From NCBI GenBank assembly GCA_905221615.1, contig CAJNDT010002924.1:669426-733425 (forward strand): a stretch of 64,000 nucleotides of DNA, in the 5' to 3' direction. The notes below the pieces were generated by a model. That model did not search any database. It was not told the origin of the DNA and saw only the letters and a list, made by a program, of their open reading frames with translations. Positions 1 through 64,000 of this stretch are shown in pieces; the stretch's first letter is position 1, and every line of letters begins with the position of its first letter. The translations under genes and the position numbers were made by a program. The stretch comes from Symbiodinium sp. CCMP2592. Lineage: Eukaryota > Sar > Dinophyceae > Suessiales > Symbiodiniaceae.

Positions 1-1129
1 GGGTTTACTTCGAAGGGTTCAAGGGCAGGAGATATCAATGACTGCGACCGAGCAAGTGCTGTCTTGGAAACCTAGACCTGCTAAACCCTACTTTTAGTAG
101 GTTCTTGTTATAAAACCCTAACATGGGATTTATAGGGACCCTACAAAAAGTGGATTCTGGTAGGTTAAGGAACGGGATAGACAAAGTCTTCACGAGCTAA
201 GCTGTAATAGGACGCACGCAGGGTTCGCAGACTTCCCGCCTTACGGTGGTCCTCACAGGTTGCCATGATCAAGAGGCCACAAGCTCAAGTATCTGGGAAC
301 CGATAGTGCCAGACTTCCGGCGGATGTTCTTAGAACGGTAATTTGGGGTTTAGGGCTTAGGGCTTTTCTTATCTCAACGATGCTGCAATGCTGACCTTCA
401 TGACAGCCATGGCAAGGTCCTCTCGCAGCGTGAGACATGTAGCAGTGATAGCAAATTTGCCACAGTAGGCTATTACTACTTGTTCGCGCAATGAAGCACA
501 CCCCCGATCGATGTGATGTGCAGCAGTAGAAGTAGAAGCAGTACACGGGATCCCTCCAACATTAGACCCTTAGCCATTGAATAGCAGGAGCCAAATCCCG
601 CCCCGATCTTCCCACCGAAAGACTGGCAGGAGAGCGGCTCTGTGGAATGCATCGGCGTTGCCTTTCAGGTGGGATTCAGTATTGTTGATCCGACACCTAG
701 TCTTAAGGCACGTAAATGCAGGATCCCTATTCAGCATAGCGTTAGCGGCTAATTTGGTCAAGGGTCTACTGCAGTATCTTGAAGCCTACGACCACAAGGT
801 CACGGCTGCATTCGTGTGTTTCTTTCGCAATGTTGGCAGAAGTAGTGGAGGGTATGGAAGGGAAATCATTAAATCGGTGAGCTTCATTCCTTTACTTGGG
901 ATGCCTCATTCCTCGTGCCCCGCACCTTTGTGAGCTTTGTGCTGCCGGAACCCGTTTTAAATTCCGAAAGCCTGAGTACCTTGTTGACGTTGGGGTGGTC
1001 GTGGGGATGTTGCTGTTGTTGTGACTATATAGGCCCCAGGCATATCACAATGCGAACCCTGCTCTTATCCTCTTCTGGTGATGACATGTACCCGCATGAT
1101 GGACATCCATAGCCCAAAGCCCTCAAGCA
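1..1129. other. No gene recognised; telomere-motif fragments
   Basis: No exon could be supported on either strand. The first 160 bases contain several degenerate CCCTAAA / TTTAGGG fragments, and another cluster (TTTGGGGTTTAGGGCTTAGGG-like) lies near 340-365. I looked here for the catalytic domain of the Deg9-like gene that starts at about 1820, especially the GNSGGP serine motif and a TNAHVV-like histidine motif, and found neither. Confidence 0.5.
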
Positions 1130-1429
1130 TCAGCAGCTGCAAGCCGTCAGGTTTTGATAGTGGCTGATACTTGTAGCGGCGGAGTATAGTATGCCCTGGG
1201 TTTCGTCTGGCATCCACATGGGGTCTTGTGCCTTAGCAGTCCTTACAATCAAGATCCAACTCCCATCGGTCGACACAGTACATGTTCTCCAACTGCCATC
1301 TCTCTGCGACTTCAATCGGGCATGCAGGTTCTGGGTCGCGATGATGCCGAAAACATTGGCTACATCATCCCTTCTGAGGCCGATCTTGGTTAACTTGTAA
1401 CTTTGGAACGCGCTTGGCAAGGTGGACAT
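1130..1429 (-). CDS. Candidate single-exon ORF, unknown function
   Basis: An ATG at 1429 opens a 99-codon frame ending at 1130. Its composition is protein-like, with mixed charged and aromatic residues (for example RDGSWRTCTVSTDGSWILIV), whereas the overlapping plus-strand frame looks like a shadow. No family was recognised. It lies just 5' of the first supported exon of the plus-strand Deg9-like gene. It could be a small gene, an exon of a longer minus-strand gene, or a chance frame. No splice sites argue either way. Confidence 0.3.
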   Translation of the reverse strand: MSTLPSAFQSYKLTKIGLRRDDVANVFGIIATQNLHARLKSQRDGSWRTCTVSTDGSWILIVRTAKAQDPMWMPDETQGILYSAATSISHYQNLTACSC

Positions 1430-1737
1430 GGCTATGTGCTTAAATGATCTTCTGGAATCCGCCCGGAGCGGTTGTACAGCACATCTCAAGACCTCCAGAT
1501 GTTGCCGCGATCGGATCTACGGTACGATGTTTGTCTGTGATGCCCGTTCTTTGAGTTCTCCACATGGAAAGGCCCCTTTGTTAAGCATCCCGGTTTCCAG
1601 AGTGCTGTTGTGCAACTGGTCGTGTTCCAAGCGGTGCGATAAGGCTACGCTACTGCACGCGCTCGATCGGACGGCTGAGACAAGATCCCGTTCCACCCTG
1701 TCGCTTTGGACCAGCGCTGAAACCCAAAAGTCTAAGG

Positions 1738-1859
1738 CTATGAAGCTCAAGAGGTTGTGAACCGTTTCTTCGCGCCTACAGCCCTATAGGCCCTAAAGCC
1801 CTGAAGCCCGAAGTCGTTGGTAATGAAGCTCAACAGGTGGTGAACCATTTCCTAGTGGA
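1738..1859 (+). repeat. Duplicated exon-edge sequence, offset 83 bp
   Basis: Positions 1738-1776 and 1821-1859 are near-copies of one another, both reading approximately GAAGCTCAA(G/C)AGGT(T/G)GTGAACC. The second copy leads straight into the Deg9-like exon (VVNHFLVDY). Each copy carries AGGT, so each could serve as a splice boundary. This suggests a short tandem duplication of an exon start, with the space between the copies perhaps being spliced out. Confidence 0.6.
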
Positions 1860-4800
1860 CTATGTGAAGCACAAGTCCTACACCGGCTTTGGCAGCTGCG
1901 GCTTCACTGTCCAGGCCCTCGAGAATGGGCCGAGACTTCGCAGAAACCTAAACCCTAAACATGGGTGGTTGTCAAAATTATGGTCCCTTTTTGGGGTCCT
2001 TATTATAATACGTATTAGGGTACCCAAAAAGGGACCATAATTTGGACAACTACCCACATAGACCTCGGCTGGCTTGCCCGAGTTGCGAGAGCATGCAGCC
2101 CTGCACATGTTTGGGTTCAAGGGCTTCGGGCGTTTCAATTTGGGTTGCGGGGTTTGCAGTGTCGGACTATCGGGTGCAGTAGGCCTTGAACGTGTGTTCA
2201 AGATGAATCCTGAACGGATCACTGCCTGGTTCGCAGCTCATTGAGTTGGGACTCAGAAAAAAACAGGCTTGATCCTACTGCTTTGCTGTCTCTGCCCGCG
2301 AATGTTCCTTGAGCCTGTGTCTTCAGTCCGGCGTACTTTCTTTTGCGCAAAACATGCCTTTCCAACAAGGATGCGCCATGCTCTCGGCTTGAAGAATGGA
2401 GAGACGCTGAGCATTGATTTGGGAGGAATTTTGGGCGAGACCCCCTCGGTGTGGGTTCCAGCCCTGCAGGTGGCCCTAATATGCATGCGTGTGGAATTTG
2501 GGAATGGAACTTGGATCTTCTGCTGCCGAAGTTGGAGTACAGTCATATCTGCAGTAATTATAGTGTTGCAAATCGGCGGTCAACTCACAGCCAGGCTCGA
2601 TGCTGAAAGCTTTGGTCCCTGAACCGTTTGGCTTACAGTTGTAAGGCAGAATCGCTGAGGAAGAAGAAGGTGGCATGAGGAGGAGGATGCCGATGGTGTC
2701 AGCTATGGTAACGGTTACGAACGGTTACTATATTTTACGACAGTATAACGTATTGTAAGATATTACAAAGAGGCACTACAATATACAATACTGGTGACGG
2801 TGAGAGTAGAGGTGGTGTCAGGGGTCCCGAGACTTCAATGGAAGCAAGCCCCAAGGAGTGGCATCCTAGTTCGCCGAGTGGATCCGTCCTCTTCAGCTGG
2901 CAAGGCGATCCTGGCAAGAGGGTTCTACTCCTAATCCGGGCGAAGCCTACACCCACAAATACCGCAGCCGAAGCCGACAGTACTTATTGTCGGGCGTGTA
3001 CCGGAAGTGGAAGCTTCCGAGACGAAAAAAGCTTTGGGCTCTGAGGGCAAGCGTTCTTCAATGCAGCCTGATGGTGGAATGTAGGGCTTACAACTTCTCT
3101 TCACGAAGCCGAACTTTCAGAATACATCAAGCCCCTAGCGAGACCCTTTCGGTTCCGTGGTAACGGTAGTCGCCGATAATACCGGGTGTGTGGGGAGTTG
3201 GACTTGCGGCAGCAGATGTGTTATGTCGACAGGGATGGCCTGTAATGACTGCGACTATCTTCTTGTAGTTGTCGCACGGCGCTGGCAACGGCTGCCCTCT
3301 ACTGAGTTCCCACGTGATGTTTGGGGAGGGGGGGTGGGTACTTGTACTTTAGTAGATAGGGGATGCCTCAGTCAGTCTGTGGTTGACTGGCAACAACGCG
3401 GCCATCACCACGAAGACCGCCACCCAGGTATCACGGCGGTGACAAAGCGCCGCCATCACGTGCCGCCGGTATCCCGTGCGCCATCACCCCATGGGCAAAC
3501 CATAAGTTGACTAGATGCTTAATATTATTAATATTAGTATTAGTATTGGTAATATTAATATTAATAATAATAATGTAGGTGCTCGTCGGACGAAGCAAGC
3601 TACAGTCCCCAGCAGGCAACTGGTCTTTCCTGCCTCCTATCCAGCAAACCAATTCAACGAGAACACCGAAGCCTCTAATAGACTCTAATAGTAATAATAC
3701 TAATGACAACAATATTAATACCAGTAACAGTAATGAGGAGAATGATACTGAAAATCTGCAATCTATGAAGGTGCTCAAGAAGGGCGACATCATCCGCAAA
3801 GTCCAGGGCCAAGACATCGGTGACGATGGGAAGGTCCCTTTCCGAGGTGCACGCAACGAGAGGACGCTGCGGTGTGAACGTATAAAATCTAATGCATAAT
3901 GTATAATATATATATATATAATGTATACTATATAGAAAATAAAAGCTCTGGTATATAATGCTTGAGAACTTATGCAATCCAGCTAGGAAGTCCAGAGCGG
4001 AGCTGCCAGTTTACAAAGCCAAACCTCCACCGCCAAAGTGCGAAACCCTATGCCATCGCCCACCCCAACGGACCCCTCCAAAATGGATCAAAACTCTAAA
4101 GCCAACGCCAACTCTAAAATGGCAAGGGGGTGCTTGTATTGCCACCCATCATTTCCATTATCTGATCACTCCTCAGGGAACAGGCAGTTACCCTAAGCCC
4201 GACATGTTGTTTCTATAAACCTCGGGCCCAAAATCCAAATAATATGCATGGAAGCCCTGTTGGGATTGTCATGGCCGCCATATTCCCGTAGTAGAGACCC
4301 TATTGTGACCACCAAGGCCCCGCCACTGCCCTTATCTGCTCTCGTGGGTGGGCCTGATCACAGCTTCTGATTTCGATGTACGATACTATACTATAGCGAG
4401 GTATCTTCTAACCACAATATACCCAATAAGATGCACTATATGTATGCTATAACATAGGTATACGCCATGAACTGGCCTTAGTTAGCTCTCCAGGATTGAT
4501 TTCCACTACCTCATCTCAAAGCTCTTCATCGGTGACACCTGCAGTTTCCAGGTGCTGAGGGACAAGCACCTGCTCCTCGGCGATCCCAGTGGCTATAATG
4601 TGGTATCATCTAAAGAGAGTAGTACCGAGATAGTTAGGTAAATAGCTAAAGGAATGTCAGAATGAGAAGGACGAATAAATAATAGTGGCAAAAATCATGA
4701 AAGGAGCCATGTCATTGGCACCAGTAGCAGAAGTTCTTGGCAAACAGGAATTGAACTCATGGTAGAAGAGGTCTGTTCAGGAGCTAAGAGAGCGAAGAGG

Positions 4801-6152
4801 AGCGGTCCAGGTCAGATTCCATGTGTTTTGCTCTTCGGGCCTGGGCAAACAAGTGTGTGTGCTATGACCGTCCACGTCATGCCAGTCATGAATCCTTCAA
4901 AGCCCTTTGATGTCGCGTGCCTTCTGGTTTCTACGAATGACGATCTCAGTACCGCTTCAATCACATGGGTACATGAGGATCAGCCCTGCGTGCTGGCCAA
5001 AGTTCAGAGCCCAAATAAAAGCCCTCCATCATCGAAGAATCACCGAGAGTTCTCAGCTGGAAGACTCGATCGTGGGACGACCACATACGCCACGCAGGCC
5101 GTGAATGGAGAAGGATTTAGGAAGGATCTGGCATGCGCTTGTTTCTCAGGCGCACTCCTAGAAGGACCGGTGCATTTGGTGTTTGGGGTCATCGGGCAGA
5201 ACCCGGTGAAGCCCTTTGAAATACCCTACTAGTAAGCCTTCCACCCTGCCATCACACTAAAAACGCGAGTACTTGCAGTACCAATAATAAGAAAATAGTC
5301 AATAGCAACAAGAACAGTAGCTATAGTTTACTATCCTGACTAAACTTAGCAACAAGAACCATAGCTATAATTTACTATACTGACTAAACTCATACTGAAA
5401 AAAGGCCCAAAATTATCCAAGGCTGGAGCTTCGCATGAAGCTCTCGGCCGTCCGCCCCTTGGTTCTCCATGACCCGCCAGATCCCCCGAAGTACTTCGTG
5501 GTGGGGGGCCTCGTCTTCGTGCCCTTGTCCGAGCCCTTCTTGATGGATGATTTCGGCCTCTTGGAGCGGAATTTTTCGGTGGTTTTGGGGTGTTGTGCAG
5601 CTAAATTAGTAGCCGTTCCCTGGAACGGCTTAAGGATGCTGCCTCCCTGGCATCATTGTACCCACCACAACTGTCATGCTCTTGGCCAGCATGTGACAGT
5701 AAATGCTGTGAGTATTTTCTTGTGGTTACGCCATCACACCCATCATTGCAGCCACACTGTTGCATGGTTAGCCTGGTTACAGACTTTCGCATTGGGGCAA
5801 GTTCATTCGGCACGACAGTGGCATTTGCTTGTTTCAGCAATATCTTGTTCGTTCTCAGTTCTGAGTGTTACTTCTTAGCTCTGGCATGGGTGTTGTGACA
5901 GCGCGACCATGAATATCCATACTCATAGCATTAGTAAAGACAGCAGTTCCAAGATCACCAGCAACAGCATCAGTACCGAAAGGAATAGCATTTACAACAG
6001 CTACAACAGTCCAGAAGCTACTGATGCTGCTGCCTCTGTCGCAGCTGCCACTGCTGCTGCGCCTGCTGCTGAAAGGCATATGTTTGGCGAGCGCCACAAG
6101 GAATGTTACCTACGACGACTGCTGCTACGGCTACTACTGCTCCGGCTAGTGC

Positions 6153-6195
<43 letters not shown>

Positions 6196-7909
6196 CCCAG
6201 GCAGAAGAGCGGGAGAGAGAGAGAGAGAGAGAGATGGGTCCAATTCGAAGGTGCCGACTTTCACAAGCAAGCGCCGATTGGGATGATCCTTGCCTTGACA
6301 TGCGTAATCTGTTGGTTGCATGCGACACACGAGCAGCGGCCATAGTCAGCCCAAGCTGCCTTCGTGCTGCCTGTGCTTACCTTCGCAATAGAACCTGCGA
6401 ACGACCACCAGTCATGACGGGGAATTGTGGTGTAAGTTCATAAGTACTTCTGCAGGCCACTGGCGCAGATATATGCCAAACCAGGGCTCTCTTAGCCTTG
6501 TTGTTATTTTGCTACCCGGTCACTCTGCAGTTTGGCACTCCGTGCCCGAGCACAGCGGGTCAAAAGTCATGTCCATTGCTCTGCAGCCTTGGAGAGCAGA
6601 GGATCTATCACTGGGCCGAGGGCATGCGCCAGTTTGCTGACCACGAGACCCTTGCCTAGGTTGAGTTGGAACCTAGCTCGTTGGAGGGCTTCTTTTGAAG
6701 GGTGGCTGATGATGCAAGCTGTGCGGTTACAAAAACAACTTAAAGGTTTTGGGTTGAGCTTCGTAGGGTCAGGCTCCATGCATCTTTAGAAATACTCACT
6801 TCAAGGGAATCTCAATTTCAAGTCCCAGCTCTCGTAGGCATTAGGCATCGAAGAGCAAAGGATCATCGTGCTGTCGCAAGTTCTGGCATCGCCTCTCACC
6901 GTCGGCTTCACGGAAACTTTGGCCGCAGTATGCGTTTGCAGACGCTTTGGGGTAAAATCCTGCACCTGTCTTCTCGTAAAGCCGTAGACCCCCAAGGCCC
7001 TGAAGTCTTCCATTGCCTTCGGTTGAAGGTTTTGGGTTCGAGTTTAAGGTTTAGGGTTTTGGGCTTGGGACATTCCTCATGTACTTGGTCCGAATGTGAA
7101 GGTACGAACGACCGGAGCGGCAAGAACCCCCTGGCGTTTTAATTCACCAGGGATCGGTGTGACGGAGCCAGAGCCTTGGTGTTCAGGATTTCTACAACGT
7201 CACACTTCTGAAGTTCAACGGCCAGCAGCCCAAAAACCTGGAGAACCTGATCAACCTTGTGAAAGCCTCCAAGGCAGGATCATACCGTTCTATACTCTTC
7301 TATATTGTACACTATACAGCTTGTGCACACGATCTCTAACATCGTATACCTTAATATAAAGATGCAGTGAATTCAGAATTACATGCAAGAGTATGAGACG
7401 ATATGAGTCGAAGCATGCGACAAGTAATATCGATCTCACTATCACAAGGAAGAATACTATAGCGTGCTAACTGAGAGACGGAAGACTTCTTCCAGGTGTT
7501 CATGACTAGGTTTCCGCGCAAGATTGGACTTGATGTTTTCCAAGACTCTCTGAGACCTCGCCCCCCAAATCGGGTACTCCTTTGTGCATAGTCTGGGACG
7601 CACAGGAATTGGAAATTTCCGAAGAGTGGAAGCCGAGCTTCAGTCAGGATGAGTACCTGACCTTCGAGATAGAGCGGAACAACTCCATCATCCTTCCCAG
7701 GACAGGGTTTGGGGTTTAGGGTCCCTCATTATCTTCCATCCACGGAATTTGTTGCGGGTTTATGTCAGTTTATGTGGGGTCTGGGCTCTGCTCAGGGTTT
7801 CGGGAGCACCTCCACCATCCTCCCGAGGAAGGAGGCGCTGAAGCAGACGGCCAACATCCTGAAAGAAGCCCTGCTGCGATTCAGAAGACATGGGAGTTTC
7901 CGAAAATAG
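1820..7909 (+). CDS. Deg9-type serine protease, PDZ and C-terminal exons
   Basis: Exons spell the C-terminal two thirds of a plant-type Deg9 (Do-like, HtrA family) protease in the right order: 1837-1960 VVNHFLVDYVKHKSYTGFG then QALENGPRLRRNL; about 2918-2979 VLLLIRAKPTPTNTAAEAD; 3771-3862 VLKKGDIIRKVQGQDIGDDG (PDZ); 4494-4590 IDFHYLISKLFIGDT; about 5443-5570 PPKYFVVGGLVFVPLSEPFL; 6837-6930 EEQRIIVLSQVLASP; 7187-7276 VTLLKFNGQQPKNLENL; 7648-7700 YLTFEIERNNSIILP; 7828-7909 to a TAG. Family members are ATP-independent serine endopeptidases of nucleus, nucleolus or organelle. Here the His-Asp-Ser catalytic exons are not visible and must lie upstream of the window or be lost. The introns after 3862 and 7700 open with GA and close with AG, and each junction restores the frame exactly. 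Exon identity is strong; some edges and a possible missing exon at 5.6-6.8 kb are uncertain. Confidence 0.8.
1960..2062. repeat. Fold-back (MITE-like) inside intron
   Basis: Two arms of roughly 40 bp are inverted copies around a short AT-rich centre (TATTATAATACGTATTAG). The shared core is TTATGGTCCCTTTTTGGG. It begins immediately after the Deg9-like exon ending near 1960, so it lies at the 5' end of an intron. The sequence would form a long hairpin in DNA or pre-mRNA. A related but poorer copy of the TTTGGGGTCCTTAT centre occurs near 7921-7960. Confidence 0.7.
3515..3575. repeat. ATT/AAT trinucleotide-like tract
   Basis: About 55 bp of AT-rich DNA built from TAATATTAG and AATATTAAT steps, partly self-complementary, inside an intron of the Deg9-like gene. 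A second AT tract (TATATATATATA) is at 3907-3922 and similar simple tracts recur through the window. Confidence 0.6.
6158..6233 (+). repeat. (GA)n microsatellite
   Basis: Two runs of GA dinucleotides, at about 6158-6192 and 6213-6233, are separated by 20 unique bases. They sit in the Deg9-like intron between the exon ending near 5570 and the one starting at 6837. The flank at 5960-6150 is rich in GCTGCTG and CTACTG triplets. Frames reading Arg-Glu or Ser-Leu repeats across the tract are artefacts. Confidence 0.8.
7684..7829 (+). repeat. Direct repeat bracketing last Deg9-like intron
   Basis: TCCATCATCCTTCCCAGGA at 7684-7702 and TCCACCATCCTCCCGAGGA at 7811-7829 match at 16 of 19 positions. 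They coincide with the two ends of the final Deg9-like intron (GA donor after 7700, exon restart at 7828). Splicing between the two AGGA motifs leaves the coding sequence as if one copy were present. This is the structure expected if the intron arose by local duplication or by an insertion with target-site duplication. Confidence 0.65.
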
Positions 7910-8897
7910 GGATACCTTACTTTGGGGTCCTTATAGTAAGGATCCTGCTATTCAGGGTACTATATTAGGGCCCCCACATGATGTTACACACCTTGAAGTG
8001 TGCCACCGGAGTCCTCAAGAGGCCAAATTTCGGGTTTCGGGGTCTCGCCTGGGCAACTTGCATTGCGCCACGATTCGTGAGACGTTCTTGGTTTGATCGT
8101 TTTTCGGGGCACCCGGCAGTTCGAAGAGGCCTGGATGCAAAAAGGGTTTAGGGCTTGAAACGGAGGGTCCGAGGCAGCGTCCGAATCCGAACAGGCCCCT
8201 TTAGGAATTGGGATGCGAAGGCAGGAAGATGTGCCGGTATCGCGTTTAGGGTTGGGGGGTGGGTCTACCGGAATCTTATGCTATAGCTAGGAACAAGGAC
8301 CCCCAAAAGAGCATTGGCAGTTATTTATCATCGCACTTGCCCGTTCGGCTATGCCGCAACCTTGATCAGGAACAAAATGTCTCGCTCCTGAGGGCAACTT
8401 TGAGCCTTGGGTGTAGGGTTTATGGCCATAACTTCCGTGCCTCTTTTTCGGATGCTTGTGTATTGGGGAACCTTTGGGGCTTGGGGCCGCGCCAAGGAGA
8501 ACATGATTCCCCACGACCGCTCTGCACCTTCCTTGCATTCAGACAGACCTGTGCGATTGCTTCTAAAATATTCTCTGCTGCATGCTGCTCCAAAGAACTT
8601 GGTAAGTAGGGGGTGTAATCCGGACATCCAGCGATTTGTTGTATGCAATATGCCCAGGTCCACTACAGGCGCAGCTAGGTGGACATCTGCTCGGACGACA
8701 CGAGAAGCTGTCTGAGTTCAGCATCCCAAGGTGACCTGTGAAGGCCAACTGAAGCGGGGACACCAAGAAAGAAGGCCACTCGAGGCCTTGCGGCGCGAGG
8801 TGGAGAAAAAGGGGTTGCACAAGAGCAAGGAGCACAGCCAGCTGTAATGATGCCGCAGAGGTGGAAATCCTTGTTGTGAGCTGATTATAGTGAACCT

Positions 8898-8992
8898 CAG
8901 AAAGTTGGAACATGGTTTTAGGATGATCGGTGCTGGGGTCCCCTATATACTTGACCTTAAGGGCACTCCGATAATGATGTTCCAACTTTCTG
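8898..8992. repeat. Fold-back with perfect 16-bp arms
   Basis: CAGAAAGTTGGAACAT at 8898-8913 is repeated as its exact reverse complement at 8977-8992. The 63-bp interior contains weaker matches of the same kind (GATCGGTGC near 8925 against CACTCCGAT near 8965). The structure resembles a small MITE or a long hairpin. Confidence 0.75.
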
Positions 8993-9596
8993 GCTTCTAC
9001 TGCAGTTTGAAGTGCATGAGGCCGTGGCCACTGCAAGTCAGCTGGACGAGAAGAGGTTGGTCTCCAGCGGAGCCTGGCCCGCAGCCCCAGGCCCCCCATG
9101 AACGAGGAATGACGAGGAGGAGATGGTCATCCTGAGCCCGAACCGAAACTCTGTGACGGGTGAGAAAAAAGGCAACTCAAAAGGAAAGAAGTGTACATTT
9201 TCAATATTTCCAACACCCCCCCAAAGCTTGAAATGCTGATGCTTTCGCTATCTTTCGCTCGCATCAAGCTTTGCAGCTCCAAGGACCGGACTCTTACCAA
9301 GAGCCCCTCGGCGGCTGTCCAGAGTCCTTGGAGTTCCGGGTGTCTACGAGACTTTGGGGCGCGTCGGCCCAGAAACATCCAGAAACCCTGTGGGCTTTTG
9401 ACAACGGTGCAGAGCACCACTCAGGCGACGTGGATGCCAGCGATGCATCTTGCCACCATCGGATCCTAAGCGTCACTTGCCTACACTCAGCGTTAGCCGC
9501 GGGAATCTTCCGGGTCTTGTAAGGGCCGAAATGACAGCAGTCCCATGTGACTGAGTACCAGCTGCATGGCATCACAAGCAGCAATACAAGTAAATT

Positions 9597-10110
9597 GTGA
9601 GAAGCCTCAGTGGTGGTGGTTGCGGTGGTGCCTCTGGCTGTGGTGGCTGTGGCAGTAGCTACAATAGAGCAGCAGCAGTAGGAGCAGGCAGGAGCAGGAG
9701 CAGTCCCAGCCCCACTCCCAGTCAGAGTAAGAGTAGTTGCAGGAGCCGTCACAATGGTAGTTCTAGTAGTGGTGGTAGGAAGAGTAGTGTACTGTAGCAG
9801 CAGAAGCAGAAGCAGTTGTCGTAGTAGTCGTCGTAATCGTAGTCGTATTTGCCCTCCAGCGCTACCACCGCCACGTGGACGACGCTGCTACTAGTGTTCC
9901 TATTACTTTACAGTACTTCTGCGGCTGCTGCTTCTGATATACAGCTGCTGCCGCTGCCGCCTGATGCCGCTGCACGACAACGAGACGATCAGTACCACTA
10001 CCTCCGCGACAACTAGCACCATCACCACGACTACCGCCACTGCTTGCTCCAGCTATACTGCTGCTCTCGCTGCTACTACCGCTGTTGCTACACCTTGTGC
10101 TGGCATACTG
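9597..10110. repeat. Imperfect triplet-rich low-complexity region
   Basis: About 500 bp with strong three-base periodicity but changing motifs: GGT/GCT/GTA-type triplets dominate to about 9850, then CTA/CCA/CTG-type triplets, close to the complementary set, dominate to about 10100. Open frames reading Ser/Gly- or Thr/Ala-rich protein are by-products of the periodicity. Related tracts are at 5960-6150, 16985-17240, 56110-56220 and 58385-58550. Confidence 0.6.
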
Positions 10111-10338
10111 GCAAGCTCACCCATGTGAAGAAGCATAGGCAGCCCTCCGACGAAATCGAGAACGTTCATGCCTTTCACGACAGCAGAGCATTTTTATGAG
10201 TGTCTCAGGGTTACGGTGAAACCTACAACCTGCGAATTTCTCAAGGGGAACGTAGTTGCACGATTCTTTGTATTCGGCAACCATTGCATGGGTCGTAGAT
10301 AGGTCTCGTCATGATGTTCTCTTGCAGTCTTTGCAGAT

Positions 10339-10510
10339 CTACACCAGCGTCGTTCCGGGGGTTTTGAGCTCGATGTCGTTCTGATCTTGCGGAGAGAGTT
10401 CGTCAGCTTCCAGTCTTCCGTCCGGGGTTCTGAAATACAACACCCACCAGTAGTCGAAGCAAGCAAAACCTCCGAAGCCCCACCCATGCAGGCATGGCCT
10501 GGGATTTGAT
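10339..10510 (-). CDS. Candidate C-terminal exon, unknown protein
   Basis: This minus-strand frame ends at 10339 and reads like folded protein in its last ~55 residues, including WGFGGFACFDYWWVLYFRTP and a charged tail ending in ELKTPGTTLV. The density of Trp, Tyr and Phe among acidic residues is unlike the noise frames nearby. No family was recognised and the upstream exons were not located. It could equally be a single-exon fragment of an older gene. Confidence 0.35.
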
Positions 10511-11123
10511 GGGAATGGCAGCTTGGCTTCGGAGCGAGAAACGATCCGCAGCATCTGAGTGGTGTCAACAGGAAGAACATTGACATGAACTCTCGGGCTT
10601 GGAGAGGTTCGTCGGAATCAGACCGGAGGTGAAGCAATTCTCGGGGTCTGTGGTGTGGAGTGTCTAGGAGATTTCACAGGCCCTTTCTTGCAAGCTCAGT
10701 CGTCCCGGGCTCCGTGCCGAGGTGCTGCTCCTATACGCCCGTGCCTGAGGGAGGGCTGGATGGGTGGGTGGGATGAGTGGGACATTTGCGGCCTCGTTGA
10801 AGATTCTCCACAACCCTAGCTGCGAGTCAGTGTAAGCTGCGGTCACGGCCATCCCCATCGGTTTCTGTGACAAAAGTCGACTGAGGATATGATTGCGATA
10901 CCCATCTCTGCTTTCGACCCCGGCTCCAGTCTGCCTTGGCCCAAGGAGCTATATTCACCGCTGCAAAGACAGAGAGTCGTTTGGGCTCCGCTACTTAGTT
11001 TGGCAATCTTGGCAGGTTTACCGACATTATGGAATGGACGACGCAGATATTCTGGACTTTCGACATCCTCATGCCACGGCCTGAGCTGAGAGCAGCAGCC
11101 CAATTGCCTGCCCTGCGTGCGCC

Positions 11124-11243
11124 AGTTACAAAAGCAGGTCCCTTATCACCGGATACGTCTCCAAGGGGCAGATCGCACCTGAGACGCACTCAAAAGCAGC
11201 CAAAGCTAGCAATCGCAACATGGAGATGCACTTGAGCAGATGA
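11124..11243 (+). CDS. Candidate exon, unknown protein
   Basis: A plus-strand frame of about 39 codons ends in TGA at 11241-11243. It has a balanced composition (ITGYVSKGQIAPETHSKAAK). A second protein-like stretch lies at 10889-10970 on the same strand (ISAFDPGSSLPWPKEL). These may be exons of one gene, but the joining splice sites were not resolved. Confidence 0.25.
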   Translation, partial: SYKSRSLITGYVSKGQIAPETHSKAAKASNRNMEMHLSR

Positions 11244-13960
11244 CAATGGAGAAGTTCGTGAAGGACCAAAGATCTTTTTCCCGGGGATTTCACGCGGACC
11301 GGCCGTCTTCCACGTAGGATCGTAGGAGAGCTGGTTCCGATTAAGAGGTCGCTTCGTACGTCGACTGGAGAAGCCGGAGAAATTACAGAAAAGAAATCAC
11401 ATGTACTAACATCCTCATGCGTATAATCATGATGATAACCACCCTCCTACGTTGTGCTGAATATCTTTCTGATTCTAGAGAAAAAGCCTTCCCTCCAAGC
11501 CCTGGTCTAGACCGTCAGGCCTACTTTTTGCCCCTTTGTCTGAGATTCAGGGGTATCTCTGAGTTCGTTGGGACACCGGTCCCAGGTGATGTCACCGTTT
11601 CCTATTTTCATCCACTATCTGAGCCTCGGCCGCACCCGCCTTCAGGGGCTCGCTCTTTACTGTAGCCTTTGGGGTTCAGGGCTTACTACGGTTGACGATA
11701 TAAATCCTGCATTACCCATAATAAGGAATATGCCATAACTCCCATAGTTTAGGGTCCTTAAGGTAGTGCAGGAGTTATAACATAAACAGTAGCAGCCCGC
11801 TGGGACTGGGTTCGGGTCCTCGGGCCTGTCAGCAGAGCTGCACGATTGGGAAGGCAACGGAAAAGTTATGTGTCAGAGGCTGGGCGCCCGGGCGAGGAGT
11901 TCGGAACCAGTCTTGGAGGTGTTTTCCCAGCCGCGCATGTATCTTTCAAAACTCATGGGGTCGAATTGTGCCTCTCCTGCTCAATAGTTTTAGGGAGTTG
12001 TAGATGCAGTGCAAGGAAGACATGGTTCGTGTGCCTCGGATGCAAGATGGTGAGACTATTGAGACGGCAATGCTCGTCTGTAGATCCGAAGAAATCATGT
12101 GCTCAATTTCGAGTTTAATGTCTCGACCCTGTTCGAAGCATTAGTCACTAGTCAGTCGAGGCTTGATGTCATCGTGGTTGGTCCAGATTGGTGCCTGAGA
12201 TGCATGAGGTTTGAGGACCTTCAGTCCTCGCACCCGCTTTTGCTTTCTATTGAGTTTGCCGCCGCACGCATCTAAGGTTTATGACATTCGTGGCCTTGTC
12301 GGCCGCGGGAGAAGATGAAGGCAGCTGCAGGGAAAGGAGACCAGGATAGCATTGAAAAGGGTCACAAGCAGACCAGAGTCATGACTCAAACTTACTGGAA
12401 AAAGAGCAGGCGCAGGCTCATGGTTGGCCATTCCCCCTGAGTTCCATCGCTACATCTCGAACAATCTCAGTCTTGCTCCTCGTGTCTTAGCCGCCCTCGA
12501 TGGTTGTCATACACGCGGTTACAATTTCTGCAACTACTACCGTCGCTGAGTCCAATCTTCGTTCTACTCCTCTAACTCTACTTGATTCAGTTCCAGTATC
12601 ATGACTGTTTTCGGTCATCTCTGCGATGACGACTTCAGGGTCACCAGCAAAACCATGTGCTGCGGGGACTACTTGATATCTTATATATACTATAAGTATA
12701 TGATATAATACCTAATCCGTACACCCTGTGCATTACAGCCCGTGGCTGGATTGAAGCTTCGCTTGTGGCATCCTGAGCAGTACAGTGTTCCCCATCCAGT
12801 CACTGTCTTGGATTATCGGATGGCATGCTCTGAAACAGGATGACTCCTGGTGACACGTTTACCTTCCACTGCGAGATGGCTTGTTTGCAGCACCATTGTG
12901 AGGTGTGCCTGAGAACCTGTCGCCCTGGACCCCAACAGCTAAGCTCTCAGACCGGAGGTGGCAGCACGAGTGTAAGCCGACTAATGCGAAGCATCCGAGT
13001 CGCCTGGAGCTCAGCCTGTGCAACCTTCGGGACCCGAGCAAAGGCCGCGAAGTATCAGGATCCTTAGATTAACCAGAAGCGCCCTGAAAACATGGTACCC
13101 AGTGGACTGACAGGCCAGTGGGTCGTCAAGGGTTTTGCAGGGTTTCCTCGGCCAGGGCGTGTTCAGGGTACCCACGACGTGCAGACGTCCGGTGCATCCC
13201 GTAGCGCTTGGCCTGCAATGACGCTGATGCTCATCTGGCGCGAATGCTCCCCATGATGCCGACACCTTGTTACTCTTCGGATCCCGAACGACCCGTTTCG
13301 GAAGCGCGCACCGGAGAGGGGACCACTCAACAATTTGCCGTAGCTCCTATTTGGGGTCAGGGCTGTCAGATTAATCACTGCGGGCTATCACAGTCCAATC
13401 TCTGATGAATTCACGGATTTGGGTAGTCGAGGACATATTCCAGCATACCAGAGCAACAAAGCCAAACTCAGTCCCGAATGGCCTGGCGTGACATACTGCA
13501 GCAAAGCAATGAAGTGTTTCAGCCAAGCAAGAGGCAAGAGATGGCACAGTCATATCTGATATAGCAACAGGGATGTATCACAGCCTAGCAAGACATGGCA
13601 TGCTAGACATGGCAGGGCAAGCGAGAAGCTCGGATCCAGAGTAGGCCCGTATTCCCTTTTTTGGGGGTTTAGGTTCTCTTATAGCCCCCTTTAAACCACA
13701 AAGGGCACCCGTTTTATTCCTAGGTTACTCTTACATAGGTCTCGGAAGATAATCAGCCGGAATGCGCTCTCAGGTCCGCACAGTGCGGCTGCTCCGTTTG
13801 GCGCCCTTCCCGAAATATTCTGAGCTTTGGAGTACCATACTTTAATGCTTCTTTCTTAAAGGAACCATTATGAAAAAACAAGTGTATACTTTTTCACCCT
13901 TGTTACTTAAAAGCCCAGTATTTGCAACAGAGGGAACGGCAGACAGAGCAGTAGATGAGG
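11244..13960. other. No gene recognised
   Basis: No exon chain could be supported. Minor features are a fold-back-like segment around 11690-11780 (TAACTCC... with GGAGTTATAA), an AT-rich palindromic patch at 12672-12712 (TATATATACTATAAGTATATGATATA), and a degenerate TTTAGG motif near 13663. A short plus-strand Met-initiated frame at 12320-12445 is Lys-rich but too short to judge. Confidence 0.45.
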
Positions 13961-13964
13961 CGGG

Positions 13965-16754
13965 ATGGCCCCTTCGAAACTCTTCTGCTCACAAAATCCT
14001 ACAGAAGCCCCTAAAAAGGCTTCTTTCAAAAAAGCCAGAAACCCAAAGCAAATTCATCATCCCTCGCAGAGGAGAGCGAAAAAAGGCTACCAAGATAGTT
14101 GTGAGGGTTCTGAGGTGGAACGAGGGAAACAGCTAGTTCATTCTTGAGGTGTTTAGAAGGATTTAGGGCTCGAGGTTTAGCGCTTACTTTTCAGGGGTTT
14201 GGGATGTTTGGGGCTTAGGGGGTTTGTGGTTCGAGGGTGTCAACTCAGGTCTGTGTCTGGGTGTGTGTTTTGGTGTTCAAGATGGTTCAAATCGGTTCAT
14301 GTCGCTCGTCAGTCAATGCATCCACCGATCCCCTGCTCCCTCCGCCTCTCCCTGCCAGCTTTTTGTGCGCAGCCCGCGGAACCACGATGCATCCAAGGTG
14401 AAGTTGAAGAGGATCTTAGACATGCTGAAGGACAGGATCACATCTGAAGCCTTTGAGACTGCATGTGAGCGATTGCATCGGGTGTGAGACCACAATTAAA
14501 GGCATCTGCAAGGATTCCCTTGTGTCGAGTTCTCATGAAACTACACGAAACGGACACCTCAGCCAGTGTTCGGGTGAGCCCAAAGAAGCTGAGGTTGTGT
14601 TCATCTTGCTGAACATACTGAAGCTGATCATCCTGCTCCCTGTTCGCAGGTAAACGTTTTGCAGATCGGACTTGAAGAGAGCCCGGGGTTTTCGCCTTCA
14701 CAACATGTCCTGGCGATGCCTAGCGGGATCCAAGCATTTCAACACCTGTCAAGCTCTCCTTAGCTTAGTGCAAAGTACGGCGAGGCTTCTGCTGGTGAAC
14801 CATTTCATCGCGGCATTGTGGCAGATGGCCCGCATTGGTCTTGGGTGTTCTCGAGGCTTAGGGTCTTCGCAAGACTCGCGCGTCGGCCCCTTCCTTGGGG
14901 CCTTTGTTTTTGCGGCGCCTGTCAGTCGAAGCTGCGTCTTTCATTTTCAGATATATATGTTTGGCACCTGCGATCGAATCAGCCTTCTGTCACTGAGTCA
15001 CTTGTCCGTGGGGGCGAAAACAAGGTACTCGATGGGAAGCTTGGGTGGCGATGGCGTCCCGAACTGGAGAGATGTTGCTTGGAGCGCAGTCGAATTGTCG
15101 CCGAAAGTTGGCGTGCTGTGGCAAAGGCAGTGCTGCATGTCCCAGGCTTACAACATGCGACCTGAGCAACAGTCCATCTACTACCGCTATGCTACGTCCT
15201 TGCACTGGAGCCTGACACAGTTCACTCCGGCAACAGCCTCTTGGTACGCTTCGGATGGGGTGGAGTAGTCTGAAGGGCATATATACACATATGTATATAT
15301 ATATATATATATTGTGGTAGAGTAGAGTACGGTCGGGATGGTGAACGTCGCAGTGGCCGGGTAGGACTATTCGATGGCAGAGGCATGTGCAGAGCTTTTA
15401 TCGCAGTTTCAAAGCAGTTGCGCAATGCCTTTCCAGGTTTAGGCTGCAGGAACGTCCTCTGACCATGCCGATGCGTTTGCATTCAGGTAGACGTGCACCC
15501 GCAGAATATGGTCGAGCGCACCTTTGCGATCCTGGTCTTGATCTTTGGACTCGTCCTCTTCTCGTCAGGGCCCAAGCTGAGAGAGCAACATCGCGGCGAT
15601 TCTGCCGCGCAAAACAATGCATTATAGGACGGAAGAAACGTTTCTGTCTATCTGTATACCCCATATACATATACATACATATATATATAGAGAGAGTCAG
15701 ATACAACGAACCCCAACTACCATGGGAAAACCTGTTAAGGCCCCGATATCTTTATTAAGAGCACTTTGTGCCGAGTTGAGGAGCTTTCCGTTTGCTGAAG
15801 CCAAGCCGAAACTGGCAGCTGTGAGGTCTTTTATCAGTTCAATTACTGCCTCGATGACCCAGTTGCGCAACATGCAGGCCGGCATGAAAGCTGTGCACTA
15901 TTTGTGGATTTGGTGGTGCCCTGTGGTCTTACGTTTCACAATCCTAAGACTCTGAAGTAAGAGGTAGGTGCCCTGTCTGAGCTGACATCTGGGCACGATA
16001 TCTAAACCCAAAGCCCTGAGCCATCCTGAGCCACTTAAAGTTCACGCTTCATCCGAAGAGGAAGACAAATCGAAGCAATTTTGGCTGCTTCGTCGTGCCT
16101 TGGCTGGCACCAAGAACGCCGCGGTCTTGGGGGCAGTTCTTGCTGTGGAAAGTGGGAATTCCACAGCAGGCGGCAAGAGGAGGAAGGACACAGGTAAGAA
16201 TAGAACCGAGAGTCATCATCCGCGGCTCTGATACCAGTGCCAAACATGTCAAGGGCCGGCAATACTACCGACGAGACATTGTGCTGCTGCATTGGGTTTG
16301 CAAGGATACCTGCAGCAGAAGCAGGTGCCGCCAGATCTGGGGTTCAAGGCTGGCATGGGGCTTGCAGAGTTCTTGGGGGTTTTTGTTCGAATGGGGCACA
16401 CTCGAAGGACAAGCACAGCAGAAACCGGGCTGGTCCGCAAAGATAGGGAAGGGTCGCTTAGTCTCCGTGTGGCCCTTGCAAGAGTTTAGCCACAGCCGCT
16501 CGACTCCTGTTCAGGTCTTGCGCTACACAGAGTATGCCACGAGCAGCCATGGCGAAGCCATCCCAGCTCCTTGCCTCAAACTTGATCTAAACCGATGGAG
16601 GCTCTTCTCCTCGTGTAGCAGGAGGCCCGATTCGTCATGACTTCCGCAGGCGGCGAAAAAGAAACCTGCCACTCTTGGCATGCAGTTCCAGCGACAGTCC
16701 TGGCTAGCCGTGTTGGAGCACTTTCAGAGCAAGGCGCCGAGACAAGGCACCTAA
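13965..16754 (+). CDS. Probable multi-exon gene, hydrophilic protein, unknown function
   Basis: Five plus-strand pieces read as exons: 13965-14130 starting with ATG (MAPSKLFCSQNPTEAPKKAS, Lys-rich); 14359-14487 (KLKRILDMLKDRITSEAFET, amphipathic helix-like); about 15730-15890 (APISLLRALCAELRSFPFAE); about 16046-16192 (SSEEEDKSKQFWLLRRALAG) followed by a consensus GTAAG donor; and 16650-16754, which follows a TTCCGCAG acceptor and runs to TAA (KKKPATLGMQFQRQSWLAVL). The final exon has a faint resemblance to the KKK..T...QF..SL segment of myosin motors, but the other exons do not look like myosin, so no function is assigned. The linkage of all five into one gene is inferred from strand and order only. 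Confidence 0.4.
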
Positions 16755-17097
16755 CGTACACAGGCGAAGTGGTGTCAAAGCAGAAGCCCTGCTGTGGCCC
16801 AGGAGCATAGGATCACCATCCTTGGAATGCTGACGAAGCAATTGCGCAGCGAACTTCGCTTCGTGACCCACTACAGTGCCTCTCCTGAATAATTCTTCCG
16901 TCCTGTGGCCTGACGCACTTGCACACTGTCAGTGCTGTATTGTTGTGTGTCGCTGTTGCCTTGGAAAGGTATCTTACTCCCACGGGTAGCGGTGGTTGTG
17001 GTGGTAGTAGCAGTAGCTGTACTGTAGCAGTGGCAGCAGCAGAAGCAGTAGCAGTAGTAGTCGTTTTGGTGGTGCTAGTATTGTAATAGTCGTCGGC

Positions 17098-17215
17098 GTG
17101 GTGGTGGTGGTGGTGGTGGTGGTGGTGGTGGTGGTGGTGGTGGTGGTGGTGGTGGTGGTGGTGGTGGTGGTGGTGGTGGTGGTGGTGGTGGTGGTGGTGG
17201 TGGTGGTGGTGGTCG
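17098..17215 (+). repeat. (GGT)n microsatellite, about 39 units
   Basis: An almost pure GGT/GTG run of about 117 bp, flanked for 100 bp on each side by GTA/GTC-type triplets. On the minus strand it gives His-, Pro- or Thr-homopolymer frames, which are not evidence of a gene. It is likely length-polymorphic. Confidence 0.9.
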
Positions 17216-18000
17216 TCGTGGTAGTCGCGCAGTAGCAGTATGGGTACCGGGAGGAGTAGTCGCAGCTGTCGATTCATTCTTTCTTCTCCATGCTTGCATG
17301 ACCAATATTGGTTCGTCTTTGCTATGGCGGCAGCTGTTGCTGGTTTGTTGTTGCTGGTGATAGTGATGGCGATGGCGGTAGATGGTGGTGGCGACGATGA
17401 CGGTTATGATGACAAACATGCAGTTGACGTTGGTGGTGACCACGGTCCTGATTGTGAATCTTCGTTCGTTTGCATTCAAGAAGATCTTTGTTTCAATGGT
17501 TTGTGCTGGCATTCAAGTCACAGGTCTAACAGAAGGTGTTCGATGCTTACTTAGTCCTTGCCGGTGGGCTGTTGCGAGGATGCTTGCGCAAGCACGGTTT
17601 CTTCGAGTTGGTCAGTGTCATGAACGAGTCCGTGCTTCACATGATGCCACCGAGCTGATCTGGGGATTGCTCTACAGGCCTTTCCAGTAGCATCAGCTTA
17701 ATTACGTGGTCGCATTCCAGCAAATACCCAAGACAGGGCAGGTTGTATCCAAAAGCCACACAAGACCTTACGTTCAATTCCCTGGAATGAACCGTGCAGT
17801 TTGGGCTTAGGACACCTCTAGACCCAAGAAAGCATCTGAAGCGTCCATGATAGTCATCATAAGCCGTACAATCTTGGGTATTGGCACAGCATGGCCCTAT
17901 GACTATTCTCAGTACTGTCATTACAACTCCTCCAACCGTGGGTTCGGAAGCACCCCCTCAAGAGCCATCTTTTCGGGCGAGTGTCTCTGTCGTTACTCTG

Positions 18001-18104
18001 AGGTCTCTACGAATGCTAGGCTTGCTCTTGAGGAATCGTCACCTGCAGCGCAGGAGGCGAAAGCAAGCCCAACTCCGAAGTCCCTAAAAGCCGAAAGCGG
18101 ATAG
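18001..18104 (+). CDS. Candidate terminal exon, polar protein
   Basis: A frame following a CTGAG|GTC boundary runs to TAG at 18102-18104. Its low-complexity polar sequence (LALEESSPAAQEAKASPTPK) is typical of disordered C-termini in dinoflagellate proteins. It may belong to the plus-strand gene at 14.0-16.8 kb or to an unresolved one. No family was recognised. Confidence 0.25.
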
Positions 18105-18199
18105 AAAATATGTACGTACACATGTAGCATCTGTATGCCTAGAGATATTCGGTCAGATGCTATCTTCTCAGCGATTGAGGCATTGGTTGTGGCACACAT

Positions 18200-19100
18200 G
18201 ATGTATGTGCATATAAATAAATATATATATATATGAGCCCGATACCTTTAGGGTCTATTTAACTAGTCTGCCATATATACAATATAAGATCCCTATCTAA
18301 ATCATATGTTCCTACATATTATATTACAAGACTTACGCTCTGAAAAGTTTGGCATTACTTAGGTCTATAATATTTTTATCGTTATTTCCGACATCAATGC
18401 AACGTTGAATCCTGCTTAATATACATTGTCACCTATACGAGCAACAGAATTTCATTAATTCGTACCTATAGCAATATCAGTACGAATCCCATGAAACACA
18501 AAGCAACCACACTCCAACCAAAATAATCATAGTAAGTATTGCTTACAACCCTGTCGCTGTGAATCCTACCTAGTGTAACTTAGTATCAAGACAATCGTTT
18601 ATTAGGTATTGCATATACAATGTCAGTACCAATGCAGCCGGACAGGAATTACAAACGATGCAATCAAAAATAATTCTATAAAGTATCGGCTATCTGGTGC
18701 AATATAAACCTTCCTGTGCCTTTATTGAGACAGTTATTTTGGCACTACACTAAGCCATATCGTAATTTCTGTTCGACTGCATTAGTACTGACACGATATA
18801 TACAATACCTAATGAATAATTATAGTGGTGCTAACTTACACTAGGTAGAGTTCGCAGGGACAGGGATATAAGCAATACTTACTATGATTATTTTGGTTGT
18901 AGTGGTGTTGCTTTCTGTTTGATAGGTTTTGTAGTGACACGGACCTAGATAAGAAGCAATAGAAGTACTCTGCACGTAGCGGATATAGCTTACGCTGAAT
19001 AGTATTCGTAGTCGCAGGGTCATATACAATACTTACTATAATTATTTTTGATTGCATCGTTTGTAATTTCTGTTCAACTGCAGTAGTGCTATCTGTTGCA
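18200..19100. repeat. AT-rich nested inverted-repeat block
   Basis: Positions of about 18492-18590 and 18832-18930 are inverted copies roughly 95 bp long; both contain CAATACTTACTATGATTATT or its complement. A further shared segment (ATTTTTGATTGCATCGTTTG) occurs inverted at about 18650-18675 and direct at 19046-19066. CAGTACGAAT- and TATACAAT-type motifs recur in between. The block is gene-free and looks like nested or decayed fold-back elements. Confidence 0.6.
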
Positions 19101-21400
19101 ACTCGGATGCATAACCAATTCAGGGCTCAGGGCGCTATCCCAAACCTCAAGCCTGTGTGGTGCCTCTTGATCTAGTCTTCTTCGGCTTTGTAGCTCCTGA
19201 CCATCGCAGTCAGCCGATCACCACTGGCAAAAAGCCATCGTTGGATCTTGGACAGTAACTGTCCCGGGGCCCGGAAAGATCACGCCATCGGACAGTTGTT
19301 GCATCCAGTCTTCTTAAGGTGTGCTGGGCTTAAAACCTTATTAGGTCACTACCCCTTCCTGCCAAAGGCCGAGCGGTTGAACTGCATACGAGGATAGTTT
19401 GCCTTGTTCGCATGGCGTGAAAGCAAGCTTCAGGCCCGGAAGCATTGTGAAAGTAAATGACTGCAGTCTTGCTGGCTTGAAATGTATTTTCGTGGCTCGT
19501 AGTTGTGTGATTGGAAACAATCATGTCAGTCGTGCTGTTTCGCAAATGTACTGCTTTACCTAGGGCCAGCCCTTCGTTCGATGCCTGAATCAAGCAGAGG
19601 CCACATGCCTTCCGCAGCAATCCCTTTCACAGTGAACCGTCGCGGCTCACGCTTGCTCGGAGGTCGGGTACAACAAAGCTTTCTCAAAACCTGAGTCTTG
19701 TTATGCCTAGAGATCAGTCCCCGCCATCCGTGCTTGCCTTATAGCTTGCAAGGCAAGCCATCTCAGAATCGGCGGCGCTGCTCGCGCCTGCCGGATAAGG
19801 GTATGCATTCAGGATACTTCGAACTGTCGTGCTAACACTGCGCCCCGCCTCCATGGGCTGTGATAAATCGCAGCGTCGGTGCTACTCCTGCCACGGAATG
19901 TAATAACACATGGTACTACTTTGCCCTATGGCTCTAAAGGGCCGGTTAACTGAGGCGGTTAGCAACCTCCCCATTTTACGGGGCGGTTGCGTCAAAGGGC
20001 TTTGTGCACGACGAGGGTTTTGCTAGTATATCGGCCCGACAAGAAACAGTTAGAAAGATCCTTGGAACCCATAGAAACTTGATCTTGAAACACATAAACA
20101 CAGCCCAAACTTGGCTATACTGCATGAATGGGGCCATGTAGCAGCTTCACCTTTCAGCTGCATAGGGATGGCTGGCTTGCAGGCTTTACAGTCGAGATAA
20201 GAGCACAGAGAGAGGCTCGTGGCTGTGAGTAAATTAGGGTTGAATGATTCGAAAAGCCGAGCAGGATTTGCTAAGAATGCCATATAAGCTGGGTTTAGGC
20301 TGAACCCAGAAAACAAATCCAGATTCTTTTTTCTTGTTGCGAGCACAGGCTTTCTCGTTTCCGGCCCCCAGCACAGCTGTTCCTTAGGTGAAATCAAATT
20401 GCCGTCGTAACAAAAATTAGCTGTTGTCCAGTGTTGAAATGACAGCCGAGAATCCAAGATGAAGTCATCGCATGAAGCCAGCTGCAATCTTTGTCCTAAG
20501 TATTGGGCAAGACACCATGTTGGTATTTTACTCCCACTCCTCCAATGTGGACTTCAATGCCAAGGGTCCGGGTGAGCTTTCCCTTGCTTGCACGAAGTTT
20601 AAGCACCCCCATCTTGACCATCCATCGCGAAAGGCTGCCATGACCACGAGGTGATTTCAAAGCCGTACCTCACATGAAGGCTTATTAGATAAGGTAGTTC
20701 TATTTGGTCACTGCAGGTGCTAGGCCCCTGGCGCTTTACCCACCCCATCGAATCTTCGCCAGCGAAATTGTGATAATATCTCACATTGAGCCCTGATGAT
20801 GACAAGGTTCACATGTGCATTCTAGTCGGCTGAACCACACAAGCCCTGGACATGTACATGTACAGTGAAGCCCAGTGTCGCCACAACCGGATGTCCCGGA
20901 GCAAATGGCTCATGGCCTCAGGTGCCACAAGATCAGGTGAAATATTCTAATGGACTCACCCAACACTTCTTGCAAGGAAGGCACATGGAATTTGGGTTTC
21001 ATCACCCATGACAGAACTCCCGACCTGACCAAAAACACGAATCGTAGATAGTGAGATCAGGCTCTAATTGAAAAAGATGGGGTTCATTATTGCATGTCTC
21101 TTGCACCTGTGCGCAAGCTTCGTCAGCAATCGATGGCATTGTAAGAACCGGTGGCCAGCTTTGTAAATTTCGGCAGCATCAGATTCGGACCTCAGCTAGG
21201 GAGATGAGTGGATCCTATTCAGATTCAAAAAACAAAACCAATCGGACATGATTTGACCCAGCCATGTAAATGCCATGCTGCAAATACCGCGGTGCTGCTT
21301 CGAGTCGGCTATACCATTCAGCATAGGAGGACCTGAGTTCTGGTTTGGATTAGGGTTTAAGACTTGTGGAGTTTTTGCCCACCTATAGACAAGGGGTTCC
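19101..21400. other. No gene recognised
   Basis: Several short frames exist on both strands but none shows a convincing exon chain. The best are minus strand at 19330-19580 (an Ala/Ser/Thr-rich frame) and plus strand at about 20520-20650. No repeats of note were seen, apart from isolated GGGTTTAAG-type telomere-like fragments near 21350. Confidence 0.4.
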
Positions 21401-21404
21401 GGAA

Positions 21405-23260
21405 TTATTTATTGGTGCAGGGGTTTTCTACCAGGATGGGAGAACCAGGACCTGTGTACAGTAGACATTGAAACCACTTATTCTGATTGCTCACTAGGCT
21501 GCAAGGCAACAGCATGGATCCCGAGGTCGGACTGAGGGTGTGCAGGTGCAGCTTCAGTGCACTTCTCTGAAAGCCATTGAAGGATGATTCTGCTGTTGTA
21601 GGCCTTTGTAGCAAAGTAGAATCCATGCAATTTCTTCTTGAGTTGAGACGGCCGGAACCTCTTCTGGCTGCATGCAACCTTCTTTGCAGCCCGCCACATC
21701 TTGAAATCCTGAAACGCATTGTCAAGCACTTCTTCCTCGGTCAAAGTAGCTGCATCACCCCACAGACCAGCATCCATCAAGGACTTGATGGCCCCACCAT
21801 TTGCTGTCAGGGTCAGGCCCAGATTGTTGACATGCATGCTACAGAACTTGACCATGGATATGTCGAACCCACGAATGAACAAAAGAGGGCCTCAGTGTCA
21901 CATGTTGAAAGCTGAACGAACATCAAACTCGGTTGTACTAGCTATAGGTTCAACCATGTCACTCAAGCGTCCTTGTCGTACTTTGTGAAGTATAAATTGC
22001 GATGTCGTGGCCATTGTCGAAACCCAGGCCGCTGAGTCTCCAGTCTCGTAATACCGAAGCGGGGATTCATCAGAAGCTTCAGCACCGCAAAATAGACAGC
22101 ACTTTTTGCTTGTCGGGCAATGAAGAAGACGAAGCGACCGTTCGTGGAATTTCCAATCTCCCTTTAATTCGCAAGCAGCAAATACCCTCCCGTGCGCCAG
22201 GAGATCTCCTGCCCGCTTCATCTTGGAAGACGACAAAGCTTGGCCACTTGGCCCGACTGCTGGAAATCTGCCCCCAAATGCTATGTTCGAGCTCCAGGCC
22301 ATGTGATTCAGGATGGGTGCCAAGCTGTCGAGGTTTTCATGAATCATATATTCGTCCTTCATACAGAATACCATGAATTGCCCAAGCCTGACCTCTTTAG
22401 GTCGGAAAAGAGTCAAACTGATAAACATGGCTGTCACTTTCTCTTTGCCATCCCATGACAGATTACATTCATCTCCGTAAATCGAGAACGGAATGTGCGA
22501 GTGTCTGCGGGGGTCGGTTTCATCATACTGCGTTGAAGGATGATTGACAGCAAACGGGACATTGTGGTTGCAGAGGTGTGTCCAGTATTCTGTAACCTTC
22601 TCCGGCGGTGTCTGCACTCCCAATTCACAATGTACATAACTCAGGATTTCGTGGATGTCTAGTACAGGTACTGTAGTCGAGGCATGAATCCACTCCCCAG
22701 CCACAAATTCCCATACCGGAACTTCGATGAGTGTGGGCTCCTCAGTATTACATGGACCAAATGCATGCAATGCCAGATAGCTAGCTACATGTAAATTAAA
22801 CAGCTTATATATTACTCATAATATACTGAATGGTGATCAAATACCTCGCCAAGGCTCCAGGGGCAGTTTCACTGTCTTGAAGAAGTCACGTGCAGAGTTG
22901 CCAGGTTTGAATCGCATCAATGATCCCAGAGTCTTGCCCTTGAAGTACTTGTTGGCCTCCTGTTCATAATCTGGAAGATGCTAGAATTTATATAATTGTT
23001 TAAACCCACACTAGTCACAAGGAGTTTGAACCGATGTCCTTGAAACCAGCTCGGGCATCTTTCAAAGCTGCATCAACACTGGAAGCCTGGGCCGAGGAGA
23101 CATTGCTGAATGAGATACTTGCGACCATTCATGGGTGCACTTCGATTGCAAAAGTACAGGGAAGACAAGGCTCGCCACTGGATATCTTCTCACATATATG
23201 CTGTAGCAGCCCATCACCGTCCTCAGCATCGACATCATCACCTGGCACGAATGTGGGGGT
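21405..23260 (-). CDS. Transposase-like gene, multi-exon, probably decayed
   Basis: Minus-strand exons: about 23250-23040 (acidic, Pro-rich, PGDDVDAEDGDG); about 22980-22840 (KTLGSLMRFKPGNSARDFFK) ending at a GGTATT donor; 22770-21898 (SIYGDECNLSWDGKE, SSNIAFGGRFPAVGPSG, CELKGDWKFHERS, KCCLFCGAEA); and 21882-21478 (KFCSMHVNNLGLTLTANGG). The order GDE ... GRxP ... GDW+FHE ... CCxxC ... C-MH-x-x-NLG resembles a repeated transposase-related family I associate with dinoflagellate genomes. The GDE and MHxxN motifs may mark RNase-H-like catalytic positions of CACTA- or KDZ-type transposases, but the Asp usually found beside MH reads Asn here. Frame changes occur between the pieces at about 21880-21900 and 23110, so either short introns or frameshifts are present. 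Closest class is uncertain. Confidence 0.45.
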
Positions 23261-23814
23261 TCCGGAATCATATAGTTGCTGGGTATGCCGGGTTTTCAAC
23301 TCAATGGAATCTTGTTTTTTCCCGAGCGAAGCTTCTTCGGAAACTCAGCGGAGGTTCTAAGATTGAAACTCAGATTCAGCCTATGGCAACATGCACCATG
23401 CGCTGCATACATCCCACGGCACCTCTACATATATAGACAACGAACAGGCGTGCAGGGTCACAATTAACATTTGTCTAGCCATCCGAGGTGCTCATTGTAC
23501 ACAACTCATCGAGACGCTGCCGGTGCTGCTACATCTGGGCCCCTGTGGCTGCCACCATGCACCTGGTACTCCTGGTGTTAAGAGATAGTGAGGTGAGGTT
23601 TGTAGGGAGGCATAAAAACAACCACGGGGATTTCGCTATCAATTTCGCTATCATCGGAACATGTACCTGGGCTTGCTAGGGTGGCAGCTCAAAAGTGGCC
23701 AAGGCTCATCCCTGGCACATGATGAAGAAAGGAGGCAAGTATCAGCATCAACGAGTCCTGAATAAGATGTGCATGGTATTGCAATTGTATAGCTACAAGA
23801 CACATCTCAGCACA

Positions 23815-25678
23815 TTACTTCGTTGACGCCTTCTTGCCATTCACTTTGCTCCAGAAATCCTTGCTGAGTTTATCGAAGGCATCACATGCTTCACTCAGCT
23901 GTCGTGTGCCCTCTGGCATGCTTGCTACCTGCACGGAGAACACAGATCGAGGGTAGGACCATCACACAGCCCATATACAAACCCCGTACATGTAGACTTC
24001 ATCACTCCATAATATTCAGTGCACTTTAAACCCTGAACCCTGAATCTGCTGGGGTCCCTTTATTAAAAAGATAGATATATATTAGCCCTAGAACACCCGT
24101 AAGAATCAGCTTGGCCCGATCTAGACTGCCTTTAGACCCAATATTTGGCAGTGGCACTGAATTCGTGGAGATTCCTTCGAACCCGGCCGAAACCCTCATG
24201 GTGGCTCTTAAGGGTTCTACTGGGAAACCAGGTTTAACCCGAAGACTATAAAAACCCTATATTCCTTATAGAACCCTTATAATATGTACTAATATACACC
24301 CAACATCCATCAAAGGATTTCGGCCTCGGACGTATCCATCATAGCCTGCAGCGTGGCTCGCGCTTTCTGGATGGCAGCGGCCTGCCAGTTATATGGGTTT
24401 GGGGTCGGGGGCTCGAGCTTCTGGGCGAAAGTTCGCACCTGGGATGCCACATCGTCCTTCATGGCTTTGAGCAGATTCGCCCCCCTGTCAAGCAGATAAC
24501 TGCTGCAAGCTTCCTGATATAACCCTGTACATGTATGTATCTGAGTGGAGCACGGCTTCGAGGATATGTCCTCCTCTTCACACGTCTTTGCGGCCTTAAT
24601 CTTATCCGTTGCCTTGTCGATCGCCTGGGACAAAGCAATAGGAAAAACGGGTTTAGGGCATTTTGGTTTGTAATGCTAGGGCTTGGGTAGTTTGTGAGAG
24701 TCTCAGGTATTGGGCTTGCGGTGTTGGGGAATTAGGGTATTAGGGGTTGCGTGTCGGAGTATTATAGCAACGGCAGTATTATAATAATGCCTTATAATTA
24801 TAATTACTATAATACTCCGACACAAATTAAATAATTAGGCTCCCGCCTTCTTCGCTTTGCTGTTCACCTCTTTTGAATCCGGCTGGGTGCCGGCACCGCT
24901 TGCAGCTGCACTCTTTGCCTGACAAGGCATAGCATATGGGTTGTAATATATATTATAATAGGTTTCATTATTATAATTTAAGGGTTTGTCGGGTCACTGG
25001 TGGCCTTGGCTTTTGCTTTTGCTTTCCCCTTCGCCTTCCCCTTGGGTTTCTTGGGGGATCGCTTGGATTTCTTGGCTTTCTTTCCCTTCTTCGTCTTCTT
25101 CTTATTCTTCGGTGCCTTAGCAGACTTCGCAGCTCGGGGCTTCTTCTTATCATTTTTTTGTTCTTCTTTCCCCTGCTCCTGGTCCTCGTCGTCATCGTCG
25201 TCGTCATCGTCATCGTCATCGCTGCTGCTGCTGCTGCTATCATCCGAGCTCTGCTCCATTTCGAACGTGTGCTCCACCTCTTCACCGGTGTAGTCTTCTT
25301 CCGTGGTATCAACGACGCAAAGATACTGCTTAAGATCTTCACGGCCCGGACAATCAGGATGGAACCTCACCTGCGTCTTGGCTAGCTCCTTGTCATTCAG
25401 CTTGGCATCGATAATGGACTGCACGATGTCCTCATCCTTGTAATTAAGCAAGAGGTCCGTTCTTGTGAGCCAACGCCTGAGCCCAGTCTTCTTAGACCCT
25501 GTCTTACTCTTCAAAGTAATCAGGAGCTTTGAAGCCTTCCAATTCTCATTGGCCTGGAGCCAATGCTCAAACAAGAAGTTTCTCTGGTCAGAGTCCAACT
25601 CACGATCAGCAAGCTTTCGCACCTCCTTGGGCGTCCGGGGACCTGGGCTCACTCTCTCTCTCTCTCTCTCTTTCTCTA

Positions 25679-25725
<47 letters not shown>

Positions 25726-28291
25726 ACTCTCCTCCTATATGTCTCTCTCACTGTCATACGAAATAGAAGTCTTAATTAGGACAATCTATAATTAGCCACA
25801 GGAGCTGTTGAGGGAACGGCTGAATCTCATGTACCGTGCATGGAGCTTCTTCTTTCTCGCTATCTTTTCTTGCTGCTGGGGCGTAATTCCGTCTGCCTCT
25901 GCTTGGCCGTCCGGCTTTGCTTCCCCATCCTTTCCCTGCGTGTTGCTGTCCTTTGCCTTATTTGCTTCTCCATCCTTTGCCTGCTCTGCTTGGCTGTCCT
26001 TTGCATTTGCTTCTCCATCCTTTCCCTGCTTGTTGCTGTCCTTTGCCTTATTTGCTTCTCCATCCTTTGCCTGCTCTGCTTGGCTGTCCTTTGCATTCTT
26101 TGCTTCTCCATCCTTTCCCTGTGTGTTGCTGTCCTTTGCGTTCTTTGCTTCTCCATCCTTTGCCTGCTGTGCTTGGCTGTCCTTTGCTGCTCCATCCTTT
26201 GTTTTGTCTGCTTCTGCATCCTTTTCCTGCTGTGCCTTGTTGTTCTGGGGCGCTTCACCTTCGGTCTGAGGTTCGTCCTGGAGATGCTGCTGCGAGCGAC
26301 TCCGCTGGAGCTGATTGATCTGCGCTGCCACCAGCGACAGCTCCTCGTCGCTGAGACGGTCCACTGTGTGGCCCCGTTGGAGTAGACCTTGCACCATGGA
26401 CCAATCCTGGGCTCCAGCAGTTTTTGCAGTAGCTGCTTTCGGGCTTTCCTCGGGCATTCGCTTCCTCTTGTTCGGGCTTGTACCAGACGTGGTTGGGGAT
26501 GGCTGGCTTGCCGGGATCTGGGGACTGGGGCCAGCATTCTTGGAAGGAGTCCTTGCAGGCGTTTTGGAAGGGGCCTGGGTTGGGGCCACGTTTGAGCGCG
26601 GAGTTGCAGGAGGCTCTGAAGTCATGGTTCCAGCTCGTGACACTCCAGATGTGCTCGAATTCGGAGTGTTGTTCAGGGCTCTCTCCCACTCGCTTTTCGT
26701 GATAGTCGCTATGCTTGGGCTGTTGTCTGTTGTTGATAGGGATCGCGGCTGTTCAGGGCTAGGAGTCTGAGCTGGGCTTGGAGCAGGGCTTTGCCTCTTG
26801 CTGGGTTCCTTTGGCTGCTGCTGCTGCTGGGCTTGCCACTCCTGCCTCTCACTCGGCTGGGACCACCAGCCACTGCTCCACCAAGAAGTTGACCCTCCCC
26901 AGCCGCACTCACGATCAACATCCCAGCTCCACTGATTGCCATCCCAGGCCGACCACTTATCGTAGGCTGAGGCCCATTGATCATGAGCACCCCATGTCTC
27001 AGGACACCATGCAGCAAGCTGCCTGACCTCCTGCGTGCTGGCTTCCGAGAAGCCTTGCTCGCGCCCTTGGCATCCATCAGCAGTCTCCTTGCAGGTTTCA
27101 GCAATCTAGCTTGGCTAAAATTTGAGCACACAGACCCCAAGAGGCAAGCCTCATAGTGTATTGGATGTGAACAAGCAGCTTTGTGCACAGGATCGATGGG
27201 AGCAAGCTTGCAACCAGTATGACTAGTTTCGACCCCGAGCCTCCTGGGACACCTCTGGAGCATGATCAGTCTTTGCATCTGTTCCATCGTTGTCCTGATC
27301 ATGGATGAGAACATGAAGCCAGCATGTTGCCAAGAAGATAGCAACTCACTATCAACTGCTGACCCTGTGCCTCCTGGGACACCTCTGGAGCAATAGTCTT
27401 TGCATCTGTACGATCGTTGCCCTGATCATGGATGCGAATCATATTTTGGACAAGATTGTAACTCCCTCACTATTGCAATTGACTGCTGACCCCGGGCCTC
27501 CTGGGATACCTCTGGAGGATCAGCCTTTGCATCTTTACCATCGTTGACCTGTGTGATAACTTCTGGAAATCATACCAGCACTGCAGACCCCACCACGAGG
27601 CCTCATCACCGGGTGCATCTGTAGCATCGTCCTGCAGGAACAGACATATGTGACATAGTAGTAGTAGTAGTATTATAGGGTGCTGATTTTTGGCGGTCTG
27701 TAGGGTTTATGAATAATTTATGGGTTTAACTATTTTATAACTAGACCTACGAATCACCCGGATCCGAGGCGAGCCTGCTGGCTTGGCTCTGGTGCTGCAG
27801 CAGCTTCTGCTGCATCATCATGGTGAAGTGTGTCCTGTTCGAAGCAATTCATAGTAGTAGTAGTAGTAGTGGTAGTAGTATATTATAATTATTATTATTA
27901 GTAGTACTAGTAGTACTAGTAGTACTACTAGTAGTACTACTAGTAGTACTAGTAGTAGTAATAGTAGTAGCAGTACTAGTACTAGTACTAATACTAGTGT
28001 ACTAGCACTAGTACTGGTACTAGTACTAGTAACTAGTACTAGTACTAGTACTAGTCGTAGTAGTAGTAGTAATAATAATAATAGTAGTAGTAGCGTAGTA
28101 CTAGCAAAGTAGTACTAGTCGAGTGTTATATGAGTAGCATGTAGCAGCAGCAGCAGTTATAAACATTTGCAAAACACTCGCACAAAACGAAGCAGCTGTT
28201 TTCCCCCAACTTGCACAGGAGACCGCACAGCATGCCCACACAATGCAGTGCAGACCAACAGCAGCAACTAGGGGATAGTAGTATAGTTGTA

Positions 28292-28371
<80 letters not shown>

Positions 28372-28454
28372 TGTAGTAGTGGTGGTGGCGGTGAAGGTGG
28401 TGGTGGTGGTGGTGGTGGTGGTAGTAGTAGTATAGTACTATAGTCGTAGTAGTC

Positions 28455-28487
<33 letters not shown>

Positions 28488-28754
28488 TAGGAGTATAGTA
28501 GTAGTAGTAGTAGTAGTCGTCGTAACCCTCGCTCGGTCCTGGATCGAAGACTTGGCTGCTGGGCTTGGTTTCTTCTCTTGCTTGACTGGTTGCCGAACCG
28601 GTGTCGGCTGCACACGCTCTCGCTTCAATATTTTTTGCGGGGGCTCGGAGGGCTCTGCTTCAGCAGCTGGCTTCAGCGAGGCCTCGTCCTGTAAGGCTCT
28701 CTCCCTGAGTGCTTTAGCACGTGCAAGAGCCTGGGTCACAGCAGCACTTGCCAT
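23815..28754 (-). CDS. Long multi-exon gene, hydrophilic repeat protein of unknown function
   Basis: ATG at 28754 opens exon 1 to about 28525 (Ala/Glu/Lys-rich). Exons follow at about 27832-27752, 27628-27578, then three similar exons (about 27553-27475, 27425-27350, 27300-27225), then a very long exon of about 27100-25803. That exon has a Trp/Ser/Gln-rich start (STSWWSSGWWSQPSERQEWQ), a Pro/Ser-rich part and KDGEA-NAKDSQAEQ repeats. A GC-donor intron leads to about 25650-24990, with a conserved-looking core (LFEHWLQANENWKASKLL), an Asp-rich run and a KAKGKAKAKAKA tail. Then a GA-donor intron and exons at 24921-24838, 24626-24540, 24515-24309 and 23934-23815 (TAA). Junctions at 25803/25650 and 24990/24921 keep frame only with GC and GA donors. 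LFEHWLQ...RRW cores followed by KAK tails are recalled from dinoflagellate predicted proteins. No enzymatic motif was seen. Confidence 0.65.
24751..24823. repeat. Small fold-back with perfect 17-bp terminal inverted repeats
   Basis: GTGTCGGAGTATTATAG at 24751-24767 and its exact reverse complement at 24807-24823 enclose 39 bp of AT-rich DNA that is itself partly self-complementary. It lies within an intron of the minus-strand gene at 23815-28754. The size and symmetry fit a miniature inverted-repeat element or a stable hairpin. Confidence 0.8.
25651..25724 (+). repeat. (CT)n microsatellite in intron
   Basis: About 70 bp of CT repeats, interrupted by TTTCTCTATAT, occupy most of the intron between the 25803 and 25650 exon edges of the minus-strand gene. 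On the coding strand this is a purine (GA) run ending in GAGTGAGCCCAG, the acceptor. Frames reading Ser-Leu or Arg-Glu repeats are artefacts. Confidence 0.85.
27222..27630 (-). repeat. Tandem array of duplicated exons
   Basis: Three minus-strand segments (about 27300-27225, 27440-27350, 27553-27475) encode variants of one peptide: NDGTDAKTDHAPEVSQEARG, NDRTDAKTIAPEVSQEAQG and NDGKDAKADPPEVSQEARG. A diverged fourth (DDATDAPGDEASWW) is at 27628-27578. The repeat unit is about 125-135 bp and includes intronic sequence (CATGATCAGG-type acceptor side), so whole exon-plus-intron units were duplicated. Confidence 0.7.
27846..28524. repeat. GTA/CTAGTA microsatellite filling intron 1
   Basis: 27846-28100 is built of TAGTAG and palindromic TAGTACTAGTACTAGT units. 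28276-28510 is (GTA)n with a (GGT)n island at 28380-28428. The block separates exon 1 (28754-28525) from exon 2 (about 27832) of the minus-strand gene. Minus-strand Tyr/Thr-homopolymer frames here are not genes. Confidence 0.85.
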
Positions 28755-29985
28755 GATGCGGGCTGCCGAGGGTTGCTTCCTACAAGGCCAACTCGGGCAC
28801 GATATGAGTACTGCTCTCTGTCGCATGTTTCAAGATCATAGCAAGGATTCCTTTGTAAATGAGCCAAGCACAGCATACAAAGCGTCGTGGCAGGTACTCC
28901 CAATATGTACCACACAGCACTCACGGTCTACTCACGCTTTGCTCACGCTTTGCTCACGGTTATTCGGGGAGGTTACAAATAGCTATAAGTGTGTACATAT
29001 AAGCACTCACGCCAACTCACGCTCAGCTCACGCTTTGCTCACGCTTTGCTCACGCTTACTTTCCTGTCCAGATGTGCATGAAATCTGGTCTTTCAGAGCT
29101 GAATTTGCGCTCCAGAACGAACATCCAACAGGCCCAAAATGCCCGCTTAGGTCCTCTCTGAACCTGTGAATTAAAATGTAATTAGGTCCCAGGCTACTTG
29201 TCACAGCCACGCATGTGCAGAACATGAAGTCACAACCTAAACAATGGCGTAAAGCGCCCTGCTTTCTCTTCTTCTCTGAGGAAGAGAAGAACATCGGACA
29301 GCTCCGCATGCATCCACCCGAGTGGTTTTGGGACCTGGCAGGATTTATTGAGTTATAGGGTCGTATAGGGTTTATTATTAATTAATTAGGTTTGTTTGGG
29401 GCTATATGGGTTTATAAGGGTTTGGGGTTTCGGGTTTGGGGCCTAGGGTCTATTCATACTTCGCCACAATTATTATTAGTATAATACGTCTCATAAAATA
29501 TAGCTTGCATAAATGGTTTGGGTTTAATTAAACCCAAACCATTTATGCAAGCTATATAATATATTATGAAGTAATATAATACTTTATAATATATATATAT
29601 ATATATACATACAGGGTTTGTTGCCAAACCCCAATATCCCCAAGACTGTGGCTATAGTCCCACGGACCACAGAAACCGAACCTGAGACACCAACCCCTGC
29701 ACCTCTGCTCCCCTAAACCCCTAGACCCCCTAAAGACCCGTAAACCCAATAATCGCTCTCCATCCCGACACCCCACCTAGCTAAGACTGCTCGGCCTCCC
29801 AAATCCTAGCTCTTGTCTACCCCTGTATACATATATATATATATGCACAACTGCAACATCCCAGGTCCCACCTGTGGGCTGGAAGCGAGAACAGCCCGAC
29901 CATCTTTCAGCCACTGATCGAACCGATCTCCAGATTGCTCCTTGCATGCTCCCAGAACTATGTAGTTGCCTATATAATGCATTGT
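28755..29985. other. Intergenic; short CTCACGCTTTG repeats and telomere-like tract
   Basis: Two clusters of the motif GCTTTGCTCAC, each with several copies, lie at about 28930-28962 and 29008-29058. A run of degenerate TTTAGGG-type fragments (GGGTTTATAAGGGTTTGGGG) covers 29340-29450. A perfect palindrome follows at 29498-29557. No exon was supported. Confidence 0.6.
29498..29557. repeat. Perfect 60-bp palindrome
   Basis: The sequence is its own reverse complement over 60 bp, centred between 29527 and 29528 (GGGTTTAA|TTAAACCC), with 30-bp arms and no spacer. The centre contains a GGTTTGGGTTT half-motif resembling telomeric sequence. Perfect uninterrupted palindromes this long are unstable in many cloning systems and can extrude as cruciforms. 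Confidence 0.9.
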
Positions 29986-29989
29986 TACC

Positions 29990-30478
29990 ATCATGATCAT
30001 GCTGTCTAGTCTCAACGAACTGCATGTGAAGCTCCATGACCTTCGTGCAGAACTTGTGCGGGTATTCAGCAGTCCGCTTCAGCTTGGGTCCACCAGTCCT
30101 TGCGAGAGCCAATTAGCTGTAGATCAGCAAAGCCATGCATCCTAGAACATATCATGACCTCAGTCCCCTGCACCACCGTCTTGCCATGCCTGTTCTTGCG
30201 TCGGGAAGAGACACCCCGCGAACTCAAGCCCAATCGAAGCCGTCGTTTGTGCGTCAGCTTCTTGAACAGCTTGGAAACACCACCCCTCAGCAGCGTGCTG
30301 CTGATCCTTATCACAAATAAACTACACAGCTACTGTCCCATGTTGCCGAGGGTCAATGTTCCAAAGGCCAGCGAGCCCTTCGGGCTGAAATGGCCCCAGG
30401 AACCAAGCCAGCTTAGCATTCATATTCAAGCACTGAAATGACTGCAGATTGGAGGAACTGTGTGCGACAGAGAAATTG

Positions 30479-30509
<31 letters not shown>

Positions 30510-30543
30510 GAGAGAGGGAAACCTCTACATCATAACACTGGCG

Positions 30544-30599
<56 letters not shown>

Positions 30600-30693
30600 A
30601 GAGAGAGAATGCATGAAAGGGACAGAGTGAGATCATCGGAGTGACTCCACGAGGGAGGGAGGGCGAGATGTCAACCAAAGAGACAAGCAGAGG

Positions 30694-30731
<38 letters not shown>

Positions 30732-32090
30732 TGGGTGAGAGAGAGCCAGAGGGAGAGAGGGAGAGAGAGAGAGAGAGATAGAGTGCTGCTCAACTGGAGT
30801 AGCCAGTTCATACCCATTCTGGGGCAACGACAAGAATGTACGATGGATTGGCATGAATCGTTGCAATGTCTCGGAGACGTGCTTCATGTAAGGCGACCAT
30901 TCCAAACATGAAGATGACGGCTGCTCCACCACAAAGTAGGTCTTGCGGACTGTCAAGAGGAGCAAGATTAGGCAAACTCTTGCACAAATCCTCAGCAGCA
31001 GCAAAGCTACTGGAAGAGGAAGGCTGGGGAGTGTGTGAGAGAGAGAGGGATACATGCATAGAACACACACAGGCTAGAGTTGCAGCATTCTTTCAAGCAG
31101 CTTGTTCGCAGTGCGAACATACTCCAGGTCTTCATTCCCTAATGGTTCATGTCTGCTGCGACCAGAAGTTGCTGCATTCATAAAGACGTAGCTGTTGCAC
31201 GGAACACCGATGGTGGCCAAGCCGACTTTGGCTTTCAACTTCAAGGCCGTGCGAACCGCAGAGATAAATCCCGACCTCAGCATATAATTGAGAAGACAGA
31301 TACGATAATCGATCACATCGGAACGAACATTCATTGATTGGTTCCTTTCAAGGCTCGGGCTTTGCTCCTATGCTAGGCACTTTGTGGTTAGGGGGGGTTG
31401 GGCTCTGGTGGGTTAGGGGTTTGGGGGTTGTAGGTACGGAGCGGTTTGGTGTCCAGGGCTTCATAGGAGAATACACACTGCTCTGCGCTTCATGAATCCA
31501 AGGTGAGCAGCGTGGTGCAGATGTCATCACTTGGCCTGGCCGCTGAATCCATATAGTCCCTCAGTTGCAAGTACATGCATGCTCGTGTAAATATAAATTA
31601 CATTCTGTCAAGCCACGAGCGAAGCCCTGACATACCTGCACAGTGATCATCACACACACACACACATGAGTACATATATATATATATATATATATCACGT
31701 GGCTACACCTGAGCTTCCTGCAGTACTGGCGTTGCATGCTTCTTGTCCCACTGAACATGTCGAAGTGAACCAAGTCCTTAGAATAATCACATACCCTCCG
31801 GAATGACTGCACAATGCTACAAGCCGTGTCGAACAGTTGAGCGCCAAGCTCTGAAAGACATGCTGGGGGGGCTGTTCTGTGCAATGTAATCGCAGCAATG
31901 AATCCTGCAGTCGCACCAGCACCATATATTAAACAACATTGGACCACAACTGAGCTCTCCAAAGTTGAGCGGCTGACAGCAAGCTGTGACAGCCCATCAT
32001 AGTCAAGGTGGCGATTGCTGCTGCTGAAAGCGAAAGCGGTGACATCTTCATGGGATCCATGGCTGCAAACTACGTACTCATTCAGTGCGC
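29990..32090 (-). CDS. DNA C5-methyltransferase-like protein, multi-exon
   Basis: Minus-strand exons: about 32075-31712, ending with DLVHFDMFSGTRSM; about 31330-31078, containing LATIGVPCNSYVFMNAATSG and a HEPLGNEDLEYVRTANKLL helix; about 31000-30780, with RKTYFVVEQPSSSCLEWSPY; about 30440-30330 (AWFLGPFQPEGLAGLWNI); and about 30290-30165 plus 30110-29990 (LKRTAEYPHKFCTKVMELHM). DMFSG (motif I, cofactor-binding-like), GVPCNS (motif IV-like, nucleophile Cys) and VEQP (motif VI-like, where classical enzymes have ENV) appear in the order of cytosine-5 DNA methyltransferases. The motifs are divergent from true DNMTs and many similar proteins are, from memory, found in dinoflagellates. Catalytic activity is therefore only a suggestion. 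It may be the 3' half of the gene annotated at 32470-36740. Confidence 0.5.
30478..30780 (+). repeat. Compound (GA)n microsatellite
   Basis: Three GA-rich runs (about 30478-30518, 30547-30606, 30695-30780), broken by short unique pieces, lie in an intron of the minus-strand methyltransferase-like gene. On the coding strand this is a CT tract, like the pyrimidine-rich DNA before some acceptors, but far longer than needed. Confidence 0.85.
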
Positions 32091-32469
32091 ACAATCTAGA
32101 TGACTCTTCGTGTTAAATTATACGAACTGTACAAATGAGTGAACATGGTAAAGAGCCCTACGACATTGCCTTCGAGTTCGATTTAGAGAACCTGAGTACA
32201 TGTAGCTAGCCTCTGCAAGCCATGTATAGGCATGGTCAGCAGAGCACATGAATGAGCACATCAGCACATGCAAGCCATCAAGATGACGACGAAAATGCAT
32301 CGTAATCAACTATTCCATTCGGTTTGCTTTTCTCTGAGCAGCATGATCCATGAGGTGCTGCCACATCCAGGTCACGTGTGTGACAAAATCTGGTAGGATC
32401 ATAGCCATTCAGCTTTCGTCCATCCTGCAATCTTCTTCGCAATCATATACCTTGGCTCCACTACACTAG

Positions 32470-35400
32470 CTAATTAGTCGAGACATTGAAACACAACGAA
32501 CAATCAGAGTCACCAAGGAGCTGATGCTGCAGTGACTTTTGGTCACCCTTCCTCCAGGTCACTGAAACTCCATTTTGCTTGTTGGCCTTGGTCGTTTCCC
32601 AGCAGCACAGCAGATCAAGAGCACCATCAACAAGACATAACAAACACAAGTGCACCCCGATTGTACCTCGTAGTCGAGATTGTGGAATGCATTCACTGCT
32701 TTCAGGGTCTCCTTGTTGACACCGTTAATGAGAAAGCTTCCAACCAGCCTGAGCAATTCACACAATTATACGATCGTGTTCGTGATGACTAGGACTAGAG
32801 GGTTCGACAAGCATGCAGACAGCTGGGACATAGTGCAGGCAGGGATCAAGACATTGATGGTGGTCGGTGGATCGTACAGCTGCTTGACCTTCGCGGATGG
32901 CTTGAGGGTGTAGCTCCTTGGCAAAGCAGAATCTGAGTCAGATAGTAGCCCTTCAATCAACAGTACATGGTTTATTCATACCTGGGCACGTGCCGTCACC
33001 CAGTTGGTCCGGGCTTGGTACCACAATCGAGCGGTCGATCTTCGCCAGCATTCGGAGGTCATTCAGAATGCTATCCTTTTTCTCCTTCGGTTCAAGTCGG
33101 ATACATAGTCTAAGGGTGGTGGGTTTCGAAGAAGCATGCAAGTGATCATATATGTATACAAACAGGATCACAGTCCTCCACCTTCTGGCGGCTCTTGGGC
33201 ATGTCGTCCCGGGATTCATAACGGATCTTCTTTCCCCTTTTCTCTGCCAGCACTGGTGTCCATCCAGAAGCGACATAGCCACCCCGCACCTGCATCAGAA
33301 GCCGCTGGACACAGAGTATGGTTATATAATTTAGGGTTTGGGTTTTTACATAGGCTTGCCTGGTCGAGCAACTTGCTGATGGGTTCTCGTTTCTCATCAT
33401 CAGGACCTTTCTTTCTTTTGCGGCGTGGCTCCTTGGCTTCTTTGTGGCTCTCCTCGGCTTCGTTGCGGCTCCCCTCGGCCTCCAATCTTTGCTTTCTGAC
33501 ACTTAGCAGAATTTGCCGGGCACGGCATCTGCTCGTCGGACTTAATCCCGAGAAGCTTGGCACTGGGGAGGGCGCGGGCTCCTTCTCATCATCATCTTGG
33601 TCCTGCAGCAACATGAAGTTTAAAGTAGGAACACATATGCCTTTTACTGGAGACCCCCTTGAATCAAACTATTTAGTATATACTCCTCCGCCTCTTCATC
33701 CGAGAATTTGAGCTTTCTTTTGCAGTCGGGGCTTGCAGCAGGTGGCAATGCTTTCCTGGACAAGGATGTGATGCTTCCATGAACAGTTTAAATCCCTGGG
33801 TATATACTCATTAGATCCCTTCCAACCTCTTCTTTTTCTTCCTGCTGCTTTCTTTTCTGATCTCCTCTTTCAGCTGCAGCTCCTCGGCTTCCAACGCCAA
33901 GGCTTCGGGGTTCTGCTCCTCTCCATCATCATCTCCCTCCTTTGCTGGCTCGTCTGTTGCCTCCTCGTCTGCTGGCTCCTCTGCTGCAATCCTCTTCTCT
34001 GCCTTTGCTTTCGCCCTTCCCTTCGACTTTGCTTTTGCCTTTGCTTTTGCCTTTGCTTTTGATTTGGCTTTTGCCTTGGGCTTGCTCTTAGCCCAATCTT
34101 CTTCCCTTATTCCATCACGAAGCTTCCTTTGCGCCTGTCCAATGTGATCCCAACATGCAACCCTACAAGATCCCTGTTTATATCTTTCACTATTTGCTTG
34201 TCTCGGTCTCTATCTCTCTGTTCGGGTGTTCCCCCCTATCTCACTGTGTGTCTCTCTACATATTACTATTTCTTTAAGCTGGCCTCCAAGATTTCAAGGT
34301 CGCCTCTGTCTTTCTCCATATCCTGGCACATGGCCTCCACTTGACTTTCAAGCTTCTCATCCATTTGGGGGAGATCGAACAGCGGCTTCTTGTTGACCTT
34401 GTCATCCTGGCCGAGAAATAAGGATGCCTAGCGAGATCTGCTTAAACTACCGTCCTACGCTGGGTCTATATTGATGAGAGAGTACCAGACATGCTCTTCA
34501 CACTCTAGAGTACTGAGCCTGGGTGTGGGTTTTCGATTCAGAAAATCAAGATAACTCCAATCAGATATAGATCCGAAGTACATTTAATACTCAATTCATC
34601 TAATTATTATTACAGGCTTAGCTGAGGTTACGACACGATGGAGCTTCTTGCTTATTTATATGGCTCAGTCGCAGTCCTGTCGCACCTTTGGGTCATCATC
34701 CTTGGTGGCCTGGCTTCTGATCTGCTCTTCTTCCTTTGCGATCTGGTGTGGGATCTCCTTTTCCTCTGTCTTCTTTGGCCTGGGTCTCGGTAGCTGCTTT
34801 TTGACAATCTGCTTTGACTTGTCCGGCACACATTCCTGCTCCTCCTCCTGATCTGCGTCCTCCACATTGTCTGGGGGCCTTGGGATGTCTGCCGGACCCA
34901 GAAACCTTTCTTCTTCCAGTGAACCCGGGGTCTGGTGCGGGATCTCCTTTTCCTCTTTCTTCTTTGTACTGGGCCTGGGTCTTGGTTGGGTTGCCTCCTC
35001 CCTCCCTGGTGTTCCTGCAGTAGACGAAAGAGCCTGCAACAGCGGAATCCCCGCATATGGCCCAGCAGTTAAAGAGAGACAGAGACGACACACAGAGACA
35101 CACAACTAGCATGCAACAGTGCAGGTTCCGCCTCCACACTTGTGAGGCTCTGACTTCGGGTAGGCCGGATATGCATAGCCTAGCAAGATTCAACAATAAA
35201 GTCAAGTCGATCAGTACACACTTCCAGGCCTTCCGCAGAGAAGGCTTCACCCATTCCTCCTTCCAGAGACATGCACAACCCAAATACCACAAACAACGCC
35301 AAGGCACATGCTCTCCTCCGGCGGCTTGCTTGCATCTTGTTCCTCCTGAGCGCTAGGGTGGGTCGAAATGCAGCTTCTGTTTATGGATCGTTCTGGGATT

Positions 35401-36740
35401 GCAGGCTGGACTGTGTTGTATGATAAATAATAACTTCGGGCAATATGGCTCCATGTCTAGGGGCTCGAGAGGGTGTCCTAGATACATGTATTCAAGAATC
35501 ACAATTTTCTGATTATTTTGTAGGGTTGTATAGGGTTTGTAGGGTTTGTAGGGTTATTAGGATTTAAGGATTTTCTGGGTTAAGGGTTTATAATAGGAAG
35601 CAGCATAATATAGTGTCTTCTATCTGCACACACTGGCCCGTCCTCCCCAGAAGAGTCCGGCACAAAAACCGGCTGCTGGTGCGTTTGCACATAGATAACA
35701 TCATCGTCATCCTCCTCTACACCTGATTCTTGCTTGCTTTCTTGTCCTTCCCACTCTTCCTTCTGCTCCTTCTTCTCTTCCTTCTCTTCTGTGTCTTCCT
35801 TATCATTCACTGCTGCCTGACAAGTGACAAGTGTCGAATATAATTTAATCGGACATGGTTGCAAGGATGGCTTGGCCTTCATCATCTTCACGACCGCTTT
35901 CAAGTCGGCCATGTGCTGGTGCCCCGACCTGCATCGGACTAGTGGTTTCAGGATTTTGGGATAGCCTTTAAATTGGTCATGATTCATGGCCTCGTCCCCT
36001 TATTGCTTCGGGTTCGGCGAATGACATAGGCTGCTAAAGCTCGATGAAGATTTCCTTCAGTCAAAGCCCAAGCCTGTCACAGGGAAACGAAACTCGCGAA
36101 ATGCTAAAGTATCAAGGATGATACCTGCCTCCACTTCTCGAACCGAGAGGTTCTTGGACACCACCGCAAAGGGTTTCGCAAGGGAGGCGAGGGCGGCCTG
36201 CAAGCTTACATCAGACAGATCAGACTAGACTTCAATTCGGATGAGTTGACCCAGGCCAGCCTGAGATTCTTTCGAAGTCGGAATTCCCGTTGCAAAAACA
36301 GCCAAGTACTCAAGGAGGAACTTGTAGTTGCACTTCGACTCTATCTGATCAAGGGAGTGCTGAACAATCTGCAGTGATTAAGCCGGATTCTTAGTTGATC
36401 GGTACCCTGGCCTCCGTTTCATTCACCGCATCTCCCGACAAAGTCAGGAACGAAAAGTTGATGGGAACCTGCAAGCAGAAGAGGTATTATCATGGTTCAA
36501 ACATTTGGCACTGGACCTTCGAGCGCTTCAGGCATCGCTCGAGCTTGCGAGGGCCGATCCCGGCAGTCTTTGCGATCTCCCGCATTCGATCATCAATATA
36601 ATCTCGGTCACGTAGCCAAGCGGAATAAAATTCCTGCCAGTCTTATTAATTATGGCGAGATCAGAGTAGTTACAACACCTGGCCTTCAAAACCAAAACTG
36701 TGCTCGGGCACGGCTTCGAGGATGGCATGGCTGACAGCTC
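32470..36740 (-). CDS. Multi-exon gene, Lys/Glu-rich protein of unknown function
   Basis: At least fourteen minus-strand pieces read as exons. They include about 36735-36672 (SHAILEAVPEHSFGFEG), 36645-36515 (DWQEFYSAWLRDRDYIDDRM), 36468-36395 (VPINFSFLTLSGDAVNETEA), 36372-36236 (HSLDQIESKCNYKFLLEYLA), 36198-36127, 36075-36000, 35985-35600 (Glu/Lys-rich, ending VFVPDSSGEDGPV), 35036-34665 (two copies of KKxEEKEIPHQ), 34412-34272 (KKPLFDLPQMDEKLESQVEA), 34138-33830 (KPKAKAKSKAKAKAKAKAKS), 33767-33683, 33600-33345, 33298-33160 (VRGGYVASGWTPVLAEKRGK), 33125-32975 and 32755-32665. Several have no internal start codon, so simple ORF calling misses them. No catalytic motif was recognised. Same strand and close spacing suggest it may continue into the methyltransferase-like exons at 32.1-30.0 kb. 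Confidence 0.55.
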
Positions 36741-38045
36741 TAACTAAGGCACCCTAGCCCCATTTCCATACATCCCAGCATAGTAGGATGGCCACGCTCC
36801 GATAGCATGGCCCTTTACCGCCCAAAGGTGGTCCTATACATATATATCTATATAGGGAGCCTGCCCCAAAGGAAGCAAGGTGAACAACTCTAGATTATCT
36901 GTTATATATATATATATAGATTACCTAACCCAGCATGATACCGAATCCAAGGCTTGGCGACCCTACACAGCTACGAGCATGGCAGACAGAAAAAAAGGGG
37001 GCGACACGTGCGGCGGACGAAATACCTCAAGCCCATTCAGAACTTTGCAGGGATGATTCAGGAACCATTAAATATGCAGAGCCCCACTGGAAGACGACCA
37101 CTCGTCACGAGTTGTGGCATCGAGCTTTCGTCCTCGGATCAGTAATTAGCAGTCTGATATTTGACTCGAAACATATGAATCTAATCTGGCCGAGGCTCTA
37201 GCAGCCAAAGCTTTGCGCATTGATCATATATCATAAGGATCCTCATCAGATGGAAGCTGAAATCAACATGAATATGAATTCAGAATCGAAACTCCGTTGC
37301 ACCGAGGTGCTGTAATTCACCATGTGTGAACCCCTTGGTCATCGCATCCTCCACATATCCACCGGTCTCCTTGGGCATGGGGGCCAGCCTATCTTTAGCC
37401 ACTACCTAGCTAATCAGGAGGACACTGCAAAACACTGGTTTGATCGAGGCTCTTTAAATGTGTCTTCTCATCGTCGGCAAGGAAAGCCATCAGGCAGTCA
37501 TGACTCGTCACTTGGGTCAAGGAAGAAATCTTATTTAGGGGTTCATTGGCCTTCAAGTTGAAAGGTTTTATATGTGATCCAATTATGATCCCATCTATAA
37601 TTCTGGGAAGCAAATCTGGGATTTTCGGTGGTTTATTGTAGGAATAGCTACATGAAGGTTTTGGCAGGTGGTCTTCTTACAAGGGAAACCCAACCCAGCT
37701 GCTGTACCAGCAAGTAGAAGATATAACAAAGCCTTTGAAAACCGAGTGTCTTGATCCCAATATTTGCTAAGAGTTGGCACGCACTCTAGACAAGCCCCAT
37801 GCCCAGAATCACCTCTAAGGAACTCCAAAAAGGCCACTTACGGATCCCAAGAAAACAACCTCTGAATTGCAAGAAAACCCTTATATATCCTACATAAAAT
37901 CACCAACGACCCTAGCTATAAACTATGAAAACAATCTAAGATTTTTTTCCTACCCCAATCGTGAGCAGAGCTTGGTCAAGAGTCATAATGGTAAAACGAG
38001 CACGTTGCGACACTCACGCAGCAGACGGGTAAAACGAGACGGTTG
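36741..38045. other. No gene recognised
   Basis: Open frames are short and no splice chain was found. TATATA runs lie at 36838-36856 and 36903-36918. A weak plus-strand frame around 37010-37100 and a minus-strand frame at 37595-37837 were considered but lack support. The 89-bp satellite begins at about 38050. Confidence 0.45.
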
Positions 38046-38049
38046 ACGC

Positions 38050-40445
38050 ACAGGGTTGTGTTTTACAGTGATGTCCTCTTTGAGAAACGCAGCCACCGCG
38101 GATGCACTCCACGCAGCTGATCCTGCAGTCTGTGCAAGGAGACAATGCTCCTGCTTGTGTTTAGAGTTTCTTCTGAGAGTAACGCTTCCACGGCCTCGTC
38201 ACCGCATGTCCCTGGCTCCTGTGCAAGGAGACAATGCTTTTGCTTGCACTTAGAGTTTCTGCTGAGGATAACGCTTCGACGGCCTCGTCACCGCCTGTCC
38301 CTGGCTCCTGTACAAGGAACCAGTGCTCTTGCTTGCGCTTGGAGGTTATGCTGCGGGTAATGCCTCCACAGCTTCGATGTCCTGGCTCGCTGTCCCCTGC
38401 GCAAGGAGACAACCAATCGCGATTCCAAAGGATATTCTGCTGAGGGTGAAGCTTCGGTCGCTTCGTTCAACTCGTACGTCGTCTCCTGGGTAAGGAAACA
38501 ACCAATCACGCTTGGAAAAGATGTTCTATTGAGGGTAAGGCTTCCACACCTTCGTCACCCTCGTTCCATGTCTCCTGTGTAAGGTCACCACCAATCACGC
38601 TTCCAAAGAATGTTCTGTTGAGTGTAAGGCGTCCACCGCTTCTCCACTCTCGTTCGCTGTCTCCTGCGTAAGGAGACAACCAATTACAATTTCAAAGGAT
38701 GTTCTGTTGAGTGTAAGGCGTCCACCTCTTCTCCACTCTCGTTCGCTGTCCCCTGCGTAAGGAGACAACCAATTACAATTTCAAGCAATGTTCTGTTGAG
38801 GATAGGGCTTCCGCCTGCAGGAGGCGTTGGATGTAGAATCCCTGAGCGCAGGGACTACTACAGAGAAAGTATGAGTTGCTGCTGATGCGATGTAAGACTC
38901 TGGCAGGTTCTCGGTTTGTTTCCGTCTTTTCCTGACAGATGATTGTGCAACGCAGCTCTGTTTTCAGTGCCCTTGCTTGTGGTTAGCGGTTCTGTGAAAG
39001 TAAGTCTTCGACCACTTCGTCGCAGTCGGTCGATGTCTCCTGCGCAAGGAGACAACCAATGATCTTGCTTGTGATTACAGGGTCTGCTGCGGTAAGGCTT
39101 CCGCAGCTGCGCTCTTCTTGTTCGCTGTCTCCTTTGTAAGGAGGCAAGCAATCACGTTTTCAATGGATGTGGTGTTGAGGGTAAGGCTTCCACCGCTTCG
39201 GTCCCCTTGTACGCTGTCTCCTGTATAAGGAAACAATCAATCACGCTTGCAAAGGAGGTGCTGTTGAGTGTAGGGCTTCCACATCTTCGCCCCCCTTGTT
39301 CTCTGTCTCCTGTGTAAGGAGACAATCAATCGCGATTCCAAATGATATTCTGCTGAGGGTGAAGCTTCGGTCGCTTCGTTCTCCTCGTACGCTGTCGCCT
39401 GTGTAAAGATACAATCAATCACGATTTCCAATGCTGTTCTGTTGAGGATAGGGCTTGGACGGCCTCGCTCCGGCCGATCGTTGTCTCCTGAATAAGGAGA
39501 CAACCAATTACGCTTTCAAAGGATGTTCTGTCGAGTGTAGGGCTGCCACAGCTTCGTCATCCTCGTTCCCTGTCTCCTGCGCAAGGAGACAATCAATCAA
39601 GATTTCCATGGATGTTCTATTGAGGGTAAGGCTTCCACCTCTTCGCTCCACACGTACGCTGCCTGTATAAGGAGACAACCAAGCACGCTTTCAACTGATG
39701 TTTTGTTGAGTATAAGGCTTCCGCCGCTTCGTTCACATCGTACGCTGTCTCCTGTGTAAGGAGACAATCAATCACGATTTCAAAGGATGGTCTGTTGAGG
39801 GTCGGGCTTCCACAGCTTTGTTCTCCTCGTACGCTGTCGCCTGTGTAAGGATACAATCAATCACGATTTCCAATGATGTTCTGTTGAGGATAGGGCTTGG
39901 ACGGCCTCGCTCAGGCCGATCGTTGTCTCCTGAGTAAGGAGACAACCAATCACGTTTTCAAACAATGTTCTGTCGAGTGTAGGGCTGCCACTGCTTCGTC
40001 ATCCTCGTTCCTTGCCTCCTGCGCAAGGATACAATCAATCAAGTTTTCAAAGGATGTTCTGTTGAGGGTATAAGGCTTCCACCTCTTCGCTCCACGCGTA
40101 CGCTGCCTGTATAAGGAGACAACTAAGCACGCTTTCAACTGATGTTCTGTTGAGGATAAGGCTTCCGCCGCTTCGTTCACCTCGTACGCTGTCTCCTGTG
40201 TAAGGAGACAACCAATCAGGATTTCAAAGGATGGTCTGTTGAGGGTAACGCTTCCTCTGCTTCGTTCCACTCGTACGCTGTCGCCTGTGCAAGGAGACAA
40301 CCAATCACACTTTCAAAAAATGCGCTGTTGAGGGTAAGGCTTCCACCGCTTCGGTCCCCTCGCACGCTGTCTCCTGTGTAAGGAGACAACCAATCACACT
40401 TTCAAAGGATTTGCTGTTGAGGGTAAGGCTTCCGCAGTCTCTTCG
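38050..40445 (+). repeat. ~89-bp tandem minisatellite with internal hairpin, about 27 copies
   Basis: Successive landmarks (AAGGAGACAA and variants) recur every 86-90 bp, for example 38134, 38223, 38312, 38401, 38491 and on to about 40380. Each unit reads GTAAGGCTTCCACCGCTTCG, then CTGTCTCCTGTGTAAGGAGAC, then CAACCAATCACGATTTCAA and ATGTTCTGTTGAGG. GTCTCCT-NNNNN-AGGAGAC is a 7-bp stem with a 5-base loop present in most units. Units diverge by roughly 10-20% by eye, and about 290 bp near 38760-39046 are less regular. Minus-strand frames across several units read repeated peptides (SFEIVIDCLLTQET) because 89-90 bp is close to a multiple of three. These are probably not genes. Confidence 0.85.
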
Positions 40446-40539
40446 GCATGCCATCCCTCAGCGCGAAGGCGTATATAGAAACACGAAGTTTGTTTGCATC
40501 ATCCATGCTTCGCGAGGCTCCCACCGGTGGTGGGAACGG

Positions 40540-40800
40540 CGGCTCTCGGGGCCCCATAGCCTGACGTATTGGGGCTCATAGTAGTTTTGACGAATTGCGA
40601 CTCTTGGAAATGTAAGGAATGTTAAGTTCCAAATTGTTCGCGAAGCCTGTCTTCCGACAGGCAGCGGCGCCAGCGGTCTGCGACGCACCTCACGTATTGG
40701 GGCCCATAGTAGTTTCGATGAATTGCGGTTCTTGGAACTGTAAAGAATGTTAAGTTCCAAACCGTTCGCTCAGCCTGTCTTCCGACAGGACGCGGCAGCA
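40540..40800 (+). repeat. Two copies of a 128-bp repeat
   Basis: The landmark CGTATTGGGG occurs at 40565 and 40693. Each copy continues with CATAGTAGTTT, GAATTGCG, GAATGTTAAGTTCCAAA and GCCTGTCTTCCGACAGG; the last is a 6-bp-stem hairpin (CCTGTC...GACAGG). It lies between the 89-bp satellite and the 340-bp duplication. Confidence 0.75.
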
Positions 40801-40970
40801 TCGTGGCTGCACTAACAAAGCTCGAGCCGCGTGCTGCCTTTCCTGGATGTGGCAACCGTTTCTCATGCTTCCTCTCCGGAATCAAACCAAGCTATGCCCA
40901 GTGCTTCTTGGAGCACCATTATCACAGGACCGCGCATGATGAGCAGCGCGGATTCCAGAATTTATTCGGA

Positions 40971-41634
40971 TGTAAGTATTTAGAGCAGTATGTGCATATG
41001 AGAGTGAGCTCTATGGATACCTGTCCGAAAGTCCAAATCGCGATACCGAATGGAAAGCTATATCCTTTGAGGCACGTGAACTAACAACCCAGCGAGAGAA
41101 GAAAGTATCTGCGGCGCAGGATGCGGCCAAGCCGCCCCCCGGCCAGACAGACAGAAAGAAGGAACCCCGGCAACACAGGGCACGGCTGCGCCGCTCCCCG
41201 GCTCAGGCGGGCGAAAGATGAGAAAGAAAGAACCGCTGCAACTGTGGCACGATTTATGCCCCTGCTGCCTTACTTCGATGTGGTAGCTGTTTCTCCAGAA
41301 ATTATTTGGATGTAAGTATTTAGAGCAGTATGTGCATATGAGAGTGAGCTCTATGGATACCTGTCCGAAAGTCCAAATCGCGATACCGAATGGAAAGCTA
41401 TATCCTTTGAGGCACGTGAACTAACAACCCAGCGAGAGAAGAAAGTATCTGCGGCGCAGGATGCGGCCAAGCCGCCCCCCGGCCAGACAGACAGAAAGAA
41501 GGAACCCCGGCAACACAGGGCACGGCTGCGCCGCTCCCCGGCTCTGGCGGGCGAAAGATGAGAAAGAAAGAACCCCTGCAACTGTGGCAGGATTTATGCC
41601 CCTGCTGTCTTACTTCGATGCGGTAGCTGTTTCT
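40971..41634 (+). repeat. Tandem 340-bp duplication
   Basis: 40971-41310 is repeated at 41311-41634 with only a few substitutions (for example CGGCTCAGG versus CGGCTCTGG, GCTGCCT versus GCTGTCT). Similarity ends at TAGCTGTTTCT in copy 2. A poorer match to the unit end precedes copy 1 near 40850-40890, so the array may once have been longer. The unit has a short frame rich in Arg and Pro (PSRPPARQTERRNPG), not convincing as a gene. Confidence 0.85.
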
Positions 41635-42268
41635 GATGCGTACTCTCCGGAATCAAACCCTGACTCTCCGGCACCCGTCATTGCGACGATATGCCTATAC
41701 CCTGGCGTCATTAGCTGATGTGACAAAAATGTGTATCATGCAGTATAAGTATATGTGTACTGTATAAAGAAGCTCCTCTTGGGTCTCTACTGTTTACTTA
41801 CATGTACTATATTGTCGTACTATCTACTATGTTATGTCAGACTAGCTCATATTTTAATTTAACATGTTGCACTCGTATATTGTATCATACTATAAGCATG
41901 TCATCGTAGGCATGCATGTGGCTGGTTTTCACATACGAAAATATATATGTGCATGCGTGCGTACATGCATGTGCAATATAGTTCCTTGGATACAAGCTTA
42001 GGTATTACGGTCTATTGAACTAGCCTACTACGCAGACCATGCTGATGATGTTCCTTGTCCTCACCCCACTGAGCTATTGAACAAGAGTGTGGCTGCCCTT
42101 CAACAGACTCGATATGCTATCACCTTCACTCCCACGTGCAGACCCTATTTCCAGGCAGACAGATCCGGAGCTCGCTTGTTTTCACTTTCGTGATAGGGGA
42201 CGGATCGCCTGTGTTCGGGGTAACTCTGTTCCTCGAATAGGTCACAGAAGACGATAAGCTATTTAAAG
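41635..42268. other. No gene recognised; AT-rich downstream flank of the composite element
   Basis: AT-rich DNA with many TATA and GTATAT steps and GCATGCATG-type patches (41908-41970). It lies 3' of the minus-strand element at 42.3-53.1 kb, so one end of that element should fall here. No terminal inverted repeat or target-site duplication was identified by eye. Confidence 0.4.
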
Positions 42269-42578
42269 CTATAGGCAATACTTTCTAAAGGTTGTGCTCG
42301 GTATGGAACTGATATACCTGATGCATAGGCAGGACATGCATATGCAAGTATAGTTTGGTTCGTGATGATTCCATATAATGTTGCCTTCTCCACAACCTCC
42401 ACAAATTCGGGTGTGATGTCTTCTCAATTCTGAGGATGCTGCGACGCAGGCCACGAAGTCTCTAAGGCCTGCAAATGTGCGAAGATCATAGATACGTGGT
42501 TGCATTCCTTGTTCCAAGCTCAAATTGCAGAAAGCAAACACGACTTGATCTTGTTTATGCTGACTCCCGCGAACTGTC
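42269..42578 (-). CDS. 3' continuation of the transposase reading, different frame
   Basis: After the transposase stop at 42579, another minus-strand frame is open through to about 42269 and reads like protein, with YDLRTFAGLRDFVACVAASS and a Cys-rich end RICGGCGEG. Its sense begins in the last codons of the transposase frame, where a one- or two-base shift would join them. Alternatives are a short intron or a separate exon. It may be a C-terminal zinc-binding tail of the transposase. Confidence 0.4.
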
Positions 42579-44056
42579 TCAATCGCGTCGACGTGACTTT
42601 ACACCGGCACTTCGCAGTGTGTGCATCCGTTTAACGGATAGTGGCGTGACACGTCTCTTGACGACGTGGTTCTTACGTCCTTTACAAGCAGGTTTTTTCT
42701 GTAGGTGTTGCCGAACCAGTTTCGCCTCGTGCCGGTTGGCAGAGGACAAAGGAAGTGCGGCCTTCTTAGGCACTGTCTCTGACGATTGTTCAGAGCACCA
42801 CGCGGTCCAGTCATCACCGTACCACAGCGATGCGTGCAGGGATCTGCTTAGCAGCATACTGGCACTCACCACATGCGATAGAGGATGCTGGACAGATAGA
42901 TAATGTAACAACAACTTGATGTATCTGAAGTACATTAGCTTCATAGCCAAAGTAGAGCGATGCATCGCAGTGATGCTTCGAGTCCAGGAATTCACTTCGG
43001 CATGGAGGGCTTCGTTACTCGACGTCCCGCTTGGCAGGAACCATCGATACGAAGGTTGAATGGCGTGTCTTACACGCAAGTTGTTCATCATCCACTCCAA
43101 GCGATCGGGCGAGCATGCAGACCATAAAATCTTGTTGATCTGCTTGTTGGCACCTGCAATCTTTTTGTTGACTTCATTGGGATATCGTTGACATAGGGCA
43201 GCCAGTGCCTTGATGAATTCCAGACGGTTCGAGAACGGTACCTGCATGTCCAGCTTGTCCAGGATGTTCTTGCTCTCAGATGGAGTCATGGATGAAGTCG
43301 AAATCATGTCCCTGTACTTTATCTCAACTTCGCCCAACGGATTGGCGTTCCTGCCATCGTAGAATGGACCCCAGCAATCACGACCCAGATCGTCGTCCAC
43401 GGCAGTGCATTTTTTCAGTATGCGACGAAGTTGTTTAGATCCAGGACTCTTCTTGTTCCAAAATCCATACTCGTAAACAATAGCCAAGTGAATGGGATCC
43501 AGAATCAGAGATTTCATACACGGACATATGCTCTGCAACTGACTGAAGAGTTTCTCGGATGGGCTGTCCGTCCCAATGTGCACCACCGCCTGAAGCTGCT
43601 CTGTGGAGAAGTTCTGGCTTAGCGCCTCCACAAGCTGCTCCGACGATTCGTTTTGAAGTGGATGCATCAAGAGGACTGCACCCGTGCGACCGCGAACGGT
43701 CAGTAGTCTCCGCCACGCCACATCGTCTCCAAAGGGCGCTTCGTCCCGCACAGCCTTCGGCGACCTGTAGGAAGCTTGGCCCATCAGCTTCATGCACAGT
43801 TTCAGGGTGGCGTCCATGCTGATATAATGCCATTCATCTTGTTGCATGAGGACATTGCTCATGCTCTCCATCTTATCAAGGAACGCATGAGATGTGGCGA
43901 TGTCCTCAAGCATAGGCATCCAATGCTGCGACCGTCGCGGTAGCAAGCTAGCCAGCTTGTTGTTGGATTCGAAGGCGGCCATATGACATCTCGTAGATAC
44001 TGCTCGAACCTGAGTACGACAGTAGGTCAAGCTAAAGCACACAACGTTGCCAGATC
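42579..44056 (-). CDS. DDE-type transposase (RNase-H-like fold)
   Basis: This is a 487-residue frame counted from a GTG at 44042. It is open further upstream into the polymerase frame, so that GTG is not a trusted start. Visible motifs: D77 in YISMDATLKLCMKLMGQ; LLTVRGRTGAVLLMHPL (115-130); D159 in HIGTDSPSEKL; LDPIHLAIVYEYGFW (181-195); E344 in PSGTSSNEALHAEVNSW. D77, D159 and E344, with a long helical insertion between the second Asp and the Glu, fit the DDE arrangement of Mutator-like and related eukaryotic transposases. The tail (from about residue 440) is basic, KRRVTPLSVKRMHTLRS. It would cut and join element DNA ends in the nucleus. Superfamily assignment is inferred. It follows the polymerase frame without intergenic space, so it is probably the C-terminal part of a fusion. 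Confidence 0.6.
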
Positions 44057-47000
44057 CTATGTGTATTCGTGCAGTCTGGAGGCTTGAGCATGATTCAGGA
44101 CCATTTCTCGTAGAAGGAGATCCGCAAAGGAGCGCGTGTAGTACAAGTTCCGGACTCGTCTGACTTGCACACTCTTGCCGAGACTGGTGACATTGACGTA
44201 CTGTGGCCCGGTGGCATCGAATATCAATCGAATCTGTTTATCGATGTGATTTTGTGTAAATGGCAGTGATGGCTGAATCATTGATCTGAGAATACTAGCA
44301 CTCTCCTGCAACATGTTCGAAGATGTAGTTTGCGAAGAAGCTGCGTGATCATGCAGAGCCAATATAATCTTGATCTGCTTCGTGCCAGAGCACACGTACT
44401 GATTCTTTCTGGTATGATGTTTCGCGATGTGTGTCCTCAACAGCCGAAGTTGAGAGAAAGATCTGAATGGACACAGAGGACACCTTCTTCTCCCCTCACA
44501 TCTTTCGGAAATCCTATAAAGATCTTTCATGACGAAGTCTGCTTCTTCACTCAAGCGGTTCATAATGTTGTCGCTGAAAACCGGAACATTGTCTTCATCG
44601 AAGGACAACCTATTGATGCTGGATGCAGCGGAGGCTTCGGCCACATCATCACAAGTATCTTCTTCGGAATCATGTGGAGCCTCACGTGCACCTGCAACCA
44701 TATCCAGCAACAATGAGGATTTGCCATCGATCTTGTCGCGGGAATCTGGTTTCCAATACGACACCATGGTGGCGTGATCCACGGCTGCAGAATGGATTTC
44801 TCGAAAAATTGCCATGGTGAGCTTGTACACTGTGGCCCCATCCAGGATTGTAACGTTTTTCCCAGCAGCATCTACTCTGACAGCCAGACAGTGTGGGACG
44901 CCCTGTCCTTCGTAATGTATAACGAAAGATTTCACATGCGACTCAGGCAGACCAACACAGCTGGCGAGATCAATCGAACACATGGAAGCTACAGAACGGT
45001 AATCTCTGTATTTCATCTTCTTGGCATCGATGTTCTTCTCCAATGTTTCGTTTGATATCGCAGCGACCACAACTGGTCTAACAAGTGGCGTCATGTGCCA
45101 GACGGCACAGGGTATGCAGTTGCCTGGTTGCAATAGAAGAGCAGGTACATTCGTAACTGAATTGGCATGAGTACTTCTGTTCTTCACCAAGTCGATGAAG
45201 GAAAAATGCTTTTTCTCCACAATCTTCACCATGAAGCCAGTCCGCATTCTGATTGCATTCTCACAATCCTTGATGAATTCATCTTGCGACGTCTCAATGT
45301 GATCTCTGGATATTCGAAGACCATCGAAGTGAAGAGACAAGTGCTTTGGCTTGCTCGGACGACTCAATATATGTTCGGTCCAACTCTGCAGAATCCTGTC
45401 TTCGACTGAGGTCCAAAGCAATGATAGGATGGTGGAAGATGGGAATGTCTTATGCTTGTTGTCCGCAAGCGACATATAGTCCTCGTGTAGCATATTGCAT
45501 GCAACCCAACGGACATACTGTGAGAGTCTTTGCAGATCATAGACAATCTCATTGTTTTTCAATGCCGGAAATGGGCTGCCACCGTTCAGAACGGTGTTGA
45601 TCATCTCCTTGCCCTCCACGATATGAAGCCCGAGCTGATTCAGCACAGCTGTTCGATCATTCACCAAACGATCCAGAAGTTTCACAAGATTGTCAGGCAT
45701 GGGTGGCTGTGGCTCGACCTTAGCAATGATCTGCTGCAACAATGTAAGACAACAGTTCTGGATATCCAAATCGACTGTATGACCGTCCACAACGTGAGAT
45801 TGGAGTCGACGGGACATGGACTGCACTCCACCATTGTTAGTGTAGCGGCGTGCTCGCACCGTGTACGGTACCTTCTCAGAGTAGGCATACGATATGGTTC
45901 GGCCGTGCTTCAGAGAACTCCAACTTTTTCCATCCAGAGAGACATGATCGACCGACTCATGGTCGTCCTCCTCCACCGACTTCTTCCCTCGCAAGCGTCG
46001 TCCATGCTTTGTTGATACAATCTGCTGAAGGCAGTTTTCGTGATCTTCAAGCTTCCGAATGAGAGACTGATACTTCTGCACGATTTCTTCCGTTTCTGCT
46101 GTGCGGCGTCCTTTCTTGGAGGCAGGAATCATTGCCTTGTAGAATGCCTTCATGGTGTCCGCGTTCATGCTGCGACCACGGCAGCTGTGAGCGTACTTTT
46201 TTGCTAAGCCGATGTCTTGCTCCTCTTCAAATTGCAGTCGAACAGTGTCCAATGCAGCCTGTGGGCAAATATCAGCATGAGGTTTGCTGAAGATCAAATT
46301 GGGGATGTATGCCCCGGGCTTCTCTTTGCTGGTTTTCTGCCGAATGAGAGCCGTGCGAACAACGCCCTTCTCTTCAAGTTGATCCCACATGACTCCCTTG
46401 GCCAGATTGGGATGTTGGCCTGGCTTGAAGTTCATCTTCTTGAACTCGTGGAACGTCATCACGTCCATCTCTTTCTCCAGCATGTAGGTGGTGAGGAAGT
46501 TTTTTAATTTGATCCATTCCTGGTCTCTCTCGTCACGTTCGTCCGCACTGTCTTGTCCTGCCGCCATGACGTTGCCCAGCCCTTCTTCCTCGTGCTCCTG
46601 ACGAACTCGCACTGGCAGACCGCATGCATCTCTCATGATGTCTTCGGTCAAATGGCCGTCGCCTCCATTGCAGTAGTCTTCGATGAGTTGGTAGCAGTCT
46701 TCCTTACTGTGATCCACCTCGAAGGCCCACTGCAACTTCAATCCTGCAATGGAGGCTTGGGATGTGGACAGAAACTTGCTTAGGCTGGGATCCGCTTCGA
46801 AAATGCCGTCCTTCTCATGATCTGGATAATGTCGTAGGAACTTGCCATGGACGAAGCGGGCCTTTGCTTTCCAGACGAAGGAGCGTCTGAACATGGAGTT
46901 GAAATTGCCGTTGGTCACACCGAGGAAAGCCATGACCCTGTTCACCTCCAGCCTTGTCCACCCAATCATTTGGAACATGCGGGTGCTGTATCCATAGGGT

Positions 47001-47263
47001 TTTCTGCCCATAATCCCGTCGCCTGAAATCGTCTTTTTGTAGAGATCTATGTGCGTTTTGCGATTCGTTTCCGGAGCTTCTTGACCCGTCAGGACGAAGC
47101 ACTTCGCAAATGATTCGACTTGTTTTCTTAGTTCTTCGTCGAGGTGCCAAATGTTTGGGTCAAAATAGCTGTGATTGTGCTTGTACATTTCCGAGAGGTG
47201 GAGAGAATATAAACTCTGGTCCAACGCCGCCTGGTGAGATGCCGATGAAGCACCGATCGACAT
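44057..47263 (-). CDS. SF3-helicase-like / TV-Pol-like polymerase / Cys-protease-like / C2H2 fusion
   Basis: 1068 residues if the ATG at 47263 is used, but the frame is open upstream and overlaps the nuclease frame by 104 nt. Residues 1-185 resemble the C-terminal part of SF3/D5 helicases (DEELRKQ, YKKTISGDGIMGRKPYG, GIFEADPSLSKFLS). Residues 470-690 look like the TV-Pol family (family A-related polymerases of transposons and small viruses): RARRY 470-474, Q481, metal-binding VDLDIQN (D498, D500), GKEMINTVLNGG 551-562 and LHFDGLRI (D647). Residues 714-810 resemble a cysteine protease: GNCIPCAVW (C716 or C719), PHCLAVRV (H791), TILDG (D808). A C2H2 finger has C928, C931, H945 and H949/H950. 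The last 100 residues (HIDKQIRLIF, RNLYYTRSFADLL) precede the transposase. Expected role: replicate the element and process the product. Confidence 0.6.
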   Translation of the reverse strand: MSIGASSASHQAALDQSLYSLHLSEMYKHNHSYFDPNIWHLDEELRKQVESFAKCFVLTGQEAPETNRKTHIDLYKKTISGDGIMGRKPYGYSTRMFQMIGWTRLEVNRVMAFLGVTNGNFNSMFRRSFVWKAKARFVHGKFLRHYPDHEKDGIFEADPSLSKFLSTSQASIAGLKLQWAFEVDHSKEDCYQLIEDYCNGGDGHLTEDIMRDACGLPVRVRQEHEEEGLGNVMAAGQDSADERDERDQEWIKLKNFLTTYMLEKEMDVMTFHEFKKMNFKPGQHPNLAKGVMWDQLEEKGVVRTALIRQKTSKEKPGAYIPNLIFSKPHADICPQAALDTVRLQFEEEQDIGLAKKYAHSCRGRSMNADTMKAFYKAMIPASKKGRRTAETEEIVQKYQSLIRKLEDHENCLQQIVSTKHGRRLRGKKSVEEDDHESVDHVSLDGKSWSSLKHGRTISYAYSEKVPYTVRARRYTNNGGVQSMSRRLQSHVVDGHTVDLDIQNCCLTLLQQIIAKVEPQPPMPDNLVKLLDRLVNDRTAVLNQLGLHIVEGKEMINTVLNGGSPFPALKNNEIVYDLQRLSQYVRWVACNMLHEDYMSLADNKHKTFPSSTILSLLWTSVEDRILQSWTEHILSRPSKPKHLSLHFDGLRISRDHIETSQDEFIKDCENAIRMRTGFMVKIVEKKHFSFIDLVKNRSTHANSVTNVPALLLQPGNCIPCAVWHMTPLVRPVVVAAISNETLEKNIDAKKMKYRDYRSVASMCSIDLASCVGLPESHVKSFVIHYEGQGVPHCLAVRVDAAGKNVTILDGATVYKLTMAIFREIHSAAVDHATMVSYWKPDSRDKIDGKSSLLLDMVAGAREAPHDSEEDTCDDVAEASAASSINRLSFDEDNVPVFSDNIMNRLSEEADFVMKDLYRISERCEGRRRCPLCPFRSFSQLRLLRTHIAKHHTRKNQYVCSGTKQIKIILALHDHAASSQTTSSNMLQESASILRSMIQPSLPFTQNHIDKQIRLIFDATGPQYVNVTSLGKSVQVRRVRNLYYTRSFADLLLREMVLNHAQASRLHEYT

Positions 47264-49372
47264 TGAAGCCTCTCTTGGCGATGGCTGCGGCAGCTTGGAA
47301 ACACTTGAACACGTCCAAGTTGCACCAAAATGTTCTCTCGTAGAATCCTTGGAGTCTGTCCATGTTAGCTTCCATGACTGGATCCAGCAAGGGATGTGGA
47401 ATCCTCACATAACAGTTGTTCTGCGGGCCCTTTTTCACCACTTCTACTGGAAGAAAGGATCCGGGTCGATCATATGCAAGGCAGAGATCATCGTAACATA
47501 TAGTTGACGACCTTCTGTCTTCCGTCTCACACCACTCCACGAGCAAGGAAACCATCCTTGTCTGCATGAGCTCTTGTTTGATGATACAGGACACCTTCCA
47601 GGACCTAGATGCCATGTCCAGAGGCCACGATTCACATGCATCTTGTCCGGATTGATTGCGACCGCGAACATCCTCTTCGTCATCATCCAATCTCTGTGAG
47701 TACGCAGGTGTCTGAGATCTTTTGTTCGTGGCATTCCTACATTCTGTGAAGTAGTCCGACTCCGTCTCGAAGTTCTGCATGTCCGCTGCGATGGCGTTAG
47801 CAACCGAAACTGCATCTCGAACGATTTCGGGTTTCATGCGTCGGAATATTCCTTCAAGACAACAAAAGAAGTCACCAACACGGTGTAGAACAGCTTCAGG
47901 AGGAATTCCGCCAAATGGCATGAAACAGCCATCGTCATCGTAGATGAAAAGGAAACCTTTGTGGACACGCATGTGACAGTCACCTTCTACCATCCAGGTA
48001 ATGGCAGCGGCGTCCGGCAGCATAGGCTTATCACCGATTTTGCCAGTGGTCATGTGAACGGCCACCATGATCAAACGTTTCAGTTGATCCGACATCCAGG
48101 GGTACTTGGTCTGGAGGGAGCTCACCATGTTCCTCGTGTTCTGCATGATGGTGTTAGGCTGCAAACAAACATCTGCTCCATATGTATCAAGGGTATTCTT
48201 GATAATGTCGAGGGATCTTGCAAACATGTTTTTGCAGTCCAGAGCATGTGTGTCGGCTCCCGGCATCAATCTTCTTTTCTTGGCTAGGCCATGTGTAGTT
48301 TTGTCCTCTTCCTCCAACATGAGTTCTTCCAGTGCAATCTCCATTTCATCTTTGGTTGGTGGAGGGCCTGTAAGCATGACTTCAAACTCCAACGTATCTG
48401 GAATATTGCCCTGACTATCTTGTCCGGGTGGCAGGCTTTCACATCCATGAGCAGGACCCGGAGCGTCGTGGGCCTGGCCAGGACCGATCTCTGCACGTTC
48501 AGCATTTTGCATTGAAATGGCAGCCTTCTTGTTTCGGCAGCATTGCATCATCTTGGCAACCGTCGTCTGCATGTCAGGTACAATGTCCACGAGTCCATGT
48601 GGAAGGTAACGCGGATGTACGCATACGACTTTCATTTGCTGCACCTTGATGTCATAGTAGTTCTCTAAGATCCATTTGTAGATATTGAGCTGCAATCGAT
48701 AATGCTGTCCTTGGCAGTCATCTACATCCTGTATAGGAGGAGCCATTTTCTTGCCGTAGCTGTTGTACTTGTCCTGCAGGTTCTCACTCCGTTTCCAGTC
48801 GACGAGATGAAAAACGTCAGTGTCTTTGTCCTTGAGAACCAAGTCGATGGACCCTGCCAAATCTTCTTCAGGTGCACAGATGCACCATTCTGTACGGTAG
48901 ACTTCGACATTATCCAAACCAGACAGGAACCGAATGACTGCAGTCATTTCTCCCTCCATAGGTCCGGGTTGTATTTTGTAGCCATTCAGCATATGCTCCA
49001 GCATCGCATGCATCCAAGTACCAGAGTTGGCAGCAGCTATGCGTTTCCTGTCCCAGTGCAGCATGATTTCGTTATCGGACATAGCCAATGCACTGACGAT
49101 TTCATCCCAGCCGTTCAAGTCTTCTTTGCTCAAAGCAACCAAACGACAGATTTCCGAAATGTTCGGATCACTTTGCCGGAGAAGATGTACCAGGTCTGCC
49201 TGATACTTGAAGTCCATCCCTTGAAGCATGGCTGCGATAGACGGCAAACTGATGGACGGGTCCACATATTCTGGCCTAGGCCATTGCTTCCCAGACTTCA
49301 TCTTCATCAGCGCCACCGCCGGTTCGAACTCTTCCGCGTATTGGTGGATGAGTCCGGTAACCTCACTTCACA
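47160..49372 (-). CDS. RecB-like PD-(D/E)XK nuclease with D5/SF3-like N-terminal part
   Basis: 718 residues counted from a GTG at 49316; the frame is open back to a TGA near 49371, which appears to be intronic. Nuclease motifs: GTWMH (99-103), TEW (E143), LAGSIDLVL (D158), HLVDWKRS (D173, K175) and YRLQLNIYKWILE (Q209, Y213), the RecB/Cas4-type signature. Residues 390-560 resemble the region before SF3 helicases (DDDGCFMPFGGIPPEAVLHR). The C-terminus reads CFIGISPGGVG, a P-loop-like motif, then loses sense. The continuation QSLYSLHL lies in the polymerase frame one base on. The protein probably trims or processes DNA ends during element replication. A single-base change or a +1 shift at about 47218-47222 would unite both frames. 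Confidence 0.65.
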
Positions 49373-49433
49373 TGCACAATGTTCAAAGTTATAGGGACAG
49401 TCATGCAGACATGTATGTCTTGCAGCCAGGCAG

Positions 49434-49660
49434 CACTGCAGGAGATTTTGTTCCCTTCGTAGAAGTAGTGATGACCAGCGGGCTCGAAACGAAGCCGTGC
49501 ATCAAGTTGACACTGGTTTACGCACGACAATTCTTTGCACGGGAGCAGCTTGGACGTGCTTTCGTCATCATGTCTAATTGGAACCTGAAAGGAAGGATCC
49601 CGTGGAGGCTCCAGTAAAACCGCACCGACGACGTCCTCGAGGCCAGCGGGCCATTCACCT
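49434..49660 (-). CDS. Upstream exon of the nuclease
   Basis: A minus-strand frame without a start codon runs from a CTAAG|GTGAA boundary near 49660 to about 49438. It reads EPPRDPSFQVPIRHDDESTS and ends in RFEPAGHHYFYEGNKISC. H-x-Y-x-Y-x-G followed by SVTGLIH-like sequence is the usual N-terminal lead-in of phage and giant-virus-like RecB nucleases, and SEVTGLIHQYAEEFEP is exactly what opens the next exon at about 49367. The ~70-nt gap between them (49364-49433) therefore looks like an intron. Its donor is not GT in any phase that keeps the frame and acceptor, which agrees with the relaxed donors seen elsewhere in the window. Confidence 0.55.
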
Positions 49661-50163
49661 TAGAGTGTGTAGTTAGGTGCCATGATGTTAAACATGTTCC
49701 ACACAATCGCAGAAACAAAGTATATTCTTTGCAGGACGGAGTGGCTTGCTTCTGCAGCAGCTTCCTTGGCATTGGACTCAGTGAACGCTGCATCGTTGAA
49801 GCCATTGGCTTCCGTACCTCGTATAGTTTTTTATGTTACAACGAACATAGACCGTTAACATGCAAGGATTCCATGGCTTCTGTAATATATACTTGCTGTA
49901 ATTTGACTTGCCTCCGCACGATGCGTCGTCAACGTCCATCTGAGATGATGCCTCAGTATCAACAACTTTTATAGATTCTAGTAACATCGTATGCGCAATA
50001 ATAATGGCATTGGTGTACGTTATCCCGAACCGAAGCAATTTACAATGACACTGGTCATGCTCTACAGGCACCACGTCACTTGCCTAAGGTAAGACTAGCA
50101 GGCTTTCCGACTCATGGACGCTGATACTTCTACAGAATACTCCACACACACACACCATTGTGA
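49661..50163. other. Non-coding gap inside the element
   Basis: About 500 bp between the zinc-finger ORF stop (50164) and the nuclease upstream exon. No convincing exon was found. It may be an intron joining the two coding blocks, or a spacer containing a promoter for the nuclease-polymerase part. A short CA run (ACACACACAC) is at 50146-50156. Confidence 0.4.
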
Positions 50164-52060
50164 TCAAGCCACCGATCCTCCCAAGAAATCCATATTGTGC
50201 GATACCATTTCCAGATTCGAATTGGATACCAGGAGCTCGTCGTCCCAGTCGTGACTTGTTCCATCCGGAGCCTGCACGTAAGAATCTCCATCATTGTCCT
50301 CAGCCCCACCCAAGTAATCCTGGAGACGATACTCGCAGCCAGGACATCTTCTCCATGGAGACTCCCCGACATGGGACGCGCAAACCCATGTCGTGCACAT
50401 GGGGCAGACACACCAACGAGGTATCATGATGGTGTGCTCTTGGTGACAAATTGCACACCTGATGGATGCATTCAGTTGCAGCAAGGATGGCACTGCAGCT
50501 ACTCGGGGTCGCGTGGAAAGCGGACGCTGTGGCCCGAAACCCCAAATAAATACTTGAGACAAGGCAGGAGCCAGTCTTTCATTCGGAGCAGTCACCGATG
50601 CACGCAGAACACCTTGGTGATTCAGTCCAACAGAAAAGAATCTTGTGTTCCATCGGAGATGGAATCTGTTGCTTCGGTTCACAATGAACTCGAAGCGGCT
50701 GGCTCGTGTGTAAGGTCTGGCCGGTCTGTTGTTCATGCCCAAAGACCAGGCAACTGGTGTCTGAAATATATTGTCGATTCGACAATAAAATCTGGTTTCA
50801 CCATGCCATTCCCTGACACCAACAACAAGTGATCGCAGCTGTGCCGGTAGAACGATGTCGAAGTCCGCGACACCGAGCAGCGGCTGCATGGACTGGAAGC
50901 CGAACATTACGAACGGCGGCAGAGAATGTCGGGGAACAGGTGTCGGTGTCCAGTTCAGCCTGATGTTTGCTGGTATGATGAGGAACATGCTCAACTGATG
51001 TATATTCACGCAAACCCACCTGGCCCGGCTGAGCAAGTCTATCATGCTGCGGAGGCGGGCCGACACCAGAAGGTCTGGTCGATCGATGTCAACAACTAGG
51101 TCTTGCCAGTGTGTTTTGTCTCGAACCAGGCTCAACATTCTCGAGGAAGCAGCAGCAAGTGCATGAAGATAATCGTGCTCGAAATAGAAGGATGGTAAGT
51201 ATCCCAGCACCTCCACTGGCAACACAACACCACTCCCGCCACAGCGATCATTGTGATACCGAACATGAGCTGCGCCAGCCGATGCATCATAGAAAGGAGG
51301 GTCCCAGAAACCAGAACTGTCGGAACCTTCCGTCTCAGACTCACTATCCAAAGAAATTGGAAGTGTAGTGGTCATTCTCTCCGAGTCAGCTGGCTGTGCG
51401 ATGTACAGACCTGGAAGAAATACCTGGACCGGCTGGGGCTCATGCAAGATTACAAAAGGCTCCTCTTCTGATTGCTGGAACTGCATTGTGGCCCACGTGT
51501 CCAGTATGTCCGCTGCAGCGTTCTCGACTGTCTTGCCGCCTACACGATCGAGACACATCGATGAGGACCACAAGGATGATAACGAGCTGGTGCTGTGTGT
51601 AGGGACAACAGCAAAGATTTGGTCGTACGACCCACCATTGAACTCTTCCGGCAGCATGCTCTTGTACTCGTGTCTCCGATGACTGGTTTGTAGCATCATG
51701 GTACCATCGTCCAAGACACGGAGACCCATAAAATGTTGGTTCGCATAGAGCAAGTAGATTCCACGAGAAAGGTTTTGCTCGTAATGGGGAACGACGTGAT
51801 GCCTCAGCGATTGCTGTAATGGATATATTGTTTAAATTATTAGTAGACAAGCTATAATGTTAAATTTGCAAACGGACACCTAGGGTTAGCAAACGTCGAG
51901 TCTACTTCATCCTGAGCAAGAAGCTTGTGGGGTTGCAACAGGCGGTTCCCATCCGCCAAGGCCCACATAGGCCCGTGCTTCTCATACTTGACCGGGAAGC
52001 CAACGGAACGAAGCGCGTCTACCAGGCAGGTATCACGGAACTTGTGGTTGCCTCAGTGTG
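50164..52060 (-). CDS. Cysteine-protease-like plus RING-like zinc-finger protein
   Basis: An uninterrupted frame of 529 codons from 51753 to 50164 is open further upstream to about 51815 (LRHHVVPHYEQNLSRGIYLL). A separate exon at about 52055-51880 reads NHKFRDTCLVDALRSVGFPV. Together C-LVDAL (candidate nucleophile Cys) and LLYANQHFMGLRVLDDG (candidate His, then Asp) look like a papain-like or OTU-like cysteine protease. The middle has leucine-rich helices and a beta-rich part without recognised motifs. The C-terminus has CAIC, CVCPMC, CASH and CPGC, eight possible zinc ligands spaced like a RING or related treble-clef pair, then an acidic tail. It may process the polyprotein or act in ubiquitin-like modification. 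Both ideas are inferred. Confidence 0.5.
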
Positions 52061-52199
52061 GTGGTTCGTATGTTTTTTACTCGATCAATCTTTCTATAAA
52101 TTTAATACGGATGAGTGACAGTCATCGGATGGCCACGGCATAGATTGTCTCGTCTTGGCCGTTGCGAGGGCACGGACCGGCTCGGCCATGAGGTGATGC

Positions 52200-53090
52200 G
52201 ACAGAATCTGCTGGGACCTATGACTGCGTTTGAACATGACACAGCATCATCACAGGTTCTTGGGTATAAGTTTGACATACATCTCTAATGCTATGGACGA
52301 GTGGCAAGTTCAAGTGACCTCTTCTTCCATGCACGCCCGGAGCGTGCTTCACTGACGGGATCCGGCTTGGTCTGCTCGAACCAATTGTCCTCATATGGAA
52401 GGGGCACATCAAAAAGGGAATGTGTAGCAGCACTATGTCCTTCCAGAGGGCGATCTCGACAGCTTCACAGTCGCCGTGCTCGGCAGCATGCAATTATGCA
52501 AGACGATGTTGTCGCCTTGCTTTCAGGATGTATCGCTGAAGGTGTTACATCACACAGAAGACCTAGTGCATGCTTGTAGATATTGAATGATTGTAGAAAC
52601 CAAGCAGCACCAATTGGGCGTGTCGTGTGACTTCTGACCGATATGCATGAAGCCAATCCCTTGGTGATACAGATAGATGGTAGCACAGACAACTGCAGCT
52701 CTCGAGAGGTGGCATGTATGTTCTCAAGGGTCTAATATGCAACATGGGAACATCGTTTGTGATCGCTTCGATATTCGAGCTCTGCCAGCTCCTTGTGAAT
52801 GAGTCGATCGGTCCTTTCCTGCAAACATTTTCATTGCAAGATCGGAAATATTCTGCAAGCCAAACCAAGTTGACGTGCATACGATAGCAAATTCATATTT
52901 GCAGCCGATCTACACTGTAATGGATCTGGTTCATGCGCCGGTCCCATGCATCTATGTCGTCAGCTGACAACCCCTGACACTCATCCGGCACGACCGGCAC
53001 ATCCGACCTTAATCGAGAGATAAACAGTGTCATAACTGTATGCCGCATGATAATGCTGTCAGGTTGCAGCGGCATGTCCTGCGTGTTCAT
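52200..53090 (-). pseudogene. Broken upstream coding pieces of the element
   Basis: Minus-strand protein-like fragments in changing frames: 53085-52905 (DVPVVPDECQGLSADDIDAW), 52870-52720 (MHVNLVWLAEYFRSCNENVC), 52690-52500 (RPIGAAWFLQSFNIYKHALG) and 52490-52370 (EHGDCEAVEIALWKDIVLLH). No single frame continues for long and clear splice sites are lacking, so this is either a multi-exon 5' part of the element gene or a decayed one. No family was recognised. Confidence 0.35.
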
Positions 53091-55108
53091 CTTCTCCGTC
53101 GGCCTACACTATAAGTACAGGGTGCGGTCATATCAACTCAGAACAAGTGAACATTACGCATAGGAATGCCAGCGGGCTACCCGAAGCAGTTGTTGTCATT
53201 GTGCTCCACAGCCACGTGGTCAGTGATCATATGCTCTCCAGGATCTACTGCAGCAGACCTCGAATATGCTCAAAGTAACCAGTCAAAGAACACTGTCATA
53301 TGTTTGATGTGACACTCAGCACTATCAAGTAGATGAAGTCCGAGGCCTGGACTCCGAATCAAGCTCACAGGGCGACAGTGCCTCTTCGATCTTTCCCGTC
53401 CGCATCCGCCTTACACAAAGTGTATGTGGACGACACGTTGGAGAAATGACAACGCAAGTACTATCGTTTAACATAATGCAGCGAAGTGTCTTGCACTTGC
53501 CAGGTTGCTTGTTCTTGGTTCGGTTGGTGCGGAGGTGTTCGGGGCGCTGGTAGTAGGAGAGCCCAGTTGCATCCAGTCCAGGGCCACGGCCCATGACAAA
53601 TCGGGTGGGCTCCGTGGCTGGCTCATAGATCTGCTTCTGCTTGCGGCACCGCCCACCGTAGGAAGGCTGGAGAACCAGAGAGTGTGACTTGTGGAATTTT
53701 CGCTTCGGGAGTGTGTTCAGCAATTCCTTTGGCGGGATCAGGAGCTGCCAGCGTGTGGTCGACTCGGGCGAGCGTAGCGGATGCAGTCCTACAGCGACGT
53801 GATGAAGCAAACAAGATTGACAACTTTTCAGTCCTAGATAGTACACACATTGCTTCTGCTATCGTATATGCGTGTTAAGTTGCCTGTACCAGTAGTCCGA
53901 GATGGGCATGGAGGGCCGTTGACCGCTTTGTGCGGGATTACGTCGGCCGCTCCTCTCTAATACACACCATCACTGTCTCAATTACATTCTTAGTGTTATT
54001 CAGCATTGTCCTGCCTCGCACCACAGAACCGTTGGAGGAGTAGAAATGCCAGAGGCGTTCAAAAAACCTTACATCAAACGATCGGACAGATCCTGCCAAC
54101 ATGAAGATTAGTCACACTACACGTTGGCAGTAGGTTTCATGAGGACCAAACGCTTCCGAGGTACTTGAATTTCGCAAGATATATGATCGCCGACCGGCCG
54201 AATGCCAGCGTAGCTGGGCTTGTATCGGCCAAGCCTTCAACAGGAACATAAAAAAAAGATTCAAGTGTGATTTACGGGTGCAACAGCAATGAACCAGGCC
54301 TGCGGGATCAAAGACAAGGCAAGTCTCACACATGAAAGTGGCCGCCATGGGCAAGAACCTTGCAGGAAAGAAGTCGCAGACATATCTACGACATGCTGCT
54401 TGCCCACTGCAGTCAAGCAGCGAAGAATGCAAGGAGAGTGTTTATGAAATCGAGCGGCGCAAGCTTGAAGCTGAAGATGCAAGCCACAACACACGTGCGA
54501 AGTAGACATGCGTGACAGGCATGTATCACACGGATGCGGAGTTACTGCTCACAGAACGCAGCGACATGTTTCCAATCTGCAACATGCTGCTTATGTTCTC
54601 AGGAGAATGGATGTTATCATCAACCCTACGTGGCAACGTGATAATCCTCAGAGGGACGTAATCACAGTGCCAGCGTGGCAGCTATGTATTTCGTAAATCC
54701 AGACAAACCGTGAAATCCTTCAGTCATTCCACAAGCCTTTCCTGGATATGCTGATCCGTTGAGATACACACCTCATAAATCCGGCCGTACACATCTGGAA
54801 TATTCGTTTGACATAAAGCCAACTAGAGCCCCGAATACAGTGACTTTGGATTAACTGCACAGGATACCTGAATCAGTGGATGCTGATTACAGGCTCGTTA
54901 TAAACCAGCGCATGACACGTGACCAGGCCTGCCATAACGTTCCAGTGTAGAGGGTGGCGACAGCATCCTTTTGTTCGCAGCATCATGCCGGTTAAACCTA
55001 GCACCTTGACTGTGACATCTTCGTATAACACAAAAATAGCTTCAGCATACGATGTGTCAGCTTTATACGTTACCTTTTTTCATTCCTCTATCACTTTGAT
55101 GCAGTCTA
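53091..55108. other. No gene recognised; upstream flank of the element
   Basis: A 173-codon minus-strand frame (53846-53325) and overlapping frames in the same place give conflicting protein-like pieces (for example PDPAKGIAEHTPEAKIPQ in another frame), so no call is made. The rest shows nothing beyond unique DNA. The 5' end of the composite element must lie here or further right, if it exists. Confidence 0.4.
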
Positions 55109-55153
55109 TGTTTGAAATGCATAAATGTCTCTAGTTGTCGGTCATCAATCCAA
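55109..55153. repeat. 45-bp inverted repeat, left copy
   Basis: TGTTTGAAATGCATAAATGT and the following 25 bases are an exact reverse complement of 58714-58758. Identity starts and stops sharply on both sides. The two copies bracket the TAGTAAG arrays, the N gap and a partial gene. Confidence 0.9.
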
Positions 55154-55249
55154 GAATGTAAACCCTGCTCATAGGGTCAGCTACTATAGGATCCGTACAT
55201 CAACTTGCATATAAAACCCACGATTCGGGGTCTAATTGTAAAGTTTGAC

Positions 55250-55308
55250 GCTCGTAGCAGCTTGAGTAGTAGTAGTAGTGGTAGTAGTAGTAGTAGTAGT
55301 AGTAGTAC

Positions 55309-55356
<48 letters not shown>

Positions 55357-56105
55357 CAGTAATAGTAGTAGCAGTAATAGTAAGTAGTAAGTAGTAAGTA
55401 GTAAGTAGTAAGTAGTAGGTAGTACGTAGTAAGTAGGAAGTAGTACGTAGTACGTATAGTAAGTAGTAAGTAGTAAGCAGTAAGCAGTAAGCAGCAAGTA
55501 GTAAGTAGTAAGTGGTAAGTAGTAAGCAGTAAGCAGTAAGTAGTAAGCAGTAAGTAGTAAGTAATACGGTAGTAAGTAGTAAGTAGTAAGAAGTAAGTAT
55601 TAAGTAGTACGTAGTAAGTAGTAAGTAGTACGTAGTACGTATAGTAAGTAGTAAGAAGTAAGCAGTAAGCAGTAAGCAGCAAGTAGTAAGTAGTAAGTGG
55701 TAAGTAGTAAGCAGTAAGCAGTAAGTAGTAAGCAGTAAGTAGTAAGTAGTAAGTAGTACGTAGTAAGTAGTAAGTAGTAAGCAGTAAGCAGTAAGCAGCA
55801 AGTAGTAAGCAGTAAGCAGTAAGTAGTAAGCAGTAAGTAGTAAGTAGTAAGTAATACGTAGTAAGTAGTAAGTAGTAAGAAGTAAGTATTAAGTAGTACG
55901 TAGTAAGTAGTAAGTAGTACGTAGTACGTATAGTAAGTAGTAAGAAGTAAGCAGTAAGCAGTAAGCAGCAAGTAGTAAGTAGTAAGTGGTAAGTAGTAAG
56001 CAGTAAGAAGTAAGTAGTAAGCAGTAAGTAGTAAGTAGTAAGTAGTACGTAGTAAGTAGTAAGTAGTAAGAAGTAAGTAGTAAGTAGTACGTAGTAAGTA
56101 GTGAA
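55250..56105. repeat. (GTA)n then TAGTAAG-type 7-bp array, left block
   Basis: 55260-55375 is (TAG/GTA)n with AGC variants. From 55380 the DNA is a run of the 7-mer AGTAAGT with variants AGCAAGT, AGTACGT, AGAAGTA and AGTGGTA. Variant 7-mers come in a recurring order, so a higher-order unit is visible. Because 7 is not a multiple of 3, all three minus-strand frames read the same Tyr/Leu/Thr heptapeptide-like repeats; these are not genes. Confidence 0.9.
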
Positions 56106-56400
56106 GTAAAATGAAGATAGTGGTAGGTCGTCGTCGTACTAGTAGTAGTAACACGGGTAGCAGCATTGGGAACAGCAGCAGAAGTAGCAGTAGCAGCAGA
56201 AGTACTGGTGGAGTAGCGTAACTCGCGCGTCACAATCATTACCAAACCTTGCTGACCTTGCTGCACTCTTTGCAAGCCCGTCCAGCCGATGCAGTCTCAG
56301 AGCCGTCCCTTCAGGACGAGCTCCTCCACCCTCCAGAAGCCTGGCTTGGCCACACCTTCTTTCGGGTCTGGACGAAGTGTGGGCAGAAGGTACTTACACC
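56106..56400. repeat. Segment duplicated across the N gap, left copy
   Basis: From the end of the left array to the first N, this matches about 57054-57353 almost exactly, with one visible difference (GGACGAG versus GGACCAG near 56315/57269). It contains a copy of the 3' end of the minus-strand gene annotated at 57251-57900 (FWRVEELVLKGRL). The copy stops exactly at the gap. Confidence 0.9.
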
Positions 56401-56500
56401 NNNNNNNNNNNNNNNNNNNNNNNNNNNNNNNNNNNNNNNNNNNNNNNNNNNNNNNNNNNNNNNNNNNNNNNNNNNNNNNNNNNNNNNNNNNNNNNNNNNN
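56401..56500. other. Assembly gap (100 N)
   Basis: Exactly 100 N bases, the conventional size for a gap of unknown length. The left flank is a duplicate of sequence 950 bp to the right and the right flank resumes inside the TAGTAAG array. The join is therefore unreliable. Confidence 0.99.
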
Positions 56501-57060
56501 AGTAGTAAGTAGTAAGTAGTAAGTAGTAAGTAGTAGGTAGTACGTAGTAAGTAGGAAGTAGTACGTAGTACGTATAGTAAGTAGTAAGAAGTAAGCAGTA
56601 AGCAGTAAGCAGCAAGTAGTAAGTAGTAAGTGGTAAGTAGTAAGCAGTAAGCAGTAAGTAGTAAGCAGTAAGTAGTAAGTAGTAAGTAGTACGTAGTAAG
56701 TAGTAAGTAGTAAGCAGTAAGCAGTAAGCAGCAAGTAGTAAGTAGTAAGTGGTAAGTAGTAAGCAGTAAGCAGTAAGTAGTAAGCAGTAAGTAGTAAGTA
56801 GTAAGTAGTACGTAGTAAGTAGTAAGTAGTAAGAAGTAAGTAGTAAGTAGTACGTAGTAAGTAGTAAGTAGTACGTAGTACGTATAGTAAGTAGTAAGAA
56901 GTAAGCAGTAAGCAGTAAGCAGCAAGTAGTAAGTAGTAAGTGGTAAGTAGTAAGCAGTAAGCAGTAAGTAGTAAGCAGTAAGTAGTAAGTAGTAAGTAGT
57001 ACGTAGTAAGTAGTAAGTAGTAAGAAGTAAGTAGTAAGTAGTACGTAGTAAGTAGTGAAG
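56501..57060. repeat. TAGTAAG-type 7-bp array, right block
   Basis: Same 7-mer array and same higher-order order of variants as the left block. The last ~70 bp before GTGAAGTAAAATGAAG are identical in both blocks. It may be the same locus assembled twice, or a true duplication. Confidence 0.9.
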
Positions 57061-57250
57061 TAAAATGAAGATAGTGGTAGGTCGTCGTCGTACTAGTAGT
57101 AGTAACACGGGTAGCAGCATTGGGAACAGCAGCAGAAGTAGCAGTAGCAGCAGAAGTACTGGTGGAGTAGCGTAACTCGCGCGTCACAATCATTACCAAA
57201 CCTTGCTGACCTTGCTGCACTCTTTGCAAGCCCGTCCAGCCGATGCAGTC

Positions 57251-57900
57251 TCAGAGCCGTCCCTTCAGGACCAGCTCCTCCACCCTCCAGAAGCCTGGCT
57301 TGGCCACACCTTCTTTCGGGTCTGGACGAAGTGTGGGCAGAAGGTACTTACACCGGCACTGATACACTTGGTTTTCACCAATTGCATCCTCGCGCCGGCG
57401 CAGGTACATCCGGCCGTATTCTTCCTTAGCCTCGCGGTGCACTTTCACGCCGCAGTTTTGGTACCCAACCCACTGGCTTTTGTTGTCCGCCTTAGGCGGT
57501 TTGGGTGGGTACCAAACTGTGACACCGAACTTCACAAGGAGGAGGTGCTTCGACGCGTCGATGTCCTGGCTCGGTGGCTCGGCTCTGCTGGATACCTAAT
57601 TTGGCCCTCGTGTGCGCGCGCCGTTTACCTGGAGGTTGGGCGGGTCGAGGTCTAGCACCTCCGAGGTCCTGGCATGGTTTGCAATTCTTGCGTCTGCTGA
57701 CTTAGGTCTGCTAGAGACTTGTAAGCTAGGCTTGCCACGAGTTCGTGCTCCGGGTCAAGTGCACAGCAGGCTTCGACCTTGGCTATGGTTGCGGTTGCAT
57801 ACTTTCCCATGGTGAACGTCACCTCTGAGGCTCCAGCACTCCTGTCGCGCGAGGCTCCTCGCAACAAGCAGTGCTGCAAGAATGTCTGCACTAAGCTAGG
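57251..57900 (-). CDS. Multi-exon gene fragment, unknown function
   Basis: Minus-strand exons: about 57895-57722 (SEVTFTMGKYATATIAKVEA then LVASLAYKSLADLS); about 57695-57632 (IANHARTSEVLDLDPPNLQ) followed by a good GTAAAC donor; about 57583-57353 (EPPSQDIDASKHLLLVKFGV, WVGYQNCGVKVHREAKEEYG, RRREDAIGENQVYQC); and the last part to TGA at 57251 (GVAKPGFWRVEELVLKGRL). The 57583 exon follows an ATTAG acceptor. Between 57353 and 57330 a GTAAGT donor and a GTCCAG acceptor could remove about 30 nt, but the frame is also open without splicing. No family was recognised. The 3' part is duplicated left of the N gap. Confidence 0.5.
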
Positions 57901-58384
57901 TTTGCAGGAGTTTGGCAGTCCTTCTGCTTTTTCTGTGGCCTAAGACATCAGAGATGCACAGCTTTGCTAACATGAGGTTTGCACAACTGTAAGGTAGCTG
58001 CGGGTTCTTCGTCTGCTCCTGCGCCGGTGCATAAGAAGATCATTCCCAAACTGAGACGAGTTGCCCGCCCTGCTCCTCCTTCTGCGCCTTGCGCTGGCTG
58101 CCCGTTGCACGAGTAGCGCCTTATACAGCAGGATGCAATGAAACTTCTGTGTCAAGAAACAGGGGTGGTCAGCTGAGAAAGAAGCCACGGTTCTTTCCAC
58201 GGCCCATGACGCTCTCAAGCTACAGGACTGACTGCTTCGACTAGACGGTAGCTTGAGCTTGCATGGTACCGACGGAAGGGAAACAGCAAATGCATCCAGG
58301 TTTCGGTGCTTCGACCCGCATGGCGCTGATCAGTACTAACGCATGTCAGTTGGCTCTGATAGCAACCTTTCACAGGCCATGTTT
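57901..58384. other. No gene recognised
   Basis: Upstream of the minus-strand fragment, several Arg-rich frames are open on the minus strand (58218-57967), but no splice chain links them to the exon at 57895. It may hold further 5' exons of that gene. Confidence 0.35.
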
Positions 58385-58713
58385 CCCACAGCAGTAGCAG
58401 CAGTAACACTGGCAGCCGCACAGATATAGCAGTCGCCGTACAGGCAGTAGCATTAGTAGTACTGGCAGTACGAGAAGCAGAAATGATGGTGGTAGTAGTA
58501 GTAGTAGTCGTCGTCGTCGTACTCGCACTAGTAGAGACTAATAGTATTAGTATTCGTATTCGAGTATTGGAATTAGTATTATTAGTATATTTGTGTTAGT
58601 GTTAGTACTAGTACTAGTATTAGCATTAGCATTAGTATTAGTATTAGTATTCGTATTAGTATTAGTATTTGTGTTAGTATAAGTCTTAGTATTAGTATTA
58701 GTATTAGTCAAAA
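58385..58713. repeat. Triplet-rich DNA, then ATTAGT hexamer array
   Basis: 58385-58545 is imperfect GTA/GCA triplets. 58548-58710 is an ATTAGT-type hexamer array with variants (ATTCGT, GTTAGT, ATTAGC). The array ends at the right copy of the 45-bp inverted repeat. The minus-strand Asn/Thr-repeat frame is an artefact. Confidence 0.85.
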
Positions 58714-58758
58714 TTGGATTGATGACCGACAACTAGAGACATTTATGCATTTCAAACA
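58714..58758. repeat. 45-bp inverted repeat, right copy
   Basis: Exact reverse complement of 55109-55153. It is followed at once by the GC-rich 59-bp minisatellite. The distance between outer ends of the two copies is 3650 bp in this assembly, including the gap. Confidence 0.9.
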
Positions 58759-59432
58759 CGCGCGCCCGGAGGCGGCAGCCTTTATGAGTACGCACGCCCG
58801 GAGGCAGCTGCTTGGAGCACGCACACCCGAAGGCGGCTCGAGAGCACGCACGCCCGGAGGCGGCGGCTTGGAGCACGCACGCCCGGAGGCGGCTGCTCAA
58901 GAGCACGCACGCCCGGAGGCGGCGGCTTGGAGCACGCACGCCCGGAGGCGGCGGCTCAAGAGCACGCACGCCCGGAGGCGGCGGCTCGGAGCACGCACGC
59001 CCGAAGGCGGCGGCTCAAGAGCACGCACGCCCGGAGGCGGCGGCTCGGAGCACGCACGCCCGGAGGCGGCGGCTCAAGAGCACGCACGCCCGGAGGCGGC
59101 GGCTCGGAGCACGCACGCCCGAAGGCGGCGGCTCAAGAGCACGCACGCCCGGAGGCGGCGGCTCGGAGCACGCACGCCCGAAGGCGGCGGCTCAAGAGCA
59201 CGCACGCCCGGAGGCGGCGGCTCGGAGCACGCACGCCCGGAGGCGGCGGCTCAAGAGCACGCACGCCCGGAGGCGGCGGCTCGGAGCACGCACGCCCGAA
59301 GGCGGCGGCTCAAGAGCACGCACGCCCGGAGGCGGCGGCTCGGAGCACGCACGCCCGACGGCGGCGGCTCAAGAGCACGCACGCCCGGAGGCGGCGGCTC
59401 GGAGCACGCACGCCCGAAGGCGGCGGCTCGGA
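58759..59432 (+). repeat. GC-rich minisatellite, 29/30-bp monomers in 59-bp dimers
   Basis: Monomers GAGCACGCACGCCCGGAGGC + GGCGGCTC end alternately in AA (30 bp) or G (29 bp), giving a 59-bp dimer. There are about 23 monomers in all, with GAAGGC in place of GAGGC in a subset. All three plus-strand frames are open across the array, because no stop codon occurs in any phase of the dimer. The protein repeat is therefore 59 residues long and cycles through HARPEAAA, THARRRRL and ARTPGGGG blocks. No start context or splice site supports translation. Confidence 0.9.
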
Positions 59433-59997
59433 TACATGTTTCTTGGTCAGGCAGTGCCTCGTGCCGCCGTGTGCGACTGCGTCTGCTCTACAGCCACCTA
59501 ATGTGAAAGTGAAGAAGCTTTCTGCAGGCGAACCCTCCAGGACAACCGATTTAATGTTATTCGACTGCGCGCGACAGCACTTGAAAGTTGATGCAACGTA
59601 TAGGGTGGTGTCAGACGATGCAACGCAATGTTGCTAGCAATAGCGACGGCGCGCGACCGCGCTTGAAAAATAATGCAATGCAGTGTGGTTTACAACCTGG
59701 CAACATACTAATTACAAATTGCATCAAAGCTGGTATGCATGCAGTACAAACGCGATAGATGTGTTCCTCAGGCTACCATAAAGATAAGCAATATGATCAA
59801 AATGATAAGGAGGTTGTACACATAAGCGTATAAGCAGCAATAAGATCATACCAATATGAAATGAAATATGATATAATAATACAAAAGTGATGGAAGAAAT
59901 ATTTGATATAGTATACTGATGGCAAGGGAAATGATAAGGTAATAAAGACCATGAAGATGTCCGAGCAGACAGCCTGTAAATGCAGCGTTCAAAAAAC
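59433..59997. other. No gene recognised
   Basis: Unique DNA with two short related segments, CGACTGCGCGCGACAGCACTTGAAA near 59560 and CGACGGCGCGCGACCGCGCTTGAAA near 59643, about 83 bp apart. The rest is AT-rich with ATAAGATCAT and TGATATA steps. Confidence 0.5.
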
Positions 59998-60268
59998 GGC
60001 CAGGGATCCCACACATCTGCGGGCAAAATCTGGCGGAAGTGATCCGTCACCTAGCAAAAAGCATGTAAATACCGCATTAAACAAAGGGCCTGGGATTTCA
60101 CATATCTGTTGGCAAAATCTGACAGAAGTACCGATTGATCACTTCCGCCAGATTTTACACCAGATATGTGAAATCCCTGGCCCTTTGTTTAATGCGGTAT
60201 TTACAGGCTTTTTGCTAGGTGGCGGATCACTTCCGCCAGATTTTGCCCGCAGATGTGTGGGATCCCTA
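59998..60268. repeat. ~270-bp near-perfect inverted repeat (fold-back element)
   Basis: The left arm (about 59998-60125) and right arm (about 60138-60268) are reverse complements at roughly 93-95% identity by eye. Both contain CATCTGCGGGCAAAATCTGG and ATACCGCATTAAACAAAGGG or complements. Within each arm a shorter motif (CACATCTG..GGCAAAATCTG..GGAAGT) occurs twice. The whole would form one long hairpin; it resembles a MITE or fold-back transposon. Confidence 0.85.
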
Positions 60269-60384
60269 GCCCTTGAAGTGGTGGGTGAGACACGGCGGTT
60301 TGGAGCCTGCTGTCTCTTCCCATTTCCAACACCGATCCTGACGGCGAGGCTGTTCTGTCGAATGACATCTTCGCTAACTCTTTG

Positions 60385-61175
60385 GTAGGGTGGAGGTGGA
60401 TTCAGGGGTTGAGGGGCGGTGGGTTTAGGGGTAGGGAATGAAAAGAATGTTTGAGGGGTGGAGGGGAGCGGAGGAAGGGAAGAGATGGTATAAGGAAGGG
60501 CAGAGGAGATGAGGAGGATGGAGTGAGGGGAAGGGATGGGGAGGGGAGGCAATGATGGGGTGAGGGGGGAGGGAGGAGGTTTTGAGGGGTGGGAGAGAAT
60601 TGAAGGGAGAGGGTAAGGAGAGGGGAACGGAGCGGGTGGAGGAGTGCGTGGGTGAGGGGTTGGGGGTGGAGGGGTGGGGGGTGGATGAGTGAGGGGGTGG
60701 GTGGAGGGGATGGTTGGTAGGTAGTGGGGGGGTGGGAAGGTGGCACCCCATCTTCTAACCCTCCCAAAGCCTATCTCCCCTGCACAGGTGGGGGGATGGA
60801 GGACCCACGGCAGGGGAGGGTTGGTGGGGGTGGAAGGTGTGGGGGTGGGTAGGGTAGTGGGAGGAGGAATCCCCTACCCTACCACCCGCCCACCCCCCCT
60901 CCAACCCCACAAGGTGGGGGGACGGAGGTCACGGCCGGGGTGGGGGGGGTGGAAGGGTGTGGTGGTGGGGGTAGTGGGGGGGGGTGGGGGGGTGGGAAGG
61001 GTGGAAGGCCACCCTTCCACCTGCCCACCCCCCCCTCCTGCAGTGGTGTGAGGCGAAGGGGAAGGAGGAAGAGGGAGGAGGGAGGGCAGGCGAGAGGATG
61101 GGAAGGGAGGGGGTGGAGGGAATGGGCACAGGGGAATGGTGGTGGGCGGGGGAGAGCAGGGGGTGAGGCAGTGGC
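60385..61175 (+). repeat. G-rich, strand-asymmetric low-complexity tract
   Basis: Nearly 800 bp dominated by GGGTGG, GGAGGG and GGTGGGG on the plus strand, with many G-runs of four to eight that could form G-quadruplexes. Short C-rich patches (60755-60780, 60868-60905, 61010-61035) are local inverted copies of neighbouring G-rich sequence. ACAAGGTGGGGGGACGGAGG and a variant near 60785 repeat. Pro-rich minus-strand frames are by-products. Confidence 0.8.
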
Positions 61176-61196
61176 CCTATCGACAGAACCCCACCA

Positions 61197-62812
61197 TTTC
61201 AATTAATTGAAATAATTGAAATAATTGAAATAATTGAAATAATTGAAATGGGGCCGATTTCAATTATTTCAATTATTTCAATTGTTTGGGTCACATAAAT
61301 AATTGAAATAATTGAAATAATTGAAATCCTTGTGGTCCGTGAGGCCCTTCCACAGAACCCCACCATTTCAATTAATTGAAATAATTGAAATAATTGAAAT
61401 AATTGAAATAATTGAAATGGGGCCGATTTCAATTATTTCAATTATTTCAATTGTTTGGGTCACATAAATAATTGAAATAGTTGAAATAATTGAAATCCTT
61501 GTGGTCAGTGAGGCCCTTCCACAGAACCATAGGATTTCAATTAATTGAAATAATTGAAATAATTGAAATAATTGAAATGGGGCCGATTTCAATTATTTCA
61601 ATTATTTCAATTGTTTGGGTCACCTAAATAAGTGAAATAATTGAAATAATTGAAATAGGGCCGATTTCAATTATTTCAATTATTTCAATTATTTCAATTA
61701 TTTCAATTAATTGAAATCGTGTGGTTCATCCGTTTACCTAGTAAACCTATTGATTTCAATTATTTCAATTATTTCAATTGTTTGGGTCACCTAAATAATT
61801 GAAATAATTGAAATAATTGAAATCCTTGTGGTCCGTGAGGCCCTTCCACAGAACCATAGGATTTCAATTAATTGAAATAATTGAAATAAGTGAAATAATT
61901 GAGATTTCAATTATTTCAATTATTTCAATTGTTTGGGTCACCTAAATAATTGAAATAATTGAAATAGGGCCGATTTCAATTATTTCAATTATTTCAATTA
62001 ATTGAAATCGTGTGGTTCATCCGTTGACCTAGTAAACCTATTGATTTCAATTATTTCAATTATTTCAATTGTTTGGGTCACCTAAATAATTGAAATAATT
62101 GAAATAATTGAAATAGGGCCGATTTCAATTATTTCAATTATTTCAATTAATTGAAATCGTGTGGTTCATCCGTTGACCTAGTAAACCTATTGATTTCAAT
62201 TATTTCAATTATTTCAATTGTTTGGGTGACACAAATAATCGAAATAATTGAAATAATTGAAATCCTTGTGGTCCGTGAGGCCCTTCCCACAGAACCATAG
62301 GATTTCAATTAATTGAAATAATTGAAATAATTGAAATAATTGAAATAATTGAAATGGGGCCGATTTCAATTATTTCAATTATTTCAATTGTTTGGGTCAC
62401 CTAAATAATTGAAATAATTGAAATAATTGAAATAGGGCCGATTTCAATTATTTCAATTATTTCAATTATTTCAATTAATTGAAATCGTGTGGTTCATCCG
62501 TTGACCTAGTAAACCTATTGATTTCAATTATTTCAATTATTTCAATTGTTTGGATGACACAAATAATCGAAATAATTGAAATAATTGAAATCCTATTGGT
62601 TCGTGTGACCCTTCCACAGAACCATAGGATTTCAATTAATTGAAATAATTGAAATAATTGAAATAATTGAAATAATTGAAATGGGGCCGATTTCAATTAT
62701 TTCAATTATTTCAATTGTTTGGGTCACCTAAATAATTGAAATAATTGAAATCAGCACCTTATGTTTGAATTATTTCAATTATTTCAATTATTTCAATTAT
62801 TTGCAATATATA
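61197..62812. repeat. AATTGAAAT 9-bp array in alternating orientation with four ordered spacers
   Basis: Blocks of (AATTGAAAT)n alternate with blocks of its complement (ATTTCAATT)n. Four short non-repeat spacers separate them: S1 GGGGCCG or AGGGCCG (9 copies: 61248, 61420, 61578, 61658, 61967, 62115, 62356, 62434, 62686), S2 GTTTGGGTCACCTAA (10 copies), S3 CCTTGTGGTCCGTGAGGCCC (5 copies) and S4 CGTGTGGTTCATCCGTTGAC (4 copies). S1 and S2 sit at the turn between opposite blocks, so each can be the loop of a hairpin. All frames of the 9-mer are open (FQL, IIS, IIE tripeptides), which explains apparent ORFs. Confidence 0.9.
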
Positions 62813-63385
62813 TAAATAAATAAAGAAAACATAGTAGCTAAATAGACCCAAGAGGTAGCACTCTCATATATATATATATATATATATGGGCTTGAGTAAA
62901 ACCCGCTGTCGGCGTTTTAGACAAATCAAAGCGGCACTTTCAAGTGGCCGGGAAGAGTCTGATGTGTAAAACGATAAGGAGTAAAAGACGATAAGGTTCG
63001 GGTGCTTGATTCGAGTCCGATAAGCACCAATGAAGCTGCGGAACAGTTTTCGTGCTTTGTGAACAGTTGACCTTTGTTTTGTTTCAAGCCAGTACTATTG
63101 GATAGCAACAGTAAGGTTGCTTCGCCCAATGGATGGTAGAAAAGCCAGTGCGCTTCTGAAGGACTGGCCAGGCTATTATTCCCAATGGTACTTGCTCAAA
63201 AATTGCTTCTGCAGTCCCTGCAGTCCTACGTGTTCGGTGCTCGTGCCAATTTCAGTCCCTTGCAGTCCCTGCAGTCCTCTGTTCCTCGTATGGGTGGCTC
63301 CTGCAGCCTGCGGGTCCCCTCAGTCGTTCCGTCCCGAATGAGCCCCGCGTAACAATGTTTGGAATGCATTTACTACTCCGTGTTG
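62813..63385. other. No gene recognised; simple AT tracts
   Basis: Contains (TA)n at 62866-62888. Two copies of a GATAAGG-ending motif (AAAACGATAAGGAGTAAAAG at 62969 and GACGATAAGG just after) are related to one at 63741-63760. Short CAGTCCCTGCAGTCC repeats lie at 63211-63280. A plus-strand frame at 63117-63341 follows the CAGTCC repeats and is not convincing. Confidence 0.5.
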
Positions 63386-63675
63386 AGATCCTGTCGTGCT
63401 TTCCTCACGTCTGTGTAGGCTGCCAAGCTGCCAGTGTGCGTAATACAGTGTTTGGCGAATATCTACCACACTCCAACGACATCCTGTAGTGCCTTCCTGA
63501 AGCCTGCTTGGGCTACCAAGCTGCTACTGTGCCTACCACAATGTATGGTGCGTATTTGCCACGCTCCAGCGAGATCCTGTAGTGCTTTCCTCAAGACTGT
63601 TTGGGCTACCCAGCCGCTATTGTGTTTACCACAGTGTTTCCAGCAAGATCCTGTGGTGCTTTCCTCAAAAGTGCC
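63386..63675 (+). repeat. ~93-bp tandem repeat, about three copies
   Basis: The landmark GATCCTGT(C/A/G)GTGCTTTCCT occurs at 63386, 63480 (diverged), 63573 and 63647. Spacings are 94, 93 and 74 bp. Between landmarks are shared pieces such as TTGGGCTACC, AAGCTGC and CCACGCTCCA. The minus-strand and plus-strand frames across it are repeat by-products. Confidence 0.75.
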
Positions 63676-64000
63676 TGGCCTTGAGGTTTGCCCTATGAAA
63701 TTGTTGTGAGTGGGTTTGGGCTTTGTAAAACAAGAAGGAGTAAAATAAAACGATAAGGTCTCTGAAAGGATAGCAGGCCCGTGAAAGGGTTTTCACGCGA
63801 ACACATACATATATATATATATATGTATATATATGCATATATATATATACATATATATACATATATACACACACATACAAATTCTATGTCTTACTTATGC
63901 ATTCATGTATTTGCTCCTGTATTGATGCATCCGCTTATATGAATATGCAGAGGTTATACCATACATTTACATCTTCTGGAGACCTCCACTCCAAGGGTAA
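63676..64000. other. No gene recognised; (TA)n/ACATAT tract
   Basis: 63803-63872 is TATATA/CATATA simple sequence, partly palindromic. No exon was seen to the window end. Confidence 0.6.

What the first reader, a model, noticed from the sequence alone, without database searches (positions are those of the whole stretch)
42269..53090. Composite element: RecB nuclease + SF3-like helicase + TV-Pol-like polymerase + proteases + C2H2 + DDE transposase on one strand
Seen: in one 10-kb minus-strand block, motif sets for a PD-(D/E)XK nuclease (D158, D173-x-K175, Q209..Y213), an SF3/D5-like helicase C-terminal part, a polymerase with DLDIQN and HFDGLRI motifs, a C/H/D protease-like segment, a C2H2 finger and a DDE transposase (D77, D159, E344). 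Known: TV-Pol proteins are family A-related polymerases found in mobile elements and small DNA viruses; Polintons self-replicate with PolB and an integrase. Inferred: this is a distinct self-synthesising eukaryotic transposon lineage encoding one polyprotein. I know of no described element with this exact order.
Basis: partly seen in the sequence, partly recalled or inferred. Interest (0 to 1): 0.92.

Follow-up and report, generated by a model that had tools for sequence, protein, structure and literature searches.

The report
Polymerase-carrying transposon polyprotein of dinoflagellates
A decayed copy of a dinoflagellate jumping gene that appears to encode, in one long protein, a transposase together with a virophage-type DNA polymerase, a phage-type exonuclease and a helicase-like domain, as if the element could copy itself; this exact combination was not found in the papers searched.

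The parts
52893..53090 (-). possible first coding exon (ATG at 53090)
   Evidence: Weak tblastn match of P0030 residues 86-130 to 53030-52896 (E 0.073); tentative.
51924..52070 (-). exon of an N-terminal cysteine-protease-like domain (TCLVDALRSVG...)
   Evidence: 49% identity over 49 aa to Polarella gene model P0061, residues 79-127, E 7e-9; protease role inferred from motif look only.
50164..51831 (-). 5' ORF, 555 aa; C-terminal Cys-rich (RING-like by eye) cluster
   Evidence: two homologues, P0181 (67% identity) and P0182, among the 7991 candidates scored; no Pfam match for the ORF, only E 0.072 for P0181. Part of the gene or a separate one: not settled.
49582..49644 (-). short exon upstream of the nuclease
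   Evidence: 90% identity over 21 aa to gene model P0030.
49420..49548 (-). exon with the start of the exonuclease domain (LRFEPAGHHYFYEGNKIS)
   Evidence: Matches P0067 (49548-49453) and P0027 (49542-49420) just before the VTGL motif.
48498..49070 (-). PD-(D/E)XK exonuclease domain (D175, D190-x-K192, Q226-x3-Y230)
   Evidence: phrog_298 exonuclease E 2.4e-16; 16 of 27 aligned members; cas4 model in 12 of 27, best E 8.7e-5.
47202..47690 (-). helicase-like domain, N part, with Walker-A-like SPGGVG(Q)S; the reading frame breaks inside this motif (about 47237-47220)
   Evidence: SPGGVGQS in 35 of 35 relatives that have SPGGVG.
46664..47206 (-). helicase-like domain, C part (QEAPE ... GRKPYGY ... 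GW.R.E.N)
   Evidence: Conservation; phrog_1156 DNA primase covers this region in 1 relative, P0027, E 4.6e-4; low model confidence.
45164..45916 (-). TV-Pol-type family-A polymerase domain: R472, D498/D500 (DLDIQN), K552, D647 (HFDG)
44678..45166 (-). papain-fold cysteine-protease-like domain (GNCIPCALWH ... PHCLAV ... DG)
   Evidence: Weak Foldseek matches of the model to USP deubiquitinases and viral ubiquitin hydrolases, E 0.5-2, whose place on the model is not printed; C716 34/38, H791 31/36, D808 29/35.
44414..44485 (-). C2H2 zinc finger
   Evidence: zf-C2H2_4 E 0.0021 in the window, below Pfam's cut-off; 10 of 38 members.
44010..44083 (-). 74-bp GC-AG intron joining the C2H2 region to the transposase
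   Evidence: gene model P0001 ends one block at 44084 and begins the next at 44012, 91-94% identity.
42579..44009 (-). DDE transposase exon (D115, D197, E382; RNase H fold with large helical insertion)

Best explanation
It is a decayed copy of a large dinoflagellate DNA transposon whose multi-exon gene makes a polyprotein: exonuclease, helicase-like domain, TV-Pol polymerase, cysteine-protease-like domain, C2H2 finger, DDE transposase. Proposed mechanism: the C2H2/DDE part binds the element's ends, cuts and re-inserts it (enzyme class shown by fold and residues; action inferred). The polymerase with the helicase-like domain copies the excised or nicked element, and the exonuclease resects ends or flaps for annealing or processing (inferred). 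The protease-like domain(s) cut the polyprotein into working enzymes (inferred, weakest step). Thus it would work like a Polinton, with TV-Pol in place of PolB and a cut-and-paste type transposase in place of a retrovirus-like integrase, and with no capsid gene recognised.
Against: No terminal inverted repeats above shuffled sequence between the flanks; no second copy's DNA could be had. Nuclease and DDE domain were seen in one chain only in P0062 (a gene model, short DDE piece; below the cut-off); the full order is otherwise joined through overlapping proteins. The Walker-A Lys is Gln in 35 of 35, so the helicase-like domain may not hydrolyse ATP. Protease Cys or His is lost in some relatives. 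Foldseek gave no PDB match at E <= 1e-3 for either model. Replication has not been observed.
Confidence: 0.72

Rival explanations
1. It is the replication and integration module of a polinton-like virus (PLV) of dinoflagellates; capsid, ATPase and other virion genes lie elsewhere in intact copies or were lost here.
For: The top viral match is a virophage protein. PLVs with pPolB or TVpol-S3H and with a tyrosine recombinase or DDE-type transposase exist in Cymbomonas (passages). Dinoflagellate genomes hold PLV/virophage capsid genes, 2,535 in Polarella glacialis (passages). The 5' ORF (50164-51831) has no known family.
Against: No capsid or packaging-ATPase family among 13 of the 27 window ORFs of 200 aa or more (ORF list; scans) or in P0181; Pfam's sensitivity to these capsids was not measured. 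The helicase-then-polymerase order differs from the TVpol-then-S3H order of virophages. Five IMG/VR scans with queries from this family found no viral contig, though such scans reach close relatives only.
Confidence: 0.17
2. A conventional DDE transposon inserted beside, or captured, a virus-derived replication gene that is now only passenger DNA; movement needs the transposase alone.
For: The largest architecture class is DDE alone (86 of 182 proteins), although ORF cutting at introns and the choice of queries produce that too. Absence of the Walker-A Lys and loss of protease residues fit relaxed constraint on some domains.
Against: Polymerase residues are almost invariant; the two parts co-diverge; fusion is found across the tree.
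Confidence: 0.08
3. Chance neighbourhood of unrelated decayed genes or a gene-prediction artefact.
For: The window copy is broken by a frameshift and introns; some relatives are misjoined gene models.
Against: Same order in many relatives, often in one chain; exact contig-length matches.
Confidence: 0.01
4. A domesticated host gene.
For: Relatives with an organism name are confined to Suessiales dinoflagellates.
Against: Several divergent clusters named for one species (5 for Symbiodinium microadriaticum), a broken copy in the window, and a transposase in the same chain.
Confidence: 0.02

Closest known systems
Polinton/Maverick self-synthesising transposons
   Same: Eukaryotic element pairing its own DNA polymerase with a DDE-superfamily recombinase and a cysteine protease.
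   Different: Family-A TV-Pol instead of protein-primed PolB; IS256/hAT-like transposase instead of RVE integrase; one polyprotein; no capsid recognised; TIRs not shown. (Polinton features partly recalled, partly passages.)
TVpol-encoding virophages and polinton-like viruses (Sputnik/OLV; Gezel-like PLVs of Cymbomonas)
   Same: TV-Pol linked to an SF3-type helicase; the Cymbomonas group includes TVpol polymerases and DDE-type transposases (whether in one genome was not seen).
   Different: Those have capsid genes and, in virophages, TVpol N-terminal to S3H. Here the helicase-like part precedes the polymerase and an exonuclease is fused in front.
Bacterial TV-Pol elements (Iyer et al. 2008, PMC2579912)
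   Same: TV-Pol next to resolvase, integrase or RNase H-fold transposase; proposed as replicative transposons.
   Different: Bacterial; [quoted passage not shown]
Teratorn (piggyBac x herpesvirus)
   Same: DDE transposon that acquired a viral genome (abstract; DDE nature of piggyBac recalled).
   Different: 180 kb, largely a herpesvirus; here a compact polyprotein.
IS256 (ISCth4) and hAT (Hermes) transposases
   Same: RNase H fold with a helical insertion before the last Glu; best structural matches.
   Different: No sequence-family match: 0 Pfam families for the window's transposase; among the 44 aligned members (window included) only single-member hits (ISL3, E 0.07).
OmPLV helicase SF1-pPolB fusion of Oxyrrhis marina (PMC12721341)
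   Same: Dinoflagellate element with a giant helicase-polymerase fusion with exonuclease domain (passages).
   Different: PolB and SF1 helicase, tyrosine recombinase, capsid-bearing virus.

Membership tests
TV-Pol (PMC2579912) | Two metal-binding Asp in a superfamily-A palm | tested here: met
TV-Pol (PMC2579912) | Beta-hairpin Arg contacting template | tested here: met
   R472 36 of 37, between strands E452-461 and E473-475; aligned with the Arg of phage/plasmid TV-Pols. Template contact itself not testable.
TV-Pol (PMC2579912) | RxxxK motif in the fingers | tested here: inconclusive
   K552 38 of 38, but Arg four before it in only 2 of 38 rows; R537 is Arg in 36 of 37. By eye, the aligned Lys of the comparison TV-Pols also lacks Arg at -4. 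The paper's alignment figure, which would fix which Lys is meant, is not held.
TV-Pol (PMC2579912) | Profile similarity to known members | tested here: met
   hhalign prob 95.2, E 2.5e-8; E 2e-7 with the whole ORF profile. The set A4 (four sequences, one partial) was chosen by me: gp030 of Ma-LMM01 by motif and transposase neighbours, three plasmid proteins by similarity; none is annotated as TV-Pol in its record.
SF3/D5 helicase | Walker A GxxxxGK[ST] | tested here: not met
   SPGGVGQS, Gln for Lys, in 35 of 35. So it is called helicase-like only. (Motif recalled.)
SF3/D5 helicase | Profile or fold match | tested here: inconclusive
   phrog_1156 in 1 of 27 members, E 4.6e-4 and the same one of 38; model residues 1-240 have 10-residue pLDDT blocks all under 60.
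PD-(D/E)XK exonuclease (phage exonuclease/Cas4/RecB-like) | D ... [DE]xK ... QxxxY motifs and family match | tested here: met
DDE transposase, helical-insertion class (IS256/hAT-like) | RNase H fold, D/D/E, helical insertion between last strand and Glu | tested here: met
   Fold only; superfamily assignment by sequence inconclusive.
Polinton/Maverick | Protein-primed PolB | tested here: not met
   The polymerase is family A.
Polinton/Maverick | RVE-type integrase | tested here: inconclusive
Polinton/Maverick or PLV | Major capsid protein and packaging ATPase | tested here: inconclusive
   None among 13 of 27 window ORFs of 200 aa or more and P0181; intact copies not available.
Self-synthesising transposon (any) | Terminal repeats and target-site duplications | tested here: inconclusive
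   Best inverted match score 26 (direct 27) against 40 shuffles of mean 25.0, maximum 31; element edges unknown.

The most novel reading that the evidence does not exclude
A previously undescribed, capsid-free superfamily of eukaryotic self-synthesising DNA transposons, ancestral at least in Suessiales dinoflagellates. Its whole replication and transposition machine (exonuclease, helicase-like domain, family-A primase-polymerase, protease, DDE transposase) is one self-processing polyprotein.
Probability: 0.5. Interest if true: 0.85.

Novelty: new variant of a known kind. Interest (0 to 1): 0.74.

Why it matters
Iyer et al. (2008) proposed TV-Pol elements as replicative transposons and as possible precursors of Sputnik; a eukaryotic, transposase-fused TV-Pol without a recognised capsid is what such a capsid-free relative could look like. 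It also runs against their statement that TV-Pols are never linked to nucleases, offers a candidate contributor to the repeat load of giant dinoflagellate genomes, and gives a single polypeptide in which copy-and-move transposition can be tested domain by domain.

Tried and rejected
Ends: blastn and Smith-Waterman between flanks found nothing above shuffles; the downstream satellite and 340-bp duplication are not at an identified edge. More copies: viral-contig scans with P0007, A2, A3, P0052 and P0114 gave none. A prokaryote-genome scan with the transposase alignment gave none; one with a plasmid TV-Pol gave none either, not even its own kind, so such scans are insensitive. Viral-contig scans for comparison TV-Pols: 16 loci for gp030, best-segment identity 84-94%, none for the W9N plasmid protein. 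Phage tblastn with P0007 (20 of 23 rows shown) and P0027 (3 rows): only the nuclease part matched in the rows shown. PDB sequence searches: only zinc fingers and chance-level rows, E 0.1 or worse. RVE integrase rows rank below ISCth4 and Hermes; that is not an exclusion. Maverick repeat labels in Breviolum (passages) might include this element; not testable here. My domain HMMs were built from the same proteins they then scanned; the C2H2 hit of P0052 falls at residues 1176-1298, where I see ankyrin-like rather than C2H2 sequence, and is probably false. Literature: ten searches gave no paper describing this element, judged from the listings (several cut at 20 rows, at 20 of 337) and the passages read; most subscription papers, preprints on bioRxiv and Repbase are not held.

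Papers seen: PMC2579912 parts 1-2 of 3 and passages; PMC11071213, PMC12721341, PMC11453091, PMC3671162, PMC10675990, PMC10120064 passages only; PMC5601938 abstract and outline.

Full report
What is there. Four long minus-strand ORFs occupy 51831-42579. GC is 48-51% in 2-kb windows across the block. Pfam sees only a weak C2H2 finger and a weak PDDEXK_1, but PHROGs calls the 49367-47160 ORF an exonuclease at E 2.4e-16.

Relatives. The polymerase ORF has 69 homologues and the transposase ORF 116, a lower bound because candidates were capped. The closest gene model, P0001 of Symbiodinium sp. CCMP2592, covers 48344-42597 in five pieces, 90-94% identical over the three longest. The window is therefore almost certainly Symbiodinium or near it (inference).

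One gene. P0001, P0004 and P0031 run across the polymerase/transposase boundary. In the window the joint is a 74-bp intron, GC at 44083 and AG at 44010. Domain HMMs built from my own alignments were run on 182 proteins at E <= 1e-5: 67 carry the polymerase, 132 the DDE domain, 22 both; 21 carry nuclease and polymerase, 52 helicase C part and polymerase. No protein carries nuclease and DDE together in the table; scanned alone, gene model P0062 of Symbiodinium microadriaticum holds nuclease, polymerase, protease and a 39-residue DDE piece (E 2.3e-6 for one sequence). Otherwise the full order is joined through overlapping proteins. Polymerase and transposase identities correlate over 14 pairs (ten contig-matched, the window, three gene models), r 0.784, Mantel p 0.0001. 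In a 55-row polymerase tree (54 of the 67 had enough of the domain) the 15 DDE-fused forms need 8 label changes and occur on both sides of the midpoint; 'not fused' there includes ORFs cut at introns, so the count is not a history.

Exonuclease. phrog_298 matches 16 of 27 aligned members; 10-11 of the 27 rows are gapped at its motifs. cas4 matches 12 of 27 at up to 8.7e-5. The fold was not modelled.

Helicase-like domain. Motif look (SPGGVGQS, QEAPE, DG..GRKPYG) resembles SF3/D5 (recalled). One relative matches a phage primase family over this region, E 4.6e-4. The Gln in place of the Walker-A Lys (35 of 35) speaks against an ordinary ATPase; the model here is poor.

Protease-like domains. Residues 700-860 fold confidently. 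Foldseek's weak rows include USP deubiquitinases (E 0.5-1) and viral ubiquitin hydrolases (E 0.9-2); that they align to this part is my inference, as ranges are not printed. The would-be catalytic Cys is Ser in 4 of 38 and the His is replaced in 5 of 36, so activity is doubtful in some lineages. An upstream exon (52070-51924) matches a Polarella gene model that carries it in front of the nuclease.

State of this copy. The frame breaks inside the Walker-A-like motif, so this copy is not autonomous as it stands; relatives with that stretch in frame exist. No other copy lies in the window by tblastn with the 182 proteins.

Mechanism. Shown: enzyme classes for exonuclease, polymerase and transposase, and their joint inheritance. 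Inferred: DDE cutting and joining at ends bound by the C2H2 region; copying by TV-Pol with the helicase-like domain; end processing by the exonuclease; polyprotein cleavage.

Known or new. TV-Pols were described in bacterial elements, a plastid and virophages, with the statement that they never show nuclease fusions or linkages. Cymbomonas PLVs with pPolB or TVpol-S3H and with a tyrosine recombinase or DDE-type transposase are reported, and a dinoflagellate PLV with another polymerase too. I found no paper with this polyprotein (searches named in Tried and rejected). I therefore file it as a new variant of the self-synthesising transposon kind, with the reservation that the ends are unproven.

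Noticed in passing
window 38130-40433: 89-bp satellite array with a 442-bp higher-order unit downstream of the transposase.
   Followed up: no
window 40954-41634: 340-bp unit duplicated in tandem at 97% matches.
   Followed up: no
window 55265-57062: 7-bp AGTAGTA microsatellites on both sides of a 100-base N run at 56401-56500 (an assembly gap), and a 59-bp tandem repeat at 58757-59429.
   Followed up: no
window 47237-47220 and relatives: Walker-A-like SPGGVGQS has Gln where Lys is expected in 35 of 35 proteins with SPGGVG: either a dead or an unusual ATPase.
   Followed up: partly
window 50164-51831: 555-aa ORF with a C-terminal RING-like Cys cluster and only two homologues among the candidates scored.
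   Followed up: partly
relative P0052: A JGI relative carries ankyrin repeats and no DDE hit.
   Followed up: partly
relatives P0139, P0164, P0057: Transposase or polymerase pieces of this element sit inside proteins named aconitate hydratase, HERC2 and LINE-1 ORF2 in Symbiodinium records, probably misjoined gene models.
   Followed up: no
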